A stretch of DNA of 64,000 nt, taken from Blastocatellia bacterium (GTDB taxonomy: Bacteria > Acidobacteriota > Blastocatellia > Pyrinomonadales > Pyrinomonadaceae). The stretch spans positions 372,001 through 436,000 of the forward strand of contig PMSM01000006.1 of the NCBI GenBank assembly GCA_003168335.1, in the 5' to 3' direction. The notes beneath the pieces were generated by a model. The model worked only from the letters and a program-made list of their open reading frames with translations, had not been told where the DNA came from and ran no database searches. The stretch's first letter is position 1. Each line of letters opens with the position of its first letter. A program made the translations under genes and the position numbers. This document shows, piece after piece, positions 1 through 64,000 of the stretch.

Positions 1-856
1 TCCAACCTACAAAATGGTTTTCAAGAGTGAACTTGTCCGCTTCTCTGTTGCTCGCCATATACCGGGGGTGGTTCAGAGGAAAACTCATTGCCTCGGTCGC
101 CAAATTAGCTGATGGGTTGTCCAGGGCTTTGGTGTGGGTGGCGTCATTTCCCCATCCGATATTGGAAATCAAATTTACGTTCGGCAAAATCGCCAAACCG
201 TGCTGGGCCCAGCAGGAAAAAATCCATTGGTAATCCCACACGTCTGAATTGCTGCTCAGACCGTCAAACACGGCCCGCCAGTACGCGGCAGATTCCCGGT
301 CGCCAAGTGTGTCCGGGAGCCAGCTAGTCTCGCGTAGTTCCGGCCAGATCTTTGCTTCGAAATCGTAAAGCTGCCAGGCCCTGCGCCAGGTGGCCCAACC
401 CCAGGTGTGCGGGTATCTCGAAAAGTAGTAACTCTCTATCGTGCGTCTGGTTCCATGCTGAAAATTATTACCGCTAATGGTCATTACGCGCTTATCGTTG
501 CGGTAATACTCGAGCAACTCTTCGCAGAAACGGAAGAAGGTCGGATGAGGCAGGCAATCGTCCTCCAGGATAATAGCCTCTTCGACATTTTGAAAAACCC
601 AATTAATTCCGGATGCCGGTCGCCGGCCGCAACCCAGATTTACGTCCGAGTAGTTCTTGAGCACCTCACAATCCCAATTCGGATTCTCAACGATTGCGCG
701 CGCCGCAAGGCACCGCTCTTCTTCGCCGGGCTGATCCGCACGTGGGCCATCCGCAATCACCAACAGCTTCGCTGGGCGGGCTTTGCCAATCTCAGCGAAG
801 ATGCGCGCGGTCAACTCGGGACGGTTGAAGATTAGTAAGGCGACGGGCGTGTTCAA
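1..856 (-). CDS. HlpA-like family 2 glycosyltransferase (3' end off window)
   Basis: Reading the minus strand from a TTG at 856 gives 285 uninterrupted codons that run off the left edge. The protein opens with a GT-A type start (PVALLIFNRPE, residues 4-14), has IADGPR at 34-39, an acidic EDD metal/nucleotide-binding triad at 98-100 (IILEDDCLP) and a Trp-rich HTWGWATWRRAW stretch. This pattern is typical of the glycosyltransferases often labelled hemolytic protein HlpA-like, which transfer a sugar in surface-glycan assembly; a haemolytic role is not implied. TTG is the first possible start because an in-frame TGA lies three codons upstream; a purine-rich GAGAAAAAG precedes it. It follows the methyltransferase at 928-1587 with about 70 bp between them. 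The donor and acceptor cannot be read from sequence. Confidence 0.82.
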   Translation of the reverse strand, partial: MNTPVALLIFNRPELTARIFAEIGKARPAKLLVIADGPRADQPGEEERCLAARAIVENPNWDCEVLKNYSDVNLGCGRRPASGINWVFQNVEEAIILEDDCLPHPTFFRFCEELLEYYRNDKRVMTISGNNFQHGTRRTIESYYFSRYPHTWGWATWRRAWQLYDFEAKIWPELRETSWLPDTLGDRESAAYWRAVFDGLSSNSDVWDYQWIFSCWAQHGLAILPNVNLISNIGWGNDATHTKALDNPSANLATEAMSFPLNHPRYMASNREADKFTLENHFVGW

Positions 857-927
857 GACTTTTTCTCAGACAAATTTTCAAACTGTTCGCCACTCTAGCG
901 GCAAAATTGGGCGGTTGCCCTCTGCAA

Positions 928-1587
928 TCATTTTACCGCCTCAACGTACAGGCTCTCAAAGGCGCGAGCTTCTGTATCGATGTTCTTCATCCGCGGGTGT
1001 TGGGAAGAGCCGAAGCCCTGCTCGACAACCTCGCCAAAGCCCGCCTGTTTCAAGAGGAGGATTAGTGCCGGCGCATCATAGACCCACAGGTGCTGGCCGT
1101 CCTCGCGCATCATTTGGTTAATGCGATCCATCGGCGTTTCAATCGAACGACCGAACGATGAATGGCGCAGGAACTCGCCATCGTTCGCATACGCTCGCAA
1201 ATAACGACCCGCATCCGGCGTCGAAAGACGAATTACTCCTCCCTTTTGCAGCACGCGGTGACATTCTTTCAAGAGGCGAGAAGCGTCTTCTTTCGTGAGG
1301 TGTTCGATAACGTGTTCACCGAAGGCGGCAGTACAACTTTCGGAAGGAAACGGCAGCCCTTGTCGCAGGTCCCACACGATGTCGATGCCCTCGTTGCGAG
1401 CCATATCGACATTGACCCACTCGGACAAAAAGTTCGGCCCACAGCCGATGTTGATGCAAAGATCCTTCGCCGGAAGCGTCGCCAGCCGATGCCGAGTTCG
1501 CCGCCGCGCCTTCCAATCGTGGTACGGAGCCGCCACCCGATTGGCGCGCTTACGTCCCAACAGTTGGACAATGATTCGTTTCAGCAT
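928..1587 (-). CDS. SAM-dependent methyltransferase, type 11
   Basis: This 219-residue class I methyltransferase has motif I INIGCGP at 45-51, an acidic residue closing the second strand (VNVD, 58-61), and the EHVIEHL segment at 91-97 typical of Methyltransf_11. GGVIRLSTPD around 116-125 forms the motif III strand. The conserved C-terminal half (HLWVYDAPAL) is common in the small methyltransferases of polysaccharide loci. It probably methylates a sugar or nucleotide sugar in the cytoplasm, but the acceptor is unknown. The ATG at 1587 lies 13 bp after the stop of the next methyltransferase gene, so the two are co-transcribed. Confidence 0.85.
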   Translation of the reverse strand: MLKRIIVQLLGRKRANRVAAPYHDWKARRRTRHRLATLPAKDLCINIGCGPNFLSEWVNVDMARNEGIDIVWDLRQGLPFPSESCTAAFGEHVIEHLTKEDASRLLKECHRVLQKGGVIRLSTPDAGRYLRAYANDGEFLRHSSFGRSIETPMDRINQMMREDGQHLWVYDAPALILLLKQAGFGEVVEQGFGSSQHPRMKNIDTEARAFESLYVEAVK

Positions 1588-1600
1588 CGCGGGTACACTC

Positions 1601-2332
1601 TCAGGCGCCCGCCGGCGCGTTCAAGCTCTCAACCTTGCCGCCGAGATGAAAGACGTAGACCGTAAAACTGTCAACCCAGGGAAACATCACATCGAAGATG
1701 TCCCGGTTGGCAAAGTATGCTTCTTGAAGTGGATGATACCGCCTGTCCATAATAAGGTTTTCCCACACGGTCGAACCGATGCCCTCCAGCTGGCGGGGAG
1801 AATATTCGAAGAAACAGAGCGTTTGATTGATGCTGACGACGTGCCACTTGTGGCGCTCTTTAGCCCAGGCAAACAGGATGTCTTCGCTAATCGTAGGCGT
1901 CTCCAGATAGCCGCGCTTTCCGATTCTCATGATCTCGGCGCAGGCTTTCACAGGATCGTCGACGTGCTCCAGAATATGAGCGCAATAAACAAAGTCGAAG
2001 CTCTTGTCACGGAAGGGGAGCCGGTGGATGTCCGCTGATACCAGCGGCTTGCCGTCCTGCGCGATCGAGCCGTGGCGATGAGGAGTCGGAGTGAGAAAGC
2101 GGTCGACGAGACAGGTAGCGTAGGGGAAAGGGTCGCCACCACTACCGATGTCCAGCACGCGATCACCAGGGCTAAGATTGAAATTGACATAACGCTGCTG
2201 ATAATCGAAACGATGTTCCTCTCCCGGAAATTCCGATCGCATCGGGCGATACTCAACGGTCAGCGGAATCCTGTCGACCAGCGGTCGGAGCAGTTTCCTG
2301 ATCGGCTGAGGAACTAATTTCTTCAGGCTCAT
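1601..2332 (-). CDS. SAM-dependent methyltransferase
   Basis: A 243-residue class I methyltransferase. Motif I is VLDIGSGGDPFP at 59-70, and FDFVYCAHILEHVDDP gives the usual post-motif helix. The final third carries PRQLEGIGSTVWENL and a run of aromatic residues, which probably shape the acceptor pocket. The ATG at 2332 directly abuts the stop of the epimerase gene upstream (2333), indicating translational coupling. Two methyltransferases in tandem suggest two methylation positions on the glycan, or a methylated terminal cap. The substrate is an inference from context only. Confidence 0.82.
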   Translation of the reverse strand: MSLKKLVPQPIRKLLRPLVDRIPLTVEYRPMRSEFPGEEHRFDYQQRYVNFNLSPGDRVLDIGSGGDPFPYATCLVDRFLTPTPHRHGSIAQDGKPLVSADIHRLPFRDKSFDFVYCAHILEHVDDPVKACAEIMRIGKRGYLETPTISEDILFAWAKERHKWHVVSINQTLCFFEYSPRQLEGIGSTVWENLIMDRRYHPLQEAYFANRDIFDVMFPWVDSFTVYVFHLGGKVESLNAPAGA

Positions 2333-3412
2333 TTATGGTCGCGCTGGTTGGCTGGCGGGCTTTGCCATGTACTGGGCCAGGTGCTGGCGGTGCTTTTCGA
2401 TGCTGGCATCGATGAAAGGCCGATTCTCCCGTGTCCAGTCAATAGTCCGCTGTATGCCTTCACGAAGCCCGACCTGCGGCTCGAAGCCCAGCGCCTCTCT
2501 CGACTTCTTAGTGCTGCCGAAACGTTTGCCGGAATGATCCCACGGACGCGAGGGCAAATACTCGATCGGGGTCGGATTACTTGCCATTTCGTTAATCAGC
2601 TCGGCCAATTCAAGAATTGAAGTTTCAACGCCGCTGGCCAGATTGTAGACTTCACCGGGCGTCCCTTTGGTCGCGCAGAGCACTAACCCGCGCACAATAT
2701 CGTCGACGAAGATAAAATCGCGCGTGGCAATACCTTTATTCTCGACCGTCAAAGGCATCTGCTTCAGTCCGCGGTAAACAAACGTTGGAGTTACATTTCG
2801 CCACACCGTCGCGGGCGTACCGCGCCAGCGGCCGGCACCCAGGATTTCTCCCGGGCCGTAGACATTTTGGAAACGAGCTTTAACCACCGGCAAATGATGC
2901 TGCGTGAAGTAGTAGTTCGAATAAAGCTCTCCGATTATTTTTGAAATTTGATAAGGACTGTCGAGATACAAAGACACCGGGGCGTCTTCCTCGGTGGCTT
3001 CCGCCCTGTCATAAGTTTTCTCAGCAACCGTGCATCCGGCCGACGAATACACCACTCGCTTTATTTTGTCGAAGCCCTTGATACGATCATAGAGTTTGAG
3101 CGTCGTCAGCGTATTATTTTCATGATCAGCCAGAGGGTCGTGCATTGAGCTCTGATTACCGTGATAGGTCGCCAGGTGAAAGATAAAATCGAAATCATTC
3201 GTCAGTGCTCGCAAGACACTATCGTCGGTGATCGAGCCTTCGATGAGCTTGACAGTTGAGTGTGCCGGCACATTTTCTCGCTCTGCCGAGAGGAGATTAT
3301 CGACAATGACAACCTCCCGCGGCGCCGTTTCGAGAAGCTGCTTCACCAGATTGCTGCCGACAAAACCAGCGCCCCCAACAACCAGAATCTTTTGATCTTT
3401 GAACTGGCCCAA
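2333..3412 (-). CDS. NAD-dependent epimerase/dehydratase (extended SDR)
   Basis: A 359-residue extended short-chain dehydrogenase. The Rossmann nucleotide loop GGAGFVG is at 13-19, the SSAG serine region at 123-126, and the catalytic Tyr-x3-Lys pair is Y154/K158 (YQISK). The downstream NVYGPGE and TRDFIFVDD segments are those of nucleotide-sugar epimerases and 4,6-dehydratases, so it probably interconverts a nucleotide-activated hexose in the cytoplasm. The substrate cannot be assigned. It is the upstream partner of the two methyltransferases, and a second SDR lies about 100 bp upstream. No terminator is visible in that gap. Confidence 0.85.
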   Translation of the reverse strand: MGQFKDQKILVVGGAGFVGSNLVKQLLETAPREVVIVDNLLSAERENVPAHSTVKLIEGSITDDSVLRALTNDFDFIFHLATYHGNQSSMHDPLADHENNTLTTLKLYDRIKGFDKIKRVVYSSAGCTVAEKTYDRAEATEEDAPVSLYLDSPYQISKIIGELYSNYYFTQHHLPVVKARFQNVYGPGEILGAGRWRGTPATVWRNVTPTFVYRGLKQMPLTVENKGIATRDFIFVDDIVRGLVLCATKGTPGEVYNLASGVETSILELAELINEMASNPTPIEYLPSRPWDHSGKRFGSTKKSREALGFEPQVGLREGIQRTIDWTRENRPFIDASIEKHRQHLAQYMAKPASQPARP

Positions 3413-3515
3413 GTGATGTTCTCCCGATTGATAACTGATGGAAACAAAGCCGGCGCCCGCATCTCATCGCGAAAAGCAGATCCGAGGGTATGCGCGCGAA
3501 CACCCGGCGGGCGCG

Positions 3516-4469
3516 CTAAGCCTTATCGTCTTTCGCTTCAGAGAGCTTGAGGTGCGTGTAGGTTTGCGTTATCCCGTACTCCTTGTACCAATCGATTGTC
3601 GCACGGACGCCGGTTGCCAGCGGCGTGCTCACCTGCCAGTCAAAAGTTTCCTTCGTCTTGGTAGGATCAAGCAGAATTGTGTATGCATCATCGGGATTTC
3701 GCGGACGCACTTCCACTTCGCCGCCAAGCGAGATACCAAGCGCTTTGACGGTGGCGTCAAAAAGCTCCTTGATCGCGTAATCCGAACCCGAAGAGACATG
3801 ATAGTAGCCGGAAGTGCCTTGCCCATCGATGGCCTTCATCACTACCGCAACGAGATCGTCGATGTAAACAAAGTCGCGTCGCGTATCCATCACGAAGCAG
3901 GGTTTGTTGGTGGTCAGGCGATGATAGAAGGTCGGCAGCGGCCCGCTCAGGTTTCTCGGTCCATAAGCATTTGCCAGACGGAACGAAAGAAAATCAAGGC
4001 CGCCCAATTCGACATAATGTTCACCAGCGGTCTTGCTGATTGCATAGCTGCTGCCTTCGGGTTTAAGCGGGTGATTCAAGGTAATAGGCTGCTCGACTGG
4101 TTTCAGGCCATAGCCCAGCGCGGTCTGAAAATAAATCAGACGCTTTACGCCTTCACGTTTTGAGGCCAGGACCACATTGGCCGAACCAAGCACGTTGGTG
4201 CGCGCGTCCTCAGCCCAATCCTCCGGATCGCGATACGCGGCCGCCGCGTGCACTACTACGTCAGGCTTGAATTCGGCAAAGAGCCGGTCGACCAGATCCG
4301 AGTCGGCAATCGTTCCTTCGACGACCGTTAGATTATCCTGCGACGTCAGGTTGTCCCTGCGCCCGGTAGCGTAATTATCAATGACCAGCACTTTGTCCTT
4401 GCGAGCCATCAGTCTGTCTGCCAGGTGCGAGCCGATAAAGCCCGAGCCACCGGTAATAAGAACCTTCAT
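3516..4469 (-). CDS. NAD-dependent epimerase/dehydratase (extended SDR)
   Basis: A 317-residue extended SDR with the GGSGFIG loop near residues 7-13, a catalytic Thr in FQTALGYG, and YAISK as the Tyr-Lys pair near 142/146. The sequence resembles UDP-sugar 4-epimerases and decarboxylases (RLANAYGPRNLSGP, RDFVYIDDL). The ATG at 4469 is preferred over a TTG one codon upstream because AGGAG sits about 10 bases before it. It is unlike its SDR neighbour beyond the family motifs, so the two probably act on different nucleotide sugars. It lies 18 bp downstream of asnB copy 1 on the same strand. Confidence 0.84.
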   Translation of the reverse strand: MKVLITGGSGFIGSHLADRLMARKDKVLVIDNYATGRRDNLTSQDNLTVVEGTIADSDLVDRLFAEFKPDVVVHAAAAYRDPEDWAEDARTNVLGSANVVLASKREGVKRLIYFQTALGYGLKPVEQPITLNHPLKPEGSSYAISKTAGEHYVELGGLDFLSFRLANAYGPRNLSGPLPTFYHRLTTNKPCFVMDTRRDFVYIDDLVAVVMKAIDGQGTSGYYHVSSGSDYAIKELFDATVKALGISLGGEVEVRPRNPDDAYTILLDPTKTKETFDWQVSTPLATGVRATIDWYKEYGITQTYTHLKLSEAKDDKA

Positions 4470-4487
4470 CAATCAGAATCTCCTCAA

Positions 4488-6389
4488 TTATTCGTTAAAT
4501 TTGAATTCAGTTTCTCGATCATGAAACTCCTGTTGCCATAACTCGAGACAGAGCAGTCCCCAGGCCTTGCGGCCGAACTTTGGTTCTTTCTTCAGCCCAT
4601 CCATCACACTCTTATTATCAACCAACTCCCGCGTTCGCGCCTGTTGCGAGGAGAAGACATCCTGGGCAAACTCATGCGCCTCCTTTTTTAGCCACTCGGT
4701 GAGGGGCGTTGGAAAGCCCATCTTGTCCTTGCGATCCACAATCGAGTTGGGCAGAACGGGACGCATCGCGTTCTTCAAGATTTGCTTCATCGTGCCATCC
4801 TTAAACTTGACGTCCGCCGGCATAGTCGCAGCAAACTCCACAATCGGGTGATCAAGAAACGGCACGCGCGACTCCAGTCCATGAGCCATGCTAACGCGGT
4901 CTTCCACCTGGAGCAGCGCCGGCAGCAGCGTCTTGAAATCAAAGTGCGTCATCCGATCGAAATAGGATTCCTTCCCGACGTTGTGGCCGTTAAAAATAGA
5001 CTGGAAAGTCTCGAACGGAGAATAATCGCCAAGCAGATTCCAGTGGATTTCGTCCTGCAGGAGCGACGCACGATTGATCAGTCGGAAATACCGCTTATCC
5101 ATGTCTTCAAAGAGTCCCTCGCGCCAGAACTCTTGCAGCAACGGCTTGTAATTGTGCAGAGCCGTCAGGTTGGGAATGATCGATTCGTAGGTAACGACAA
5201 AATTGCCGTTGTTGATCGTGCCGTCGATCGCCGCCTTAAGGCACTGCTCGAAATAAGCAATCAGATAACGCGTGTAGCCGCCAAAAATCTCATCGCCTCC
5301 CTGCCCACCAAGTACTACCTTGCGATGCTCCGCCGCCAGTCGGGAGACCATGTATTGCGGAAACGAGCCAGGCCCGGCAACTGGATAGTCCAGATGATAG
5401 ATTACTTTGCGGATGTTCTCGATAAAGTCAGCCGCGGTGATGTCAATCTCATAGAGACTAAAGCCACGCCACTCGGCCAATTCGCGAGCATAACGACTCT
5501 CGTCATAATCTTCACTAAATGAAAACTTGCCGGTGAAAGCAGCGAAGTCACCATTGGTCTCCATGCTGGCGAGTGAGGCTACGGTGCTCGAATCCAATCC
5601 GCCGCTCAGATAGGTTCCAACTGGTACATCGGCGCGCAGATGCAGGCGGACCGACTCCGGCAAAAGCGCGCGCAACTTCTCCTCGAAATACGAGGGATTG
5701 TGGCTGAAGTCGAGTTCGTAATAGACCTCCCAGTAGCGTCGGATCGCAATCGCACCGTTCTTGACCCGCAAATGGTGGCCCGGCAACAATTCACCGATGT
5801 TCCTGAACAGCGTTTTTCCAGCGAGGCAAAACTGGAAAGCAAGATAGTCCTTAAAGCCTTCGAGGTCGGTTTCGATCTGTCCAACAAAGGGCAGAAGGGC
5901 CTTGGCTTCAGAGGCGAAATAGAAAGTATCGCCTACGGTCATGTAATAAAAAGGTTTGATCCCAAAGCGATCGCGCGCACAGAACAACTCCTGGCGGCCC
6001 TCATCCCAGATGGCAAAGGCGAACATCCCGCGCAGGTGGTTAACACAATCAGCACCCCACTTGCGGTAAGCAGAAAGAATTACTTCTGTGTCGGATGTGG
6101 TCCGGAAATTCTCTGCGCCGAGTTCATCGCGCAACTCGATGTAGTTGTAGATTTCGCCGTTGTATGTAATCCAGTTGCCCGCCGGGTCGGTCATCGGCTG
6201 GTCACCAGTTGCGAGATCGATGATGGTCAGGCGGCGATGCGCAAAGCCGGCGTGGCCGCGTGCGTGCCGCCACAGACCTTCGCCATCCGGCCCGCGATGA
6301 CGCAGCAACTTATTCATCACGCTGAGACGACCTTCGAGATTCGGAACCTCTGCCAAAGACAGGCTGAAAGCGCCGGCTATTCCGCACAT
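4488..6389 (-). CDS. asnB: Asparagine synthase (glutamine-hydrolysing) homologue, copy 1
   Basis: A 633-residue two-domain enzyme. The N-terminal class II glutaminase starts MCGIAG, so Cys2 is the nucleophile after Met removal, with RHRGPDG at 30-36 and NGEIYNY at 77-83. The synthetase domain carries the ATP-pyrophosphatase loop SGGLDSS at 262-268. Family members make asparagine from aspartate, glutamine and ATP, but homologues inside O-antigen loci (the WbpS type) are thought to amidate uronic-acid sugars. The location and multiple copies favour that role here. The ATG is 1 bp from the stop of the upstream glycosyltransferase gene. It is clearly diverged from copies 2 and 3. Confidence 0.9.
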   Translation of the reverse strand: MCGIAGAFSLSLAEVPNLEGRLSVMNKLLRHRGPDGEGLWRHARGHAGFAHRRLTIIDLATGDQPMTDPAGNWITYNGEIYNYIELRDELGAENFRTTSDTEVILSAYRKWGADCVNHLRGMFAFAIWDEGRQELFCARDRFGIKPFYYMTVGDTFYFASEAKALLPFVGQIETDLEGFKDYLAFQFCLAGKTLFRNIGELLPGHHLRVKNGAIAIRRYWEVYYELDFSHNPSYFEEKLRALLPESVRLHLRADVPVGTYLSGGLDSSTVASLASMETNGDFAAFTGKFSFSEDYDESRYARELAEWRGFSLYEIDITAADFIENIRKVIYHLDYPVAGPGSFPQYMVSRLAAEHRKVVLGGQGGDEIFGGYTRYLIAYFEQCLKAAIDGTINNGNFVVTYESIIPNLTALHNYKPLLQEFWREGLFEDMDKRYFRLINRASLLQDEIHWNLLGDYSPFETFQSIFNGHNVGKESYFDRMTHFDFKTLLPALLQVEDRVSMAHGLESRVPFLDHPIVEFAATMPADVKFKDGTMKQILKNAMRPVLPNSIVDRKDKMGFPTPLTEWLKKEAHEFAQDVFSSQQARTRELVDNKSVMDGLKKEPKFGRKAWGLLCLELWQQEFHDRETEFKFNE

Positions 6390-6390
6390 C

Positions 6391-7743
6391 TTAGCTTCTC
6401 TCCTTCGAGTGCTCAGCCGGGCCTTTTGTTTGCACCGTCTTCTTCAGTCTCCGCATCATTCTGAGCGGCGGTCCGCCGATCATAGCTAGGACCCGCCTTC
6501 CGGGAAAGTTTCTGTGGTACATCAGATCGTTCCCTCGCGCGCGCAATTCGAGGTAAACCCTATCACGTTCAAGTCGTTTTGAAATTCCGGCAGCTTCCTC
6601 GACTGAGACCTCAGGGCGCAGGCCCGCCCTTAGTAATTCCTCATCGAAACCTTCGATAAACCTCCGGTAACTGTATTTTCCCGAAGCGATCAGGTCGCGG
6701 TGAGCATTGTCGGTCAATTCGCGCCGCAGCGTCTTATCTTGGAACATACGCCGACAATCGTCAAAGTTCGAAAAATCCTTTCTTAGCGGGATGTAATGGA
6801 CCATTGGCTGCATGATACCGGAATAGCGTCCCTCAAAGAGGATCTGGCAGACCCTGAAGGCTGCGGCTTCGAAATGACGCGGGCTAATCGTACGGTAAAA
6901 AATATTGTCTTCCCATTGGTCCAAAAGTCTTTCCGAAAGCTCTTCAAAACTCAGGTCCGGTTGCCGGGCAAGCAACTTCTCAGCTTCGGTGCGCGCTACA
7001 TCTTCAACATCGAAGATCGAGACTCCCGCCTCAACTCCCAGGACAGCCCGGCAGTTGGCAACAAATTCATACCATCTATTGCCATAGATTCTCCGGTCCT
7101 CATCGATCTCGATGTCCAGCTTCAGACCTGAATCCTTTGCTCGCTGGCGGAAACCAATCGCTATCCCGGTTTTTTCCTGTGCACCTCTGCCTGTATAAAA
7201 AGGCAGTCTCCGGCCGCGATAACCTATATCCAGCGCCCGTTGCTCTTCCGGTAGAAACATCTCTCGTCCGGTTTCGACTAAATCATCGGCAACGTATCCG
7301 GGAATGTAGTTAACCAACTTCGGCACGCTTGTGTATTTTTGATAGACATCTTTGAAATAAGGAGCTTCAACCAGCGTGTATACACAGTCAACCGCGTTAC
7401 GGTTAAGAAAAGAGAAGCGCTGGCCACAGTGGTGATACTCATCCTGGAAGAAGGCGACCTTATAACTTGATCGACTCTGCTCAATGTAGTTAAGGAACGT
7501 CTCGTCGAAGAGATAGGGCCAGTTGCCAAAAAGCGAGTAGTGTAGAACGAGGGTCTCAAACCGCACATCCCTCAAACTCTCTGGAAATCCGAGAGCGGTA
7601 TTGACGTTCCACACCTTAAACTGCGAGTGCTGCTCAAAGGACTTGACGTTCTCCATGACCGTCGCCGCATCGGCCGAAAGAGGATGATGGTAAAGCACCA
7701 GCATTCCCTTGATCAGTCCTGAACGCGCATTTTCCATGTCCAT
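6391..7743 (-). CDS. Glycosyltransferase, family 1-like, paralogue of 27533-28864
   Basis: About 450 residues. No textbook family signature covers the whole protein, but the central YGNRWYEFVANC...VEAGVSIFD block and the C-terminal SPRHFEAAAFRVCQILFEG...HYIPL.KDFSN..D segment match the CgeB/GT1-like C-terminal nucleotide-sugar-binding domain of polysaccharide glycosyltransferases. The same blocks recur in the gene at 27533-28864. It probably transfers a sugar on the cytoplasmic face. ATG at 7743 is taken as the start because the paralogue aligns from there; an upstream TTG at 7764 would add seven residues. It is 1 bp from asnB copy 1 and close behind the next glycosyltransferase. Confidence 0.72.
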   Translation of the reverse strand: MDMENARSGLIKGMLVLYHHPLSADAATVMENVKSFEQHSQFKVWNVNTALGFPESLRDVRFETLVLHYSLFGNWPYLFDETFLNYIEQSRSSYKVAFFQDEYHHCGQRFSFLNRNAVDCVYTLVEAPYFKDVYQKYTSVPKLVNYIPGYVADDLVETGREMFLPEEQRALDIGYRGRRLPFYTGRGAQEKTGIAIGFRQRAKDSGLKLDIEIDEDRRIYGNRWYEFVANCRAVLGVEAGVSIFDVEDVARTEAEKLLARQPDLSFEELSERLLDQWEDNIFYRTISPRHFEAAAFRVCQILFEGRYSGIMQPMVHYIPLRKDFSNFDDCRRMFQDKTLRRELTDNAHRDLIASGKYSYRRFIEGFDEELLRAGLRPEVSVEEAAGISKRLERDRVYLELRARGNDLMYHRNFPGRRVLAMIGGPPLRMMRRLKKTVQTKGPAEHSKERS

Positions 7744-7769
7744 ACGTGCCGGAGTGAAAACCAAAACAC

Positions 7770-8981
7770 TTACTTCTGTAATAAACGGGAATAGATCTGA
7801 TCGAGTCTTTGAGCTCCGGCTTCAGCCGAGTGCCATTTGACCGCAAACTCGCGGCTACGGCGTCCGATTTCTCTGCGTTTTTCCGGGTGCACGATCAAGT
7901 CCTTGAGCACGTCATAAACCGTCTCGGGCGTGGCGCTGATGACCGGCAACTCATCTACATACTCGGGAATCTCGCGTCGCATGCTTTCCAGCCATTCAGG
8001 CCTGAGGAAACAAATCGCCGGCTTTCCGAGCATCATCGCCTCCCTGACATTGGCGCCAAACCAGCCAAAGGTAAGCATATCCACAACTATGTCTGCCTGC
8101 GCCTGATAATAGCGAAGTTTTTTGTTCGGCACGTCATGGAAGAATATCATCTCGACGTTGTGACCTTCCGTTTTCAGGCGCTCAATCAACGGAATATAGA
8201 TGTGCGTACTCTTGATATTACGAGTGGTCGTGACCTGCGTGCGGGATTCAAAGTTTCCGATGGAGTGATAGATCTTGAGAGTGTCCCGGGGAATCGGCAG
8301 TTGGTAATTCGAAGGGATCAGCAGATCGGGATTCCAGATATTCTGGTCCAGACAATAGAACTGAGGCACCTCGTGCACGTGCGGATCGTCGTTGTAGTCT
8401 TTGCGGTTTCCACCCAGAATCACCTGATAATCAGCCAACTCATTTCGCAGCTTGCCCCAGGCCAGATTGCGCTCATCACTGCATATGGTGGGGATATTTT
8501 GCCAGGGGCAAATTTCGCAGACCGGCTCGGGTAGCCAGGTACGGAACGAACTCTGTGATACTCCATCCAGGCACCCTACGTTGGTGTAGACGATCTTCTT
8601 TCCCAGCTTTTTCAGGAGCTTAATGTCCCACCGCTCAGGCAGAATACCCTTCAACTGGCTATCAAAATCAGAAACGAATCTTAGATTCCAGGTCCCGGTG
8701 AAATGAAAGATGTCGTAACTTCGCAAAGCCCTGGCGTAAAACATCAGATGTCCCAGGGCATTCACTCTGGTGCCATATCGGAAGCGAAAATCATGGCCGT
8801 GATAGAACATCTGGTCACCCTCGGTTGGATCGATGTTCAATACGTCTGCTTTCCAGCCAATTTGTCGCAACGCCCTTGAGATGTACCACGTGTTGTAATA
8901 GCAATTGCCCACGTAGAGCACGCTACCCTTCGGCTCTTGCGACAGACTTTCAGGAAGCTCTTGGTTCAATGGACTACCCAA
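7770..8981 (-). CDS. Glycosyltransferase family 1-like protein
   Basis: About 403 residues with a GT-B layout: an N-terminal part beginning VLYVGNCYYNTWYIS, and a C-terminal donor-binding part with HSIGNFESRT, ADIVVDMLTFGWFGANVREAMMLG and PEYVDELPVI. The FGWFG.NVREAMMLGKPAI block is the place where retaining GT-B enzymes carry their Ex7E-like acidic pair. A cytoplasmic glycosyltransferase of glycan assembly is the best reading. The TTG at 8981 directly adjoins the Wzt stop; a GTG about 21 codons in, preceded by AAGGG, is an alternative start. It sits between the ABC exporter ATPase and another glycosyltransferase. Confidence 0.75.
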   Translation of the reverse strand: MGSPLNQELPESLSQEPKGSVLYVGNCYYNTWYISRALRQIGWKADVLNIDPTEGDQMFYHGHDFRFRYGTRVNALGHLMFYARALRSYDIFHFTGTWNLRFVSDFDSQLKGILPERWDIKLLKKLGKKIVYTNVGCLDGVSQSSFRTWLPEPVCEICPWQNIPTICSDERNLAWGKLRNELADYQVILGGNRKDYNDDPHVHEVPQFYCLDQNIWNPDLLIPSNYQLPIPRDTLKIYHSIGNFESRTQVTTTRNIKSTHIYIPLIERLKTEGHNVEMIFFHDVPNKKLRYYQAQADIVVDMLTFGWFGANVREAMMLGKPAICFLRPEWLESMRREIPEYVDELPVISATPETVYDVLKDLIVHPEKRREIGRRSREFAVKWHSAEAGAQRLDQIYSRLLQK

Positions 8982-10268
8982 CTACTTACTGGAGTTGCAG
9001 ACTATCGGAGCTTGCCAGGAGGACTTGGGACGCACAAATCCGCGTACTCGACCCCAATGATAATGGTCCTCTCCAACCTCGGAAAGATTGAGCGCCGTGA
9101 ATTGAAAAGTGCGATCAACCCAATCTACGGTCGTGTTTGTTGAAAGATTATGTAGAAAAACATCCAGGGTATATTCGCCGGGAAGCATCGTGACCTCGAT
9201 GGCCACCCTGAGCTCATGCACACCCGGGGCGAGCTTCAAAGGCGCACCACAGTCATCCAGACTGCAGACCGTCGCCACTCGTAAACCGTCCAGGGTTGAG
9301 ATGCCTACTTCCACCGCCGCCTCTTCAATTAGATCTTTGATATCGTAAATCAGCGAAACGCAAAAGTCCTGACCCAGGAATATCTGACTGATAGCCTGCG
9401 CCGCACCATCATACAGGCCAACCCGTCGCAACCAACCCTGCCCATTGTTTATGCGAGCAGCATTTTCCGGTATTGAGCCGTCGCCCTTCACTGCATCTTC
9501 GGATTTGAGATAGGTGGTGACCACCTTCTCAACCTCATCATCCATCAGCAATTGTCCGTGATCGAGAAGAATGGCGCGCGTGCACAGGCTCTTGATAGCC
9601 GGCATACTGTGAGACACGAACAATATCGTACGCCCCTCCCTGGCCACTTCACCCATCTTCCCCAAACACTTCCGCTGAAATTCTGCGTCTCCGACAGCCA
9701 GCACTTCGTCGACTACCAGGATTTCTGGTTCCAGGTGCGCCGCCACAGCGAAAGCCAGACGCACATACATGCCGCTCGAATAGCGCTTGACGGGAGTGTC
9801 AAGGAATTTTTCAATACCTGAAAAACTAATTATCTGATCGAATTTGCGATCGATCTCGTCGCGTCTCATGCCCAGGATGGTGCCGTTCAAGTAAACGTTT
9901 TCGCGCCCCGTGAGCTCGGGGTGAAATCCGGTTCCAACTTCCAGCAAAGAGCCCAACCTCCCGCGCATTTTTATCCGACCCTCAGTTGGTTCCGTGATCC
10001 GAGAAAGCAGCTTCAGCAGCGTACTCTTGCCGGCCCCGTTTCGTCCGATGATGCCGAGCACCTCGCCCGGTTCAACCTGAAACGAGACATTCCTTAGTGC
10101 CCAGAGGGTTTCGTCCCGCGGTACGGGCTGTCTTAGGTTTCGCAAACGGCGGAATGGGGAAAGCAGCGCGCTGGTAAAAGCCTCGGCGAAACTGTCGTGT
10201 CGCTCTTGCCGTGCGCCGATGCGATAGCGCTTACCCAAATTTTCTACGATGATTGCCGTCTCACTCAT
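8982..10268 (-). CDS. wzt: Polysaccharide ABC exporter ATPase with C-terminal glycan-binding domain (Wzt)
   Basis: A 428-residue protein. The first 250 residues are an ABC ATPase with Walker A GRNGAGKST at 75-83, signature YSSGM at 163-167 and Walker B EILVVDE at 182-188, in the family that includes TagH and RfbE. Residues about 270-428 form a beta-rich domain (SIPENAARINNGQGWL, HELRVAIEVTMLPGEYTLD) like the carbohydrate-binding tail of Wzt, which recognises the finished, capped O-polysaccharide. It powers export across the inner membrane together with the permease just upstream (gap 3 bp). The presence of the tail argues for chain-terminated polymer recognition, so a capping enzyme is expected nearby. 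Confidence 0.92.
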   Translation of the reverse strand: MSETAIIVENLGKRYRIGARQERHDSFAEAFTSALLSPFRRLRNLRQPVPRDETLWALRNVSFQVEPGEVLGIIGRNGAGKSTLLKLLSRITEPTEGRIKMRGRLGSLLEVGTGFHPELTGRENVYLNGTILGMRRDEIDRKFDQIISFSGIEKFLDTPVKRYSSGMYVRLAFAVAAHLEPEILVVDEVLAVGDAEFQRKCLGKMGEVAREGRTILFVSHSMPAIKSLCTRAILLDHGQLLMDDEVEKVVTTYLKSEDAVKGDGSIPENAARINNGQGWLRRVGLYDGAAQAISQIFLGQDFCVSLIYDIKDLIEEAAVEVGISTLDGLRVATVCSLDDCGAPLKLAPGVHELRVAIEVTMLPGEYTLDVFLHNLSTNTTVDWVDRTFQFTALNLSEVGEDHYHWGRVRGFVRPKSSWQAPIVCNSSK

Positions 10269-10271
10269 GGT

Positions 10272-11114
10272 CTATACGATGTCCGCGAAATGTCTTTCGG
10301 CTCGCCGGAAATAGAATAGTCCGCCGAGGAGCAACAGCAGCGCCACAGCCGTTGAGATGAAAATCTCCCTTCCCGGCAACGCTGCCTTACCCAGCAAAGC
10401 CCAGCGAAAGCCTTCGATTACTCCGACCATGGGGTTGGCCGCGTACACGGCGCGCCACCGCTCCGGCAATACGCTGCTGGGATAAACTACCGGCGAAACA
10501 AACATCCCGAATTGCGTAATGAACGGCACAACATAGCGGACGTCCCGGTAATGTATATTCAAAGCCGAGAACCACAACCCTACTCCGAGCACGGTAGTCA
10601 TCAGCAGTAACAGAAAAGCGGGCAACCAAAGCGCGTTCCAGGTTAAGCCGAATCTGTAAAAGAAGAGCAGGCCCAGCATCACCAGAAAAGAGATCGCCCA
10701 ATCCACCAGCGTCGGAAACAAGCTGCTCAAAGGAATCAACAGTCGCGGAAAGTAAACTTTCGAGATCAGATTGGCATTATTCACCAAACTATTTGCAGAA
10801 TTATTCAGGGTCGAAGAGAAGTATTGCCATGGCACTAAGGCCGAGAAAAAGAAGATGGGATAGGGTGCGCCCTCGGAAGGCATATTGGCTAGTCTTCCGA
10901 AAATGAACGTGAAAATAACCATAGTCAAGAAAGGCTGAAGAACGACCCAAACCGCACCGAGGACCGTCTGCTTGTATCGCACGGAGATGTCGCGCCACAC
11001 GAGAAAAAAAAGCAGGTCACGATAATGCCACAGCTCGCGCAGATTAATCGCCGCGAAACCACTTGTCGGCTCGACAGTGATAGTCGGCAAGGCGCGTTGG
11101 TGTGAAGTATCCAT
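10272..11114 (-). CDS. wzm: Polysaccharide ABC exporter permease (Wzm)
   Basis: A 280-residue ABC-2 type membrane protein with about six hydrophobic spans (for example VVLQPFLTMVIFTFIFGRL, ISFLVMLGLLFFY, LLLMTTVLGVGLWF and a C-terminal FISTAVALLLLLGGLFYF). The cytoplasmic N-terminus contains REL.HYRDLLFFLVWRDISVRYKQT, the coupling segment of Wzm/TagG/KpsM permeases. With Wzt it forms the transporter that moves lipid-linked polysaccharide across the inner membrane. Its ATG shares one base with the stop of the WbqC-like gene (TAATG), a sign of coupled translation. Confidence 0.92.
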   Translation of the reverse strand: MDTSHQRALPTITVEPTSGFAAINLRELWHYRDLLFFLVWRDISVRYKQTVLGAVWVVLQPFLTMVIFTFIFGRLANMPSEGAPYPIFFFSALVPWQYFSSTLNNSANSLVNNANLISKVYFPRLLIPLSSLFPTLVDWAISFLVMLGLLFFYRFGLTWNALWLPAFLLLLMTTVLGVGLWFSALNIHYRDVRYVVPFITQFGMFVSPVVYPSSVLPERWRAVYAANPMVGVIEGFRWALLGKAALPGREIFISTAVALLLLLGGLFYFRRAERHFADIV

Positions 11115-11848
11115 TACCCGTGCGCTCCTTCTATTGATTCACCCGCAATCAGTCGTCCGGTATCCTCAAAACCACAATTCATCAACGCGTCGACAATTGA
11201 CAGTCCTGGCACAAACTCATCGACGTTAGTTTGCGGGTAGACCGGGTGCTGGAAATTCTGGTAGATCAGCTCAATACCCTCAGCAGCAAATTTTTCATCC
11301 TCCTGATAACCAGACGCCCCGCCTCCGCATAAATAGGCTGTTCCGCCAACTGCTTTGACCATGTTTATTAGTAAGTCAGTGGAATGTCCCTCAGCGTCCA
11401 GAGTCGAGCCCCGGATAAGCCTGGAAGCGTCAAGCTTGACAGCATCGCTCATCGCAGCAATCGCAAAGCAGTTATGGTCCGTAATGCTGTCAGTGGGATT
11501 GTTGATCAGATCGGTCAGGAAAGGGAAAATCTGCTCGTAAAAGGGAGCGCGGCCATAATTCGTCTGGACGGCCCTCAGAATCTTTGTTCGCCACGGCGTG
11601 TTATTGTCGAGTTGTATCTCTTTGATAGGCCGCACGCTATGATAGGATCGAACCACAGGCATCGTCACCCACATGGGCTGTCGATTGATCAGGAACCTGA
11701 CCCGGTTCGACCAGTTTCCACCCTTCTTTGGAAACTGGACATTGTCCATTAACAAGAAAAAATCGGCGCGGGCGATTTTGTTGAAGTAACCTAGCCAGGG
11801 GAAAAAGTTGGGCTGGTGGATTGCGACTACCTTCTTACTTTCCGGCAT
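11114..11848 (-). CDS. WbqC-like family protein
   Basis: A 244-residue protein beginning VVAIHQPNFFPWLGYFNKI at 7-25, the hallmark opening of the WbqC-like family found in O-antigen and glycan loci, followed by FFLLMDNVQF.KKGGNWSNRVRF. No biochemical activity is firmly established for the family; because members usually accompany amino-sugar genes, an acyl or amino-acyl transfer to the sugar has been considered. Here it lies between a GNAT acetyltransferase (overlap 14 bp) and the Wzm permease (overlap 1 bp). The ATG at 11848 is well supported by the family N-terminus. Confidence 0.85.
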   Translation of the reverse strand: MPESKKVVAIHQPNFFPWLGYFNKIARADFFLLMDNVQFPKKGGNWSNRVRFLINRQPMWVTMPVVRSYHSVRPIKEIQLDNNTPWRTKILRAVQTNYGRAPFYEQIFPFLTDLINNPTDSITDHNCFAIAAMSDAVKLDASRLIRGSTLDAEGHSTDLLINMVKAVGGTAYLCGGGASGYQEDEKFAAEGIELIYQNFQHPVYPQTNVDEFVPGLSIVDALMNCGFEDTGRLIAGESIEGAHG

Positions 11849-12362
11849 GTTCTTCTCGCAGGATTCCCATCACGAATACATCCAGGTAGTCACCATTGAT
11901 GTGGGCGGCCTGGCGGAGAACGCCCTCGCGAACGAAGCCGGCCTTTTCATAACTTCGAATGGCTGCCGTGTTCGTATTGAAGACATGCAAGTAAACTCTA
12001 TGGAGATTGAGATCGTTGAAGGCGAAGGAAAGCAACAGCTTCACCGCTTCGGTACCAAGACCTTTTCCGCGCTCTGAAGCATCCCCCAGCCTAATCTGTA
12101 ATTCAGAGCTCCGATGGATTTCACTAATACTATGCAGTTGGCACGAGCCGATCAACTTGCTGGTTTCCAGTAAGCGAATCCCGAAAAGCACTGTATCGGT
12201 GCGCTGCCGGACAGACTCAAACCAAGCCTGATGCTCCGATTCACTAATTGGCTTGTAAGGCGCATTGGACAAAACATCATCCCGATCATTTATCCAACCA
12301 AACATGACGGCCAGGTCGTCGCGGGTTATCGGCGCAAGAGCGATTCGTGCTGACTTAAACAT
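11835..12362 (-). CDS. GNAT-family N-acetyltransferase (RimJ/RimL-like)
   Basis: About 175 residues from the ATG at 12362. It opens ARIALAPITRDDLAVMFGW and contains the acetyl-CoA pyrophosphate-binding signature region LGDASERGKGLGTEAVKLLLSFAF (R/QxxGxG/A). The LHRVYLHVFNTNTAAIRSYEKAGF segment is the classic RimJ/RimL C-terminal half. In glycan loci such enzymes often acetylate the amino group of 4-amino or 3-amino sugars. A TTG at 12413 would add 17 residues with no family match, so the ATG is preferred. The 3' end overlaps the WbqC-like gene by 14 bp. Confidence 0.85.
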   Translation of the reverse strand: MFKSARIALAPITRDDLAVMFGWINDRDDVLSNAPYKPISESEHQAWFESVRQRTDTVLFGIRLLETSKLIGSCQLHSISEIHRSSELQIRLGDASERGKGLGTEAVKLLLSFAFNDLNLHRVYLHVFNTNTAAIRSYEKAGFVREGVLRQAAHINGDYLDVFVMGILREEHAGK

Positions 12363-12452
12363 TCCACCTGCCCCATGTTGTAATGCAGTGTGAGTATGGT
12401 AATAGGAGTTCAAATGAATCGATGTTTGGGTAACATCGAAAGCATCGTCCGC

Positions 12453-13226
12453 TTACGAACTCACATGCACCCGACTGGAATCTACGCATAAAGCCCTTTG
12501 CTCATCGGTCAGGATGTCATCCACCGAGATGCCCAACTTGGCAGCCAACTCTTCGATCTTTGTGTATAAGGGCTTGTATGTTTCGCGCCACCAGATTGGG
12601 TGGGTCAACAACTGAATGCGTAGAGATTGTTTCTCTCGAAAAATTCGTAAGATATCCTTGCCCCGCCAATTCTGATTGGAATCAGACACATATTCAATGT
12701 TCTCGAAGAACACTTGGCTGTAGGTGTTTACCCGGCCATTCTTCAACCGCAATTGTTTGATATTGCGATAGCCGGGCATATGAAAGGACGCGGCGGCGAT
12801 AGAGGTTTGAAACCTCTTTTCCATGTCGCGTGCTGTCTCTTCAACCCGCTCGACGATCTTCGCATCCTCATCGATTTGATTCGCATCAAAATGCAGGCCC
12901 AACCAATGTCCTTGTGCGAGTATTTGCTGGACGACTGATTCCGTCTCAGAACCGTCAAAGCGGTAAAATGGCGAGTCCTTTTGAAAGAAATAAGTTGATT
13001 GAATGCCTATTTTGGCCTCTAAAGTGCTGATCGGAAGCACCCAACTCGGGTCATAATCTACGTCATGCCGAAGTAGGACGAATGGTTCACTCGGTAATGT
13101 ACCATCTCCCGCGAGACAGGAAAAGCTAACAAAATCAAAGCCTGAGTCCAACGCAGCGCTTAAACAAAGGCGGTAGGCCTTCCATGTAAAGGGTTCGACC
13201 TGTTCTTGGTTGAATTCTTTAATCAA
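12453..13226 (-). CDS. Polysaccharide deacetylase-like protein
   Basis: A 257-residue protein with the metal-site motif LLRHDVDYDP (HDVD at 54-57), a GIQSTYFFQ strand, GHWLGLHFDAN with a likely metal-binding His, and a C-terminal QLLTHPIWW strand. This is the pattern of the NodB/CE4-related subgroup with HDVD in place of TFDDG. It should be a cytoplasmic or membrane-associated deacetylase or hydrolase of a glycan intermediate; no signal peptide is visible. It overlaps the upstream epimerase gene by 8 bp. The substrate is not deducible. Confidence 0.78.
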   Translation of the reverse strand: MIKEFNQEQVEPFTWKAYRLCLSAALDSGFDFVSFSCLAGDGTLPSEPFVLLRHDVDYDPSWVLPISTLEAKIGIQSTYFFQKDSPFYRFDGSETESVVQQILAQGHWLGLHFDANQIDEDAKIVERVEETARDMEKRFQTSIAAASFHMPGYRNIKQLRLKNGRVNTYSQVFFENIEYVSDSNQNWRGKDILRIFREKQSLRIQLLTHPIWWRETYKPLYTKIEELAAKLGISVDDILTDEQRALCVDSSRVHVSS

Positions 13227-14091
13227 GGGTTCGGCTTATTCCTTCGAGAAAGGGAGTTAGATTGAGGTCGCGAAACTGCTCTTTCAATTTCGAGTTGTCG
13301 GCCATCCATCCGCCTTGCTGGTCGCCCGTCACTATTTCAAACCTGGGGCTTGCTCCCAGGACATCGCCGATTATCGATCCTATTTGGTGAATGCTGAGCT
13401 CTTCATCCCCGCCCACATTGAAGACTTCAAACCCCGGAGAAGCGTCCTCTGTCTCAATTGCCGCCTGAATAATTCTGCAAACATCCGCGACATAGACTGG
13501 TGTCAGCCTCAGACCTGAGCCTCCGGGCAACTGTATAGGCTCATCGTTGCGTACGCGCTCGATCAGCGAAGGGATTAAGGTTCCTGCCTGACCTGGTCCA
13601 TAGACCGTGAACAATCGGAGCGCCACGCATCTGAAGTAAGCGGCGTATGATTCCACCAGCATCTCAGCAATTCGCTTTGACCTGCCGTAAAAAGATGTAG
13701 GGTCGGGCGAATGACTCTCGCTAATTAGCTCGTGGCAAGGTCGATAGACATTGGCGGTTGAGGCTAAAACAAAAATCTTGACGCCATGTTGTCGCGCATA
13801 TTCGAGCAGCCTCATCACCGAGCTGACATTGACGGAGAAAACCTCCCAGGCCTTTTCAGGAAAATCGCGGTAGGCTTTCGATTGCGCCAAACACACAATG
13901 GCGTCAATTCGACCCGGTAGCACCAACTCCCCGGTGGAATCACTCAGATCCGCTTGAGTCCAGGTCGAGTTCCCCTCATCTTTGAACTTTCCCCTCTCCC
14001 TGACGAGCGCACAAACCTCATGCCGCTGCGTCAACCGTGTGCGCAAGTGACCACCGATGAATCCGGTAGCGCCCGTAAGGAGAACGTTCAC
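13219..14091 (-). CDS. NAD-dependent epimerase/dehydratase (extended SDR)
   Basis: A 290-residue extended SDR with the GATGFIG loop at 7-13, a STANVY segment, and SFYGRSK supplying the Tyr-Lys pair. It is shorter than the other SDRs of the locus and ends soon after the substrate-binding helices. The start is a GTG whose bases overlap the TGA of the upstream methyltransferase (GTGA), so translation is coupled. It likely reduces or epimerises a nucleotide sugar in the cytoplasm; the exact reaction cannot be told apart from sequence. Confidence 0.83.
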   Translation of the reverse strand: MNVLLTGATGFIGGHLRTRLTQRHEVCALVRERGKFKDEGNSTWTQADLSDSTGELVLPGRIDAIVCLAQSKAYRDFPEKAWEVFSVNVSSVMRLLEYARQHGVKIFVLASTANVYRPCHELISESHSPDPTSFYGRSKRIAEMLVESYAAYFRCVALRLFTVYGPGQAGTLIPSLIERVRNDEPIQLPGGSGLRLTPVYVADVCRIIQAAIETEDASPGFEVFNVGGDEELSIHQIGSIIGDVLGASPRFEIVTGDQQGGWMADNSKLKEQFRDLNLTPFLEGISRTLD

Positions 14092-14894
14092 GTCGCGCTC
14101 GTCACCTGCAGCCGGTAAAAGTAGTTCGAACGATATTGATCAACCTCGTGGACCTCTCTGGCCACGATCCGCAAGCCTGCTCGATCAATGAGCCGATCAC
14201 TGTCTGCAGCGCTGAGCCGCTTGAAATGAAAGACATCTTCAGCACCTTCAGGTTTCTTTAACTGGCTATACCATTCCGGCGAATTGGCGGGCTTGGGCGT
14301 GTTGGCGCTTTTCTCTCCTACCCAAAGGCCTATCTCACCATTCTCACCACAGACCCTACGCGCTTCAAGCAAAACTGGAAGCGGATCCACAAAATGATCC
14401 AGCGACGTAGCAAACACGACGTGATCAAAAACACCGTCGCGAAAGGGCAGGTACTCACCCAGAGCACAGAACTGAGTGTAATCAGCTTCTGACCCTCCCA
14501 CCAGTGGGTCAACTCCTACAAAGCGGGTTCCCTCGGCACCTGACGCAAAATGTGAAGGCCAGGCTTGCGGCCCGCAGCCGACGTCCAGAACAAGGCCATC
14601 AAACCGGCAGAAATTACTGAAATCAATAGAAACCTGCCTTTTCCCGACATTGAGATTGTTTTGGGGATCCTTCCGATAGGAGACCACACCATTTGCTTGC
14701 AGTTGTTCCCAGGCTGGCCAGAGGTCTGAGGATTCTTTCCACGATGAGGGAATCAGGTTCCACGTATGAGCGAGCCAGGGATAGGAGCTCTGGCACAAGC
14801 TGCACACCGCATCCTGTGATTCTATTAACGGCATTGGCGCCCGGCATCCGGGACACGCAATAATCTTGTTGATTTCCGAAATATTCAGCTTCAA
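14088..14894 (-). CDS. Methyltransferase with N-terminal Trm112-like zinc ribbon
   Basis: A 268-residue protein. The first 40 residues hold a CPGC and CSLC pair (C14, C17, C31, C34), a Trm112-type zinc ribbon, followed by a class I methyltransferase domain with motif I LVLDVGCGPQ at 101-110 and FDHVVFATSLDHFVDP as the post-motif segment. It probably methylates a sugar. A related layout, but without the cysteines, occurs at 24153-25208, which also neighbours an asparagine-synthetase homologue. It lies about 100 bp downstream of asnB copy 2 and overlaps the next epimerase by 4 bp. Confidence 0.83.
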   Translation of the reverse strand: MKLNISEINKIIACPGCRAPMPLIESQDAVCSLCQSSYPWLAHTWNLIPSSWKESSDLWPAWEQLQANGVVSYRKDPQNNLNVGKRQVSIDFSNFCRFDGLVLDVGCGPQAWPSHFASGAEGTRFVGVDPLVGGSEADYTQFCALGEYLPFRDGVFDHVVFATSLDHFVDPLPVLLEARRVCGENGEIGLWVGEKSANTPKPANSPEWYSQLKKPEGAEDVFHFKRLSAADSDRLIDRAGLRIVAREVHEVDQYRSNYFYRLQVTSAT

Positions 14895-14997
14895 TCTATT
14901 TCCTTCCCACTAAATTACAGTCTTACGCACTAGCCGCTGGTTAGGCACGTTCGGTCAGTCACGGCAAGCGACGAACGATCGATATTATGGATCAGAA

Positions 14998-16881
14998 TCA
15001 TCGTCCGGCCAAAAACTGGCGGCACCACCACTCGAAGCTCAAAAGCGACCAGATCAATAGCCGGCGATTCACCCGTCCGGAACAGTGGTCGTCGAGGATC
15101 TGCGTTACGTATTTCGGCTCGAGAAACTCGTAAATGCTGGCCTTCGGATCGCGCAGCAGCCGATTGATATAGTCGATGCTTTCGCCGCGAAACCAACTGG
15201 CATCCGGCGCGCTAAAGCCCTGCTTGGCGCGCTCGGTAATCTCGCGCGGAATCAGACGGCTCATCGCCTGACGCAGCACAGTCTTGCCGTCGCTTGTCTC
15301 TTTTTCATAGATGAGGCGCTTGCCCGGCTGGTTCTCATCCACACGCGGCGCGCGTTCGATGTTGCGCAGCTTGTGATGGGCAGGAATCTGCATGGCGAAA
15401 TTTACCAGCTCATTATCCAGAAATGGCACGCGCGTCTCGAGCGAATGGGCCATGCTGAGCTTGTCCTCGACCACCAGCAGGCCATGCAGGAAAGTTTTGA
15501 GCTCGAAGTAGAGTGACGCGTTGATGTAGTCACCATTACCCTTGAAGCTTCCCGGCCAGCGTGCGAAAACGTCACGAAAAACTTGAAAGGTTGAATGGTC
15601 GCCGATTTGCCTGGCGGTCTCGGAATTGAACAGCCTTCGCTTGTCCTCATCGGGCACCAGACGCTGCCAGAATTCATAATAGCGGCGCAGATACTGATCG
15701 CGGCCGCTGCTGTTCATGCCGCGATAGTACCGCCACGGATAACCGCCAAACAGTTCGTCACCACCGGCTCCCGAGAGCACGACCTTGACGAACTTGCCCG
15801 CCAGGCGGGCCACGTAATAATTTGGATAGCACTGACCTACACGCAAGTCTTCCAAATGCCAGATTAATTCCGGCAACACCCATTCCATGTCGCCGGCATG
15901 CATCACCACTTCGTAATGCTCTGTCTTGAACAGGTTCGCCATAACTTCGGCGTTGTGGCGCTCATCGAATCCGAACTCGAGACCGGTTGCCGAGCTTAAG
16001 TCGAAACCGCCCGTGAAGGTAGTCAAGCGTGGTAGATGACGGACCGCGACCGATGTGATTGAGCCGGAGTCCATACCGCCGCTCAAATATGAGCCGACTG
16101 GCACATCGCTGACCAGTTGGCGCGTGACCGCCTCAATGAACAATTGATAAAGCCGCTCAGCGTTTTCCTGTTCGGACAGATTGGACGTCTCAGCGCCGGC
16201 GGGAAAATCCCAGTAAGCACGCGGCTCGGGAATACGATCGCCTCTGAGGTCGATCGTCATAACATGACCCGGCGGCAAAAGTCTTATGCCTTCAAACAAA
16301 GTCAGGTCCGTAAAGATATTCTGAAAAGCAAAATATTCATTTAGCGCCGGATAAGAGACCGCACGCGAGACTTGCGGGTGTTCGAGGATGGCCTTAATTT
16401 CGGACGCGAACACGAAAAGGCCACCCTTTGCGTACCAATAGAGAGGCTTAATCCCATAACGATCGCGGGCCAGAAAAAGAGTTTGTTTTCTGCGATCAAG
16501 AAGAGCGAAGGCGAACATTCCGTTGAAGTGGTCGACGCAGTTTTCACCCCATTCTTCGTATGCGTGAATGACAACCTCGGTGTCCGTCTTGGAATGGAAA
16601 TGGTATCCGAGAGCTTCCAGCTCGATGCTCATCTTCTGAAAGTTGTAAATCTCTCCGTTGTAGGTGATCACCACGTCACCGGTCTGGTTCGCCATTGGCT
16701 GATGGCCGGCGGGCGAAAGATCTATGATCGCGAGACGGCGATGGCCGAGCCCGACGGGCCCATCTGTGTACTGCCCTTCGCCGTCGGGGCCGCGATGACT
16801 GATCCGGTCGGTCATGCGTTTGAGCAGACCGACCGAAACCGGTTCTCCCTTAAGATCACAGACTCCTACAATTCCACACAT
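14998..16881 (-). CDS. asnB: Asparagine synthase (glutamine-hydrolysing) homologue, copy 2
   Basis: A 627-residue AsnB with Cys2 (MCGIVG), HRGPDGEG at 29-36, NGEIYNF at 75-81 and the ATP loop SGGMDSG at 267-273 (Met replaces the usual Leu). The glutaminase half is about 85% identical to that of copy 3 (22257-24149) over the first 130 residues, while the synthetase half is much less similar. The location suggests ATP- and glutamine-dependent amidation of a sugar carboxylate rather than free asparagine synthesis. No strong ribosome-binding site is visible; AAAGA lies about 9 bases upstream of the ATG. Confidence 0.9.
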   Translation of the reverse strand: MCGIVGVCDLKGEPVSVGLLKRMTDRISHRGPDGEGQYTDGPVGLGHRRLAIIDLSPAGHQPMANQTGDVVITYNGEIYNFQKMSIELEALGYHFHSKTDTEVVIHAYEEWGENCVDHFNGMFAFALLDRRKQTLFLARDRYGIKPLYWYAKGGLFVFASEIKAILEHPQVSRAVSYPALNEYFAFQNIFTDLTLFEGIRLLPPGHVMTIDLRGDRIPEPRAYWDFPAGAETSNLSEQENAERLYQLFIEAVTRQLVSDVPVGSYLSGGMDSGSITSVAVRHLPRLTTFTGGFDLSSATGLEFGFDERHNAEVMANLFKTEHYEVVMHAGDMEWVLPELIWHLEDLRVGQCYPNYYVARLAGKFVKVVLSGAGGDELFGGYPWRYYRGMNSSGRDQYLRRYYEFWQRLVPDEDKRRLFNSETARQIGDHSTFQVFRDVFARWPGSFKGNGDYINASLYFELKTFLHGLLVVEDKLSMAHSLETRVPFLDNELVNFAMQIPAHHKLRNIERAPRVDENQPGKRLIYEKETSDGKTVLRQAMSRLIPREITERAKQGFSAPDASWFRGESIDYINRLLRDPKASIYEFLEPKYVTQILDDHCSGRVNRRLLIWSLLSFEWWCRQFLAGR

Positions 16882-17020
16882 AAACTATTCTTTGATCACG
16901 TCCACCGAAAATCTATCTAGTGGTTCGCTGCAACTCCGACGGGGTAAACCCACTTCGTTGCGCTCGCTTTCCACGTTCCCTTATGTCCACTAGTCTAAAT
17001 ATGAAGCAAAAATTATAGCA

Positions 17021-17036
17021 GCTGGCGAATGCCAGC
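17021..17036 (-). terminator. Possible hairpin terminator after the GT39 gene
   Basis: A perfect 6-bp stem (GCTGGC/GCCAGC) with a 4-base loop lies 2 bases past the GT39 stop codon. On the minus strand it is followed by TGCTATAATTTTTGC, a T-rich stretch that also contains a perfect TATAAT. It could be a weak intrinsic terminator, or the TATAAT could be the -10 box for asnB copy 2 (no convincing -35 is seen at 16-18 bp). Confidence 0.4.
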
Positions 17037-17038
17037 GA

Positions 17039-18394
17039 CTACTCCGCCGGTAACTCAATTATCGCTTCAGCTGATTTCCCCCGATTCTCGTTCTTGCGCC
17101 GTCTGGTATATAGCCCCCACCAGTAAAGCGCGCCACAGACTGCGAACACCAGCATGTAAGGATGTGCCGGCATCGTGTTTCGCGGCTCGGCGTCCAATGG
17201 CAAGCGAGTGATCGTCACGTAGAGCGGGAATGCCCACAGGGGAAGGAGCTCAACCAGGCGCCTGCGATTGATGAACAAGCCGATAGTCGCCAACACGAGG
17301 GGCAGAAGGCCGACACCGGCCAGCAGAGTCAACTTCATTGCAATTAGAAAATATCGTCGCTCTGACAGAGCCTGTCCGAAGGAGCGATTGTAATCCCCCA
17401 GCAGGTAATCGCCGCCGGAAATCCAGAGGTGAGGATACCCTTTGAGGCGCCGCACAAAATATGATTTCGGGTTACGCCGAATATTCTCCATCCCCACGCG
17501 CAACAGCTTTGGATCCAAATCAGAGAGCTCGACTTCTGTCATCGGCGGAGTCCTTAAGAGCTGTTTGACTATGGGGTCGTACTGCTCGGAGCCGGGAGCA
17601 TATTCAAAAGTGTACCAGTCGAAATAAGGTATCGTGCCTTGCCAGAAAATTAAGCCGGGACCGAATCCAACCAAACCGGTCGGCTTCTCCCTCACATTAT
17701 AATTCCGTACGAGCCACGGCACCGTGACCAGTACGGCAAAGACAACCAGCGCCATAGACATCTTCCACCAGGGCCTTTTGAACCGATGGAGCAACAAAAA
17801 AAGTCCAGCGAGAAAGATCGGGAACAACATTGCCTCTGGCCTGCAAAGACTGGCTACACCCAACGTCCCACCGGCGGCGCACATCCAGCGCCAACTCACT
17901 TTCTGGTAGCCGCGAATGATCAGATAAATAGCGCAGCAAATCAGAAATGTGTAGAGAATCTCGGTCAGCTTGGCTGCGACAAAATGTGATGTTAAGGGAT
18001 AGACCGCATTAATCGCCGCCGTTAACAGGGCCGCCTGTTGACTCAGGTAACGACGAGCGACAAAGTACATGAGGCAGCAGGTTGCGGCACCTATTACCGC
18101 TTGAGCTGCATAGACGACGATGTCATGAAATCCAAAGAGGGCGTAGAGGGCGCTCAAAAAATAGGGGTAAACGGGAGTGCGAAAAAGCGTCAGCTCATAG
18201 GGCGGTTGCGCCTTCAGCGAGAATCCGTTTCCCGCTAGTACGTTCCGCGCCAGCGTATCGTAGCCAATCGCATCATCCGGTATCCATTGACGAAAGGCCG
18301 CGAAAAGAAGTCGCACTGCAAGGCCCAAAAGAAAGATCAGAACAAGGTTCGTAGCTTGTGCGGATCTAACTTCTCTTGCTCGGATGAAGTTCAA
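17039..18394 (-). CDS. GT39-family (PMT/ArnT-like) membrane glycosyltransferase
   Basis: A 451-residue polytopic protein with about ten membrane spans. The first periplasmic loop carries WIPDDAIGYDTLARNVLAGNGFS, with the acidic pair D40/D41 where GT39 enzymes hold their catalytic Asp/Glu. FRTPVYPYFLSALYALFG follows, as in the PMT_2 family. Such enzymes use polyprenyl-phosphate sugars on the periplasmic side to decorate lipids, proteins or polysaccharide. The matching donor maker could be the polyprenyl-phosphate GT2 at 21080-21940. The TTG start is preceded by GGGAGG at a rather long spacing. The 3' end is followed by a small hairpin. Confidence 0.82.
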   Translation of the reverse strand: MNFIRAREVRSAQATNLVLIFLLGLAVRLLFAAFRQWIPDDAIGYDTLARNVLAGNGFSLKAQPPYELTLFRTPVYPYFLSALYALFGFHDIVVYAAQAVIGAATCCLMYFVARRYLSQQAALLTAAINAVYPLTSHFVAAKLTEILYTFLICCAIYLIIRGYQKVSWRWMCAAGGTLGVASLCRPEAMLFPIFLAGLFLLLHRFKRPWWKMSMALVVFAVLVTVPWLVRNYNVREKPTGLVGFGPGLIFWQGTIPYFDWYTFEYAPGSEQYDPIVKQLLRTPPMTEVELSDLDPKLLRVGMENIRRNPKSYFVRRLKGYPHLWISGGDYLLGDYNRSFGQALSERRYFLIAMKLTLLAGVGLLPLVLATIGLFINRRRLVELLPLWAFPLYVTITRLPLDAEPRNTMPAHPYMLVFAVCGALYWWGLYTRRRKNENRGKSAEAIIELPAE

Positions 18395-18465
18395 CGCTAT
18401 TCAAACCCTCCCTGTTTACAAATGCTGCCGCCACCTTCATTAGTTCCCGGACAGGTCAACTTCGA

Positions 18466-19341
18466 CTAAGACTTGACTGGAAACTCACGGAATTGAATCC
18501 CCGTCTGTCTGGTAAGGCGTACTTTCAAATCCGGGTCTGTATTGACCAAACTCACTATGCTGTCACTCCGGAATCCTGGTCTCAGTCCACATACTTCAAG
18601 TGCTTTTAATAACCCCCAGCATAATCGCCATGGCAGTGGTACGAGGCGAATTCTTTTTTGCTGGCGCCTGGCCAGAGCGATCAGGATTTCACTGAGCGTC
18701 TTGCCATTCGCCGCAGCGGCAATTATCGGCGCGCCGGTATTGCCTTCGTTTGTGGTACACAGTTTGGAGATCAAGGAAACAAGATCATCCTCATGCACAA
18801 GATAAAGAAGCTGCTTACCGTTTCCGATAATCGGGACAATCGGTGAAAGCTTCACAGCTCTTGCCAGCGCTCCCATCATCGCCCCCGGCTGATCACCGTA
18901 AATCAAGCCTGGTCGAATAACAACGGCGCCGAGTCTTAACGCTTCCTTTTCGATCTCGAGCTTTGCTTTGCCATAGAGTGATTTGCAACCTTCAAAGGCG
19001 CTCACTGACGAAATGAAAATAATCTTCGTAACGTTCTCGGCTTGGGCCGCTTCCATCAACCGGACTGAGCCGCGGACGTTTATTTGATAGATCTCCGACC
19101 ACTTGCTGGGTCGAAAATCATAGGCGCAGTGTATGAGTGTATCTATCTCATGATCCTTGAAAAACCCTTCGGGGGTTCCGTTATCAAGAGTGAATGGCAC
19201 CAGAAGCTGATCGCCTTCGCCCTTTGCGCGGTGGACCAATTTATGAACTATCCACCCTCTGCCACTCAGGGCTTTGTCTATCTTTGAGCCCAAATAGCCG
19301 CTTGCCCCAGTAACGGCACACTTGCGATCTTGAACTACCAT
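18466..19341 (-). CDS. NAD-dependent epimerase/dehydratase (extended SDR)
   Basis: About 291 residues from the ATG at 19341, which has GGAAG six bases upstream; a TTG at 19353 is less likely. The GASGYLG loop lies near residues 12-18, ISSVSAF gives the serine region, and SLYGKAK gives the Tyr-Lys pair. The last 60 residues (RIRLVPLPWRLCWGLLKALEVCGL) are hydrophobic, as in SDRs that act on polyprenyl-linked or lipid-linked substrates. It is next to the GMC oxidoreductase, and the pair could carry out an oxidation-reduction epimerisation of a lipid-linked sugar, in the way DprE1/DprE2 do. That role is inference. Confidence 0.8.
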   Translation of the reverse strand: MVVQDRKCAVTGASGYLGSKIDKALSGRGWIVHKLVHRAKGEGDQLLVPFTLDNGTPEGFFKDHEIDTLIHCAYDFRPSKWSEIYQINVRGSVRLMEAAQAENVTKIIFISSVSAFEGCKSLYGKAKLEIEKEALRLGAVVIRPGLIYGDQPGAMMGALARAVKLSPIVPIIGNGKQLLYLVHEDDLVSLISKLCTTNEGNTGAPIIAAAANGKTLSEILIALARRQQKRIRLVPLPWRLCWGLLKALEVCGLRPGFRSDSIVSLVNTDPDLKVRLTRQTGIQFREFPVKS

Positions 19342-19370
19342 GTCATCTTCCAAGCCTCATTCGGCCGCTC

Positions 19371-20957
19371 CTAATAGTGGTTATGCGCCGCGGCAATTCT
19401 GTGCGCGTTCGCCATTATCGTCAGGGTGATCGTTGTGGCGGGAATACTGGGGAATACGCTCGAATCGACAACGTGAACTCTTCTGAAACCAGACGGGCGA
19501 CCGGCGACATCAGTCTCGAGAGGCCCCGGCCTCGCTCTCATGGGGAGGCTCCCACCGGAATGGTTTCCCTGGCCCGGCTTCCCGATCGTCATCAGGTATT
19601 TCAAGGGCACAGCTCTTAGTTGATTCTTATTCTCAGCCAGTTTTGTTACTACCCTTCTGACAATTTTTTGGCCGTCACCATTGTTACCGCCTTCTAATAT
19701 GAGTTTGCTTTGAGCACCGTTCTCCGGCGCCCTTAGCTTCAGCGAGATTGTCGCCGAAACGTCGGAATGCAGATATCCCTGGACTAAGAGAAACCTGCTC
19801 AAAAATGTATTTGAAGCAAAACGAAACAACGGATAGAAATGTCCGAAAGAGTTTTCCAGCGATTTTCTGTATAAGTCGTTATAGCCGTAAATCTGCAAAT
19901 GTACGGTCTTTTCAGACAAGCTCTTGTCCGAGATTTCGATGAAAGCCTGGGCTAGTGTATGCAGCTCTTCATTTATGACGCGAGGTACTCCACGGTACCG
20001 CAGCAGGGGCAACATGAAGTACTGGCTATCTTTTAGAGTCAGAGTCTGATCGTAAGCCTCCAACGAATCGAGAACCAGTTTCGTGCTCGACAAAACACCG
20101 GCAGCAACGTATACGCGCGAAGCATTAAAGGTAACGAGTTCACTATTCGTCCTCCGCAGGCCGATAACCTTCACGTAGTCAACGGACTCCTCCAGCTTTT
20201 GGACTATGACGTCCTTGACATAGGTGAAATTCGAGTGCTGTCGGAGTTCCTCGAGCGTCTGAGCGGAGTTATATATTAATCCGTAGGGACAACCGTAAAG
20301 ACAAAGTCCACAGGTTGCGCACTCGTGATTATTACGATTCCGAGAATAGACCGCCAAACGTGAGCTACCGAATAAGAACCCATCGGCTTGAAGCTGTTTC
20401 CTATTGTTCCCTAAGTCACCTAAGAAGTCCTTGATCTGTTCGCAGGTGCGCATCGCCGCATAGTTATCACTGTATAGCGGGAACTGCGATTCAAGATCGT
20501 CTCTGACTGCAGCGAGGCCCATGAACGAAAGGACCGATCGGTAATGAGGACCCAGTTCCTCGAGCGTCAGGGGCCAATCACTCATATCATCGGCCGCATA
20601 AGGAAGGATTGCCGCCCCCCAAACATTACTGAGTCCCCCCTGGGCCAGAGAGGAAAATATGGCGGCGTTTCTTAACTCTCTGGGGACATAGGCTTCAGTT
20701 TCTCTATAAGGGAAGTCGGATCCGTAACTATACTTCAACGAGACTCCCTCTGCGGTGGGCCTCATATTGTCCTTGAGTCGTTCCAGCGTTACTGCATCCC
20801 AATCTGTTGCTTTCTGAACAGTAAGCTCCTCAAGCATCTGTCGGCGTTCAGCCTCCAGTTCGATACCAGCGTCAAGCATGGTAACGTCATGGCCTTTCCT
20901 TACTAACGCGACAGAACTGGATACTCCGGCAGGACCGGAACCGATTACGTAAATCAT
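19371..20957 (-). CDS. GMC-family oxidoreductase with a ferredoxin-like cysteine cluster
   Basis: A 528-residue FAD enzyme. The FAD-binding loop GSGPAG is at 6-11 with an acidic ribose-binding residue at D29, and the GMC C-terminal GNHSGGSLPM (H466) and VVDSSVFPSIPATT motifs are intact. Residues 213-224 read C-x2-C-x2-C-x3-CP, a spacing like a 4Fe-4S ferredoxin site. GMC enzymes oxidise alcohol groups of sugars; the surroundings suggest oxidation of a sugar hydroxyl in glycan synthesis. No signal peptide is present, so it is cytoplasmic. It lies about 30 bp upstream of the SDR at 18466-19341 and may work with it. Confidence 0.85.
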   Translation of the reverse strand: MIYVIGSGPAGVSSSVALVRKGHDVTMLDAGIELEAERRQMLEELTVQKATDWDAVTLERLKDNMRPTAEGVSLKYSYGSDFPYRETEAYVPRELRNAAIFSSLAQGGLSNVWGAAILPYAADDMSDWPLTLEELGPHYRSVLSFMGLAAVRDDLESQFPLYSDNYAAMRTCEQIKDFLGDLGNNRKQLQADGFLFGSSRLAVYSRNRNNHECATCGLCLYGCPYGLIYNSAQTLEELRQHSNFTYVKDVIVQKLEESVDYVKVIGLRRTNSELVTFNASRVYVAAGVLSSTKLVLDSLEAYDQTLTLKDSQYFMLPLLRYRGVPRVINEELHTLAQAFIEISDKSLSEKTVHLQIYGYNDLYRKSLENSFGHFYPLFRFASNTFLSRFLLVQGYLHSDVSATISLKLRAPENGAQSKLILEGGNNGDGQKIVRRVVTKLAENKNQLRAVPLKYLMTIGKPGQGNHSGGSLPMRARPGPLETDVAGRPSGFRRVHVVDSSVFPSIPATTITLTIMANAHRIAAAHNHY

Positions 20958-21079
20958 ATTCCACCATTTGGCGGTCTCTTGAATAGTTACTTATTTGAGC
21001 GACTGTTTGCGTCTGTGCAATGGCCTTGTCAGGCCAGGCCAACTGCCTGCAAATACGCGGCAACCTTATCGTTCACTGA

Positions 21080-21940
21080 CTACAAACGCGTTCGTCGGAT
21101 AATTAGATCGGCGAGGAGGCCTAAACACAAAATCTGTATTGCCGCAACAACCGCAATCGCCGCGCCAACCCCAAAATGATCGAGCCGAAAAAAATCAATT
21201 GCTGCTTTCACAACGCCAACCACGAACAGCAAGAGACTTGCGGGAAGGAAAATCCGCAGAGGATTAAAATAAACCGTCATGCGCACGATTAGACTCAGGA
21301 ATCCAAGAAAATCACGCGCCGGACGAATAGTGGATTTACCTATTCGTCGATAATAATTGACTGGGATAAATTCGACTCGATAGTTATTGGTAAGCGCAGC
21401 CATCGTGATAGTAATTGTGAAGGAAAAGCCCTCAGGAAAAAGAGAAAAGAACCGCTCGGCTATTTCCCGCCGAAATACCCGCAAGCCCGAATTCAGGTCT
21501 GGAATCTCTTTTTGCGACAGGTAATTCGCCAGCTTCCGCAACATCCATTTGGCCGGACGGCGGAAAAAGGGGATCTTGACTTGCGCTCCGGTGCGCGATC
21601 CTACAACCATATCGCATTTAGCTATCCTGCCTAACATCAGAGGAATAGCCTCGACGGGATAAGTCCCATCAGCGTCCGTAATCAGCATCAGATCGTACTT
21701 CGCGTGGCGAATGCCGGTTTTAAGAGTGGCCCCGTAGCCGCGGTTCATGTCATGCTGAACTAACTTGACTCCGCGGGATTGGACTACGTGCGCCGTTCGG
21801 TCGGTCGAGCCATCATCAACTACAATAATTTCGCCCTCGATCCCGTGAGACTTCATCAGCTGCTGAATGGAATCCAGAACTTCGCCGATCCCATCCTGTT
21901 CGTTGAAGGCTGGGATGATTATGCTGACGGGTTCACTCAT
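21080..21940 (-). CDS. Family 2 glycosyltransferase, DPM1/polyprenyl-phosphate type with two C-terminal membrane spans
   Basis: About 286 residues from MSEPVSIIIPAFNEQ. The GT-A core shows VDDGSTDRT and TDADGTYP (DxD), and ends with two hydrophobic spans (LRIFLPASLLLFVVGVV and AAIAVVAAIQILCLGLLADLII). This is the layout of polyprenyl-phosphate mannose/glucose synthases and GtrB, which make the lipid-linked sugar used by GT39 or flippase-coupled enzymes; the GT39 gene at 17039-18394 is a plausible user. The ATG at 21940 overlaps the stop of a small upstream reading frame as ATGA; a start further upstream would extend into it without family support. Confidence 0.86.
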   Translation of the reverse strand: MSEPVSIIIPAFNEQDGIGEVLDSIQQLMKSHGIEGEIIVVDDGSTDRTAHVVQSRGVKLVQHDMNRGYGATLKTGIRHAKYDLMLITDADGTYPVEAIPLMLGRIAKCDMVVGSRTGAQVKIPFFRRPAKWMLRKLANYLSQKEIPDLNSGLRVFRREIAERFFSLFPEGFSFTITITMAALTNNYRVEFIPVNYYRRIGKSTIRPARDFLGFLSLIVRMTVYFNPLRIFLPASLLLFVVGVVKAAIDFFRLDHFGVGAAIAVVAAIQILCLGLLADLIIRRTRL

Positions 21941-22257
21941 AGGGTCTTTGCCACCGGAAGCAGGGATTGGCCGAACGGTAGGAGCCTGCTCTCTATGTGA
22001 TTGATCACGGATACGAAGAGGCAACTTAAGCGGACGAGTTGTTCACCGATAGTCTCTGTTGAGGAACTCCTGGGTTTGAATGCTTCCAGTGGCTCCAGAG
22101 CGATAATCATTCTTGCTTCCTCGAATTCATAGAATCCTCCCGTCATTATTCTGTTATCGCAAGCTTGCGCCGGCGTGCGGTAAAGAAGTTCGTGAGCGGG
22201 CATAGCATTAGATCGAACCGCAACTCTGCAAAAACTTCTACGCCACCTCAAGCTCAT
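21937..22257 (-). CDS. Small hypothetical protein, translationally coupled on both sides
   Basis: A 106-residue reading frame that fits exactly between asnB copy 3 and the GT2: its ATG overlaps the asnB stop as TAATG (22259-22255), and its TGA overlaps the GT2 start as ATGA (21940-21937). The protein is rich in Arg and Leu, has two Cys in its first 35 residues, and contains the amphipathic stretch RMIIALEPLEAFKP. No family is recognised, and AGA/AGG/ATA codons are more frequent than in neighbours. It may be a real coupled gene or a decayed leader; the double coupling is the main support. Confidence 0.42.
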   Translation of the reverse strand: MSLRWRRSFCRVAVRSNAMPAHELLYRTPAQACDNRIMTGGFYEFEEARMIIALEPLEAFKPRSSSTETIGEQLVRLSCLFVSVINHIESRLLPFGQSLLPVAKTL

Positions 22258-24149
22258 TATCGTGCGTAGTGGTCGAACCAGACGCTGAAATTCATCAGTC
22301 CCCAGAGCTTATAGCTGTGATTGGCGCGCCCTTCGAAGTGCTCCGTTTTGAGCTGCCGGACAAATACGGGATTGAGCATGCGCGTTTTCACTAGATTGTC
22401 TTCGCTCAGTATCTCCTCAACCAAACCGCGCAGGTCATTGCGAAGCCACGAGGCCAGCGGTGTGTGAAATCCTGCCTTCTTTCGGTATACGACGCGCTTG
22501 GGCAAAACCGTACTCATCATTTTTTTGAAGAGATATTTTGTGGTAAGGCCTTTCATTTTCATCGAGGCGGGTACGCGCGCCATCATCTCCACCAGCTCAT
22601 AGTCGAGCAGCGGCTCCCTGGCTTCCAGCGAATTCGCCATAGACATCGTGTCCACTTTGGGCAGTATGCTGCCGCTCAAGAATGTCTTGTAATCTGAATA
22701 AAACCCCTTATCCATGTCCGAAATATTCGGATAAGCGGCGAAGAGTTGCTCCCAGGTCTCTTCCGGTAAACGTCCTTTGATAGCAGCGGCAAACTCTTTT
22801 GTCAAAAGGCTGTGCTTCTCTTCGCTGGTAAAGATGGTTCGCCATGTATAGTGGGCCCTGGCCGGCGAAAGCGCTGCGCCCTCTATGAACTTTCGCGCTT
22901 TGTAGTCAAAGCTCAGTTTGGCACTGGAAGCGGGCAATGCGTGAACCAAAGGTTGCACCACGCGTCGACGGACCCAGGCAGGCAGACGCTTGTAGTATCC
23001 CGCCAGCTGATCTGCCTGATAGGTTGGATATCCGGCGAAGACTTCATCGCCGCCGTCACCAGACAAGACCACCTTGACGTGTTCCCGCGCCAGACGCGCG
23101 ACGAGAAGAATCGGAATGTTGGAAATGTCCGCGGTCAGATTGTCGGCATGCCAACTTGATTTCAAAAGGAGCGCCGCCATGTCTTCGGCCGAACAGAATA
23201 TTTCGTGATGCTCGGTTTCCAACAGCCGGGCCATCTCCCAGGCATACTCGCCTTCATCGTAAGACTTCTCGTTGAAGCGCACGCTGAACGTTTTGAGAGG
23301 CCCGGTCGCGAACTGGCGCATGAAGTGTACGACCGTGCTGGAATCCAGACCACCGCTCAAGAAAGCACCGATCGGCACGTCGGCGACCAGTCGCTTCCGT
23401 ACTGACTCTTTGACCAGTTCCAAAAGCTCCGGAATAAGTTGCTCCTCGCGTAAGGAACGACCATTCCCGTTTTCAAAGTGAACGTCCCAATACTTTTTGC
23501 TTTTGAGCTTCCCGTCCTGCCAGACCATAAAGTGACCAGGATCGACCTGGAGTATTCGCTTGAAGGGTGTCCGCGGCGACGGAATGTAGTTTAGAGAGAA
23601 AAAGTCGCCCAGAGCTTCGTGATCCAAGTCGCGCGGCACCCCCGGATATTCCAGGATAGACTTCAACTCAGAAGCGAAGACAATTTTTCCGGCGTCTGCG
23701 TAGTAGTAAAGCGGCTTTACGCCCAGCCGGTCGCGGGCAAGAAAGAGACGTTGCGTTTTTCGATCCAGAATGGCGAAAGCAAACATGCCATTGAAACGGT
23801 CAACACAGCTTTCGCCCCATTCGTTATAGGCATGTAGGACAACCTCTGTGTCAGTCCTCGAATGGAAGTGGTAGCCGAGAGCTTCCAGTTCGACGCGCAA
23901 TTCCTGAAAGTTGTAAATCTCTCCGTTGTAGGTGATTACTAGGTCGCCACTTTCGTTCGCCATCGGCTGGTGGCCGGCCGGCGAGAGATCGATGATCGCG
24001 AGACGGCGATGACCGAGGCCCACAGGGCCGTCCGTGTAGTACCCCTCGCCGTCGGGGCCGCGATGACTGATACGGTCGGTCATACGCTCGAGCACGCCGC
24101 GGGACGCCGGTTCACCGTTGAGATCACAGAATCCTACAATCCCACACAT
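22257..24149 (-). CDS. asnB: Asparagine synthase (glutamine-hydrolysing) homologue, copy 3
   Basis: A 630-residue AsnB with Cys2 (MCGIVG), HRGPDGEG at 29-36, NGEIYNF at 75-81 and the ATP loop SGGLDSS at 265-271. The VLSGDGGDEVFAGYP block is intact, as in functional class B synthetases. The glutaminase domain is about 85% identical to that of copy 2 over 130 residues. It follows a methyltransferase by 3 bp and is coupled to the small frame after it. A role in amidating a uronic-acid sugar, or in asparagine synthesis, fits the sequence; the surroundings favour the first. Confidence 0.9.
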   Translation of the reverse strand: MCGIVGFCDLNGEPASRGVLERMTDRISHRGPDGEGYYTDGPVGLGHRRLAIIDLSPAGHQPMANESGDLVITYNGEIYNFQELRVELEALGYHFHSRTDTEVVLHAYNEWGESCVDRFNGMFAFAILDRKTQRLFLARDRLGVKPLYYYADAGKIVFASELKSILEYPGVPRDLDHEALGDFFSLNYIPSPRTPFKRILQVDPGHFMVWQDGKLKSKKYWDVHFENGNGRSLREEQLIPELLELVKESVRKRLVADVPIGAFLSGGLDSSTVVHFMRQFATGPLKTFSVRFNEKSYDEGEYAWEMARLLETEHHEIFCSAEDMAALLLKSSWHADNLTADISNIPILLVARLAREHVKVVLSGDGGDEVFAGYPTYQADQLAGYYKRLPAWVRRRVVQPLVHALPASSAKLSFDYKARKFIEGAALSPARAHYTWRTIFTSEEKHSLLTKEFAAAIKGRLPEETWEQLFAAYPNISDMDKGFYSDYKTFLSGSILPKVDTMSMANSLEAREPLLDYELVEMMARVPASMKMKGLTTKYLFKKMMSTVLPKRVVYRKKAGFHTPLASWLRNDLRGLVEEILSEDNLVKTRMLNPVFVRQLKTEHFEGRANHSYKLWGLMNFSVWFDHYAR

Positions 24150-24152
24150 GAT

Positions 24153-25208
24153 TTAGTTTTTGGTTGCTCGAATAGTGTAACCTGCTTCTTGCGTATCAAA
24201 GCGGGTGATCGTGAGGTTGGCTTCGCTGCACCAACGACGAAGCTCCTCCTCCGTGTGGCGCGTAGCATATTTTGGATGATACCAGTCAAAGTTAACGTGA
24301 TTATTCTCTTCGAATGTGAAGGTATCTCGCCAGTAAAGTTTCGCAAAGTGCCAATAGATCAAACGCTGCACATCATACCGCCCGGCCTTAATCCCCAGAT
24401 AGGGAATATCCTCCGGGACCTCTATGTCCGCATGAAGGTCGGCCAGCGCCTTGCCTAATTTGGTCAGCGGGCGAAGCAGGGCCCACGCTTCATCCGGCGG
24501 TAGCGATGAAATAGCATTGCGTATGTGATCATCCGTGAATTCACGTATGGGACTCTTCTTTTTATAAACGTAGAACAAGAACTCTCCGCCTGATTCGAGA
24601 ACCGTCGCTAGAGATTTCAACGCAAGCTCGGTAGAAGGAGTATGATGAAGTACGCCTTCGGAAAAGATCGCATCAAAAGTTTGCTCGGGAAACGGGAGTT
24701 GTAGAATGTCTGCCTGGATGAAGTTTGTGCCGGGAATAGAACCCAAACGCTCCTGGGCGACATCTATTGCGCTGGAGATGTCTATGCCGAGCCATTCCGC
24801 CTGACCATCGCCTCTCCAGAACGGATTAATCCATAACGATGTGGTCATGCCGCCTCCGCAACCTGCGTCAAGGACGCGTCGCCGGCTCCCGAAATACGCC
24901 CGCATATCTTCTATGGTCTCGAAACCGAAGCGCGTCAACGCCCACGGGATCAGAGCATCATACCACTGCGGCGAGTCGTAGCTGTTCCGCTGTTGCCACT
25001 TGAAAGCAAAACTGTTCTCAGTCTGCTTCTGATCTTGATCTTCCGTCACTCCAAAACGAGGTATGCCGTTGCTGATGGTATACAATCGGCCCTCAAGACC
25101 GCGCAGTTTTCCTTCCATAATTCGGTCATCTTCATATTTTCCTTCGACGAGCGAAAGCGGAGATTTTGAGACCGGATCAACCAAGAACTTAACCAGCGAT
25201 TCATACAT
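24153..25208 (-). CDS. Class I methyltransferase with Trm112-like N-terminal domain
   Basis: A 351-residue protein. The first 55 residues (LVKFLVDPVSKSPLSL...GRLYTISNGIPRF) have the fold pattern of the Trm112/YbaR domain but lack its zinc cysteines. The methyltransferase core follows with RVLDAGCGGGMTT and AIFSEGVLHHTPSTE. The rest (about residues 240-350) resembles glycan-locus methyltransferases with aromatic-rich tails (WYHPKYATRHTEEEL). It lies 3 bp upstream of asnB copy 3, mirroring the methyltransferase next to copy 2. The acceptor is unknown. Confidence 0.83.
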   Translation of the reverse strand: MYESLVKFLVDPVSKSPLSLVEGKYEDDRIMEGKLRGLEGRLYTISNGIPRFGVTEDQDQKQTENSFAFKWQQRNSYDSPQWYDALIPWALTRFGFETIEDMRAYFGSRRRVLDAGCGGGMTTSLWINPFWRGDGQAEWLGIDISSAIDVAQERLGSIPGTNFIQADILQLPFPEQTFDAIFSEGVLHHTPSTELALKSLATVLESGGEFLFYVYKKKSPIREFTDDHIRNAISSLPPDEAWALLRPLTKLGKALADLHADIEVPEDIPYLGIKAGRYDVQRLIYWHFAKLYWRDTFTFEENNHVNFDWYHPKYATRHTEEELRRWCSEANLTITRFDTQEAGYTIRATKN

Positions 25209-25294
25209 ATTGCACTCCCTCGGATTCTCTAATTAGTAAGAAAGAATCAGAACTCAATAAGCGATTACATCCGAAGTGAAACTCCAGGGATCAA

Positions 25295-26281
25295 CTATCC
25301 CATCACGGTGCTTCTATCTAATTTATTTGTTTGATCTTGCTGCCGCCATTCGACCACCGAGTGCAAGCCCTCTTCCAGCGGAACGCGCGCCCGGAAGCCC
25401 AGCTGCTGATCGGCTTTTTCGGTGCTGCCAACGCGATGGGTTACAAACATCTGTTCCTGTGGTCGATACTCAGGCTGCAAATCGGAACCCGTAATTTCCA
25501 GAAGCATCTTGACCAACTCGTTGATGGTCGTCTTAACGCCCATGCCGACATTAAAGAACTCGTCGGACGCGTCCGCCTTGAGCGCCAGAATGTTGGCCCG
25601 CGCGACGTCTGCAACATGTATAAAGTCGTAGGACTGCGAGCCGTCGCCGAAAATGACCGGCGCCTGACCTGCATCAATCCGGTCCAGTACCTTCATAATC
25701 ACACTTACGTACGTGCCTTTGTAATCCATACGGGGGCCGTAGATGTTCATGTACCGCAGACCGGCGTAGTCAAGTTTGTGCTGCTCGTTGAAAGCGCGAA
25801 AGAACTGCTCGCCGGCGATCTTCGTGGCGCCGTACATAGTCCGGTTGTTGAACGGATGATCTTCGGTCATTGGCGTAAAGACGGCGTCACCATAGACGGA
25901 TGCGGAAGACGAGTAGACAATCTTTTTCACTCCCGCCTGGTGCGCGGCCTCGACGACATTGAATGTGCCGACCACGTTTACTTCGAGCGCTGAGCGTGGT
26001 TGATAAACGCACTCGAAAAGCCAAAGCGCAGCCAGGTGAAAAACGTATTCAGTGCCCTGCATCAACTCCGCTAGCAACGTCCGGTCCGTGATGCTGCCCT
26101 CGACAATGCGCACCCTCTTGTCTTTCGCTGCTTCGCTCAGGTTGGCGCGCGTACCGCGCACGAAATTATCGAGCACCACAATTTCCCGCACCGGTTCGGC
26201 CAGCAGTTGGTCGACAATGTGCGATCCGACGAATCCAGCGCCACCAATTACCAAAATCCTAGAGTCTTCTAAGTTACGCAT
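25295..26281 (-). CDS. UDP-glucose 4-epimerase-like SDR
   Basis: A 328-residue extended SDR with GGAGFVG at 13-19, the YSSSASVYG serine region at 123-131 and the Y150/K154 pair (YGATK). RYMNIYGPRMDYKGTY and YDFIHVADVARA are close to the WbpP/GalE and UDP-glucose epimerase group. It probably epimerises a UDP-sugar at C4 in the cytoplasm, or acts as a related dehydratase. A 150-bp gap without an obvious terminator separates it from the acyltransferase gene upstream, and an 86-bp gap separates it from the methyltransferase downstream. Confidence 0.86.
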   Translation of the reverse strand: MRNLEDSRILVIGGAGFVGSHIVDQLLAEPVREIVVLDNFVRGTRANLSEAAKDKRVRIVEGSITDRTLLAELMQGTEYVFHLAALWLFECVYQPRSALEVNVVGTFNVVEAAHQAGVKKIVYSSSASVYGDAVFTPMTEDHPFNNRTMYGATKIAGEQFFRAFNEQHKLDYAGLRYMNIYGPRMDYKGTYVSVIMKVLDRIDAGQAPVIFGDGSQSYDFIHVADVARANILALKADASDEFFNVGMGVKTTINELVKMLLEITGSDLQPEYRPQEQMFVTHRVGSTEKADQQLGFRARVPLEEGLHSVVEWRQQDQTNKLDRSTVMG

Positions 26282-26431
26282 GAACGGCTCAACTCCATTT
26301 CACATGATCTCACAAAGCAACTGCCCAAATTTGTAACCGGTAGAATCTTTGAGGTCGTAACAGTTAACCTCAGTTTGTCAGAACAATTCAACATCAGCCA
26401 GCGCCCTGCCCCTCCTCTCTTAGTCGCGGTC

Positions 26432-27496
26432 TCAGGCAACACGCTCTTCAACCCGTACTGACAAGGATTCGGTTCGAGGGCCCGAATAACGAAACATCTT
26501 CGACCATTTTCGTGCTGGCAGTTCGACGAATCTGTAGAGCAAATAGGCCGCGATAATCGAGGCCGCCAAAGGCACCATAAATGCTACGAAGCCCCTAAAA
26601 GCTGACTGCTCGATCCCCATCAAACGGGCAAAAACGCCGTGTGCCATGTATCCGACGGGCGCGTGAAGCAGATACAGCGAATACGAGATATTGCCGAAAA
26701 ACAGCGCCAGCTTACTCTTGAGCTGCAAATTTAGAATGAACACCACGCTCAGCAGTCCCGCGAGGGTCCAGGCTACGCCCAGGCCCGCGGCCAGCGCGGT
26801 GAAGACTGCTGCCAGCAAGACCAGAAAAATACACTGCCTTTTGCCTATCAAGCCGATTCTATATTGACAGGCCGCAATCCCCATCAAGAACTGACACAGG
26901 TGGCCGAATACATACCAGAGATGCGGCATCAGCCGGCTAAGGACGATGAAAGCAACGATCATGGCGACTCGGATCCTGAGATCCCTGCTGAAGATGAGTG
27001 GATAGATCAGCCCAATCAACAAGTAGAACTGAAACTCTACTGCCAGCGTCCAGAACACTGTATTCAACCACGGGTAACCGACGAAAGCATTGAGATAGCC
27101 AAGGTGCAGCAGAACTTGCGTAAGGTTGATGTTGAAGGGCGCTCCCTGACGTGGAATCGCATAGGCCGCATACTGCATCGCGATAATTAACAGGATGGCC
27201 ACGAAGTAGGGAGGATCAAGACGCACAATCCGCTTGAGGATAAACGTGAAATAGTTTCTGAGCCGGTAATTGTTGGCGTAAAGCGAGTAGGGAATGATAA
27301 ATCCTGATATGACGAAGAAGACCGGTACACCCAGACGGCCATAGTCAAAGACGGTGTCGGCGTATCTGAGCGAGGCTATGAAGCCCATATGCCCAACGCA
27401 AACACCGAGCGACGCAATGCCTCGCAGAAAGTCCAGCACTTCGACCTTTGTGCCGCTGATTCGAGGTTCGCCGATTACTGGAAGTGGAGCAACCAC
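26432..27496 (-). CDS. Acyltransferase family 3 membrane protein (OafA-like)
   Basis: A 354-residue integral membrane protein with about ten spans. The N-terminal EVLDFLRGIASLGVCVGHMGF carries the family's Arg and His (R25, H36) needed for acetyl transfer, and FWTLAVEFQFYLLIGLIYP is the other conserved block. Family members O-acetylate O-antigen, peptidoglycan or other surface sugars using cytoplasmic acetyl-CoA. It should decorate the finished or lipid-linked glycan. The start is a GTG. It sits about 36 bp after a glycosyltransferase gene. Confidence 0.88.
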   Translation of the reverse strand: MVAPLPVIGEPRISGTKVEVLDFLRGIASLGVCVGHMGFIASLRYADTVFDYGRLGVPVFFVISGFIIPYSLYANNYRLRNYFTFILKRIVRLDPPYFVAILLIIAMQYAAYAIPRQGAPFNINLTQVLLHLGYLNAFVGYPWLNTVFWTLAVEFQFYLLIGLIYPLIFSRDLRIRVAMIVAFIVLSRLMPHLWYVFGHLCQFLMGIAACQYRIGLIGKRQCIFLVLLAAVFTALAAGLGVAWTLAGLLSVVFILNLQLKSKLALFFGNISYSLYLLHAPVGYMAHGVFARLMGIEQSAFRGFVAFMVPLAASIIAAYLLYRFVELPARKWSKMFRYSGPRTESLSVRVEERVA

Positions 27497-27532
27497 AGTT
27501 CATTTCTCAGAGGACGAAAATCGGGCGGCGAC

Positions 27533-28864
27533 TTACTTTTCGCCACTTTGCCGGAAACGACGGAGCACAGAGACCACAGCTTCTTCTGAAAAAACACCGG
27601 CGAGCACTCGGCGCGATTTGCGTTTCACACGCGCACTAAACGAGTGCAGGTGCAGCGCGACCTGAACCCAGGAAACAAAATCCGACAGACGCATCCAGTA
27701 ATACACCAGACCGTTCCATAAGGTATGAACTGATGCGGGCTCGTGCTCGGACTTCAGTGAGTTCCGCAGCACAAAATCAACGTAGCTGCGATAAGTGTAA
27801 CGCCCCGATTCGACGATTTCTCGATAGGCTCTCTCGGTAATTTCGTGCCGCAGATGATCTTGCTTAACTGTATCCAGTACCTGATCGATGTTCCCTAAAT
27901 CGCGGTCCAGCTCGATGTAGTGCCGGCCCGGAACCAGGACGTCGTTGTACTTCCCTGCCACCAGAATCTGACAAGTTTTCGTCGCGCAGGCTTCCAGGTG
28001 TCTGGGGGAGAGGGCGGCATACTGGAGTTTGCCATCGAGCCCCGGAAAGCATGCCGCCTCGACCTCGGCAAAAGTAGCTTGCGAATGTCCTTCGAGGTAC
28101 GCTGCGGTTTTTTGCTGAATCGTGCCATCGCGATCCAAAACACTGGCGCCACCTTCGACACTCATCGTGTATTTACAGCGCAGCAGGAATTTGTACCAGG
28201 CGTCCCCCCAAAGCGTGTCTTCCCTGCGGGTTGAAATGTCCGTGATCAAGCCACGAGCAGGCGCCTTCTCCTGAAAGCTGTCCGCGATCTGTTGTCTCAT
28301 CAGTCCATGGCGACCCAAACTGGGGGCCGCGCGCCATGTCCGATAGCCCAGGTCTATGTCGCGGGAGTTCACGCCCTGGCCCAGCAGCTTGATGCGCGCG
28401 ATCGTACTATCGTCCAGATACCCTGTCAGGACCCCAAAGAGCTTTGCCTTCGTCACATCAGTGCCCTCATAAATCGTGGGCCACTCGGATTCCGGCGCCA
28501 CGGAAAAGATGCAATCGATGTCAAATTCCCGGATGAACTGGGACAGGGTTTCTGTGTGTGCGTGTTCGTCTTGCGGAAAAACAATCCTGGCGGCATTCAG
28601 CGACTTGAGAGAGCGCGCCTTGTTTAGGATCGGCTCGAACCATTCGGCGACCATTCGATTGGCAAGAAAAAGTGTGCCGAAGATGATCAGATCAAATTTG
28701 ATTTTCTTGAGATACCACCCAACTCTGCGCACCGAGAGATTGAGATAAAAGCAGTTGTGATTAGAGTAGCGCTGAAAGCAATAGAGCTGATCCCACAGCG
28801 TAGCCCGCATGGGATACTTATTCATTACATAAACTACCAGAATGTTGAGTCGTCTTTGCCCCAT
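27533..28864 (-). CDS. Glycosyltransferase, family 1-like, paralogue of 6391-7743
   Basis: A 443-residue GT-B type protein. The segments GDAWYKFLLRCKYTMSVEGGASVLD and LSPRHLEACATKTCQILVAGKYNDV...HYIEL.RDLGNID match the paralogue at 6391-7743 along much of its length, so both form a subfamily with a CgeB-like C-terminal domain. It probably adds a sugar to the growing glycan on the cytoplasmic face. The ATG at 28864 is 3 bp from the stop of the upstream methyltransferase. The two copies lie 20 kb apart and are surrounded by different partners, so an ancient duplication with specialised donors is likely. Confidence 0.72.
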   Translation of the reverse strand: MGQRRLNILVVYVMNKYPMRATLWDQLYCFQRYSNHNCFYLNLSVRRVGWYLKKIKFDLIIFGTLFLANRMVAEWFEPILNKARSLKSLNAARIVFPQDEHAHTETLSQFIREFDIDCIFSVAPESEWPTIYEGTDVTKAKLFGVLTGYLDDSTIARIKLLGQGVNSRDIDLGYRTWRAAPSLGRHGLMRQQIADSFQEKAPARGLITDISTRREDTLWGDAWYKFLLRCKYTMSVEGGASVLDRDGTIQQKTAAYLEGHSQATFAEVEAACFPGLDGKLQYAALSPRHLEACATKTCQILVAGKYNDVLVPGRHYIELDRDLGNIDQVLDTVKQDHLRHEITERAYREIVESGRYTYRSYVDFVLRNSLKSEHEPASVHTLWNGLVYYWMRLSDFVSWVQVALHLHSFSARVKRKSRRVLAGVFSEEAVVSVLRRFRQSGEK

Positions 28865-28867
28865 CAG

Positions 28868-29662
28868 TTACTTCCTGGCTCTGGCGCTGAAATACAAGTC
28901 CAGTCCAACGATCTTACCGAGCGTCTTGAGCCAAACGTTGCGCGGGATCCTGTAACCGTAACGGGGCAATACTTCCTCGCCCACAAAATTCTGCGTTTGG
29001 AAACTCGTTATTTCGAACCTTCGGAACATTGCCGCGACTTGACGCCTGGAATAGACCATTCCATAAGGATTATCCGATCCGTCATACATCTGGTTAACGC
29101 AATCCTGCGAGGTCTTCCCCTTCCAGCCCGCGCTGAAACGACGAGCGACGGGAATATAAACGTGATAACGATACGAGTGGCGATTGTAGACCATGCCCTT
29201 AAAGATACCATTCGGCTTGAGCACGCGGTGAATCTCGTCCACGGCCTTCTGAATGTCCGGAATGTGATGCAGGCAGCCCACACTGACAACAAAGTCCAGC
29301 GAGTTGTCGGCCAGGGGAATATTCGTCGCCGAAGCCTGGACCAAATTCAGACCCAACTTGAAGTGCCGGTCACGTGCCTGATTCAGGGCCATCGTGCCTC
29401 CGGACAGATCCAGCCCATAGCAGGCTGCCGCGACTTCAGCAATGCGGTGCAAAGAAAATCCTGAGCCCAGCCCAATCTCAAGCACTCGCTTATCGCGCAT
29501 CGATTCAAGATTGAGAAAAGGGAGATAATACGGATAAAAGGACTCAAAGAATTTATCAAACTCTATGAAGTATTCCTCGCTGTGCGGCGGAAGATTGATG
29601 TGAGCGGTGCCACACGGCTGGCTATCCCAAAAGCTTTTGATTTGGCTGTAGATCTTAGCCAT
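28868..29662 (-). CDS. SAM-dependent methyltransferase
   Basis: A 264-residue class I methyltransferase with motif I RVLEIGLGSG at 59-68 and a DFVVSVGCLHHIPD post-motif segment. The opening residues (SQIKSFWDSQPCGTAH) form the cap seen in sugar-locus members of the Methyltransf_11 group. It is the first gene after the wlbA-D set and sits about 100 bp from wlbD. It may act on the same sugar or on a terminal unit; the acceptor is unknown. A methylated cap would suit the capped-polymer recognition by Wzt, but this is inference. Confidence 0.82.
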   Translation of the reverse strand: MAKIYSQIKSFWDSQPCGTAHINLPPHSEEYFIEFDKFFESFYPYYLPFLNLESMRDKRVLEIGLGSGFSLHRIAEVAAACYGLDLSGGTMALNQARDRHFKLGLNLVQASATNIPLADNSLDFVVSVGCLHHIPDIQKAVDEIHRVLKPNGIFKGMVYNRHSYRYHVYIPVARRFSAGWKGKTSQDCVNQMYDGSDNPYGMVYSRRQVAAMFRRFEITSFQTQNFVGEEVLPRYGYRIPRNVWLKTLGKIVGLDLYFSARARK

Positions 29663-29764
29663 TTTCTTGAGATAAGACCTCTTGTGAATTGAAACAGGCC
29701 CGGTTTACGAGCCCAAACTCAATATCGGAAGCGGTTTGTGAGGGCTCAACCTCTCCGGCGCCCT

Positions 29765-30850
29765 TCATGCGCTTCGCTCGTCGGCCAGAAGCGCGACGAT
29801 CTTTTGTGCGGCCCGCCCGTCCCCGAAGACTTGCGCCGGCGGCTCCGCGGGCCAATCGCTTTTGGTAACTGCGCGCCTGATCTCGCCGGGCTCGACGCCG
29901 GCGATGATATTCCATCCGGCCTCCACCGTCTCTGACCATTCGGTTTCAGGTCGCAGAGTGACGCACGGCACACCGACAAAGAAAGCCTCCTTCTGCATCC
30001 CCCCGGAATCAGTGAGGATCAAACGAGCATGCTTCTCGAGGGTCAGCATATCGAGATAACCCACCGGCTCGATCATTCTGACATCGCTTCTTCCGTGCTG
30101 CTCTGCAAACGTTCCACCCAGCTCATTGATCTTCTGGCGCGTCCGCGGATGAACCGGAAAAACGACAGTCTCGCCAATCTCTGCAAAGCTGCTGAGAAGA
30201 CTGCGCAGGTTTTCCGGAACGTCTGTATTGTATGCTCTGTGTACCGTAGCCAGCAGGAAGGTTTTTGATTTCAGATTCAACCGTTCCAGAATCGTGGAGC
30301 GCTCTTCCGCAATCTCTGCGAACTGCTGGACGGCGTCAAACATCGTATCGCCAACCAGATGCACGCCCTTCTTTATTCCCTCACGGGCCAGGTTCTTAAC
30401 CGCTGTTTCCGTCGGACAAAAAAGCATATCAGAGCAGTGATCCGCCAGCACGCGATTATGCTCTTCGGGCATTTCGCGATTGAAAGAGCGCAGCCCGGCC
30501 TCGACATGCGCCAATGGTACTTGCAGCTTACAGGCCGCGAGCGCGCCGGCGAGCGTCGAGTTCGTATCACCATAGACCAGGACGCAATCGGGCCCGTTTA
30601 GCTGCATCACTTCTTCGAGTTTTACCAGCATCTGTCCCGTCTGTTGAGCGTGAGATCCCGAGCCAACCCCTAAATTAACGTTCGGCTCTGGAATCTGCAT
30701 CTCCTCAAAGAAGACTGAGGACATCTGCTGGTCATAGTGCTGACCCGTGTGCACCAGAAATTCCGTATGACCCGCATCACGTAGGGCACGGCTTACGGGA
30801 GCTGCTTTGATGAACTGTGGGCGAGCACCAACTACGGTTAGAACTTTCAA
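29765..30850 (-). CDS. wlbD: Non-hydrolysing UDP-N-acetylglucosamine 2-epimerase family (UDP-GlcNAc3NAcA 2-epimerase)
   Basis: A 361-residue WecB-family enzyme: VGARPQFIKAAPVSRAL at 7-23, VHTGQHYDQQM, VYGDTNSTLAG, HVEAGLRSF, EEHNR and LTDSGGMQKEA are all intact. The family inverts C2 of UDP-GlcNAc-type sugars. Because it is the last gene of a set holding the WlbA, WlbB and WlbC activities in that order, as in the Bordetella wlb locus, its substrate is most likely UDP-GlcNAc3NAcA, giving UDP-ManNAc3NAcA. WecB itself would have the same motifs, so the subfamily call rests on context. The start is TTG, 3 bp after wlbC. Confidence 0.85.
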   Translation of the reverse strand: MKVLTVVGARPQFIKAAPVSRALRDAGHTEFLVHTGQHYDQQMSSVFFEEMQIPEPNVNLGVGSGSHAQQTGQMLVKLEEVMQLNGPDCVLVYGDTNSTLAGALAACKLQVPLAHVEAGLRSFNREMPEEHNRVLADHCSDMLFCPTETAVKNLAREGIKKGVHLVGDTMFDAVQQFAEIAEERSTILERLNLKSKTFLLATVHRAYNTDVPENLRSLLSSFAEIGETVVFPVHPRTRQKINELGGTFAEQHGRSDVRMIEPVGYLDMLTLEKHARLILTDSGGMQKEAFFVGVPCVTLRPETEWSETVEAGWNIIAGVEPGEIRRAVTKSDWPAEPPAQVFGDGRAAQKIVALLADERSA

Positions 30851-30853
30851 GAC

Positions 30854-32041
30854 TTACGCCGTCCTTGAACTATAGAACTCGGCGATGGCATTCACGACCG
30901 TTGAGAGCATATCTTCGGTTAGTTCCGGGTAGATAGGCAGAGCCAAAGTCTCTGCGGCGGCGCTCTCGCTCAGGGGAAAGTCGCCGGCGCTATAGCACAG
31001 ATCAGCGAAACACTCCTGCACGTGCATCGGCACCGGATAGTAGATCTCGGTCCCGATCTTTCGTTCCTTCAAGTGCTTCATCAATTGATCTCGCTGACCG
31101 CTGCGAATGACAAACTGATTGTAGATATGACGACCGTTGGGAACTTCCAGGGGCAAAACCACACCGGACATCTCTGACAATGGGCCCGCGATCGTGGCCG
31201 GCCTGATACTCAGTTCTGCCTCTTCAAAGAGCCGCCGATAAATTGCCGCGTTGCGCTGGCGAGCTGCGGTCCACTGATCTAAGTACTTTAGCTTCACTCT
31301 CAAGACTGCTGCTTGGATCGCATCGAGGCGGAAATTGCCACCGACAACTTTGTTGTAATACTTCGGACTGTAACCATGATTGCGAAGTAGCTTGACCTTC
31401 TTCGCCAGATCCGGATCGTTTGTCGTCACCATTCCGCCATCGCCAAAGCCGCCAAGATTCTTTGAGGGAAAGAAGCTGAAGCAACCCATATCGCCCACAG
31501 AGCCAGCGCGCCGGCCTGCGGACTCAGCCCCGATAGCCTGCGCTGCGTCTTCAATGACGTAAACATTGTGCCGGCGAGCCAGTTCCATCAGCGGCGTCAT
31601 GTCGGCGACCTGGCCATAAAGATGAATCGGGATGATGGCGCGAGTGCGCTCAGTAATCGCCGCTTCAACACTGGCGGGGTCAATGTTGTAGGTCAGGGGA
31701 TCGATGTCGACGAACACCGGTCTGGCGTTGAGGCGGGCCACAGCGCCGGCGGTGGCAAAGAAAGTGTACGGCGAAGTAATAACCTCATCGCCCGGTTTGA
31801 GATCTATCGCCATCAGCGCCACCAGCAACGCATCGGACCCGGAAGAGACGCCAATGCCGAACTCGCACTGCGAGTAGGCGGCGACCTCTTGCTCGAGCGC
31901 CTCGACTTCGGGGCCGAGAATGAAGTGCTGTGAGTCTGCGACGCGATCAATCGCCGCGCGAATCTCATCACGCAAGGTTGCGTACTGAGCCTTCAGGTCA
32001 AGCAGCGGAACGGGCTGCGTTCTAATTTCAACATCAAGCAT
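30854..32041 (-). CDS. wlbC: DegT/DnrJ/EryC1/StrS aminotransferase (UDP-sugar 3-aminotransferase)
   Basis: A 395-residue PLP aminotransferase from the ATG at 32041, which has a good AAAGGGA ribosome-binding site; an ATG 46 codons upstream has no family match. [12 protein letters not shown] is at 65-76, the EDAAQ aspartate D165 contacts PLP, and the Schiff-base lysine is K194 in [11 protein letters not shown]. The WbpE/WlbC group puts an amino group at C3 of the oxidised UDP-GlcNAcA intermediate. It is flanked by the matching dehydrogenase, acetyltransferase and epimerase genes. It may form dimers, as other family members do. Confidence 0.88.
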
Positions 32042-32093
32042 GTTTCGAGTCCCTTTCCAGGACAAATTACCAGAGCGGAGTTGACGGCGAGGA

Positions 32094-32714
32094 TCAACTC
32101 GCGGCTTCCAGCGTCTTATCTTCGGGCCAATCCAAACAGCGCAAAACTCCGGGTTCAGTTTCCCGATAACGCCAGCCACTTTCGGGACATATCAGGTTGC
32201 CCTGTTCATCCTGCTTTTCCAGACGATACCCATGGCGGCTCATCCAGGCTCTACGCCGGGCCGGTACTCCAAGCATCAGAGCATAGTCGGGAACATCGCC
32301 CCGCACCACGGCCCCGGCGCCGATGAACGCATAACGACCAATGGTCGCGCCGCACACGATCGTAGAGTTGGCGCCCAGCGTAGCCCCGCGCCTGACGAGC
32401 GTCCGGAGATACTGGCTGTGCCGGACGATCTGCGCACGCGGATTGATCACGTTCGTGAAAACGCACGATGGTCCGCAGAACACATCGTCTTCCAACTCGA
32501 CGCCGGTGTAGATCGATACATTGTTTTGAATTTTGACGTTGTTGCCGATCACCACATCATTCGCCACATTAACATTCTGGCCCAGGATGCAGCGTTCGCC
32601 GATGCGCGCTTTTGATTGGACGTGACTGAAGTGCCAGATTTTCGTGCCGGCGCCGATCTCTACGGGGTCATCAACATACGCGCTCTCGTGCACAAAGTAA
32701 TTACGTTCGCTCAT
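32094..32714 (-). CDS. wlbB: UDP-2-acetamido-3-amino-2,3-dideoxy-glucuronate N-acetyltransferase (hexapeptide type)
   Basis: A 206-residue left-handed beta-helix acetyltransferase with many hexapeptide turns ([60 protein letters not shown]). The C-terminal cap, with [10 protein letters not shown], is characteristic of WbpD/WlbB rather than general transferases. It moves acetyl from acetyl-CoA to the 3-amino group of the uronic acid, working as a trimer. The ATG at 32714 overlaps wlbA by 14 bp, which supports joint translation. There is little doubt about the fold; the exact sugar rests on the operon. Confidence 0.88.
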
Positions 32715-33735
32715 GAAAAAACTGCTGCTCCTTTTTACTCAGGTTTTCAATGGGAATGGTCAACGGCTCGCCATCCATCACCAGCGATCGTTGGGCAGTC
32801 TGCAAGACCTGCAAAACGCGGAGTCCGCTGTGACCGTCTGTCAACGGAGCTTGCCGAGTCTTGATGGCTTCCAGAAACGCGCCGCATTCCAACAACAACG
32901 GTTCGTCTTTCTTGAATTCGACTGCGTCGCCGCTGCCCTTGATCGGCACCGGCTCTCCTTCGTGTAGTTCGACGCGTTGATCATAGAGCACCAACTGCTT
33001 TGTGACGTCATCGAAACTCGCCATTTTTCTTGACCCAATGACGACCAGCCGCTGCTCCTTGAACGGATGCAGCCACGAGACATAGATATGAGCGCGGACA
33101 CCATTACCGAAAAGCATGTGAGTGATCGTAACGTCCGCAATGTTCGGCTGAACATAGCTACCGCCATGCGCAGACACCTGGGAGGGCATGCCATCCATTA
33201 AACGCAGAATCACGGCGATGTCATGGGGCGCGAAGCTCCAGAGAATATTCTCTTCACGCCGGACTTTCCCGAGGTTGAGCCGATTCGACGAAATGTAGCA
33301 GACGTTCCCAAGCTCACCTGCGCTGATTAGCTCCCGCAGCCTGACAATCGCCGGATGATATTCAAGGACATGGCCCACCATAAGAATGCGGCCTTCCTCG
33401 TCAGCCAAACGCACCAGGTCGGCGCCTTGCTCGTAAGTCAATGACAACGGCTTTTCGACGAAGACGTCTTTCCCGGCCTTGAGCGCGGAACGGGCCACTT
33501 CATAATGCGTCTCTGCAGGCGTGGCAATGACGACCCCGGCAATCTCCGCGCCCAGAGCTGCCTTAAGATCTGCGACTATCAGACTCTGCGGAGCCAATTC
33601 GGCCGCCGTTGCGCGGCCTTCCTGCGTCGCATCACAACAAACGGCCAGCGCGCCGAGCTTGCCGAAATTACGGACCAGGTTTTTGCCCCAGTAGCCGCAG
33701 CCAATCACGGCAATTGAGGGCTGACCTATCTGCAT
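32701..33735 (-). CDS. wlbA: Gfo/Idh/MocA oxidoreductase (UDP-sugar C3 dehydrogenase)
   Basis: About 344 residues from the ATG at 33735, which has a CGGAG ribosome-binding site at proper spacing; an ATG at 33753 would add six residues. The Rossmann loop GCGYWGKN follows AVI near residues 8-18, and VFVEKPLSL holds the EKP motif. The C-terminal half forms the usual beta-sheet domain. WlbA/WbpB oxidises C3 of UDP-GlcNAcA using NAD, giving the 3-keto sugar for transamination by WlbC. It is the first gene of the wlb set, next to the large divergent intergenic region. Confidence 0.87.
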
Positions 33736-33879
33736 TCTTGCACTCCGTGACATAACTCCCAGCTCTGACTGTTCGCTGCTGACCGGCTCGCCCGTTCAGG
33801 CATCAAGCATTCAACACAGCGCTCACCACTGCGGTATTGTCGGTGCACTGGGTAGCCCTCCGACATCAAGCTACGCTTA

Positions 33880-33908
33880 ATTATGGTCGATTACATTCTG
33901 ACAGGCAG
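33880..33908 (-). promoter_or_regulatory. Possible promoter for the wlb operon
   Basis: On the minus strand CATAAT (33885-33880, five of six matches to TATAAT) lies 17 bp from CTGCCT (33908-33903, weak -35). Transcription would start near 33873, leaving a leader of about 140 bases before wlbA. The -35 is poor, so support is modest. Confidence 0.35.
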
Positions 33909-34333
33909 TTTGCTTAGCCCTTCCGCCGCGACATCTGAGCGGTCCGGCTTTGTACCCCGCTGGTTTCAGGAGGGCTGTCCTTCAGTGATCCAATTTCATT
34001 AATGATCCGTGCAATTTTTACGTGTTTGCGAAAATCTCAGTCTATCCTTCACCGTTGAGCAGGGTCAAGTTGCTACGGCCGTCAAACCAGCAACCCAAAA
34101 TACGGTTTCCAATCACAGTGATCGGCCGGTGAGTATGCTGATCAAGAGCGGCTGGTTATCGTATTGGATTGCGTAGTCGGGATTTCCAGCGCTGATCTAA
34201 AAGGTCCAAGATAAATTGACATTCGCTTTTCGCCGACCTGAACGAGGTCGATTTCGTTTGACACCAACAAGTAAAAATGGCACTTAGTCGGTCACATGTC
34301 TTCATCATCACCGTTGCCTACCTTAACCCCGAT

Positions 34334-34362
34334 TTGACAGCCTGGAGACCTGCGTTGTTAAT
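34334..34362 (+). promoter_or_regulatory. Possible sigma-70-type promoter for rfbB
   Basis: TTGACA (34334-34339, perfect -35) is followed after exactly 17 bp by GTTAAT (34357-34362, four of six matches to TATAAT). Transcription would begin near 34369, about 27 bases before the preferred rfbB start at 34396, a normal leader length. Confidence 0.5.
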
Positions 34363-34395
34363 CTTTTAGACGTTTGGCTAGCGCGGATGGATAAA

Positions 34396-35421
34396 ATGCT
34401 CATATTTTTCGTCACAGGTGGGGCCGGATTCATTGGTTCGGCTTTCGCTAGACAATTATTGCGTCAGTTTCCAACCTGCAAGGTAATCAATTTCGACGCC
34501 CTTACCTATGCAGGAAATCTGGACAATCTAGATGGTGTGGATGAAGGGCACCATCATTTCGTGCTGGGCGACATCGCTAATCGCGATGCCGTCATGGCTG
34601 CGTTGGCTGAGGATACGGACGCGATAATAAACTTCGCGGCCGAATCGCATGTGGACCGAAGTATTGCTTCCGCAGAAGAGTTCATTAGGACGAATGTGCT
34701 GGGCACTCAAGTGCTGCTGGACTGCGCCCGCGAGCGCGGCGTTCGGCGCTTTCTGCAAGTTTCGACCGATGAAGTAATGGGCAGTTTGCCGGAGGACGAG
34801 AAGGCCTTCTTCACGGAAGATTCGCCTTTCCAACCAAACAGTCCGTACGCAGCGTCAAAAGCAGCGGCGGAACATTTGGTGCGTGCAGCAAATCATACTT
34901 TCGGGCTCGACACTGTAATCACGCGCTGTGGCAACAACTATGGCCCGCGACAGTTCCCCGAAAAATTTCTTCCGCTTATGCTGGCCAACGCGATGGATGA
35001 CCAGCCGATCCCGGTCTATGGTGATGGCCTGAATGTCCGTGATTGGATCTATGTCGAAGACCATTGCCGTGCAATTTTACAAGTCCTGGAAAAAGGCCGA
35101 TCCGGCGCAGTCTACAATGTAGGAGCGCGTAACGCGCGACGAAACATCGACGTGGCAAAGAGTGTCCTGGACATTCTGGAAAAGCCCCATTCCCTGCTGC
35201 GCTTTGTGAAAGATCGCCCGGGTCATGATCGGCGCTACGCAATCGACCCGACACTCGTAGAGAGTGAACTTGGTTGGCGCCCGAGCGAAACATGGGAGAG
35301 CGGCTTGCGCAAGACAATCGAGTGGTACCAAACCCATGTCGACTGGGTGACGCGCGCGCGGAGCGGAGCGTACCGCGAGTTCTACGCGCGGCAATACGGA
35401 ATTGAGGTCGGCGCGCGTTGA
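34396..35421 (+). CDS. rfbB: dTDP-glucose 4,6-dehydratase
   Basis: About 341 residues from the ATG at 34396. GGATGG just upstream is the only ribosome-binding site in reach, and the protein then starts with a normal MLIFFVTGGAGFIG; an ATG at 34387 would add three residues. The GGAGFIG loop, the STDEV catalytic Thr-Asp-Glu (124-126) and Tyr151-Lys155 (YAASK) are intact, as are RCGNNYGPRQFPEK and DWIYVEDH. It makes dTDP-4-keto-6-deoxyglucose. A Met at 128 replaces the near-invariant Tyr of TDEVYG. It is coupled to rfbD; rfbA and rfbC are not in the window. Confidence 0.92.
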   Translation: MLIFFVTGGAGFIGSAFARQLLRQFPTCKVINFDALTYAGNLDNLDGVDEGHHHFVLGDIANRDAVMAALAEDTDAIINFAAESHVDRSIASAEEFIRTNVLGTQVLLDCARERGVRRFLQVSTDEVMGSLPEDEKAFFTEDSPFQPNSPYAASKAAAEHLVRAANHTFGLDTVITRCGNNYGPRQFPEKFLPLMLANAMDDQPIPVYGDGLNVRDWIYVEDHCRAILQVLEKGRSGAVYNVGARNARRNIDVAKSVLDILEKPHSLLRFVKDRPGHDRRYAIDPTLVESELGWRPSETWESGLRKTIEWYQTHVDWVTRARSGAYREFYARQYGIEVGAR

Positions 35422-36290
35422 AAGTCATGGTCACGGGCGCAGCCGGAATGCTGGGACGCGCGGTTGTTGCTCAGGGCACGGCCCAGGGCGAAACCGTTGT
35501 CGCTTTCAATCACCACGCACTCGACATTACCGCCGAGCTGGCCCTGAACACAGCCCTTGAACGCGAACGTCCGGACGTCCTGATTAATTGCGCCGCATGG
35601 ACGGATGTCGACGGTTGTGAGGCTGATCCTGAGCGCGCCGACAAAGTGAACGCCCTGGGAACTGAATTGCTCGCGGTAGCTTGTCGCAAGCTTGGCGCAC
35701 AACTCATCACGCTTTCCACGGACTATGTCTTCGACGGTGAGAAAGACGGCTTCTACACTCAGCGTGACCAGCCAAACCCACAAAGCGCTTATGGTGCTTC
35801 AAAACTCAAAGGCGAGCAGCGCGCACAGCTTGCCTGGGCGAATACCATCGTGGTCCGCAGTGGATATATCTTCGGCCCGGGTGGAACAAATTTTCTGAGC
35901 ACGATCATCGCCAGGACTGGCCGAGGCGAAGATCTTAAAGCCATCAGCGATTCGTTCGGAACTCCCACTTACGCGCCTGATCTCGCCCGACAACTGTATA
36001 GACTGGCGCAACTTAATATTCCCGGCACCTATCACGTCGTAAACGCAGGCGAAGGCACGAGCTTTGAAGGCTTTGCGCGCTACGCGCTGAAGGTCGCCGG
36101 GCTGAATGAGAGCGGCCTCAAAACTGTCAGTCTTGCCGAGTTAAAACGGCCTGCTCCTCGCCCTCGCAACTCGCGATTGCGGTGTTTGCTTTCGGAATCA
36201 ATGGGGCTTGATCCCTTACCTTCCTGGCAGGATGCGGTTCGCGAGTTCATCACTACCGACTCGCCCCAGCGACTTGCCGACCCCGCTTGA
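35418..36290 (+). CDS. rfbD: dTDP-4-dehydrorhamnose reductase
   Basis: A 290-residue SDR with GAAGMLG at 7-13, the STDYVFDG block at 100-107 and YGASK with the Tyr125-Lys129 pair. It reduces dTDP-4-dehydrorhamnose to dTDP-L-rhamnose with NAD(P)H. The start is a TTG that overlaps the rfbB TGA by three bases (TTGA); the next ATG, three codons on, would cut into the first beta strand. Rhamnose production needs rfbA and rfbC as well, which are not found here and presumably lie elsewhere. Confidence 0.88.
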   Translation: MKVMVTGAAGMLGRAVVAQGTAQGETVVAFNHHALDITAELALNTALERERPDVLINCAAWTDVDGCEADPERADKVNALGTELLAVACRKLGAQLITLSTDYVFDGEKDGFYTQRDQPNPQSAYGASKLKGEQRAQLAWANTIVVRSGYIFGPGGTNFLSTIIARTGRGEDLKAISDSFGTPTYAPDLARQLYRLAQLNIPGTYHVVNAGEGTSFEGFARYALKVAGLNESGLKTVSLAELKRPAPRPRNSRLRCLLSESMGLDPLPSWQDAVREFITTDSPQRLADPA

Positions 36291-36303
36291 CGCCAGGTTT
36301 GAC

Positions 36304-36331
36304 TTGCCTGACACGGCGCGTCTGCTATTAT
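36304..36331 (+). promoter_or_regulatory. Possible promoter for the tyrosine autokinase gene
   Basis: TTGCCT (36304-36309, four of six -35 matches) lies 16 bp before TATTAT (36326-36331, five of six -10 matches). The start of transcription would be near 36338, with a leader of about 55 bases to the ATG at 36393. It sits directly after rfbD, so the kinase gene could be expressed both by read-through and independently. Confidence 0.45.
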
Positions 36332-36392
36332 TATCAATTCCTGTGTGGCCTGGGGAAACGGGATAAGTTTAAAGAAATAGGGTTTCTAAGAT

Positions 36393-38768
36393 ATGACTCA
36401 AGATGAACGTTTGGTTCCGGCACGCGCCGGCCGCGATCTGGACACTACTCTGGGTGAATTAACGCAGGGCAAGCCCTACGGTCGGTACGGCTCGACCCCG
36501 GCCGAGGCAAATTTTCGCGAATACCTCTTCATAGTACTGAAGCGCAAATGGCTCATCATGAGCCTTATCCTTGTCATCACGTCCCTGGCCACAATCCAGG
36601 CATATAGAGACCCTTCGATTTATGAAGGCGCTACGACCATTCGGATTGAGCCAAAGGGCAACGTTCTGACCTCAGGCAGTTTTGTGATTAACTCCCAACC
36701 GGATCCCAATGTTTGGGGCACGCAGTTGAAACTACTACAGAACCCGGCCTTGGCGCGCCAGGTAGTCCTGACGCTCGGACTGCAGAACAATCCGGCCTTC
36801 CTTGGTGGCGAGGCGCGCAGCGGTGTGTTTGATTCGTTGAAGCGAATTTTCTCCCGCGAGAAACCAATATCGAATACTTCAACTACCGCAACGATCGAGC
36901 CGGTTGGCATTGAAGACTTAAAAGACAGACAGTTCACTCCGGAAGAGTTGGCCCAGCTTGAACCTTACGAAGACGCAATTGCCGCGAATTTAACTGTCGA
37001 GCCAATTGTTAATACCACTCTGGTCACTATTCATTATCGTCATACCGATCCCGAGTTGGCCAAGAAGGTTGCCGACACCCTCGCCGATGTATTCATCGAT
37101 AACAACAACTACCGCATTACATCCGGCCGCAGCGAAGCAGAAACGAAATTGGTCAAGACGGTCGCCGAGACCCAAACTAAGATCAATCAGGAAGAAAAGG
37201 ACCGCTTTGCTTTTGCCTCGGCCCACTCTCTGCCGCTCGACAATAGACCTGGTAGCGATCTAGAAGCGATCCGTCTGACCACTTATAGCACGCAACTCAT
37301 GGAGGCCGAAAACCAAAAACGGACCGCGATCGCGACTTATAACGCAGCAAAGGACTCGCCGGATCCTTACTCAGCTCCGGAAGTACAATCAGATACCCGT
37401 ATCCTGAAGCTTCGCGAGCGGCTGAGCGAGTTGAAGGAAAAACGCGAGGCATTGTTGCAGACGTATACAGCTGAATGGCCGGGAGTAAAACAGATCGAAG
37501 CTCAGATTAAGCCCGTTGAGGAGGAACTGACCAAGGCACCTAAGGAGGTTTTGGCCTCGTTGAAGTCGCGCGCCGATGCCTCGGCGGCCCGTGAAAACAG
37601 CCTGACCAGCGCCTACAGTCGCCAACACGGCAAGACGACACAGCAGACTAAAGACCAGATCCAAATGGCGATCATAACTTCTGAGCTGGAGGCCAATAAA
37701 CAACTTCTAAACACGCTCACGCAAAAGCTTCGGGAGTTGACCCTGTCGTCCGGCGGCGGGACGCCCAGCGATGTCACCGTTTCCAATTATAGTCGTCTTC
37801 CACGTGGATCGGTCGGGCCCGCGCGTCTGCGCACCATCATGCTGGCCCTAATAATTTCGCTCGTGGCGGGAATCGGACTGGCGTTCCTGCTCGACTTTCT
37901 CGACGACACAATTAAGTCTGTCGATGATGTCGATCGTTATATTCATCTCCCGGCCCTCGCGCTAATCCCGGCCGCTCGCAGTGAAAAGCCGCGACTAAGA
38001 GGTGGCGAAGCCGCCAGACCAAGCGACACGACCGCGCTCGCGCTGGTGAGCGACGTGCGTTCCCCCATCGCCGAGTCATATCGTCACTTGCGCACATCAC
38101 TGTTGCTTTCATCCGCCGGGACTCCCCCAAAGACGATCCTGGTCACGTCGAGCCAGCCCTCGGAAGGGAAGACCACGACCGCAATTAACACCGCATTCAT
38201 GCTGGCCCAAACCGGCGTCCAGGTTTTGATCATCGATTGCGACCTGCGCCGTCCGCGACTGCACTCTCAGTTTAATCTGCCGAATGTTCGCGGTCTGACC
38301 AATTGTCTTTCCGGTGAGTCGGACGACCTCGACTCGTTAATCCAAACCTATGAGAAGCAGCCCAACTTGAAGCTGCTCACCTCGGGCCCCATACCACCGA
38401 ACCCTGCGGAACTGCTGGGCTCTGATGAGATGCGACGCTTACTGACGACTCTGAGCGAGAAATTCACCCATATTATCGTTGACTCTCCTCCGGCCATCTC
38501 GTTTACGGACGCTTCGATCCTGTCGACTTTCGTCGATGGCGTCATTCTCGTGGTCCATGGCGGCCGGAGCTCACGTGCGGTCGTGCGTCGCGCCAAGCAG
38601 CAATTGCTCGATGTGGGCGCCCACATCTTCGGCGTGGTTCTGAACAACGTGAAGATCGAGTCGCACGATTACTACTACGCTGGTTACGCCGGATATTACA
38701 AATCCGGGTATGACGCCAGCGAGGACGATGAGGAAGCAGATCAAGGCACCCGGGCGGCCTCGAACTGA
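36393..38768 (+). CDS. Chain-length regulator and BY-type tyrosine autokinase (Wzc-like)
   Basis: A 791-residue fused protein. A Wzz-type domain begins after a first membrane span (KWLIMSLILVITSLATIQAY, about 50-69), followed by a long coiled-coil-rich periplasmic region and a second span near 486-510. The cytoplasmic kinase has Walker A SSQPSEGKT at 586-594, Walker A' IIDCDLRRP with D615/D617, Walker B IIVDSPP with D697, and a C-terminal Tyr cluster (DYYYAGYAGYYKSGY, about 759-773). It should control Wzx/Wzy-type polymer length and export by autophosphorylation. No Wza or Wzb partner gene is adjacent. Confidence 0.92.
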   Translation: MTQDERLVPARAGRDLDTTLGELTQGKPYGRYGSTPAEANFREYLFIVLKRKWLIMSLILVITSLATIQAYRDPSIYEGATTIRIEPKGNVLTSGSFVINSQPDPNVWGTQLKLLQNPALARQVVLTLGLQNNPAFLGGEARSGVFDSLKRIFSREKPISNTSTTATIEPVGIEDLKDRQFTPEELAQLEPYEDAIAANLTVEPIVNTTLVTIHYRHTDPELAKKVADTLADVFIDNNNYRITSGRSEAETKLVKTVAETQTKINQEEKDRFAFASAHSLPLDNRPGSDLEAIRLTTYSTQLMEAENQKRTAIATYNAAKDSPDPYSAPEVQSDTRILKLRERLSELKEKREALLQTYTAEWPGVKQIEAQIKPVEEELTKAPKEVLASLKSRADASAARENSLTSAYSRQHGKTTQQTKDQIQMAIITSELEANKQLLNTLTQKLRELTLSSGGGTPSDVTVSNYSRLPRGSVGPARLRTIMLALIISLVAGIGLAFLLDFLDDTIKSVDDVDRYIHLPALALIPAARSEKPRLRGGEAARPSDTTALALVSDVRSPIAESYRHLRTSLLLSSAGTPPKTILVTSSQPSEGKTTTAINTAFMLAQTGVQVLIIDCDLRRPRLHSQFNLPNVRGLTNCLSGESDDLDSLIQTYEKQPNLKLLTSGPIPPNPAELLGSDEMRRLLTTLSEKFTHIIVDSPPAISFTDASILSTFVDGVILVVHGGRSSRAVVRRAKQQLLDVGAHIFGVVLNNVKIESHDYYYAGYAGYYKSGYDASEDDEEADQGTRAASN

Positions 38769-38905
38769 TCGGCCCGCAACTTAAGACGATCATCCGGCGC
38801 AAGCAAGTGGGTCACTCGATCTTGCGGTGCCGAACGGCGACGCGTTCGCATTTCCATCTGGCGACTTTGATCTAAGATAACGCTGCACCCAGATTCCCCG
38901 ATTTC

Positions 38906-39388
38906 ATGCCCGGACAATTCTGCGTAATCGCTTCTGACGTCAAGCTCGGCCACGACGTAATCATCCACAACTTCGTCAACCTTTACGGTTGTGAAATTGG
39001 CGACGGGACCAAAATCGGCTCGTTTGTCGAAATACAAAAAGGTACGTTGGTGGGGCGCAACTGCAAAGTTTCCAGCCACACCTTTATTTGTGAAGGCGTA
39101 ACCATCGAAGACGAAGTGTTCATCGGGCACGGGGTTATCTTCATCAACGACAAGTATCCGCGTGCCACCACGGCCGACGGCTCACTGCAGTCAGAGGATG
39201 ATTGGCAGGTCGTGGAAACGATCGTCAAGCGCGGCGCCAGCATCGGCAGCGGGGCCACGATTCTGTGCGGCGTAACCATCGGCGAGCAGGCCATCGTTGG
39301 CGCCGCCGCGGTGGTAACCAAAGATGTACCGGCCGGAGCGAGTGTGGCGGGAAATCCGGCGCGCGCACTAATCAGGCAGATCGAGTAG
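38906..39388 (+). CDS. Hexapeptide-repeat acyltransferase (WbbJ/QdtC-like)
   Basis: A 160-residue left-handed beta-helix protein: [25 protein letters not shown] and [17 protein letters not shown] (with His/Asn at the likely active site), followed by [29 protein letters not shown] and NPARALI. The pattern is closest to acetyltransferases of dTDP-3-amino and UDP-amino sugars (QdtC/FdtC/WbbJ group). It has no strong ribosome-binding site and follows the kinase gene with a 137-bp gap that shows no other feature. It may N- or O-acetylate a sugar made from the rfbB product. Confidence 0.85.
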
Positions 39389-39419
39389 CGGTCTATTGAT
39401 CCGCTCGCAACTCTGGCTT

Positions 39420-40556
39420 TCACGAAACGCCGTAGCTGGCTATTAACTGCGCCACATTCTTTCGCAGATCGAACTTGTTAGAGACGGTTTCGCGTCCGGC
39501 CTCGCCCATTCGCGCTCTCAATTCCGGATCACCCAAAAGACTCAAAATACGATCGCTCATCGCCGACGTATCGCCGCGGTCGACCAGATGACCCGATACG
39601 CTGTCAGTGATCAGCTCAGGTATGCCGCCAACACGAGTCGCCACCACTGGTTTACCGTGGGCCATCGCTTCCGCGATCATCCAGCCGAAGACTTCCTCCC
39701 AACGCGAAAATTGGCAGACCACATCGGCCGCGTGAAAAACTCCTTCACCGAATGGATCGTCGACCATTCCAGTCCAGGTAATGTGATCCTCAATTCCCAT
39801 CGCGACCGTATCCTTCATGTACTGCTCGCGATTAGCGCCGTCGCCCACCAGAACAAATTGCACGTTGCGGTTTTGCCGCAGCACCAGCCGGGCGGCCTCA
39901 AGAAAATCAGCGATGCCTTTTTCCGGGATTATCCAGCTCACTTGAGTGACAATCGCTCGTTCCGCTGGGATCGAATATCGCTGGCGGAACTCGGTCGCAA
40001 CTCGCGGGTCGGCTTTGACGCGCGCAAGATCCACGCCGTTATAGATCATTTCGAATCGGTTTCGCGGCAGCAGCCCAAGCGAGGCCATGCATTCGTAACC
40101 ATAGTTGCTGACGCAGATTACTTTATTGAGCGGCTGGTTAATTAGTCGCGCTGCGGCGCGCTTCCAAAACGGCGCGCGCGACCGAACGTAACCGGCCGGC
40201 CGCGAGTGGTGATCGGTAAAGAACACCTGCTTCACTGACCGCAGGCGCGCCCCCCACGAATAAAAATTCAGAAAACTTACGAAGTGCAGATGGAGGATTT
40301 CCGGGCGGTGCTGCCGCACGATCCGAGCCAGATCCGCGCGCGCAGCCCGGCTGCCATCGGTCGAGTCCGCCAGAACTTCAAACGAGATGTTCGGCAAATC
40401 GAGAAACCGCCGCACCTCTGCCGTTGGTTCGGAAAGAAAACACAAAACGCTTTGCCAGCCGCGCTCGCCCAGTTGGAGCGACAGCTCGCGCGCGAAGGTT
40501 TCAGTGCCTCCGATGCGCCGTGGGGCAACGCCAAAGACTGAGACTAATGTAGACAT
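39420..40556 (-). CDS. Family 4 glycosyltransferase
   Basis: About 378 residues of a GT-B retaining glycosyltransferase from the ATG at 40556; an in-frame ATG 16 codons upstream has no family match. The N-terminal GGTETFAREL loop, VSWIIPEKGIADFLEA, the VGDGANREQ strand and the Ex7E-like WEEVFGWMIAEAMAHGKPVVATRVGGIPELI block are all present. It is the last gene of the flippase-led operon and converges with the hexapeptide acyltransferase gene at 39388. The sugar donor is unknown. Confidence 0.87.
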   Translation of the reverse strand: MSTLVSVFGVAPRRIGGTETFARELSLQLGERGWQSVLCFLSEPTAEVRRFLDLPNISFEVLADSTDGSRAARADLARIVRQHRPEILHLHFVSFLNFYSWGARLRSVKQVFFTDHHSRPAGYVRSRAPFWKRAAARLINQPLNKVICVSNYGYECMASLGLLPRNRFEMIYNGVDLARVKADPRVATEFRQRYSIPAERAIVTQVSWIIPEKGIADFLEAARLVLRQNRNVQFVLVGDGANREQYMKDTVAMGIEDHITWTGMVDDPFGEGVFHAADVVCQFSRWEEVFGWMIAEAMAHGKPVVATRVGGIPELITDSVSGHLVDRGDTSAMSDRILSLLGDPELRARMGEAGRETVSNKFDLRKNVAQLIASYGVS

Positions 40557-40620
40557 GTGAGTGGGCCTGAGGCTGGTTGATATCGACGGCCACATCAAAA
40601 ACACCAGCGACGCTTTTCCG

Positions 40621-41583
40621 CTAAGTAAGTCTAAACGTTCGTCTCAACTTCATCGTGATCCTCTCGTGAAGCTTCTTAATGCGCAACCGCGCGCTGTCGG
40701 CAGCCTGGAAGACCTCATAGATGAGCGGGGCCTGGTCCCCCCGTTCAAACGCCGGTTGAAAGTTTGTCTTGTTCCCAAAGCCCAGGATGCGCCGGTCTTC
40801 TGCGGCAAGATCGCCGAGAAACGCGGCGTTCAGCAGTAAAGGGTGGTAGCGATAATAGGCGATGTCCTCAGCTTGAATTGGTACGTCTGGATCATGATAG
40901 GCGTAAAAAATCGCCTGCCGAGGTTCCAGGATCGGTATGCTCTGGCGATGAATCGCGGATGTGTCAAACAGAAAGACGGTTCCGGCGTTGCCTGATAATT
41001 CGATAACGTCGGAAGAGTGCAGATCCCTAACCTCGGCCTTCTTCAGATTGTGCGGGTGCCGCTGGCGATGGCTTCCTTTGATGAACTTGAACGCTCCGCT
41101 GCGCACGTCGGTTAGATACATAGCGAGCTTGATTTCCCTGTGAATAGTCTGCTGCGTCGATTGATCGTACCAGGTGTCACCATGCCAACCATGAAAATCG
41201 TATTTGGTCGGCAAAGACTTCCAGCCCTTCGCTTCCGTCAATTCGTATTTCGCGCCGAGGTATCGCGCCAGGATTTGTTTCACCAGTGGATGCACGGCGA
41301 GATCGACAAAACCCTGATCGAGCAGCAAAACATCTTCGACCATGTGCCGGTAGTGCTCGGTCTTTTGAAAACCTTCAAAGTTGTTCCAGCGCATTCGCCG
41401 CAGCCGGCTCGCAAACGCCGATTGCATCCCGCGCAGTTGCTCCGTGCCAAGGATCGCCGGCAGGACAACGATGCCATTGGTTTCCAATTCCGCCGCCAAG
41501 TGATCGGCTTGCGAACCAAGCCACGACTGCGCCTGGTCAGCCGGCTGATTCGGGTTCAGCGAGATTTCTTTGACGTTTCTCAT
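40621..41583 (-). CDS. Phytanoyl-CoA dioxygenase (PhyH) family protein
   Basis: About 320 residues from the ATG at 41583; a longer frame would overlap the GT2 gene upstream. The Fe(II) site is WHGDTWYD (HxD), and DTSAIHRQSIP carries the distal His and Arg expected for 2-oxoglutarate binding. PhyH enzymes hydroxylate or oxidatively modify substrates with Fe(II), O2 and 2-oxoglutarate. Family members sit in some glycan and natural-product clusters, but no sugar substrate is established. Gaps of 35 and 64 bp on either side fit an operon. A cytoplasmic modification of a nucleotide or lipid-linked sugar is an inference. Confidence 0.8.
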   Translation of the reverse strand: MRNVKEISLNPNQPADQAQSWLGSQADHLAAELETNGIVVLPAILGTEQLRGMQSAFASRLRRMRWNNFEGFQKTEHYRHMVEDVLLLDQGFVDLAVHPLVKQILARYLGAKYELTEAKGWKSLPTKYDFHGWHGDTWYDQSTQQTIHREIKLAMYLTDVRSGAFKFIKGSHRQRHPHNLKKAEVRDLHSSDVIELSGNAGTVFLFDTSAIHRQSIPILEPRQAIFYAYHDPDVPIQAEDIAYYRYHPLLLNAAFLGDLAAEDRRILGFGNKTNFQPAFERGDQAPLIYEVFQAADSARLRIKKLHERITMKLRRTFRLT

Positions 41584-41618
41584 TGCCAGAGGTTTTCTTC
41601 CTTCATAGATGACGCCCG

Positions 41619-42584
41619 TTACTCGGCGACTGCGCTTTGGGCGCGGCGGAGGTAAAGAGTTCGAAACAGACGTGGCGCGAGACGCGTCAGCCACAGCGCC
41701 AACTGCGGTTTCCAGCTTCGCTTCAAGCTGATCGCATGCGCAAACGATTCCCGGGCGCGCGCAAAATCGCCCGGCACTAAATAGAGCTTGCCCAATTCAT
41801 ATTTCAGCAGCGCCCGGCGGTTTCTGATTACGGCTGAAACTTCCGCGCGCTCAGCCGGTGTGAAGTCATACGACTGCTCAATCTTGTCAAAGACACGCAA
41901 CTCCCGCTGGTGTGAATTGATCGCGTCGCCAGTCAGGCTGTCCGGACGCGATCGGTAACTCAGGAGCACCTGGCGGTGATAGGCGAGCCGCGCCCCGTGT
42001 CTGGCCAGCCTTAGCCACAGATCGAAATCCTGAGCGTTGCGAAGCGCTTCATCGAAAAGGCCGACTTCCAAAATAAGGTCGCGCCGGGCCACGACACCCG
42101 AAGTTATCAAGCTTTGTTCGGCGTTAACGAGTTCAAGAAAGGTCACCCGGCCCTGCCGCGGCGCCGCCCCCATTAAAGAGTCCATGTAACTACGGCCGGC
42201 GTCGGCAGAAGTGCCGAAGATCATCGCATCCGCGCAAGCAAGATCGCAGTCGTACTCGCGCATGAACTTGAGCTGCTGTTCCAGATACTGCGGCGACCAC
42301 AGGTCGTCGGCATCGAGAAATGCGATTAGCTCCCCTCGCGCCGCTCGCAGTCCCGTGTTGCGGGCTACACTCGCGCCGCTGTTCTCCTGCTTGAGATAAC
42401 AAATCCGTTCTCGGTAAGGCTGGATCGCACGCTCAAATTCTTCAGTGTCCGGCGAGCCGTCGTTAACCACAATCACTTCAAAGTCCGTGAACGTTTGCGC
42501 AAAGACCGACTCGAGAGTCTCGCCAATGAAAGGCGCGACGTTGTAGGCGGGAATGACTACACTGATCTTTGGCAATATGTTCAT
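41619..42584 (-). CDS. Family 2 glycosyltransferase
   Basis: About 321 residues from the ATG at 42584, giving ISVVIPAYNVAPFIGETLESVFAQT. VVNDGSPD and FLDADDLW (DxD) are the GT-A nucleotide-sugar and metal motifs, and DFDLWLRLARHGARLAY follows. The last 80 residues form a helical tail without clear spans. A longer upstream reading would overlap the methyltransferase gene for no gain. It transfers a sugar to the growing glycan; the donor cannot be named. It lies 17 bp after that methyltransferase. Confidence 0.87.
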   Translation of the reverse strand: MNILPKISVVIPAYNVAPFIGETLESVFAQTFTDFEVIVVNDGSPDTEEFERAIQPYRERICYLKQENSGASVARNTGLRAARGELIAFLDADDLWSPQYLEQQLKFMREYDCDLACADAMIFGTSADAGRSYMDSLMGAAPRQGRVTFLELVNAEQSLITSGVVARRDLILEVGLFDEALRNAQDFDLWLRLARHGARLAYHRQVLLSYRSRPDSLTGDAINSHQRELRVFDKIEQSYDFTPAERAEVSAVIRNRRALLKYELGKLYLVPGDFARARESFAHAISLKRSWKPQLALWLTRLAPRLFRTLYLRRAQSAVAE

Positions 42585-42601
42585 GACAGACTGATCGCGT
42601 T

Positions 42602-43309
42602 TCAGTTTCGAGTAATGACGGCAAACGATCCGTCGCGTCCTTCGTGCATGGCAACGTCCATCCCCGCTTCGGTGACCCAACGGCGCAAGACTTCCGCCTC
42701 GCCCAAACGCGTGGCGTCGTCAAGCAGGATCACCGATCCAGCAGGGAGCCGGGCACCGAGAACTGGCAGCAGTCCATAACGTCCTCCGCGAGTCGCGCCC
42801 GGCGGCCCGTCGCAAATCACAAGCTGAAATTCCATGGGCAGTTCGGTCAGCGGGGCGTCATACCAACTGAACCCCTCATAGTCACGCAACAAGGCGTGGC
42901 GAACTTGAGCATGAGGAACCTTGAATTGCTTGAGGCTCTGAACCACCCGCGCGCTCCAATCAGGAATGTGCTCGAGCGACCACGTGGCAACTCCACGCCG
43001 GCCCGCCAGCAATCCCATCAAGATGGTTGTCAATCCACTGCCACATTCAAGGATAGGACCTGCCGTTGTCGCTGCCCGGCGCGCGACTTCTTCCAAATAC
43101 TCAATCTGAGCAGCAAAACCCTCATTGCCCCAGCCAAGCTGCAACCTTTCAAGCACTTCACGAGGCGGGACCTCGCCGAGCGTAAGGCTGTCAATCTCGG
43201 CGACCGCACGCCGAAACGTCCGGCTCAACAGTGCTTCTTTCGCCCTGCGCTTCAGCGGCGCTGGAACAAGGCGCTTCAACCGTAAGAATCCGTTAGTTGG
43301 CGTGTTCAT
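42602..43309 (-). CDS. Class I methyltransferase-like protein
   Basis: A 235-residue protein with motif I PILECGSGLTT at 85-95, WSLEHIPDWSARV as the second-strand region and VICDGPPGATRGGRYG as motif II. This resembles the family of small methyltransferases (Methyltransf_24-like) that modify natural products or sugars. Its ATG overlaps the stop of the asparagine-synthetase homologue by four bases (ATGA). It is part of the flippase operon. Its acceptor is unknown, but the neighbours point to a glycan. Confidence 0.78.
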   Translation of the reverse strand: MNTPTNGFLRLKRLVPAPLKRRAKEALLSRTFRRAVAEIDSLTLGEVPPREVLERLQLGWGNEGFAAQIEYLEEVARRAATTAGPILECGSGLTTILMGLLAGRRGVATWSLEHIPDWSARVVQSLKQFKVPHAQVRHALLRDYEGFSWYDAPLTELPMEFQLVICDGPPGATRGGRYGLLPVLGARLPAGSVILLDDATRLGEAEVLRRWVTEAGMDVAMHEGRDGSFAVITRN

Positions 43310-45093
43310 TTGATTTGAGCCTCGAAATGATTATCTCCATTCGGCAAGGCGAACTTGCCATCACAGTTCCTTGAGTATTCGCAGTAGGTCTGAGCGGCTC
43401 CGATGACGTACGCATAGTCGCGCCAGCCTGCCAGATGGGTCCACGCAGCTAGACGCAGATTTCTCTTGCTAAGAATTTCGTGCGGGAAGTCCGGCGCCGA
43501 CAGTAAATGTGATGCGCGGGCCAGCAGCGTCCGCCTTTGCGCGCCCCGTTCCTCGGCTTGAAACTTTTCGTTCCACTGATTACTGAGTTCCCCGTCGGAG
43601 GGGAGCGGACACGGCTGGTGGCCGGGGTATGTCTGCCAGGGAACCGCCGTCACCGCGGGCGCGAATTGCGATAACCACTTGACGTAAAACTTGTGACGCA
43701 AACACCAGTCGAGCGGCGTAGCAACTATCGACTCTAGAAACGCTGCGTCGAAAAACGGTAACTGAAATTCCAGCCGGTGCAAATCAATGTTCTCAAAATG
43801 GCGCGTCAGGTTGCGCCGGTGGTCGTTATGCATTATGAGGAGATAGAAGTTCCGGCCTGCGTCTTCGGCCCGCAACTCATTCAGTTCTTCGCGTATCCCT
43901 TGCTTGATAACATCGCGGAGACTCTCCAGAATCTCAGGCCTGAAGAGTTTGGCTGGGATATTTTTCTGCTCGATCTGTAAATACTCTTCAATCGCGCTAT
44001 CAACCTTGCCGGCGCGCATCAAGGCGACCACAGATTCGCTGACGGCAACACAGCCGAGCACGCCACTTCCGCCCTCGCCCGACCAAACCAATTGCGAGCG
44101 TTCCGCAGGCCATTGGCCGTGATTGGATCCTCCCAAAGCTTTAGCCATCAGCGACGAATAATCGGGAATGCGGTCGCCTTTTTCTCTGGGAAAACTCTCG
44201 TGAGCGGATCCGATCTTCTCAGCAAAATCATTTCCGAAGTAGTAGTCCTGCGTTCCGGGTCTGGCGAAATTCACAGTGCGCACGCGCGCGCCGCTAGCGC
44301 ACAGCGTGGCGACGATGCAGCGCGAATCAAGACCACCGCTGAGATAGGCCGCCGTTCCGCTGTCATTTCTGTTTCTGCGTTTTATAGCCGATTGAAAACG
44401 ATCGTAGACTGTCGCGAGACGAACTGGCTCAGAGTCACTCTCCGTTTTGATTTCGTCCCAGCGCCAATACCTGCTGCGCGACGTTCCTCCATTTGTTATC
44501 TGTACGATCTCGGCCGGCTTAAGAAAGAATATGCCGGCGTATGGCGTGCGATCGACCAGCGGTGCGCCCAGCGCCACGATCTCGGTCACCCCACGCAGAT
44601 CCATCTTCTTCGGCACGAACGAAAGCTTTTCGAGGATGCGCAGAGCGCTCGCAAAGACGACCAGGTTGTCGTCCATCCAAAAGTACAGCGGCCTGATTCC
44701 CAGCTTGTCGGCGATCAAAGAAAGCGTGCCCGTTTGCGGTTGATAGTGAACGATGCAAAAGGTCCCATCCGCTTCGCGCAGGATGTTCGAATTATTCTCC
44801 AGGCATTGCTCGTGAATGACAGTCAGGTCCTGTAGCCGGTTCGCGCGGGCTGAGGTTTCGCGATCACGGAGCAAAGGCTCGCCTGCCAGCAGCGACAGCG
44901 CGCCATTCGGGTCCTGGAAAAAGCCCGGCTCACGAAATGCTCCGATGTCCACTTTTGCGAAGTAGCTTCGGTGATCCCTGAAAGTTTCAACCTCGTCGGT
45001 CGGATTGCGAGAGATAGTCTGCCGCAGGCTGGCGCAAGCCGAGTCTGTCAGCGGACGATCATTGCGAGAGAAAATGCCGGCTATCAGCGTCAT
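43306..45093 (-). CDS. Asparagine-synthase-related protein without the glutaminase Cys (copy 4)
   Basis: About 595 residues from the ATG at 45093. The N-terminal domain has the AsnB fold pattern (MTLIAGIF at the start, IADKLGIRPLYFW at 127-139), but Thr replaces the Cys2 nucleophile. The synthetase half keeps the ATP loop SGGLDSR at 252-258 and WSGEGGSGVLG further on. Such homologues form amide or lactam bonds in natural-product pathways, so it may use free ammonia or another amine. It overlaps the deacetylase and methyltransferase genes by 4 bp on each side (ATGA). It is much diverged from copies 1-3. Confidence 0.85.
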   Translation of the reverse strand: MTLIAGIFSRNDRPLTDSACASLRQTISRNPTDEVETFRDHRSYFAKVDIGAFREPGFFQDPNGALSLLAGEPLLRDRETSARANRLQDLTVIHEQCLENNSNILREADGTFCIVHYQPQTGTLSLIADKLGIRPLYFWMDDNLVVFASALRILEKLSFVPKKMDLRGVTEIVALGAPLVDRTPYAGIFFLKPAEIVQITNGGTSRSRYWRWDEIKTESDSEPVRLATVYDRFQSAIKRRNRNDSGTAAYLSGGLDSRCIVATLCASGARVRTVNFARPGTQDYYFGNDFAEKIGSAHESFPREKGDRIPDYSSLMAKALGGSNHGQWPAERSQLVWSGEGGSGVLGCVAVSESVVALMRAGKVDSAIEEYLQIEQKNIPAKLFRPEILESLRDVIKQGIREELNELRAEDAGRNFYLLIMHNDHRRNLTRHFENIDLHRLEFQLPFFDAAFLESIVATPLDWCLRHKFYVKWLSQFAPAVTAVPWQTYPGHQPCPLPSDGELSNQWNEKFQAEERGAQRRTLLARASHLLSAPDFPHEILSKRNLRLAAWTHLAGWRDYAYVIGAAQTYCEYSRNCDGKFALPNGDNHFEAQIK

Positions 45094-46154
45094 GATCTTC
45101 CTCCCGCGTACGCTCGCGTGCCCACCCGGCGACGAGGCAAAGCGGCCGATATTCCCGTCAGCCAACTTTCAAATTCAATTGGCGACAGCGTCGCGTTGTC
45201 CAGAAATCGTGGCAGTAACAATTCGTTCGAACTTCGCGAGGCGAAGCCTGATTCGCAAGTGGTGGCGGAAACAACTCCCGCCTCTCGCAACCAGGGCAGA
45301 AACGTCAGGTCATAAACTCCGCTGGGGTAGCAGAAATGCGTGGGATTCTTCCCGGTCATCTCCTGGATACTCTTCCGGTTGTCTTCGATCTCGCGCAGAA
45401 AGAGCTGGCGATCCATGGGAGTCCGATGACGATGGGTATGCAACTGCACATCAATTCCACCGGCGGCCAGTTGACTGACTTCGTTCGGCGTCAGGTTGTG
45501 CATCATTCGTTGCTCGAGCAGAGCGTCATAGTCGACACTAAGTTGCGCCGCCAACGAAGTCGCAAAAGCATCTTTCTCGTCAGCAGATGGTTTCTGTCCC
45601 TGAGCGAAGGCATGAATGTGACTGAGCGCTGCCGTGCGCGCATCGTGGCTACTTAAGTCTATCTTCAGGTCTTGTCCGGTAAGCTTCTTCAAATCCAGCA
45701 CATTGGTCCGCCCTTTCCAGAGCAGGTAAGAGCACATCAGGTCAAACACCGGCCGCTGGTAAAAGGAGTAGAACGTCGTCAGATACAGCGTCACCGGGAC
45801 CCCGAACTCCTGAATTAGGGGAAACGCTCGCCGGTAGAAATCCGATGTGCCGTCATCGAAAGTGATCGCCACGGCGCGGTCGGGCAAGTCGTTTCTGTAA
45901 AGACGCTCCACCGCTTCACCCAGGGGTAACACTGCGCACCTTGTTTTCTTAAGCAACTCCAGACGATTGCGAAACAGTTCCGCGGAAATAAATTGCGAGC
46001 CGTTAAAAAGATGTTCGTCGGACAGCGAAATTCCGTGATAGGCGAGAATCAACAGTCTCTGTCGGCGCCAACGACTGTTATGCACCAGCGTCGAGACTCC
46101 GGCTGACTTAAGAGATTTGAGCGCAGCTTGCTTGAACGTCTTTAGCATGGTCAT
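45090..46154 (-). CDS. Polysaccharide deacetylase (NodB/CE4 family)
   Basis: A 354-residue CE4 enzyme. Motif 1 AITFDDGTSDFY (FDDG at 99-102) supplies the catalytic and metal Asp, and VQLHTHRHRTP (H239/H243) is motif 2. The last third has FCYPSGVYDLTFLPWLREAG, with the Tyr/Pro site of motif 3. It removes acetyl groups from an N-acetylated sugar; no signal peptide is visible, so it may work on a cytoplasmic or lipid-linked intermediate. It is coupled by ATGA overlaps to the flippase and to asparagine-synthase-like copy 4. Confidence 0.88.
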   Translation of the reverse strand: MTMLKTFKQAALKSLKSAGVSTLVHNSRWRRQRLLILAYHGISLSDEHLFNGSQFISAELFRNRLELLKKTRCAVLPLGEAVERLYRNDLPDRAVAITFDDGTSDFYRRAFPLIQEFGVPVTLYLTTFYSFYQRPVFDLMCSYLLWKGRTNVLDLKKLTGQDLKIDLSSHDARTAALSHIHAFAQGQKPSADEKDAFATSLAAQLSVDYDALLEQRMMHNLTPNEVSQLAAGGIDVQLHTHRHRTPMDRQLFLREIEDNRKSIQEMTGKNPTHFCYPSGVYDLTFLPWLREAGVVSATTCESGFASRSSNELLLPRFLDNATLSPIEFESWLTGISAALPRRRVGTRAYAGGRS

Positions 46155-47710
46155 TTGGCCGGCTCCGCGACAGAGGGATTGCGTTTCAAGAGCAATAGGA
46201 GAGTGTCTTTAAGGCTGCGCATCGCCAACCTTCCCGCCGGCAAGGCGGACATAATCAGTAGGGAAACCGCTACGGTAATTCCGAAGGCAATGCTGAGACG
46301 CGCGAAAAGACTCGGCACGGCGTTCAGCCACGAGCGACAAAGTAACAAGGTCGCGAGCGAACACATCGACGCGGCCGAGACCGGGGCAATGGTGCGATAG
46401 AAATCGATGGTGCGCACCGGACCCCGCCGGCCCACGTACCAGAATAGCAGCGGCGTCGCGACGCATAGGTCGGTAACAGCATAAGACGCGGCGACGCCCG
46501 TCGCTCCCCAGGGCAAACCGGCAACGATCGAAACGATGGCGATCGCCCCGCCTAACAATCCCCAGTGAAATAACTCTCGCGTGCGACCCTGCGTCGAAAA
46601 CAGCCACCACGCAGTTTTAGTCACTGGCTGAATCATGGCGGCTATGCCCAGCAGCATGAAGATGCGCCCGGTCTCGCGCCACTGCGGACCTAACAGAAGC
46701 AGTACCATCCAATCAGACGTGGCGATCATGAGGGCGGCTAATGGCATAGTGATCATCACGATCTTTTCCAGAATTTTTAGATAGGCGACGCGATAGCGCT
46801 CGGGAGAATCGGCCAGGCGACTCAATGTCGGGACCGCGACGGCCGCGAGCGGCGCGTTGATTTGCTGCATCGGCATCAGCAACATTTGATAAGCCCGCGA
46901 GTACACGCCCAGTTGAGCAGGGCCCCAGAACTTTCCAATCAGCGCGTTATCCAGATTCCGCGAGAAGAAAGTCATCACGTTAAAGCCGGTGAGATTTCCG
47001 CCGTATGACAACATCGATCGCATCCCAATTCCCCGCGCGGGCAATCCCGGCCGCCAGCGGCAAGCAACCCAAACCCCGATCGCGGTTATTAACGTCATCA
47101 CCATTTGATTCAGGACCAGCGCCCAATAACCCGCGCCCTGCCAGGCGGCAACAACGGCCGAGATAAAACCGATCAGGAGGGCGACGACTTCGACGATTAC
47201 GATCGCGGCGAATCGCATCTGTCTTGTTAGAATTGCTTCGTGCTGAATTGCGAGGCCGGCAAATAGAATCGTGATTCCATAGCCGGTGGTGATGCCAATC
47301 AGGCGAGGCTCTTTATAGAACCAGGCGAGCAGCGGACCGCTGCCGATAGTGACCAGCATGATTGCAACGCTCAGGGCCATGTTTACCCAGAACAAAGTGC
47401 TGACCTGCTGATGATTCAGTTCAGACCATTTGACCGTAGCGGTTGACAGGCCCAGATACTGAAACATGCCGACAAAATTGATGAGGATGGCGACCATGCC
47501 GATCAAGCCGTAGTCTTCCGGCGTCAGCAATCGCGCGAGTACGATTGTCGCCACGGTGCTGAAGACAAACTTGAAGACCTGGGCAGACAGAGTTACCGCG
47601 CCGCCGCGAGCTGAGCGGCCGCCCAAATCATCTTGCAAGTGATCGGTACGAAAATGACTATTCTCGTCGTCGAGCACAGGCTGCTGCTGTTTTGAAGTCC
47701 CGGGAATCAT
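46151..47710 (-). CDS. Wzx-like oligosaccharide flippase (MOP superfamily)
   Basis: A 519-residue membrane protein with about 12-14 spans. LARLLTPEDYGLIGMVAILINFVGMFQYLGLSTATVKW is the standard start of the polysaccharide-transporter family, and the LYSRAYQM-like region YSRAYQMLLMPMQQINAPLAAV follows in the middle. It moves lipid-linked repeat units to the periplasm. It is the first gene of a seven-gene leftward operon, with a strong TATAAT-type promoter 75 bp upstream. Together with the ligase/polymerase at 53449 and the autokinase at 36393 it forms a Wzx/Wzy-type system. Confidence 0.9.
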   Translation of the reverse strand: MIPGTSKQQQPVLDDENSHFRTDHLQDDLGGRSARGGAVTLSAQVFKFVFSTVATIVLARLLTPEDYGLIGMVAILINFVGMFQYLGLSTATVKWSELNHQQVSTLFWVNMALSVAIMLVTIGSGPLLAWFYKEPRLIGITTGYGITILFAGLAIQHEAILTRQMRFAAIVIVEVVALLIGFISAVVAAWQGAGYWALVLNQMVMTLITAIGVWVACRWRPGLPARGIGMRSMLSYGGNLTGFNVMTFFSRNLDNALIGKFWGPAQLGVYSRAYQMLLMPMQQINAPLAAVAVPTLSRLADSPERYRVAYLKILEKIVMITMPLAALMIATSDWMVLLLLGPQWRETGRIFMLLGIAAMIQPVTKTAWWLFSTQGRTRELFHWGLLGGAIAIVSIVAGLPWGATGVAASYAVTDLCVATPLLFWYVGRRGPVRTIDFYRTIAPVSAASMCSLATLLLCRSWLNAVPSLFARLSIAFGITVAVSLLIMSALPAGRLAMRSLKDTLLLLLKRNPSVAEPAK

Positions 47711-47784
47711 CTCGGAAAAGCGTGTCTCTGAAGTGGGCTCGCGTGGTGGGCCGCAGTCAGGAGGGCGGCAGAATTGCCACGGTC

Positions 47785-47812
47785 ATTATACAGGATGAAG
47801 GCGCCCTGGAAT
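47785..47812 (-). promoter_or_regulatory. Promoter for the flippase operon
   Basis: On the minus strand there is a perfect TATAAT (47790-47785) with ATTCCA (47812-47807) as -35 after 16 bp (about three of six matches). Transcription would begin near 47778, leaving a leader of about 68 bases before the flippase ATG. The facing genes (47940-50374) have no comparable motif. Confidence 0.5.
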
Positions 47813-47939
47813 CCATCTAATTTTGGCTGAATACCGGAAATTTTCCTCGGAATGCATCGATTTACCGTTAGAATCAAGAGCCGGGCAAAGCCACCGGCCC
47901 GTCAATTGGAGATTTGTCCTGAAACCATCTGATCCGAAC

Positions 47940-49190
47940 ATGCGCGTGTTGCAGTTCGCGCCCAGAGTTTGTTGGCCGCTCGACACCGGCGCGAAGTTGC
48001 GAAACTATCATCTCGCCCGCGTCCTGGCGCAGCGCACTCGCGTCACGCTTTTGGCTTTCAACGACCACGGTCAGCCGCTTGAACAACCCTCGTCAGATCT
48101 CGAAAATCTTTACGAACAAGTTATTACGGTCGCACGAGAATCGGCCTACACGTTCGCGAAAGTTGTCCGCGGCGTGCTGGGACAGACGCCTTTGCCGGTG
48201 CTCAATTACACTACCGACTCGATGAAGCGAGCGTTGGCACAAATCCTGAGCGAGCAGGAATTCGACATCGTGCAGGTCGAGAGCATTCATTTGATGGCCT
48301 ACCTGCCGATTATCCGCGCCGCGCGCAACCAACCATTGGTAATTTGCGATTGGCACAACATCGAGTCTGAACTGTTGCGGCGCTACAGCGAACGCGAGTC
48401 GGGTCTTCTGCGGAAAGCTTACGCCAAAAAAACTGCGCGACTGATGGGCGAGTTTGAGAGACGAGCTACTCGCGAGTTTGATGCACACGTCCTGGTCAGC
48501 GAGAGAGACGCCGCGCGGCTGCGCGCGCTCAACCCTGACGCGTGCATCTTCGTAGTTGAAAATGGAGTGGACACCGCTTACTACTCTGACGCTCAAATCG
48601 AAAAGGCCGCCGCGGCGCGAATTGAGGCGCCCGGAAGAAACAGAATTGTGTTTGTTGGTTCGATGGACTATCACGCCAACATCGACGGGGCGATAAATTT
48701 CGCGCGCGAAGTTTGGCCTCGCTTGCACGATCGCCAACCGGATTTGGTCTTTTCCATCGTCGGCCGGAATCCCGCACCCGAGGTCCGCGCGCTCGCTCAA
48801 ATTCCCGGCATCGAGGTCACCGGCACGGTTGCGGACGTACGTCCATTTTATTGCGAGGCAATCGCGGCCATTGTGCCGCTCAACGTTGGGGGTGGAAGTC
48901 GTCTCAAGATCCTCGAAGCGATGGCGGCGGGAATTCCAGTCGTGTCGACTACACTGGGCGCGGAAGGTCTGGACGTGCAGCACGGCAAGAATATTTTGAT
49001 TGCGGATACGAACGAGCAACTCGTGGCAGCGATCATCAGCATCGTTGAGAATGAAGATCGGCGAAAGGAACTCGGCACAGCCGGGCGCGCGCTGGTTGCT
49101 GATCACTATGACTGGTCAAGACTCGGCGTTTCTCTGTTTAAGACTTACGAAGAGTTGCTAGCCACGCGATCAAACCAGTCACCTCAATAA
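47940..49190 (+). CDS. Family 4 glycosyltransferase (TIGR03087-like)
   Basis: About 416 residues from the ATG at 47940, which starts MRVLQFAPRVCWPLDTGAKLR; an upstream TTG-initiated extension of 39 residues has no family support. IVFVGSMDYHANIDGAINFAREVWP and the Ex7E block VPLNVGGGSRLKILEAMAAGIPVVST are intact. The opening and the VENGVDTAYY stretch resemble the glycosyltransferases of exosortase-associated polysaccharide systems, although no exosortase is seen here. It is coupled by TAATG to the next GT4 gene. Confidence 0.87.
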   Translation: MRVLQFAPRVCWPLDTGAKLRNYHLARVLAQRTRVTLLAFNDHGQPLEQPSSDLENLYEQVITVARESAYTFAKVVRGVLGQTPLPVLNYTTDSMKRALAQILSEQEFDIVQVESIHLMAYLPIIRAARNQPLVICDWHNIESELLRRYSERESGLLRKAYAKKTARLMGEFERRATREFDAHVLVSERDAARLRALNPDACIFVVENGVDTAYYSDAQIEKAAAARIEAPGRNRIVFVGSMDYHANIDGAINFAREVWPRLHDRQPDLVFSIVGRNPAPEVRALAQIPGIEVTGTVADVRPFYCEAIAAIVPLNVGGGSRLKILEAMAAGIPVVSTTLGAEGLDVQHGKNILIADTNEQLVAAIISIVENEDRRKELGTAGRALVADHYDWSRLGVSLFKTYEELLATRSNQSPQ

Positions 49191-50374
49191 TGAAGCCGAC
49201 CATCAAACTTCTGACTATCGTCGAAGCGACGACGATCAACGCCGTCGCTAAGACTGTGCTTGAGTTCTATCGCTCGGCGCATGAACTCACTCAGACCTTG
49301 CCTGACTTTCCAGGGATTGAAGGTTGTGTGGTTACTTTCGACCGGCGACACGGCGATCAGAGTTCCCCCGGCGACTTTGTCACCGCCGCAAGCGAACTGG
49401 GATTGGATGTAAAAGTCATTCCTGAGCGCCGCCGATTCGATCTCAGCGTCATCCCGGCTCTTCGCGATATCGTCGCCGGTCGCGGATCCGACCTGGTGGT
49501 GACTAACTCAGTTAAGTCGCACTTCCTGATGTGGCGATCTGGTCTCTGGCGGAAATACCCGTGGGTCGCCTTTCATCACGGCTACACCGACACCGATCGA
49601 AAGATGCGTCTCTACAATCGCCTCGATCGCTGGTCATTGCCGCACGCCGATCGACTCGTCACGGTTTGTGGTGCTTTTGCGCAGGAGTTGATGGGCTCGA
49701 CCGGCGGATCGTTCGAAAACATTTCGGTGCAGCACAACGCGATTCGACGCCGGCCACCAGTGAGTACCGTGGAAATTGAGACTTTGAGAAACCGTCTGGG
49801 TCTCACTAAAGCTGAGCGGGTAGTGCTCTCTGTCGGCCGTTTGTCGCGCGAAAAAGCTCACCTCGATCTGCTTGAGGGATTCAATCGCCTGCGGAAAACA
49901 AAGCCTGAAATCTCGGGCAAGCTGATCATTGTTGGCGCTGGACCAGAGCGCCCCAGATTGGAAGCAGCCGCCGCATCGCTCGGCTGCCCGGTTATCTTCA
50001 CCGGCGAGGTTAGCGACGTCCAGTCCTTCTATGCGTTGGCGGATGTGTTCGTTCTGCCATCACACAGTGAAGGCTCTCCCAACGTGCTGCTGGAAGCGAT
50101 GGCTGAGAATGTTCCGGTGGTGGCCACCGCGGTGGGCGGCGTGCCTGAGATGGTTGAAAATAACGAGAGCGCGCTGCTGGTCCCGCCAAATGATCCGATA
50201 TCACTCGCCGCGTCGATTGAACGCGTCTTAACTGACAGAGAACTCGCGCAACGTTTAACGAAGAACGCAGCTCTGCTGGTCGACACTCGATATACGCCGG
50301 AAAACTACGTGCGATCTTTGGTTGAGATTTATCGTGAGGCGATCAATGTCCGACAAACTTCAGTTTGTCGCTGA
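49190..50374 (+). CDS. Family 4 glycosyltransferase with repeat-encoded tail
   Basis: A 394-residue GT-B enzyme. VLSVGRLSREKAHLDLLEGF and the Ex7E region PSHSEGSPNVLLEAMAENVP are intact. The last nine residues (VRQTSVCR and stop) are encoded by the left arm of a 20-bp inverted repeat, so the ancestral stop was probably earlier or replaced. The ATG shares a base with the stop of the preceding GT4 (TAATG). It converges with the YdcF-like gene, with the repeat acting as a likely stop for both transcripts. The donor is unknown. Confidence 0.87.
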   Translation: MKPTIKLLTIVEATTINAVAKTVLEFYRSAHELTQTLPDFPGIEGCVVTFDRRHGDQSSPGDFVTAASELGLDVKVIPERRRFDLSVIPALRDIVAGRGSDLVVTNSVKSHFLMWRSGLWRKYPWVAFHHGYTDTDRKMRLYNRLDRWSLPHADRLVTVCGAFAQELMGSTGGSFENISVQHNAIRRRPPVSTVEIETLRNRLGLTKAERVVLSVGRLSREKAHLDLLEGFNRLRKTKPEISGKLIIVGAGPERPRLEAAAASLGCPVIFTGEVSDVQSFYALADVFVLPSHSEGSPNVLLEAMAENVPVVATAVGGVPEMVENNESALLVPPNDPISLAASIERVLTDRELAQRLTKNAALLVDTRYTPENYVRSLVEIYREAINVRQTSVCR

Positions 50375-50413
50375 CTCTCGTGCAAAAGAAGAAAAACTGA
50401 AGTTTGCCGGACA
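50347..50413. repeat. Inverted repeat (20-bp arms) between two convergent genes
   Basis: The arms are 50347-50366 and 50394-50413; 19 of 20 positions pair, with a 27-base loop. The left arm is itself part of a nested palindrome (CGACAAACT..AGTTTGTCG at 50351-50370). The element covers the last codons of the GT4 and ends 2 bases before the YdcF stop. It is probably a bidirectional terminator derived from a dispersed palindromic repeat. A weaker relative, AACCTCAGTTTGTCAG, occurs in the non-coding gap near 26365. Confidence 0.7.
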
Positions 50414-50414
50414 C

Positions 50415-51122
50415 TCAATACCGCATCCGGTAATAAATCAATTTCGCGTACTCGCCGGCGACGACTTTCCATCCCCAACGATGCCACCACCACCTTGACG
50501 GCGCAGGCGTCTGCCAGCCCGGAGGCGGACTATCGATCCCGATTTCAATGCCGCTGCCTTCGCAGGCGTGACGCATAGACCACAGCGTGCGCCGCGAATG
50601 GTAGGCGGAAGTGACGACCAGCAGCCGCTTCAATTTGTGCGCAGTGGCGTAGTCTCGCAAGCCCAGGCTCTCTTCATAGGTTCCCAATGCGATATCAGAA
50701 ACCACCAGGATTCTTGATTCCGGCACGCCGCGCTTCTGCAACTCTCTCGCGGCCAACTCATAGAAGTATGGGTTGCGCTCTTCCACCTTGTCCCAACCGC
50801 TGATCAAGCTGTCGTTAGTCAGGATGATCACCGGCGCGCGTCCTTCCTGATAGAGCCTGGCAGCCCAATCCGCTCGCTCAAGGTAAGTCGAAGAGCCGCT
50901 CATTACCACGATCGCGTCAGGCGAAGCCAAATCAGATTTGACGATGAGCAGGCGCGCACTGAGCCAGGCGACTAAGGGCCACAAGACTACCAGGCAGAGC
51001 GCAACGATGAGGAAAGCGCGCCGTCGATGACTCGCTCTCTCTCTGCCTCGCGCTTTGGCAGCTTTGTTGGCAGACCAATTAGTCGCCGGCGCGGCCAACG
51101 CTGCTATTCGTTCAGTCGCCAT
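50415..51122 (-). CDS. YdcF-family (DUF218) protein
   Basis: A 235-residue protein with one membrane span near the N-terminus (AFLIVALCLVVLWPLVAWL, about 36-54) and a DUF218 domain: DAIVVMSGSSTYLERADWAARLYQEGRAPVI with NDS and VTSAYHSRRTLWSMRHA. Family members (ElyC, SanA, YdcF) are linked to envelope polysaccharide and undecaprenyl-phosphate homeostasis, but no reaction is assigned with certainty. It overlaps the upstream GT4 gene by 19 bp, and its stop is next to the inverted repeat. It is the last gene of the ligase operon. Confidence 0.86.
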   Translation of the reverse strand: MATERIAALAAPATNWSANKAAKARGRERASHRRRAFLIVALCLVVLWPLVAWLSARLLIVKSDLASPDAIVVMSGSSTYLERADWAARLYQEGRAPVIILTNDSLISGWDKVEERNPYFYELAARELQKRGVPESRILVVSDIALGTYEESLGLRDYATAHKLKRLLVVTSAYHSRRTLWSMRHACEGSGIEIGIDSPPPGWQTPAPSRWWWHRWGWKVVAGEYAKLIYYRMRY

Positions 51123-52282
51123 TCGTGGCCAATCCCTGAAGGCGCATGCTTTGGTGAGGACAGCAACTCGTCATACAACTCAAGCGTGTTCTGTAGATGC
51201 CGGTCACAGGAAAATTTTTCGGCGGCAATCAACTTGCCTCGCTCGCCCATCGCGCGCGCGCGTTTCGGTTCATTAAGAAGCTCGATGATGCGCTCAGCCA
51301 TTTTTTTGTCATCACCCGAGGCCACGACAAAGCCGGTCTCGCTTTCCGCGATCGCTTCACGCGCACCGCCTACATCAGTCGCGACTACCGGCAGACCTGC
51401 AGCCATGTATTCCAGAATCGCATTCGCGAAGCCTTCGGCTCTTGAACTCAGCACGCCGACATCCGAAGCGAACAACAGATCAGCGACGTTGTCACACCTG
51501 CCAATGAAGAACACGTCGTCCTGAATTCCAAGTTGGACCGCGAGTTCACGCAGGCTCTCCATCAACTCGCCTTCGCCGGCGATTACAAATCCCGCCTCCG
51601 GAACCGACGCCCGCACGCGTGCGGCGGCGCGCAGAAACATCGGATGATCCTTCACCGGATTGCGCAGGTTCGCGACAATGCTCAAGTAGCGGCGCTCTGA
51701 CGGCAGACCGAACGCAGCCAATGCTTCCTCACGTCGCAGCCCGGCGCGAACTTTCAGGCGCTCCAGGTCAAGACCGTTGTAGTGCTGGATAATCTTTGAC
51801 GGGCTCACGCCTTCTCTGATCAATTGATTCTGTACTACCAGGCAGTTGGCGATCACTCGATGGGACAGACGAAAAGCGACTCGCTCTGCGCGCTTCTGCA
51901 CGGGAGTACGAAAACCGTCGGTCTCGCCTTTCGAGGTGACTCGGGCGCGCACGCCCGCGAGAAACGCTCCGGTCATGCCAAAGATGTTGGTGTAGAAGCA
52001 GTGCGTGTGAACCACGTCGATTTCTTTCTCTCTAATGAAATGAACGAGACTACGAAGCTGCCTGACAAAGTTGAGATCGTAAAAACTGTTGAGCGCGTAT
52101 TCGTGGATTTCTCCAATGCCCAGTTGATCCGCCTCTGCGCGCAGCGAGCCACGATCCTGCAGACAGCCGAGATAAACACGACAATGTCCGCTGTGATGCA
52201 GCTGACGCAGAAGCTGCATCGCCTGGCGCTCGCTGCCCCCCTGCTCGAAACTATCTACGATGAATAAAACGTTTGGCTTCAT
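51104..52282 (-). CDS. Family 4 glycosyltransferase
   Basis: A 392-residue GT-B retaining enzyme: GGSERQAMQLLRQL at about 15-28, VHTHCFYTNIFGMTGAFLAG as the acceptor-site strand, and the Ex7E block RAEGFANAILEYMAAGLPVVATDVGG. It transfers a sugar to the glycan in the cytoplasm. It lies 15 bp after the GT2 gene and overlaps the YdcF gene. The donor is not deducible. Confidence 0.87.
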   Translation of the reverse strand: MKPNVLFIVDSFEQGGSERQAMQLLRQLHHSGHCRVYLGCLQDRGSLRAEADQLGIGEIHEYALNSFYDLNFVRQLRSLVHFIREKEIDVVHTHCFYTNIFGMTGAFLAGVRARVTSKGETDGFRTPVQKRAERVAFRLSHRVIANCLVVQNQLIREGVSPSKIIQHYNGLDLERLKVRAGLRREEALAAFGLPSERRYLSIVANLRNPVKDHPMFLRAAARVRASVPEAGFVIAGEGELMESLRELAVQLGIQDDVFFIGRCDNVADLLFASDVGVLSSRAEGFANAILEYMAAGLPVVATDVGGAREAIAESETGFVVASGDDKKMAERIIELLNEPKRARAMGERGKLIAAEKFSCDRHLQNTLELYDELLSSPKHAPSGIGHEWRLNE

Positions 52283-52297
52283 TTCACCCGGTCGTCA

Positions 52298-53452
52298 TCA
52301 ACGAATCGGTTCCCAACGCGCATAGCGCTCACCGCGCAGAAACTGGTAGCAGGCAATCAGCGACGCCAGATTGGTCAGCATGAAGTATTGTGGGAACGCC
52401 AACAGCCGGCTCCGAATTCCCACGCGATCCAATGCCCACGCGAGTGCCGGACACGCATAGCCGGCCGCCTGCGCCGCAAATGCTAATCGATAAACCAGGG
52501 AGCCTGGCGCCAGAACGGCTGAGGCAACGAACAGGCCCATCAGAAAGAATGGCACCAGATAACGCATGACCTTGTGCGAAAGAAGTTGCACGCCGTAAAA
52601 GCCGCTGTGAAGTGGATTGAGCATCGCACGATGTCGCCACAGGTCGGTGAAAGTCTGCGCGATGATCCGTACACGCATCTTCAATTCTTTGTCGCTCTGC
52701 CGGTTAGTCTGCTCAGTACAAACCGCGTTCGGTTCGTAAACAGCGCGCAGGCTCTGCTCGACCATTTTGGTGGCAATAATGAAATCGCTGCAGGCTTCGT
52801 GGTAGAGCGGAACGTAAGCAGAACGGCGCACCGCGTAGAGACACCCTGACGCGCCAATCAGCGAACCCACGCGGCTTTCGTGTCGCTTAAGAAATGTTTC
52901 ATAGCTCCAATACGAACGCGCGCCACGTCCCACATCCGAATCCGAACCATCAACGTATTCGAGACGCCCGGCAACGCACCCGACTGATGAATCAACAAAA
53001 CTCGGCATCATCGCGCGCACCGCGTTCGGTTGATAGAGACTGGTAGCATCGGAAAAAAGAATAATCTCGCCGCGCGCTAATTCAACTGCCGCATTCTGCG
53101 CTGCGGTTTTCCCCAACCGTTCGGACTGGCGATGGAGTCGCACCCCGCGGCCGGCGAATTCCCGCACGATTTCATCCGTGCGATCAGTCGAGCAGTCGGA
53201 AGCGACAATTGTCTCCAGTAACTCGCGCGGATAATCGAGGGCCAGAGTGTTTTCGAGTTTGGCTGCCAGATCGCGCTCTTCGTTGTACGCCGTGATGATG
53301 ACACTGACCGTCGGTGTAAATTCTCCGCGTCGCACTTTCTGAGGTCTCAAGGAGCTGACCAATGCCAGCAGCAACGGATAGCCGGCATAGGTGTAGAAGA
53401 GCGCCGCGACGCTCAACCAAAAGATTACCTCTGCTGCCAATCTCAGGATCAT
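52298..53452 (-). CDS. Family 2 glycosyltransferase with C-terminal membrane spans
   Basis: A 384-residue processive-type GT2. One span is at the start (IFWLSVAALFYTYAGYPLLLALV), then VSVIITAYNEERDL, ASDCSTDRT and FSDATSLYQPNAVR, with two or three spans after residue 290 (VMRYLVPFFLMGLFVASAVL). This domain order matches membrane-bound GT2 enzymes of cellulose-synthase or hyaluronan-synthase type. Its ATG overlaps the ligase stop by four bases (ATGA). It may build a polysaccharide backbone, or act in exosortase-type loci; neither is proved. Confidence 0.86.
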   Translation of the reverse strand: MILRLAAEVIFWLSVAALFYTYAGYPLLLALVSSLRPQKVRRGEFTPTVSVIITAYNEERDLAAKLENTLALDYPRELLETIVASDCSTDRTDEIVREFAGRGVRLHRQSERLGKTAAQNAAVELARGEIILFSDATSLYQPNAVRAMMPSFVDSSVGCVAGRLEYVDGSDSDVGRGARSYWSYETFLKRHESRVGSLIGASGCLYAVRRSAYVPLYHEACSDFIIATKMVEQSLRAVYEPNAVCTEQTNRQSDKELKMRVRIIAQTFTDLWRHRAMLNPLHSGFYGVQLLSHKVMRYLVPFFLMGLFVASAVLAPGSLVYRLAFAAQAAGYACPALAWALDRVGIRSRLLAFPQYFMLTNLASLIACYQFLRGERYARWEPIR

Positions 53453-54942
53453 GTCATCACTGGGCTGCTCTTACTGATCTGAAGCGCTTCAGCTTTCCTG
53501 CGGTCCTTGCGCGTTTCCGGAACCACAGCTTTCCCGGTTTCCGATTCGTACATCCGCGTCAGGCAAACCGCATAACCCACCAGGTAATAGACATACCAGA
53601 CATAGGCGACCGACAGGAAAATGCTGGAAACAAGGTACGCGATCAGCGACGCCTGAAGCCCCAGCGTCAAATAGTAGAAACGCGAATCGCGACGCGTCGC
53701 GAAGGTTTCACGGGCTATCTGGCCCAATTTCCTGAGTGGCGTGACGATGAACATCGTGTAGCATGCGAGCGCCGTCATCCCCATCTCTGCGGCGACCTGG
53801 GTATAAGAATTGTGAGTAACCAGCCCTTTGTATGACATTTCCGGCTGATAGTTTCCCATCCCAATCCCCAGCAACGGATGTCGGAGCGCGACGTAAATAG
53901 ATCGGAAAAGCTCTCCTCGGCGCGAGTCAGCGGACCCTTCGGGATCGAGACTGGGAATAAAGATCGAGAGCAAACGGCTGCCGTACTTGTCGGGGGCCAG
54001 GAGGACTATGACTCCGGCAAAGCTCAGTACCGCGAATACAATCTCCAGACGGCGGCTGCGCCCCAGCTTCCAGGCGATGAAAAGAAGAGCGATGAGCATG
54101 CCGATGAAAGCCCCGCGCGAATACGAAAGCACAATGGCCGCGATCATCACCGCGGCACATGCACCATAAAGAAGTTTTCGGGCCACTCCCTGCGAGCCGA
54201 AGAAGAGAGCCACGGAAATCGGGAGTACAGTGACCAGGTGCAGCGCCATGTCGTTCGTATTACCAAAGATGCCCGTACCTCTGCCGGCCGCGCGATAGCC
54301 CTCGATTGTCATCAGGCCCAGTCGATAATCATTAATGGCGTCGACGCTTAACCAGATGCCGGCCGCCATTGCCAAAAAGAGGAGGCCTTTCAGCCTCGCT
54401 TCAGTCCGCACCACGTTAACCATCACGATGAAAATTACGATACAGCGAATGAAAGTGCCGCTGAACTCAGCCCAGGCTTCCTGCTGGTTGATCGCTAACG
54501 GGATCGAAAACAATCCGGTCAGACAAAAGAGCAGGACCAGGTTTACTTCACGGGGACGCGCGGTCAGAGTGCCCTCCAGTGAAAGCTGAGTGGGAATGAA
54601 AAAACCGAGCGTCGCGATGCCGACCAACAAAGCTATTGATGCCGTCAAACGAGACGGATAGAACTCAGCCGGGCGCGCATACAGAATCAGCGTGAAGAGA
54701 AACAGAGCCGCGTACGAGAAAGCATGGCCATGCTTCAAAAACGTAGCGCTGAAAGTGTCTTGATCAGAAGTCGAACTCGCCTTCGCCGTCGGCTCCTGCG
54801 GCTTAAGCGGTGGCGGGCCTTTTCCGGAGCCACCTTTCGGCTTAACCGGCCACACGTTTACCAGAGAGTGCCCCGTTTCACTCAACCGTGGTCCTGAACG
54901 GGTCACCGGCTGGTAATCATTCTGTGGTTGTCGCCTCAGCAT
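53449..54942 (-). CDS. O-antigen ligase/polymerase family protein
   Basis: About 497 residues from the ATG at 54942; a TTG at 54969 is possible but lies at the end of a terminator. After a proline-rich 70-residue cytoplasmic tail there are about ten membrane spans (YAALFLFTLILYARPAEFYPS onward) and a large loop with HPLLGIGMGNYQPEMSYKGLVTHNSYTQVAAEMG, the conserved Wzy_C/O-antigen ligase signature with HN. It polymerises lipid-linked repeats or ligates them to an acceptor in the periplasm. It starts a four-gene operon just after the terminator of a sigma-like gene. Confidence 0.88.
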   Translation of the reverse strand: MLRRQPQNDYQPVTRSGPRLSETGHSLVNVWPVKPKGGSGKGPPPLKPQEPTAKASSTSDQDTFSATFLKHGHAFSYAALFLFTLILYARPAEFYPSRLTASIALLVGIATLGFFIPTQLSLEGTLTARPREVNLVLLFCLTGLFSIPLAINQQEAWAEFSGTFIRCIVIFIVMVNVVRTEARLKGLLFLAMAAGIWLSVDAINDYRLGLMTIEGYRAAGRGTGIFGNTNDMALHLVTVLPISVALFFGSQGVARKLLYGACAAVMIAAIVLSYSRGAFIGMLIALLFIAWKLGRSRRLEIVFAVLSFAGVIVLLAPDKYGSRLLSIFIPSLDPEGSADSRRGELFRSIYVALRHPLLGIGMGNYQPEMSYKGLVTHNSYTQVAAEMGMTALACYTMFIVTPLRKLGQIARETFATRRDSRFYYLTLGLQASLIAYLVSSIFLSVAYVWYVYYLVGYAVCLTRMYESETGKAVVPETRKDRRKAEALQISKSSPVMT

Positions 54943-54974
54943 TCCTGACACTCGACCGCAACCAATCAAACATA

Positions 54975-55001
54975 AAGAAAAAGCGCAGGCTCCCTGCGCT
55001 T
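54975..55001 (-). terminator. Intrinsic terminator of the sigma-like gene
   Basis: On the minus strand a 9-bp GC-rich stem (AAGCGCAGG/CCTGCGCTT) with a 3-base loop runs straight into TTTCTTTATG, giving a T-run. It lies 47 bases after the sigma-like stop and just before the ligase start. It may let little through to the ligase operon, and read-through would control it. Confidence 0.75.
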
Positions 55002-55048
55002 CTTCGGTACTTGTATCGCTTCCGCAAATTCAGACGAATTGCGCGGAC

Positions 55049-56284
55049 CTAAATAGCAGCGCTTTGTTCGTCATCAACCGCCACCAAAGTGCGGACGCGT
55101 TCACGCAGGGCTAACTCAAACATGCGCGCTTCTTCCACTTCGGTAAACGAAAGCGCGCGCAACTCTTGCTCAATGCGGCGCCGATAGTCGGACACCAAGG
55201 AATCAGAAACGCCTAATGTAGCGGCAACTTCCAATTGCGTCGCATGGTCAGGGCTCAAATAACAGTGCCACAGCACCCCCAGCATGCGGTTGTACTGTTT
55301 GATCTTCCCACGGACATTGCCCCGCAGGTTTTTCAAAAACTCGTCCACACAACCCGCCGCTTCGCGCTCGGATTCGTGACGCAATAGGCTCTGTTCCGGA
55401 TTTTCACGCAAGTCGGCCGGGTCGTAATGTGGGCCATCCGAATCGGGATCGTCGCCGCCCAGCGGCACCAGGTAAATATCCATCACGGGCAGGCGCGACA
55501 TGACCAGACTGCGCAACGTGCGTACGTCGGCCGGCGCATCGATCGCGTCAAGGACCGAAACAATCAGGTCTTCCAGATCCGAATTGCTGATCACAATCTG
55601 CGCATCGCCGGTGCATCCAACCATGCGTGTGTCGCGCTGGCGAACCGGAATCATGTGCGCGCGCTGTTCCATTTCGTGCGAGCCGCGGCCCGCTTTGCTG
55701 TCCGACCACTCGCTCAGTCCATAGACTCGATCTGCCAGACGGCGGTGTTGCTCTTCACCCATCCCGCTGCTGTCAAAGCGGCGAAAGTTGGTACTGGATT
55801 GGATTAAGGTGGAGATGCGTCGCGCGAGCCGGTAACTCTCCGGGTGGCGCTTGCGAAGTTCCGCCGTCAATAGATTCGTTAATTCTATCTGGCCAATCTC
55901 ACATTCGATCTCGGCATTGGTCATCGCCGTATCCAGGTAATGCTGGAAGCGCGACTTGGTGAGCAACTGAACAAATAGCTCCTGCGTGAGATCGGTGTAG
56001 GCGCTCGTCGCTCCCTCTTCAATCAACAGGCCGGCGCTGCGAGAAGCGCGAACCAGCGGGTGATTGCTGACGATGCGGTGTAGTTCCGCCCACAGACGGT
56101 TGACGTCAGAGTTTTGCAAGCTTTCAACCCAGTGGCCTGCTCTGGCGCTGCGTTCGGCAGAGCGACTCGTGCGTGGCACTTCACGAGGCACACTGACGGT
56201 GGAATCTGGGGTCGTCTTATGAGTAATTGATTTCACGGTAGTAGAGTTGTCCCGATAGATGAGCGTGGATGAACTAGTTGGCAA
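55049..56284 (-). CDS. Divergent sigma-70-family-like regulator
   Basis: About 411 residues from a TTG at 56284; a GTG 16 codons in is an alternative. The segment YTDLTQELFVQLL near residue 95 looks like sigma region 2, and the last 60 residues (QLEVAATLGVSDSLVSDYRRRIEQELRALS) form a helix-turn-helix like region 4. Between them are about 200 residues of unmatched, acidic linker (LGGDDPDSDGPHYDPADL). It is longer than ECF sigma factors, so it may be a degenerate or specialised sigma factor. The TTG lies inside a 17-bp palindrome. A promoter is seen far upstream. Confidence 0.65.
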   Translation of the reverse strand: MPTSSSTLIYRDNSTTVKSITHKTTPDSTVSVPREVPRTSRSAERSARAGHWVESLQNSDVNRLWAELHRIVSNHPLVRASRSAGLLIEEGATSAYTDLTQELFVQLLTKSRFQHYLDTAMTNAEIECEIGQIELTNLLTAELRKRHPESYRLARRISTLIQSSTNFRRFDSSGMGEEQHRRLADRVYGLSEWSDSKAGRGSHEMEQRAHMIPVRQRDTRMVGCTGDAQIVISNSDLEDLIVSVLDAIDAPADVRTLRSLVMSRLPVMDIYLVPLGGDDPDSDGPHYDPADLRENPEQSLLRHESEREAAGCVDEFLKNLRGNVRGKIKQYNRMLGVLWHCYLSPDHATQLEVAATLGVSDSLVSDYRRRIEQELRALSFTEVEEARMFELALRERVRTLVAVDDEQSAAI

Positions 56285-56289
56285 CTAGT
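56273..56289. promoter_or_regulatory. Palindrome overlapping the sigma-like start codon
   Basis: ACTAGTTG and CAACTAGT flank one base, giving a perfect 17-bp palindrome that contains the TTG start of the sigma-like gene. Next to it, AATGATC is repeated directly at 56290-56296 and 56298-56304 with one base between. Both look like protein-binding sites, perhaps for autoregulation, and suggest the true start is further downstream. Confidence 0.45.
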
Positions 56290-56304
56290 AATGATCGAAT
56301 GATC

Positions 56305-56767
56305 ACTGGCATCCGCAGTTGGCTGTGCACCTTGCTTTCAAGTTGTTCGATGACCCGCTGGAAGGTTTTTGGGAGGCTCGCTGGAGGCAAAGCTAACCGG
56401 CTGAAGACAGAGCGAAGCGGCTTCATCGAGACGCGTACAGCTATTCTTTTTACCTTTTCAATCCCGGAAAGATGATGCTTGTTCCCGACTCTTCTCAGCC
56501 GGGCAAAAGCGGGAAACTGCAGGTTCGATGAAACGCTTTCACTTCTTTGCGTCATCGAGAAGGATGTTAAGGAGTGAAGCACCCCTCGATCAACCTTCGG
56601 CTATCTTAGCAACAAATTCAAAAATGGGCAACATTTTTTTACACAGCGCGCAAGCTATTGACCTGCTTAGAGAAAACCCGGGTTAGTGAAGAGCGGAACT
56701 CTGGAAAAATGAACCTATTGAAGCTTTTGTGAGGGTGGCTCAGAGGTGGGCCGTCAGGGATTCATCC
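56305..56767. other. Intergenic region between the divergent sigma-like and zinc-finger genes
   Basis: About 460 bp with no supported gene. It holds a leftward promoter candidate at 56603-56631, a T-run at 56634-56640 and, on the plus strand, a TTGACC at 56658-56663 with a weak -10. A 102-codon GTG-initiated frame (56274-56582, minus) spans part of it; it has an amphipathic C-terminal segment but no known family. Confidence 0.5.
56603..56631 (-). promoter_or_regulatory. Possible promoter upstream of the sigma-like gene
   Basis: On the minus strand TTGCCC (56631-56626, four of six) is followed by a 17-bp spacer and TAAGAT (56608-56603, four of six). Transcription would start near 56596, leaving a leader of about 310 bases before the sigma-like gene. 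Confidence 0.4.
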
Positions 56768-57076
56768 ATGCCTTCATCGTTTGCCAGTCTATTTTGCAAG
56801 ACCGCAGATTGCCCTACGTCGCAGGTTTTACTCGCCTGCCGTCGTTCGCTTCTGACTGCTAAAGACGAGGATTACATTGAGAGTCATCTCGCATCTTGCG
56901 ACTTCTGTAGCGCTGAGCTGCAACTGCTCACACGCTATCGTAGCGAGGCCGAGGAGTATTCGTTTGCAGAGATGCCGGCACAACTTCGCCGGCTGGCTGA
57001 AAACCTATTAAAGCGACGTACTGCGCCGTTCAAAGGATTCGCAGAACTCGGAGAGAGCCACCAGGTTTCGCACTGA
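56768..57076 (+). CDS. Small zinc-finger (zf-HC2/anti-sigma-like) protein
   Basis: About 102 residues from the ATG at 56768; an in-frame start 13 codons upstream is less likely. It contains HLASCDFC (H40, C44, C47), the Hx3Cx2C signature of zinc-binding anti-sigma domains, with C10, C15 and C24 nearby. There is no membrane span, so it would be cytoplasmic. Anti-sigma proteins of this sort bind a sigma factor until a signal arrives. The sigma-like gene lies on the opposite strand 480 bp away, so a functional link is possible, not proved. It converges with phoR. Confidence 0.72.
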   Translation: MPSSFASLFCKTADCPTSQVLLACRRSLLTAKDEDYIESHLASCDFCSAELQLLTRYRSEAEEYSFAEMPAQLRRLAENLLKRRTAPFKGFAELGESHQVSH

Positions 57077-57091
57077 GTAATGGCTTCGTCG

Positions 57092-58387
57092 TTAGCCGCC
57101 GGCGCCGGCCGCAGCCTGACGCTCTCCGGCACCGTCGGTGTGCCTGGGAAGGTCGATCGTAAATTGGGTTCCCTCACCAAAGCGGGACTCGACGGTAACT
57201 TCTCCGCCATGGGCTTTCGCGAGGTGCTTGACGATGGCCAGCCCCAGACCCGTGCCGCCAAGTTCGCGCGAGCGGGCTCGATCCACTCGATAGAATCGTT
57301 CGAACAAGCGATCGAGATGATGGGCGGGGATCCCCTCACCTGTGTCTTCGACGCTGATGCGATCACTTGCATTGCTTTCGTATTTGACCGACACCGCGCC
57401 GCCTTCGCGGTTGAACTTGATTGCGTTGTCGATCAAGTTGGTAAGCATCTGCACCAGTCGATGTGGATCGGCAAAAACTTTTACTTCGGTCCCGACGAGA
57501 TTACGAACAGTGATCCTCCGGGTGGTCGCGACGGCTGACAGGCTTCCGACAACATCTTCCACCAGCGCGTGCAGTTGCACAGTCTCCGGTTGCACTTTTA
57601 CGTTGCCCGCTTCGATAGCGCTCAATTCCAGGATGTCATCGATCAGCCGGTGCATTCGCGCCGCATTTTTTTGGATGATGGAAAGAAATCGACGATTGTG
57701 TTCCTGATCGTCAATCGCTCCAGCTTCGAGAGTTTCGGCCAGCGCCATGATCGAGGTTAACGGAGTCCGCAGCTCATGCGAAACGTTCGAGAGAAACTCC
57801 TGCCGGACGAGTTCCAAACGCTCAAGCCTGGTGACATCAAAGAAAACGCCGACTGCGCCGGTCGCGCTTCGTCCGTTTCCTGCCCGCAGAGGCACAACTC
57901 GCAGATCGAAAACTCGCTTTGCCTGGCCGTAGGTTTCGACTTTTACTCCGACCCGCTCTGTTCCGCGCACCGCGTCCAGGAACGCGTCATAAATAGCCGG
58001 GTTCCGGGTCAGTTCAGTCAGACGACGCAAGTTGATCGAGTCGTCCACATGTGCAAACAAAGTCCGCGCGGCCCGGTTCGACGCCACTACGCGCATCTCA
58101 GCATCGATGACCAGCAAACCTTCGCGCATCTCGTTGACGGTGGCATCAAGCAGATCGGAGGAGAAGTCGATGGCGGTCATATCTCGCGAACGGTTCTCAT
58201 GATCGAGTTCGCGCACCCCAGTCGCACGCCCTCTCAAAAGCAAGCCAATGCCTAATCCCAGGAACAGAGTCAGTGCCGGGACAATGAACGCCCGCGGGAA
58301 ACCTGAAAAATAGGCAAGGGAAACGATTAGCGCTGCGAGCGCAGCCAGGACAAAGCCGGAAAGAAAACGGGACTTAATCATCCGCAT
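57092..58387 (-). CDS. phoR: Phosphate-regulon sensor histidine kinase
   Basis: A 431-residue sensor kinase with two membrane spans at about 11-29 and 33-51, a PAS-like domain at about 78-190, HisKA with FLSNVSHELRTPL (H204), and an HATPase with MLTNLIDNAIKFN, GEGIP, GTGLGLAIVKHL. There is almost no periplasmic sensor, as in PhoR, which senses phosphate through the transporter. It phosphorylates PhoB. It overlaps phoB by 14 bp and converges with the zinc-finger gene 15 bp away. Its place after the PiT genes supports the phosphate role. Confidence 0.9.
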   Translation of the reverse strand: MRMIKSRFLSGFVLAALAALIVSLAYFSGFPRAFIVPALTLFLGLGIGLLLRGRATGVRELDHENRSRDMTAIDFSSDLLDATVNEMREGLLVIDAEMRVVASNRAARTLFAHVDDSINLRRLTELTRNPAIYDAFLDAVRGTERVGVKVETYGQAKRVFDLRVVPLRAGNGRSATGAVGVFFDVTRLERLELVRQEFLSNVSHELRTPLTSIMALAETLEAGAIDDQEHNRRFLSIIQKNAARMHRLIDDILELSAIEAGNVKVQPETVQLHALVEDVVGSLSAVATTRRITVRNLVGTEVKVFADPHRLVQMLTNLIDNAIKFNREGGAVSVKYESNASDRISVEDTGEGIPAHHLDRLFERFYRVDRARSRELGGTGLGLAIVKHLAKAHGGEVTVESRFGEGTQFTIDLPRHTDGAGERQAAAGAGG

Positions 58388-59096
58388 TGGCCGCAGCGCT
58401 TACTTTCTCTGCTGCGCAACCTACGAAACGGTAGCCGACGCCGACTACAGTTTCAATGCAGTCGCCACACGCGTCCAGTTTTTGGCGCAAACGACGAATG
58501 TGAACGTCCAGGGTCCGCGCATCGCCGTAGTAACTGTATCCCCAGACCTGATCAAGAAGTTGTTGCCGGGTGACAACCCGGCCCCGCTTTTTCGCCAGGG
58601 CCGAGAGCAACTGGAACTCCTTGTTCGTCAGTTTCACGTTGGCGCCGTCGCATGAGGCGCGCACGTCGGCGAAGTCAATTGTCAGACGGCCATCTTCGTA
58701 ACGTTCTCCCGACTCGTCATCCACTCGGCGCAGCACTGCGCGTACCCGCGCCAGGAGTTCACGTACTGAAAACGGTTTGGCAATGTAATCATCGGCACCC
58801 AGATCCAGGCCGGCGATGCGATCGGCCTCGGATGTTTTTGCCGTCAGCATGATGATCGGCGTGCGGCGAGTTTGGTTTTCGCGTCGCAGCCGGCGACACA
58901 AGTCCATCCCATTCATGCCGGGAAGCATCAGATCCAGGACTATGACGATGGGCGGGTTCTGTGTATCGAGGGCGAGTTTCAGTCCCTGCTCGCCAGTTGA
59001 AGCGACCATCACTGAGAAGCCTGCCGACTCGAGATTGTATCTTACGCTCTCGGCTATATCAGGATCGTCTTCGATGATTAGAGCGGGTTTCGGCAT
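58374..59096 (-). CDS. phoB: Phosphate response regulator (OmpR/PhoB family)
   Basis: A 240-residue response regulator: acidic pair ED/D at 9-11, phospho-acceptor D55 in VLDLMLPG, the LTAK lysine, and KPFSVRELLARV. The C-terminal winged helix (about 135-230; ELLSALAKKRGRVVTRQQLLDQVWGY and DVHIRRLRQKLD) binds DNA. Phosphorylation by PhoR should switch on phosphate-scavenging genes. It is 67 bp after the PiT transporter and overlaps phoR. No clear Pho box was found by eye. Confidence 0.9.
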   Translation of the reverse strand: MPKPALIIEDDPDIAESVRYNLESAGFSVMVASTGEQGLKLALDTQNPPIVIVLDLMLPGMNGMDLCRRLRRENQTRRTPIIMLTAKTSEADRIAGLDLGADDYIAKPFSVRELLARVRAVLRRVDDESGERYEDGRLTIDFADVRASCDGANVKLTNKEFQLLSALAKKRGRVVTRQQLLDQVWGYSYYGDARTLDVHIRRLRQKLDACGDCIETVVGVGYRFVGCAAEKVSAAANADD

Positions 59097-59163
59097 AACC
59101 TGAACGCCTAGGCAGTCGTTGGGTGGTGCGAGTGAAAAATCTGCGCTGCGCTGCGAATGGATC

Positions 59164-60231
59164 TCAACTTACTTTGCCAACAATTACAGAGATCAAACGA
59201 ATAATGAAGAACGATAGCGCCGCAAATGCGGCGGCCGCCGGAATAGTCAGAACCCATGCCCACACGATTCTTCCCGCCACGCGCCATTTGACTGCCGACA
59301 GTCGCGTTGTCGATCCAACTCCGGCAATCGCGCCCGTTATGGTATGCGTAGTGGACACGGGAATTCCGGCCAGCGTGGCGCCGAATAAAGTAATCGCGCC
59401 CGCCGTCTCGGCGCAAAATCCGCCCACCGGCCGGAGTTTTGTGATCTTTGAGCCCATCGTATGAACAATGCGCCAGCCGCCCGAAAGCGTGCCCAGCGCG
59501 ATCGCCGCATGAGCGGTGAGCACTACATAAAGCGGAATCGCCGGCAGAGATCCTTTGTCTCCGAGATGCAAATTGAACAGGCCTCCGGTGGCCAGCACTA
59601 CGGTGATGATCCCCATCGTTTTTTGCGCGTCATTGCCGCCATGGCCCAGCGAGTAGGCGGCCGCCGAAAGTAGTTGTCCGCGCCGAAATGTCCTGTCCAC
59701 CTGCGCCGGCGTCCAACGGTGAAAGATCCAATAGACCGCCACCATCAGCCCGAAACCCATAATGAATCCGATCACCGGTGAAGCAACAATAAAGACGAGC
59801 GTCTTTATCCATCCTTCTGGTTTCAGCAATCCGCCGACGCCGTGGTAAGCAGCAATCGCTGCGCCTGCATAGCCCCCTACTAATGCGTGCGAGCTGGACG
59901 TCGGCAATCCCAGATACCAGGTGATCAAGTTCCAGATGATTGCTCCCAGCAACGCGGCGCACAGAACATAAAGGCGCTGATTCTGCTGAATCAGATCGAT
60001 CCGGACCAGATCTCCGCCAATCGTTCTTGCGACCCGGGTGCCGAAAATCGCGAAGGCGACAAAGTTAAAAGTCGCCGCCCACATCACGGCATAACGCGGG
60101 GAAAGGACGCGCGTCGAAACTACCGTGGCGATGGAATTAGCGGCGTCGTGGAAGCCGTTGGTGAAATCAAAGACCAGGGCGACCACAACTATCAGGAGGA
60201 CAAGAATAACGTTCGCATTGATCTCGGGCAT
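59164..60231 (-). CDS. pit: Inorganic phosphate transporter, PiT family
   Basis: About 355 residues from the ATG at 60231; an earlier frame start would run into the accessory gene. GFHDAANSIATVVSTRV and GGNDAQKTMGIIT are the two inverted PiT repeats, with about ten spans. It imports phosphate (as metal phosphate or with a cation) at low affinity. The next upstream gene is a DUF47 protein, its usual partner. It belongs to the same leftward unit as phoB and phoR. Confidence 0.92.
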   Translation of the reverse strand: MPEINANVILVLLIVVVALVFDFTNGFHDAANSIATVVSTRVLSPRYAVMWAATFNFVAFAIFGTRVARTIGGDLVRIDLIQQNQRLYVLCAALLGAIIWNLITWYLGLPTSSSHALVGGYAGAAIAAYHGVGGLLKPEGWIKTLVFIVASPVIGFIMGFGLMVAVYWIFHRWTPAQVDRTFRRGQLLSAAAYSLGHGGNDAQKTMGIITVVLATGGLFNLHLGDKGSLPAIPLYVVLTAHAAIALGTLSGGWRIVHTMGSKITKLRPVGGFCAETAGAITLFGATLAGIPVSTTHTITGAIAGVGSTTRLSAVKWRVAGRIVWAWVLTIPAAAAFAALSFFIIRLISVIVGKVS

Positions 60232-60260
60232 GGTTTGGGCTAATTGGACGAAGCGTGCCT

Positions 60261-60890
60261 TCAGGTGTTCTTGATTACGATGCGCTCGACCAGGTCTCCG
60301 ACGTGCTGGCAACGATCGACCGTGGCTTCGAGATTCTCGTAAAGGTCTTTCATGACGATCACGTGGTGCACCTCGAACCTTCCTCGAAAAAGATCGCCCA
60401 TGGCCTCGCGGTAGATTTCGTCGCCTTCTCTCTCGAACTCATGCAGTTTCAGCAACCGCGTCCTGAGGTCCTTCGGCCGGTCGAGAGACGGCACAAGCAG
60501 ATCGAGCTCCTGCGCCATCTGCTGGATTACGCCCGCAAACAGTTTCATGAATGGCGTGTATTCCAGGAGGCCGTACATTACCACGGCGCTGGCCAGCCCT
60601 TCAATGAAATCAACCACATCATCCAGGGCGGTTGTCAGCGCGTGGATGTCTTCGCGATCGATGGCCGTAATGAACGACCGGCTGAGCCGCGTGGAGATAT
60701 TGTGAGTGATTTCGTCGCACGCATGTTCGATGGTTTTGATGTGCGCCGCATAGCGCTCTCCTTCGCCGCATTCGTCACCGAACATCTCTGCCAGCGCGTG
60801 GGCGGATTCGCCAAGCAGCGTGGTCATTTGTCCCAGCGAAGAAAGATAGTCTTCCTCCGCTGGCATTATTCCGATACCAAAGAGTCGCAC
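60261..60890 (-). CDS. DUF47 (PhoU-like) accessory protein of the PiT transporter
   Basis: A 209-residue all-helical protein: LGEMTTLLGESAHALAEMF-like opening (residues 19-37), IEHACDEITHNISTRLSRSFITAIDREDIHAL with the acidic metal-binding residues, and LHEFEREGDEIYREAM. This is the DUF47/YkaA family that regulates PiT transporters and may bind metal. The ribosome-binding site GAGGGAG is strong. It heads the leftward phosphate operon, 29 bp before pit. Confidence 0.9.
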   Translation of the reverse strand: MRLFGIGIMPAEEDYLSSLGQMTTLLGESAHALAEMFGDECGEGERYAAHIKTIEHACDEITHNISTRLSRSFITAIDREDIHALTTALDDVVDFIEGLASAVVMYGLLEYTPFMKLFAGVIQQMAQELDLLVPSLDRPKDLRTRLLKLHEFEREGDEIYREAMGDLFRGRFEVHHVIVMKDLYENLEATVDRCQHVGDLVERIVIKNT

Positions 60891-60970
60891 GGCTACACTC
60901 CCTCAGATCCTTAGAAGCGACCCGGATTTTGCCAGATCAACATGAACTATGCGAGCTGGATCAGGAATAA

Positions 60971-61015
60971 GCCGCGACTGAAGAGCGGGAAGTCTGATGG
61001 CTCCACAGTCGCGGC
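60971..61015. terminator. Long inverted repeat downstream of the TonB receptor gene
   Basis: GCCGCGACTG (60971-60980) and CAGTCGCGGC (61006-61015) are perfectly complementary with a 25-base loop, 23 bases after the TonB-receptor stop. Little T-richness follows on the minus strand (TTATTCCT). It could stop transcription, protect the mRNA 3' end or bind a protein near the DUF47 promoter. Confidence 0.45.
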
Positions 61016-61038
61016 CATGGCGTTGCCGGCCACGTTCA

Positions 61039-64000
61039 TCAAAAGTTGAGCCTTAACGCAAACTGTATCTGACGGCTGGTGCCGAGACCTACGTCGCGAA
61101 CTACCGTTTGACGCAGCAACCCGAATGTTCCGCCGGCGGTTGACTGCGTATAGGCTTGTCCGGGTTGCACTACATTTGAAGTGCTGACCGTGTAGACTCC
61201 GCCGGCTTGACTGACGGACGGCAATGCCAGATTCAAACGCGAACCCGGTACATCGAAGTTCGTACGGTTGAAGACATTAAAAACCTCAGTCCTGAATTCC
61301 AGGTTCGTCTGCTCAGAGAGCTTGAATTTCTTGCTGAAGACCAAATCGAACTGTTGGAAGTTCGGTCCGCGCAAAGCATTTCGCGGAACATTTCCGAAGG
61401 TCCCGGGCGCGGGCGTCGCAAACGCAGCCGGATTCAGAATGAGTCGATCATTTGTCAGGTAGGGATTGACGCCGGGGATTAAGTCGGGCCGGCGGACGTT
61501 ACGCGATGCGCCACCACCAGGCGTATTCACCACCGCGATGAATCCCGGGGGCAGCGGATTCGCGGCGTTGATTGTGCCGGGCAATTGCGCTACGAAACCA
61601 TTGGCAAACGTAGTATTCACTCCACCCGCGCCCGTCGGAACAACGCAACCCGCGGCATTCTGACATTGGATCACTACATCGGGACGAACGATCCCGATCT
61701 CCAGAGGTATCCCTGAACGGGCGTTAACGATAGTACCGACCTCCCAATTAGCGAGAATGGCATTGCCGATCCCTCCGAAGTCGTGCTTTGTACCTTTTCC
61801 GAATGGCAAATCGTAAAGAGCACTCAAGTTGAAGGTGTGACGCACGTCGAAGTTGTTGTAGCCGTTGTCGTAATCGAACTCACTGGTTGCGCGCGCATTG
61901 TTTGCCGCGGTGCGCGCCTCGTTCGTGCCGGAAGTATTGCCAAATGAGCTCGAGAATGTGTACTGCGAGTTGAGCGTAAGCCCCGTGCTAAAGCGACGAC
62001 CGAGTGACATTTGCAGGGATTTATAACTGTCGTGGCCACCGCTCGTCTTGGTGTCGATTTCGGCAAACGGGTTGAGCACCGACGACGTGCCCGAGACGAT
62101 TGAGAATTCGCGCACGGTGTTGACTGCGATGACCTGTCCGCCGGCGTTTGTGCGATTGATCACGCCCACACTGGCCGGTAGATTCGTGCCGTCCGCGATG
62201 GTTGTCTGGCCGGGCAGGATGCGATTGGCGATGCTGCGCAGAAACAGATTGCGTCCCTGCGAACCGACGAAGCCCGCGGTAAGTACCATCTTGTAGGGCA
62301 ACTGCTGCTGCACCGAGAAGCCGTACTGATAAACCTTCTCTGGAATCGTGTATTCCGGTGCATAAGCGCGCGGCTGGTACTGGCGATTGTTCGGATTGTT
62401 CAGGAAGAAGGCAGCGATCGTGGCCGGGTCTTGCGGAAACGTCACATTGCTGAGCGTCGAACTTATGCGATTGGACTCAATCGGTTGAATTTGATCTTCG
62501 GTCTGTCCCGGCCCGTAGTAGATGCCAAAGCCGCCGCGCAAAACGGTCTTGCCTCCGCCAAAGTAACCCGTGCCGTTCGGATTTGGGCTCCACGTCATGG
62601 CGATGCGAGGCGCAAAGTTCGTCTTGGACATGTGATAAGGATCGCCACTCGGATCGCGCAGCAAGCCCGTGTTGATATCAAAGTATATTTGTCGATTGTT
62701 GGCTTCCTTTAGCGGCGTGTAGTACTCGTAGCGCAAGCCATAACTCAACGTCAGGTTTGGTCTGATCTTCCACTCGTCCTGAGCATAGCCGATGTAATAA
62801 GTCTGCTTTGCGTACGCCCAGCCAGTCGAGTTATTGAAGAACGGCGAAGGCGCGGACAGGTCACCGAGGAATTGTACTGATGATGCGTTGTTCGCCAGAA
62901 AATTGTCGATGCTCGCGAAGGTGTAAGTGATACCTCCCTGCCTGTCGGTGTACAGACGAATCTCGCGAATCTCAGCGCCAAATTTGAAAGAATGAACGCC
63001 CTTAGTCCAGCTCAGGTTGTCAACGAACGACAACGAGTAAGGCGTGTAAGGTTGCCCGCGCCCGTTTTGCGCCGAGTTCGCCCGAATCAAACCACCAGGA
63101 GTGGCCACGCCGGCGTTGGCGCCCTGACCCGGTAACGCAAACCCGGCGACGCTGCCGGAGATGTTGAAGGAAAGATTCGAAAGGTCGATGCCGTTTACAG
63201 TCGGCGCCTGTCCAATGATGCGCGAATATGCGCCGTTGTAGCCGAACTTAAATTCGTTGAGCAGGTTTGAGTGCAACACCGATGTTAGCGCTATGACTCC
63301 GTTCTGCGGAATCTGGCGGATGAAAATGTTCCGGCCGGTTACGCCATCAGGTTGAGAATTTGAAGCCTGATCGCGGAAGAAGCGGAAATAGGCGGATTGC
63401 TTTTGATTGAATTTATAGTCCACTCGCAGTGCCGCGGAAGTTTCGTTGACGATATTGTTGGCTTGAAGCTGCACTGTATCGAAAAGGTCGGGACCGGTGC
63501 GTAAAGTCACCGCACTCGCGGCGCGGAACGCCGGAATGAGGGCGGCTGTCGCCGCATTGCAAGCAATTGTGCCTGTGCCCAGCGGCGCCGCGCAGATCCG
63601 CGAAGCCAAACCCGGCACAGCTTCGATCGCGTTAATTCCGCCGCGCAGCCGGTAGCCTTCGTACGAGAAAAAGAAGAACGCTTTGTCCTTCTTGATCGGA
63701 CCGCCGATGGATCCGCCGTATTGGTTCAGTCTCAACTTGCTTTTCTGCCCGATGACATTGTCAAAGAAGTTTGCCGCATCCAGTTTGTCGTTTCTTAAAT
63801 ACTCGAAGGCTGAACCGTGAAAGTCTTTGCCTCCGGATTTGGTCACCACGCTAATTTGCCCGCCGGTGCCGGTGCCGAATTCAGCAGGATAGTTGTTTGA
63901 ATCCACGCGGAACTCCTGGACGTTCTCAAGCGAAGACTGCAGTCGAAAGGGCGTGGGGATTTCGCCGTTGAGGTTTCCCGGCGACGTGTCGATAATCGCG
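61039..64000 (-). CDS. Oar-like TonB-dependent receptor (5' end off window)
   Basis: About 986 residues up to the right edge, still open. The visible part starts in the plug domain (NVQEFRVDSNNYPAEFGTGTGG, SVVTKSGGKDFHGSAFEYLRND) and continues into a beta-barrel of repeated aromatic strands (YGLRYEYYTPLKE, SLSFVDNLSWTKGVHSFKFGAE), ending in the barrel-closing Phe (FALRLNF). The carboxypeptidase-like domain and signal peptide would be upstream of the window. Acidobacteria carry many such receptors for large substrates such as glycans or peptides, but the ligand is unknown. It is separate from the polysaccharide locus. Confidence 0.93.
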   Translation of the reverse strand, partial: AIIDTSPGNLNGEIPTPFRLQSSLENVQEFRVDSNNYPAEFGTGTGGQISVVTKSGGKDFHGSAFEYLRNDKLDAANFFDNVIGQKSKLRLNQYGGSIGGPIKKDKAFFFFSYEGYRLRGGINAIEAVPGLASRICAAPLGTGTIACNAATAALIPAFRAASAVTLRTGPDLFDTVQLQANNIVNETSAALRVDYKFNQKQSAYFRFFRDQASNSQPDGVTGRNIFIRQIPQNGVIALTSVLHSNLLNEFKFGYNGAYSRIIGQAPTVNGIDLSNLSFNISGSVAGFALPGQGANAGVATPGGLIRANSAQNGRGQPYTPYSLSFVDNLSWTKGVHSFKFGAEIREIRLYTDRQGGITYTFASIDNFLANNASSVQFLGDLSAPSPFFNNSTGWAYAKQTYYIGYAQDEWKIRPNLTLSYGLRYEYYTPLKEANNRQIYFDINTGLLRDPSGDPYHMSKTNFAPRIAMTWSPNPNGTGYFGGGKTVLRGGFGIYYGPGQTEDQIQPIESNRISSTLSNVTFPQDPATIAAFFLNNPNNRQYQPRAYAPEYTIPEKVYQYGFSVQQQLPYKMVLTAGFVGSQGRNLFLRSIANRILPGQTTIADGTNLPASVGVINRTNAGGQVIAVNTVREFSIVSGTSSVLNPFAEIDTKTSGGHDSYKSLQMSLGRRFSTGLTLNSQYTFSSSFGNTSGTNEARTAANNARATSEFDYDNGYNNFDVRHTFNLSALYDLPFGKGTKHDFGGIGNAILANWEVGTIVNARSGIPLEIGIVRPDVVIQCQNAAGCVVPTGAGGVNTTFANGFVAQLPGTINAANPLPPGFIAVVNTPGGGASRNVRRPDLIPGVNPYLTNDRLILNPAAFATPAPGTFGNVPRNALRGPNFQQFDLVFSKKFKLSEQTNLEFRTEVFNVFNRTNFDVPGSRLNLALPSVSQAGGVYTVSTSNVVQPGQAYTQSTAGGTFGLLRQTVVRDVGLGTSRQIQFALRLNF

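Follow-up and report, generated by a model that had tools for sequence, protein, structure and literature searches.

A divergent gene pair encoding sigma-70-family-like and zinc anti-sigma-like proteins beside polysaccharide genes in Pyrinomonadaceae

Two divergent genes beside a polysaccharide locus raise the question of whether a sigma factor and its inhibitor can be encoded divergently and, if so, what such a pair might control. The genes were examined in a 64,000-nucleotide window (the whole stretch of DNA analyzed, from contig PMSM01000006.1 of a Blastocatellia bacterium), for which the first-pass annotation had proposed a sigma-like protein with an anti-sigma-like protein on the opposite strand about 480 bp away. 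The two open reading frames are indeed on opposite strands and read away from each other, and the distance was corrected to 444 bp between the frames as listed or 531 bp between the likely starts (Table 1). For the large, sigma-like protein (P0001) the probable start is the GTG at 56236, giving 395 amino acids, because several relatives of the same genus (L003, L004, and L005) begin with MKS; for the small protein (P0002) it is the ATG at 56768, giving 102 amino acids, because relatives carry F-x-K-x3-C-P close to their start. The reading that we favor, with a probability of about two in three, is that of a sigma-70-family regulator and a cytoplasmic zinc-binding anti-sigma factor encoded on opposite strands, with the adjacent polysaccharide genes as probable targets.

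Table 1. Positions of the gene pair, the parts of the large protein, the control elements, and the adjoining polysaccharide genes
Feature	Position	Strand	Detail
Sigma-70-family-like protein P0001	55049..56284	-	411 aa as listed
P0001, sigma-2-like part	residues about 49-149		Structure comparison, family profiles, intermediate family
P0001, middle domain	residues about 150-274		Conserved
P0001, short acidic stretch	residues 275-299		
P0001, sigma-4-like part	residues about 300-381		Structure comparison, family profiles, intermediate family
Terminator-like hairpin after the sigma-like gene	54977..55005	-	13 pairs, T-rich tail
Leader of the sigma-like gene (predicted, untranslated)	56237..56597	-	Transcription start inferred from the -10 element
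5' hairpin of the leader	about 56560-56597	-	Hairpin at the same position in many relatives
Promoter-like element toward the sigma-like gene	56603..56631	-	Conservation; TTGCCC-N17-TAAGAT, -10 preceded by TG
A-tract TGTAAAAA upstream of the promoter-like element	56636-56643		
Second conserved element, toward the small gene	56700..56721	+	GGAA-N9-TATT in the window
Small soluble zinc anti-sigma-like protein P0002	56729..57076	+	115 aa as listed
Wzy_C protein resembling O-antigen ligases, at the head of the downstream polysaccharide locus	53449..54969	-	Co-directional with P0001
Second gene of that locus, a family 2 glycosyltransferase	52298..53452	-	

Taken singly, neither of the two window proteins gave a significant match to Pfam or NCBIfam, and all matches fell below the curated cut-offs. 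P0001 had no sigma match in Pfam and matched the NCBIfam model sigma70-ECF (TIGR02937) at an E value of 0.021 (14.5 bits against a cut-off of 42.9), reaching none of the curated cut-offs of Pfam Sigma70_r2, Pfam Sigma70_r4, or TIGR02937. As neither protein was significant by itself, family-level evidence was required; the single-sequence results would also suit a chance resemblance, in which the appearance of both genes is misleading. Such a coincidence is already contradicted by the conservation of both reading frames: homologues of the large one were found in 44 of 60 relatives and of the small one in 35, and the divergent arrangement is kept, excluding chance for the frames themselves. Together with the family-profile, structural, and shuffle-controlled evidence given below, this leaves the chance explanation hardly credible.

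The segments on which the sigma assignment had first been based were confirmed: YTDLTQELF occupies residues 96 to 104 of P0001, and the helix-turn-helix-like sequence TQLEVAATLGVSDSLVSDYRRRI occupies residues 349 to 371. What had been described as a long acidic linker between them is long, with about 150 residues between the two sigma-like parts, and is clearly acidic only in the short stretch before the sigma-4-like part (8 D+E, 1 K+R), which is variable (51%). The label of acidic linker for the whole insert was therefore rejected. The remainder of the insert has a mean pairwise identity of 75% and aligns with the middle of a second family of long-linker sigma-like proteins, typified by L142, and thus represents a domain rather than a linker.

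This second family provides the connection to known sigma factors. The wider P0001 profile aligned with the L142-type family at P = 1.4e-10 over window residues of about 68 to 371 (hhalign; reversed control, 0.18; best of 100 column shuffles, 0.047), with 6 of the 7 L142-type loci in the alignment and L150 left out. The L142-type family in turn aligned with 17 ECF sigma factors of the same genome at P = 4.6e-11, a figure without a shuffle control, and the wider P0001 profile compared directly with those 17 ECFs gave 6.3e-4 (best of 100 shuffles, 0.072). In the wider P0001 alignment, 13 of 17 members matched the NCBIfam sigma70-ECF model at an E value of 1 or below, the best at 2.2e-4. Sequence searches of the PDB with P0001 and with its family profile gave no match. 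On the strength of the profile chain and its controls, leading from P0001 through the L142 type to the ECFs, the sequence evidence places P0001 in the sigma-70 family by descent, as a strongly diverged member.

The predicted structures point the same way, although their support for the folds of both proteins is weak in absolute terms. The AlphaFold2 model of P0001 is partly confident (mean pLDDT, 66.5; pTM, 0.33), with ten-residue blocks averaging at least 76 within residues 51 to 80, 91 to 140, and 301 to 400. By title, the first 13 Foldseek rows were complexes or models of sigma factors or RNA polymerase, with a best E value of 0.12 and none below 0.001. With VIA-align, the top row was the -35-binding domain of SigD (Z, 8.7; 62 residues; model residues 311 to 381), and region 2 of SigmaE, SigW, and CnrH aligned with model residues of about 50 to 149 at Z scores of 7.1 to 7.4; scores below 8, or below 13 for helical bundles, may reflect just a common arrangement, and 8 was exceeded once. 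By title, 44 of the 50 VIA-align rows were sigma factors or complexes holding one, five were other helix-turn-helix proteins, and one was unclear. The absence of sigma homology in profile comparison had been named as the result that would speak against the proposal; P0001 alone is insignificant by this measure, and the family profile chain and the structure rows support homology.

Descent from sigma factors need not mean activity as one. The extreme divergence of P0001, its missing Pfam sigma match, and the fact that no regulon motif was found would all be expected of a protein that no longer starts transcription and instead regulates the polysaccharide locus by binding DNA or the polymerase, with P0002 as its modulator. 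Many positions are nevertheless invariant in the DLTQELF segment and in the sigma-4-like helix-turn-helix, as would be expected if binding to the polymerase and to the -35 element were retained. We regard the loss of initiation as doubtful, and P0001 would on the favored reading still initiate transcription at promoters.

The small protein carries the zinc motif C-x24-H-x3-C-x2-C, in which the Hx3Cx2C signature noticed in the first-pass annotation reads HLASCDFC. The wider form C-x20-40-H-x3-C-x2-C was present at 74 of 74 named loci, and in an alignment of 74 partner proteins (the window included and L080 left out), 71 had the C-x24-H spacing and none had a strongly hydrophobic segment (Kyte-Doolittle value above 1.6), in agreement with a small cytoplasmic protein. 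RsrA has a similar Cys-His spacing. Among the 74 partner proteins, matches at an E value of 0.1 or below were obtained to the NCBIfam models RsrA (29), antisigma (22; best, 1.4e-5), RseA (17), and ChrR (14) and to Pfam zf-HC2 (16). P0002 alone matched only the NCBIfam model antisigma, at 13 bits against a cut-off of 100; it did not reach the curated RsrA or ChrR cut-off, neither model being among its matches. The only named anti-sigma chain in the PDB matched by the partner profile at an E value below 0.01 was DdvA (8rlz; 0.0092 over 39 profile positions), with ChrR at 1.6. The best-scoring PDB row, 6mpx, had no stretch passing by itself and was ignored; of two further rows, one was a CHAT-domain protein and the other a designed binder.

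The AlphaFold2 model of P0002 (pLDDT, 79.4; pTM, 0.52) contains helices at residues 18 to 25, 31 to 43, 45 to 57, 71 to 83, and 90 to 96. The second of these contains His40 and is followed immediately by Cys44, and the third contains Cys47, so that Hx3Cx2C runs across helices 2 and 3 as in class I zinc anti-sigma domains (ASDI/ZAS). The first seven Foldseek rows, all weak at E values of at least 0.21, were entries for sigma/anti-sigma complexes (RsiW, ChrR, and the SigK partner), and VIA-align gave likewise weak Z scores of 5.5 for an RsiW entry and 5.4 for an RslA entry. The best structural and profile relatives of P0002 are thus zinc anti-sigma domains. An excerpt of PMC7406223 describes the Hx3Cx2C signature as overrepresented in soluble anti-sigma factors (about 72%) and its bearers as often co-encoded with sigma factors; location next to a sigma gene, which belongs to the description of the class I domain, was found for P0002 homologues in 31 of 34 genomes and at 74 of 80 loci.

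To establish how widely the pair occurs, homologues were counted in 60 relatives. Those of P0001 were present in 35 of the 37 genomes of its own family (f1) and in nine genomes from two further families within the class; in an even draw across the phylum they were found in 15 of 199 genomes (14 in f1 and one in f2). Among the named relatives are Pyrinomonadaceae, Blastocatellia, Chloracidobacterium, and "gp4" Acidobacteria. Homologues of P0002 were found in 34 of the 37 f1 genomes, with one weak match elsewhere (E value, 8.3e-4). Both genes occur in 34 genomes, lying on different contigs in three (G002, G009, and G035) and adjacent and divergent in all 31 genomes that have them on one contig. 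In a second set of named loci (80 kept of 101 relatives), which overlaps the 60-relative set and is not independent of it, the small gene lies divergently upstream of the P0001 homologue at 74 of 80 loci; only 80 to 1,089 bp of upstream DNA is available at the other six. One survey saw the small frame at 26 of 30 loci, the exceptions being L005, L007 (which is G005), L015, and L019, and the copy in G016, the genome behind L019, was detected in a separate search for P0002 homologues. A tblastn search of a plasmid collection gave no match. The divergent arrangement first seen in the window is therefore kept across f1.

Conservation of the pair in relatives, which had been proposed as a check, holds for f1 and not beyond it: a partner gene beside P0001 homologues was found only in f1, and P0002 partners were absent near f2 and f6 homologues at all ten loci with a full homologue. 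G005, of the same genus as the window and with a completeness of 100, has the sigma-like gene with no partner in about 1.4 kb upstream. A second sigma copy in G009 (L163:3854-5026) has no ZAS gene within about 1.0 kb of readable sequence, and a second ZAS copy in G034 (L162:4781-5098) has no sigma gene within the 9.8 kb examined; this single ZAS paralogue adjoins response-regulator-like genes. Obligate pairing as a general rule was rejected on account of the ten f2 and f6 homologues, G005, and the single paralogues. In four of the f2 homologues (L117, L118, L119, and L120), an extra stretch containing RGRPxK separates the sigma-2-like part from the middle domain; it resembles an AT-hook, with Pfam AT_hook reaching just an E value of 0.27 in L119.

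Exceptions of this kind are what would be seen if P0002 were the anti-sigma factor of some other sigma and the two genes merely shared a divergent control region. The single paralogues of each gene without the other and the lone sigma-like gene of G005 suit that explanation, as does the much faster evolution of the ZAS protein, with identities between the window and relatives of 27 to 52%, against 59 to 91% for P0001. It accounts poorly for an adjacency and orientation kept in every same-contig case and at 74 of 80 loci, particularly as the window genes beyond the small gene have homologues at no more than nine of the 80 loci, and related long-linker sigmas also adjoin ZAS-type proteins. We consider it decidedly unlikely. 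The window genes beyond the small gene, at 57092 to 60312 on the minus strand and convergent to it, encode a histidine kinase, a Trans_reg_C response regulator, and a PHO4 phosphate transporter, with homologues at nine, eight, and three of the 80 named loci, respectively; this side thus looks little conserved.

The intergenic region contains conserved elements directed toward each gene. The 8-mer GTTGCTCA occurs in 42 of 68 nonredundant intergenic sequences, whereas in five shuffled sets no 8-mer occurred in more than 18. A seed, GTTG[CT][TCG][CG]A, is present in 61 of 75 intergenic sequences, 59 of which have at least six of eight matches to TGTAAAAA just upstream, and TTG[CT][TCG][CG]A followed after 15 to 17 bases by a -10-like hexamer was found at 59 of the 80 named loci. 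The exact pattern of the window element occurs once in the genome. A plain consensus promoter scan reported no promoter at this position, so the element rests on conservation; it looks like a housekeeping promoter with an extended -10, directed toward the sigma-like gene. The second element recurs as GGAA-N9-YATT and, in one clade of relatives, as TTTTGGAA[GC]-N8-CATTRCAGATTTA, and could possibly be the promoter of the anti-sigma-like gene. Ten matches to its long form were identified in nine genomes, seven at the pair and three elsewhere, with three for the reversed control; as the extra matches equal those of the reversed pattern, they give no sign of a regulon under GGAA-N9-YATT. Its core is present before the Wzy_C gene in two of 42 gaps. 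Of three terminator-like sites found in the region, where 2.7 were expected from shuffles, the hairpin that follows the sigma-like gene has the longest stem, and it suggests that this gene is its own transcription unit.

The predicted leader of the sigma-like gene may be structured. Folding was compared with shuffles at the 59 of 80 named loci that match the strict promoter pattern, leaving out the 21 that do not: the first 45 nucleotides folded more stably than the shuffles on average (mean z, -1.8), with 44 of 59 leaders below -1, whereas elsewhere in those loci z was +0.08 in the promoter and -0.18 at 90 to 135. No credible Rfam match to the leader was obtained, the window leader region giving one match at an E value of 1 or below (0.73, far below the gathering score) and four other loci giving none. 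An RNAalifold consensus over 28 leaders contained no pairs, and among four hand-made groups the consensus structure shifted with the alignment setting in most. Three smaller hand-picked groups (8, 11, and 8 sequences) gave 18, 10, and 10 pairs, with two-sided changes in 3, 4, and 1 of them and covariation terms of +0.53, -0.71, and -0.19, respectively; with so few two-sided changes and such low terms, covariation is modest. Two mutually exclusive stems considered for the leaders of one clade were not borne out in all of its 11 members. Among the candidate structured leaders of L031 to L110, some have a second hairpin with a GCTCGGC loop.

The placement of the pair beside a polysaccharide locus is shared by many relatives. 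A Wzy_C homologue lies downstream on the same strand at 46 of the 64 loci with at least 4 kb of sequence there, within 600 bp in 38 of the 46, and a family 2 glycosyltransferase is downstream at 36 of the 56 loci with at least 6 kb, both as raw counts. A homologue of a window polysaccharide gene (E value of 1e-5 or below) was also identified at seven of the ten f2 and f6 loci that have no partner gene; L114, L119, and L120 had none.

The pair shares features with several known systems. As in ECF sigma factors (group IV) with soluble ZAS proteins, such as SigR/RsrA and RpoE/ChrR, there are sigma-2- and sigma-4-like parts and a small soluble partner in which a Cys precedes Hx3Cx2C at the C-x24-H spacing. 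Excerpts of PMC8103513 define ECF sigmas by a linker of fewer than 50 residues and name cotranscription with the anti-sigma factor as a hallmark. P0001 differs on both counts, with about 150 mostly conserved residues between its parts and with divergent genes that have their own conserved upstream elements; it was therefore, by definition, not filed as an ECF, although it may still work like one. Of the 157 published ECF groups, ECF270 is listed with an acidobacterial member in PMC8999054. The EcfG-NepR-PhyR system, as outlined in the same excerpts of PMC8103513, likewise combines a sigma factor, an anti-sigma factor, and a divergent transcription unit; there, the anti-sigma factor is cotranscribed with the sigma factor and it is the anti-anti-sigma factor that is divergent. 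DdvA is the one named anti-sigma factor that the partner profile recovered at an E value below 0.01.

The L142/L144 long-linker family of Acidobacteriota (358 amino acids for the member on G000:C14) is a further relative, in which the parts, the middle domain among them, follow the order seen in P0001. At four of seven loci it has a neighboring ZAS-type gene, on the same strand and downstream, with an N-terminal Hx3Cx2C. Unlike P0002, these partners are larger (336 to 464 amino acids), encoded on the same strand, and directly downstream. L142, the member scanned, scores 27.4 bits with Pfam Sigma70_r4, above the cut-off of 24.1, whereas P0001 reaches no such cut-off. The genome of the window also encodes L142/L144 (G000:C14, about 671.6 to 672.7 kb), likewise a long-linker sigma-like protein. 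Downstream of it on the same strand is a 464-amino-acid protein (L144:25-1419) with two Hx3Cx2C motifs and zf-HC2 above the cut-off (38.1 against 22.2 bits), and a similar arrangement is found in L145, L147, and L148.

The divergent sigma/ZAS module probably controls polysaccharide synthesis. What the analysis shows is the homology, the zinc motif, a pair conserved in its divergent order, conserved elements upstream of the genes, and polysaccharide genes alongside; from these a mechanism can be outlined in which we infer binding, inhibition, signal, promoter recognition, and targets. A housekeeping-type promoter of its own, followed by a structured leader, would drive expression of the sigma-like protein, which would be kept inactive by the small four-helix ZAS protein; the zinc motif of the latter and its conserved fourth helix (IPxPLxxLAEALL) are the likely contacts. 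Release might follow a cytoplasmic signal, possibly oxidation or loss of zinc at the C/H/C/C site, for which RsrA and ChrR provide the precedent. Once freed, the sigma-like protein would guide RNA polymerase to the polysaccharide genes next to it and, perhaps, to the anti-sigma gene.

In the open-license literature searched, which mostly excludes subscription papers, no paper on a Pyrinomonadaceae sigma factor or a Blastocatellia anti-sigma factor was found. If the proposed module is correct, it would allow a test of whether an anti-sigma gene placed on the opposite strand with its own element sets the levels of sigma factor and inhibitor separately, and the pair would offer a defined handle on the control of surface polysaccharide in these bacteria.
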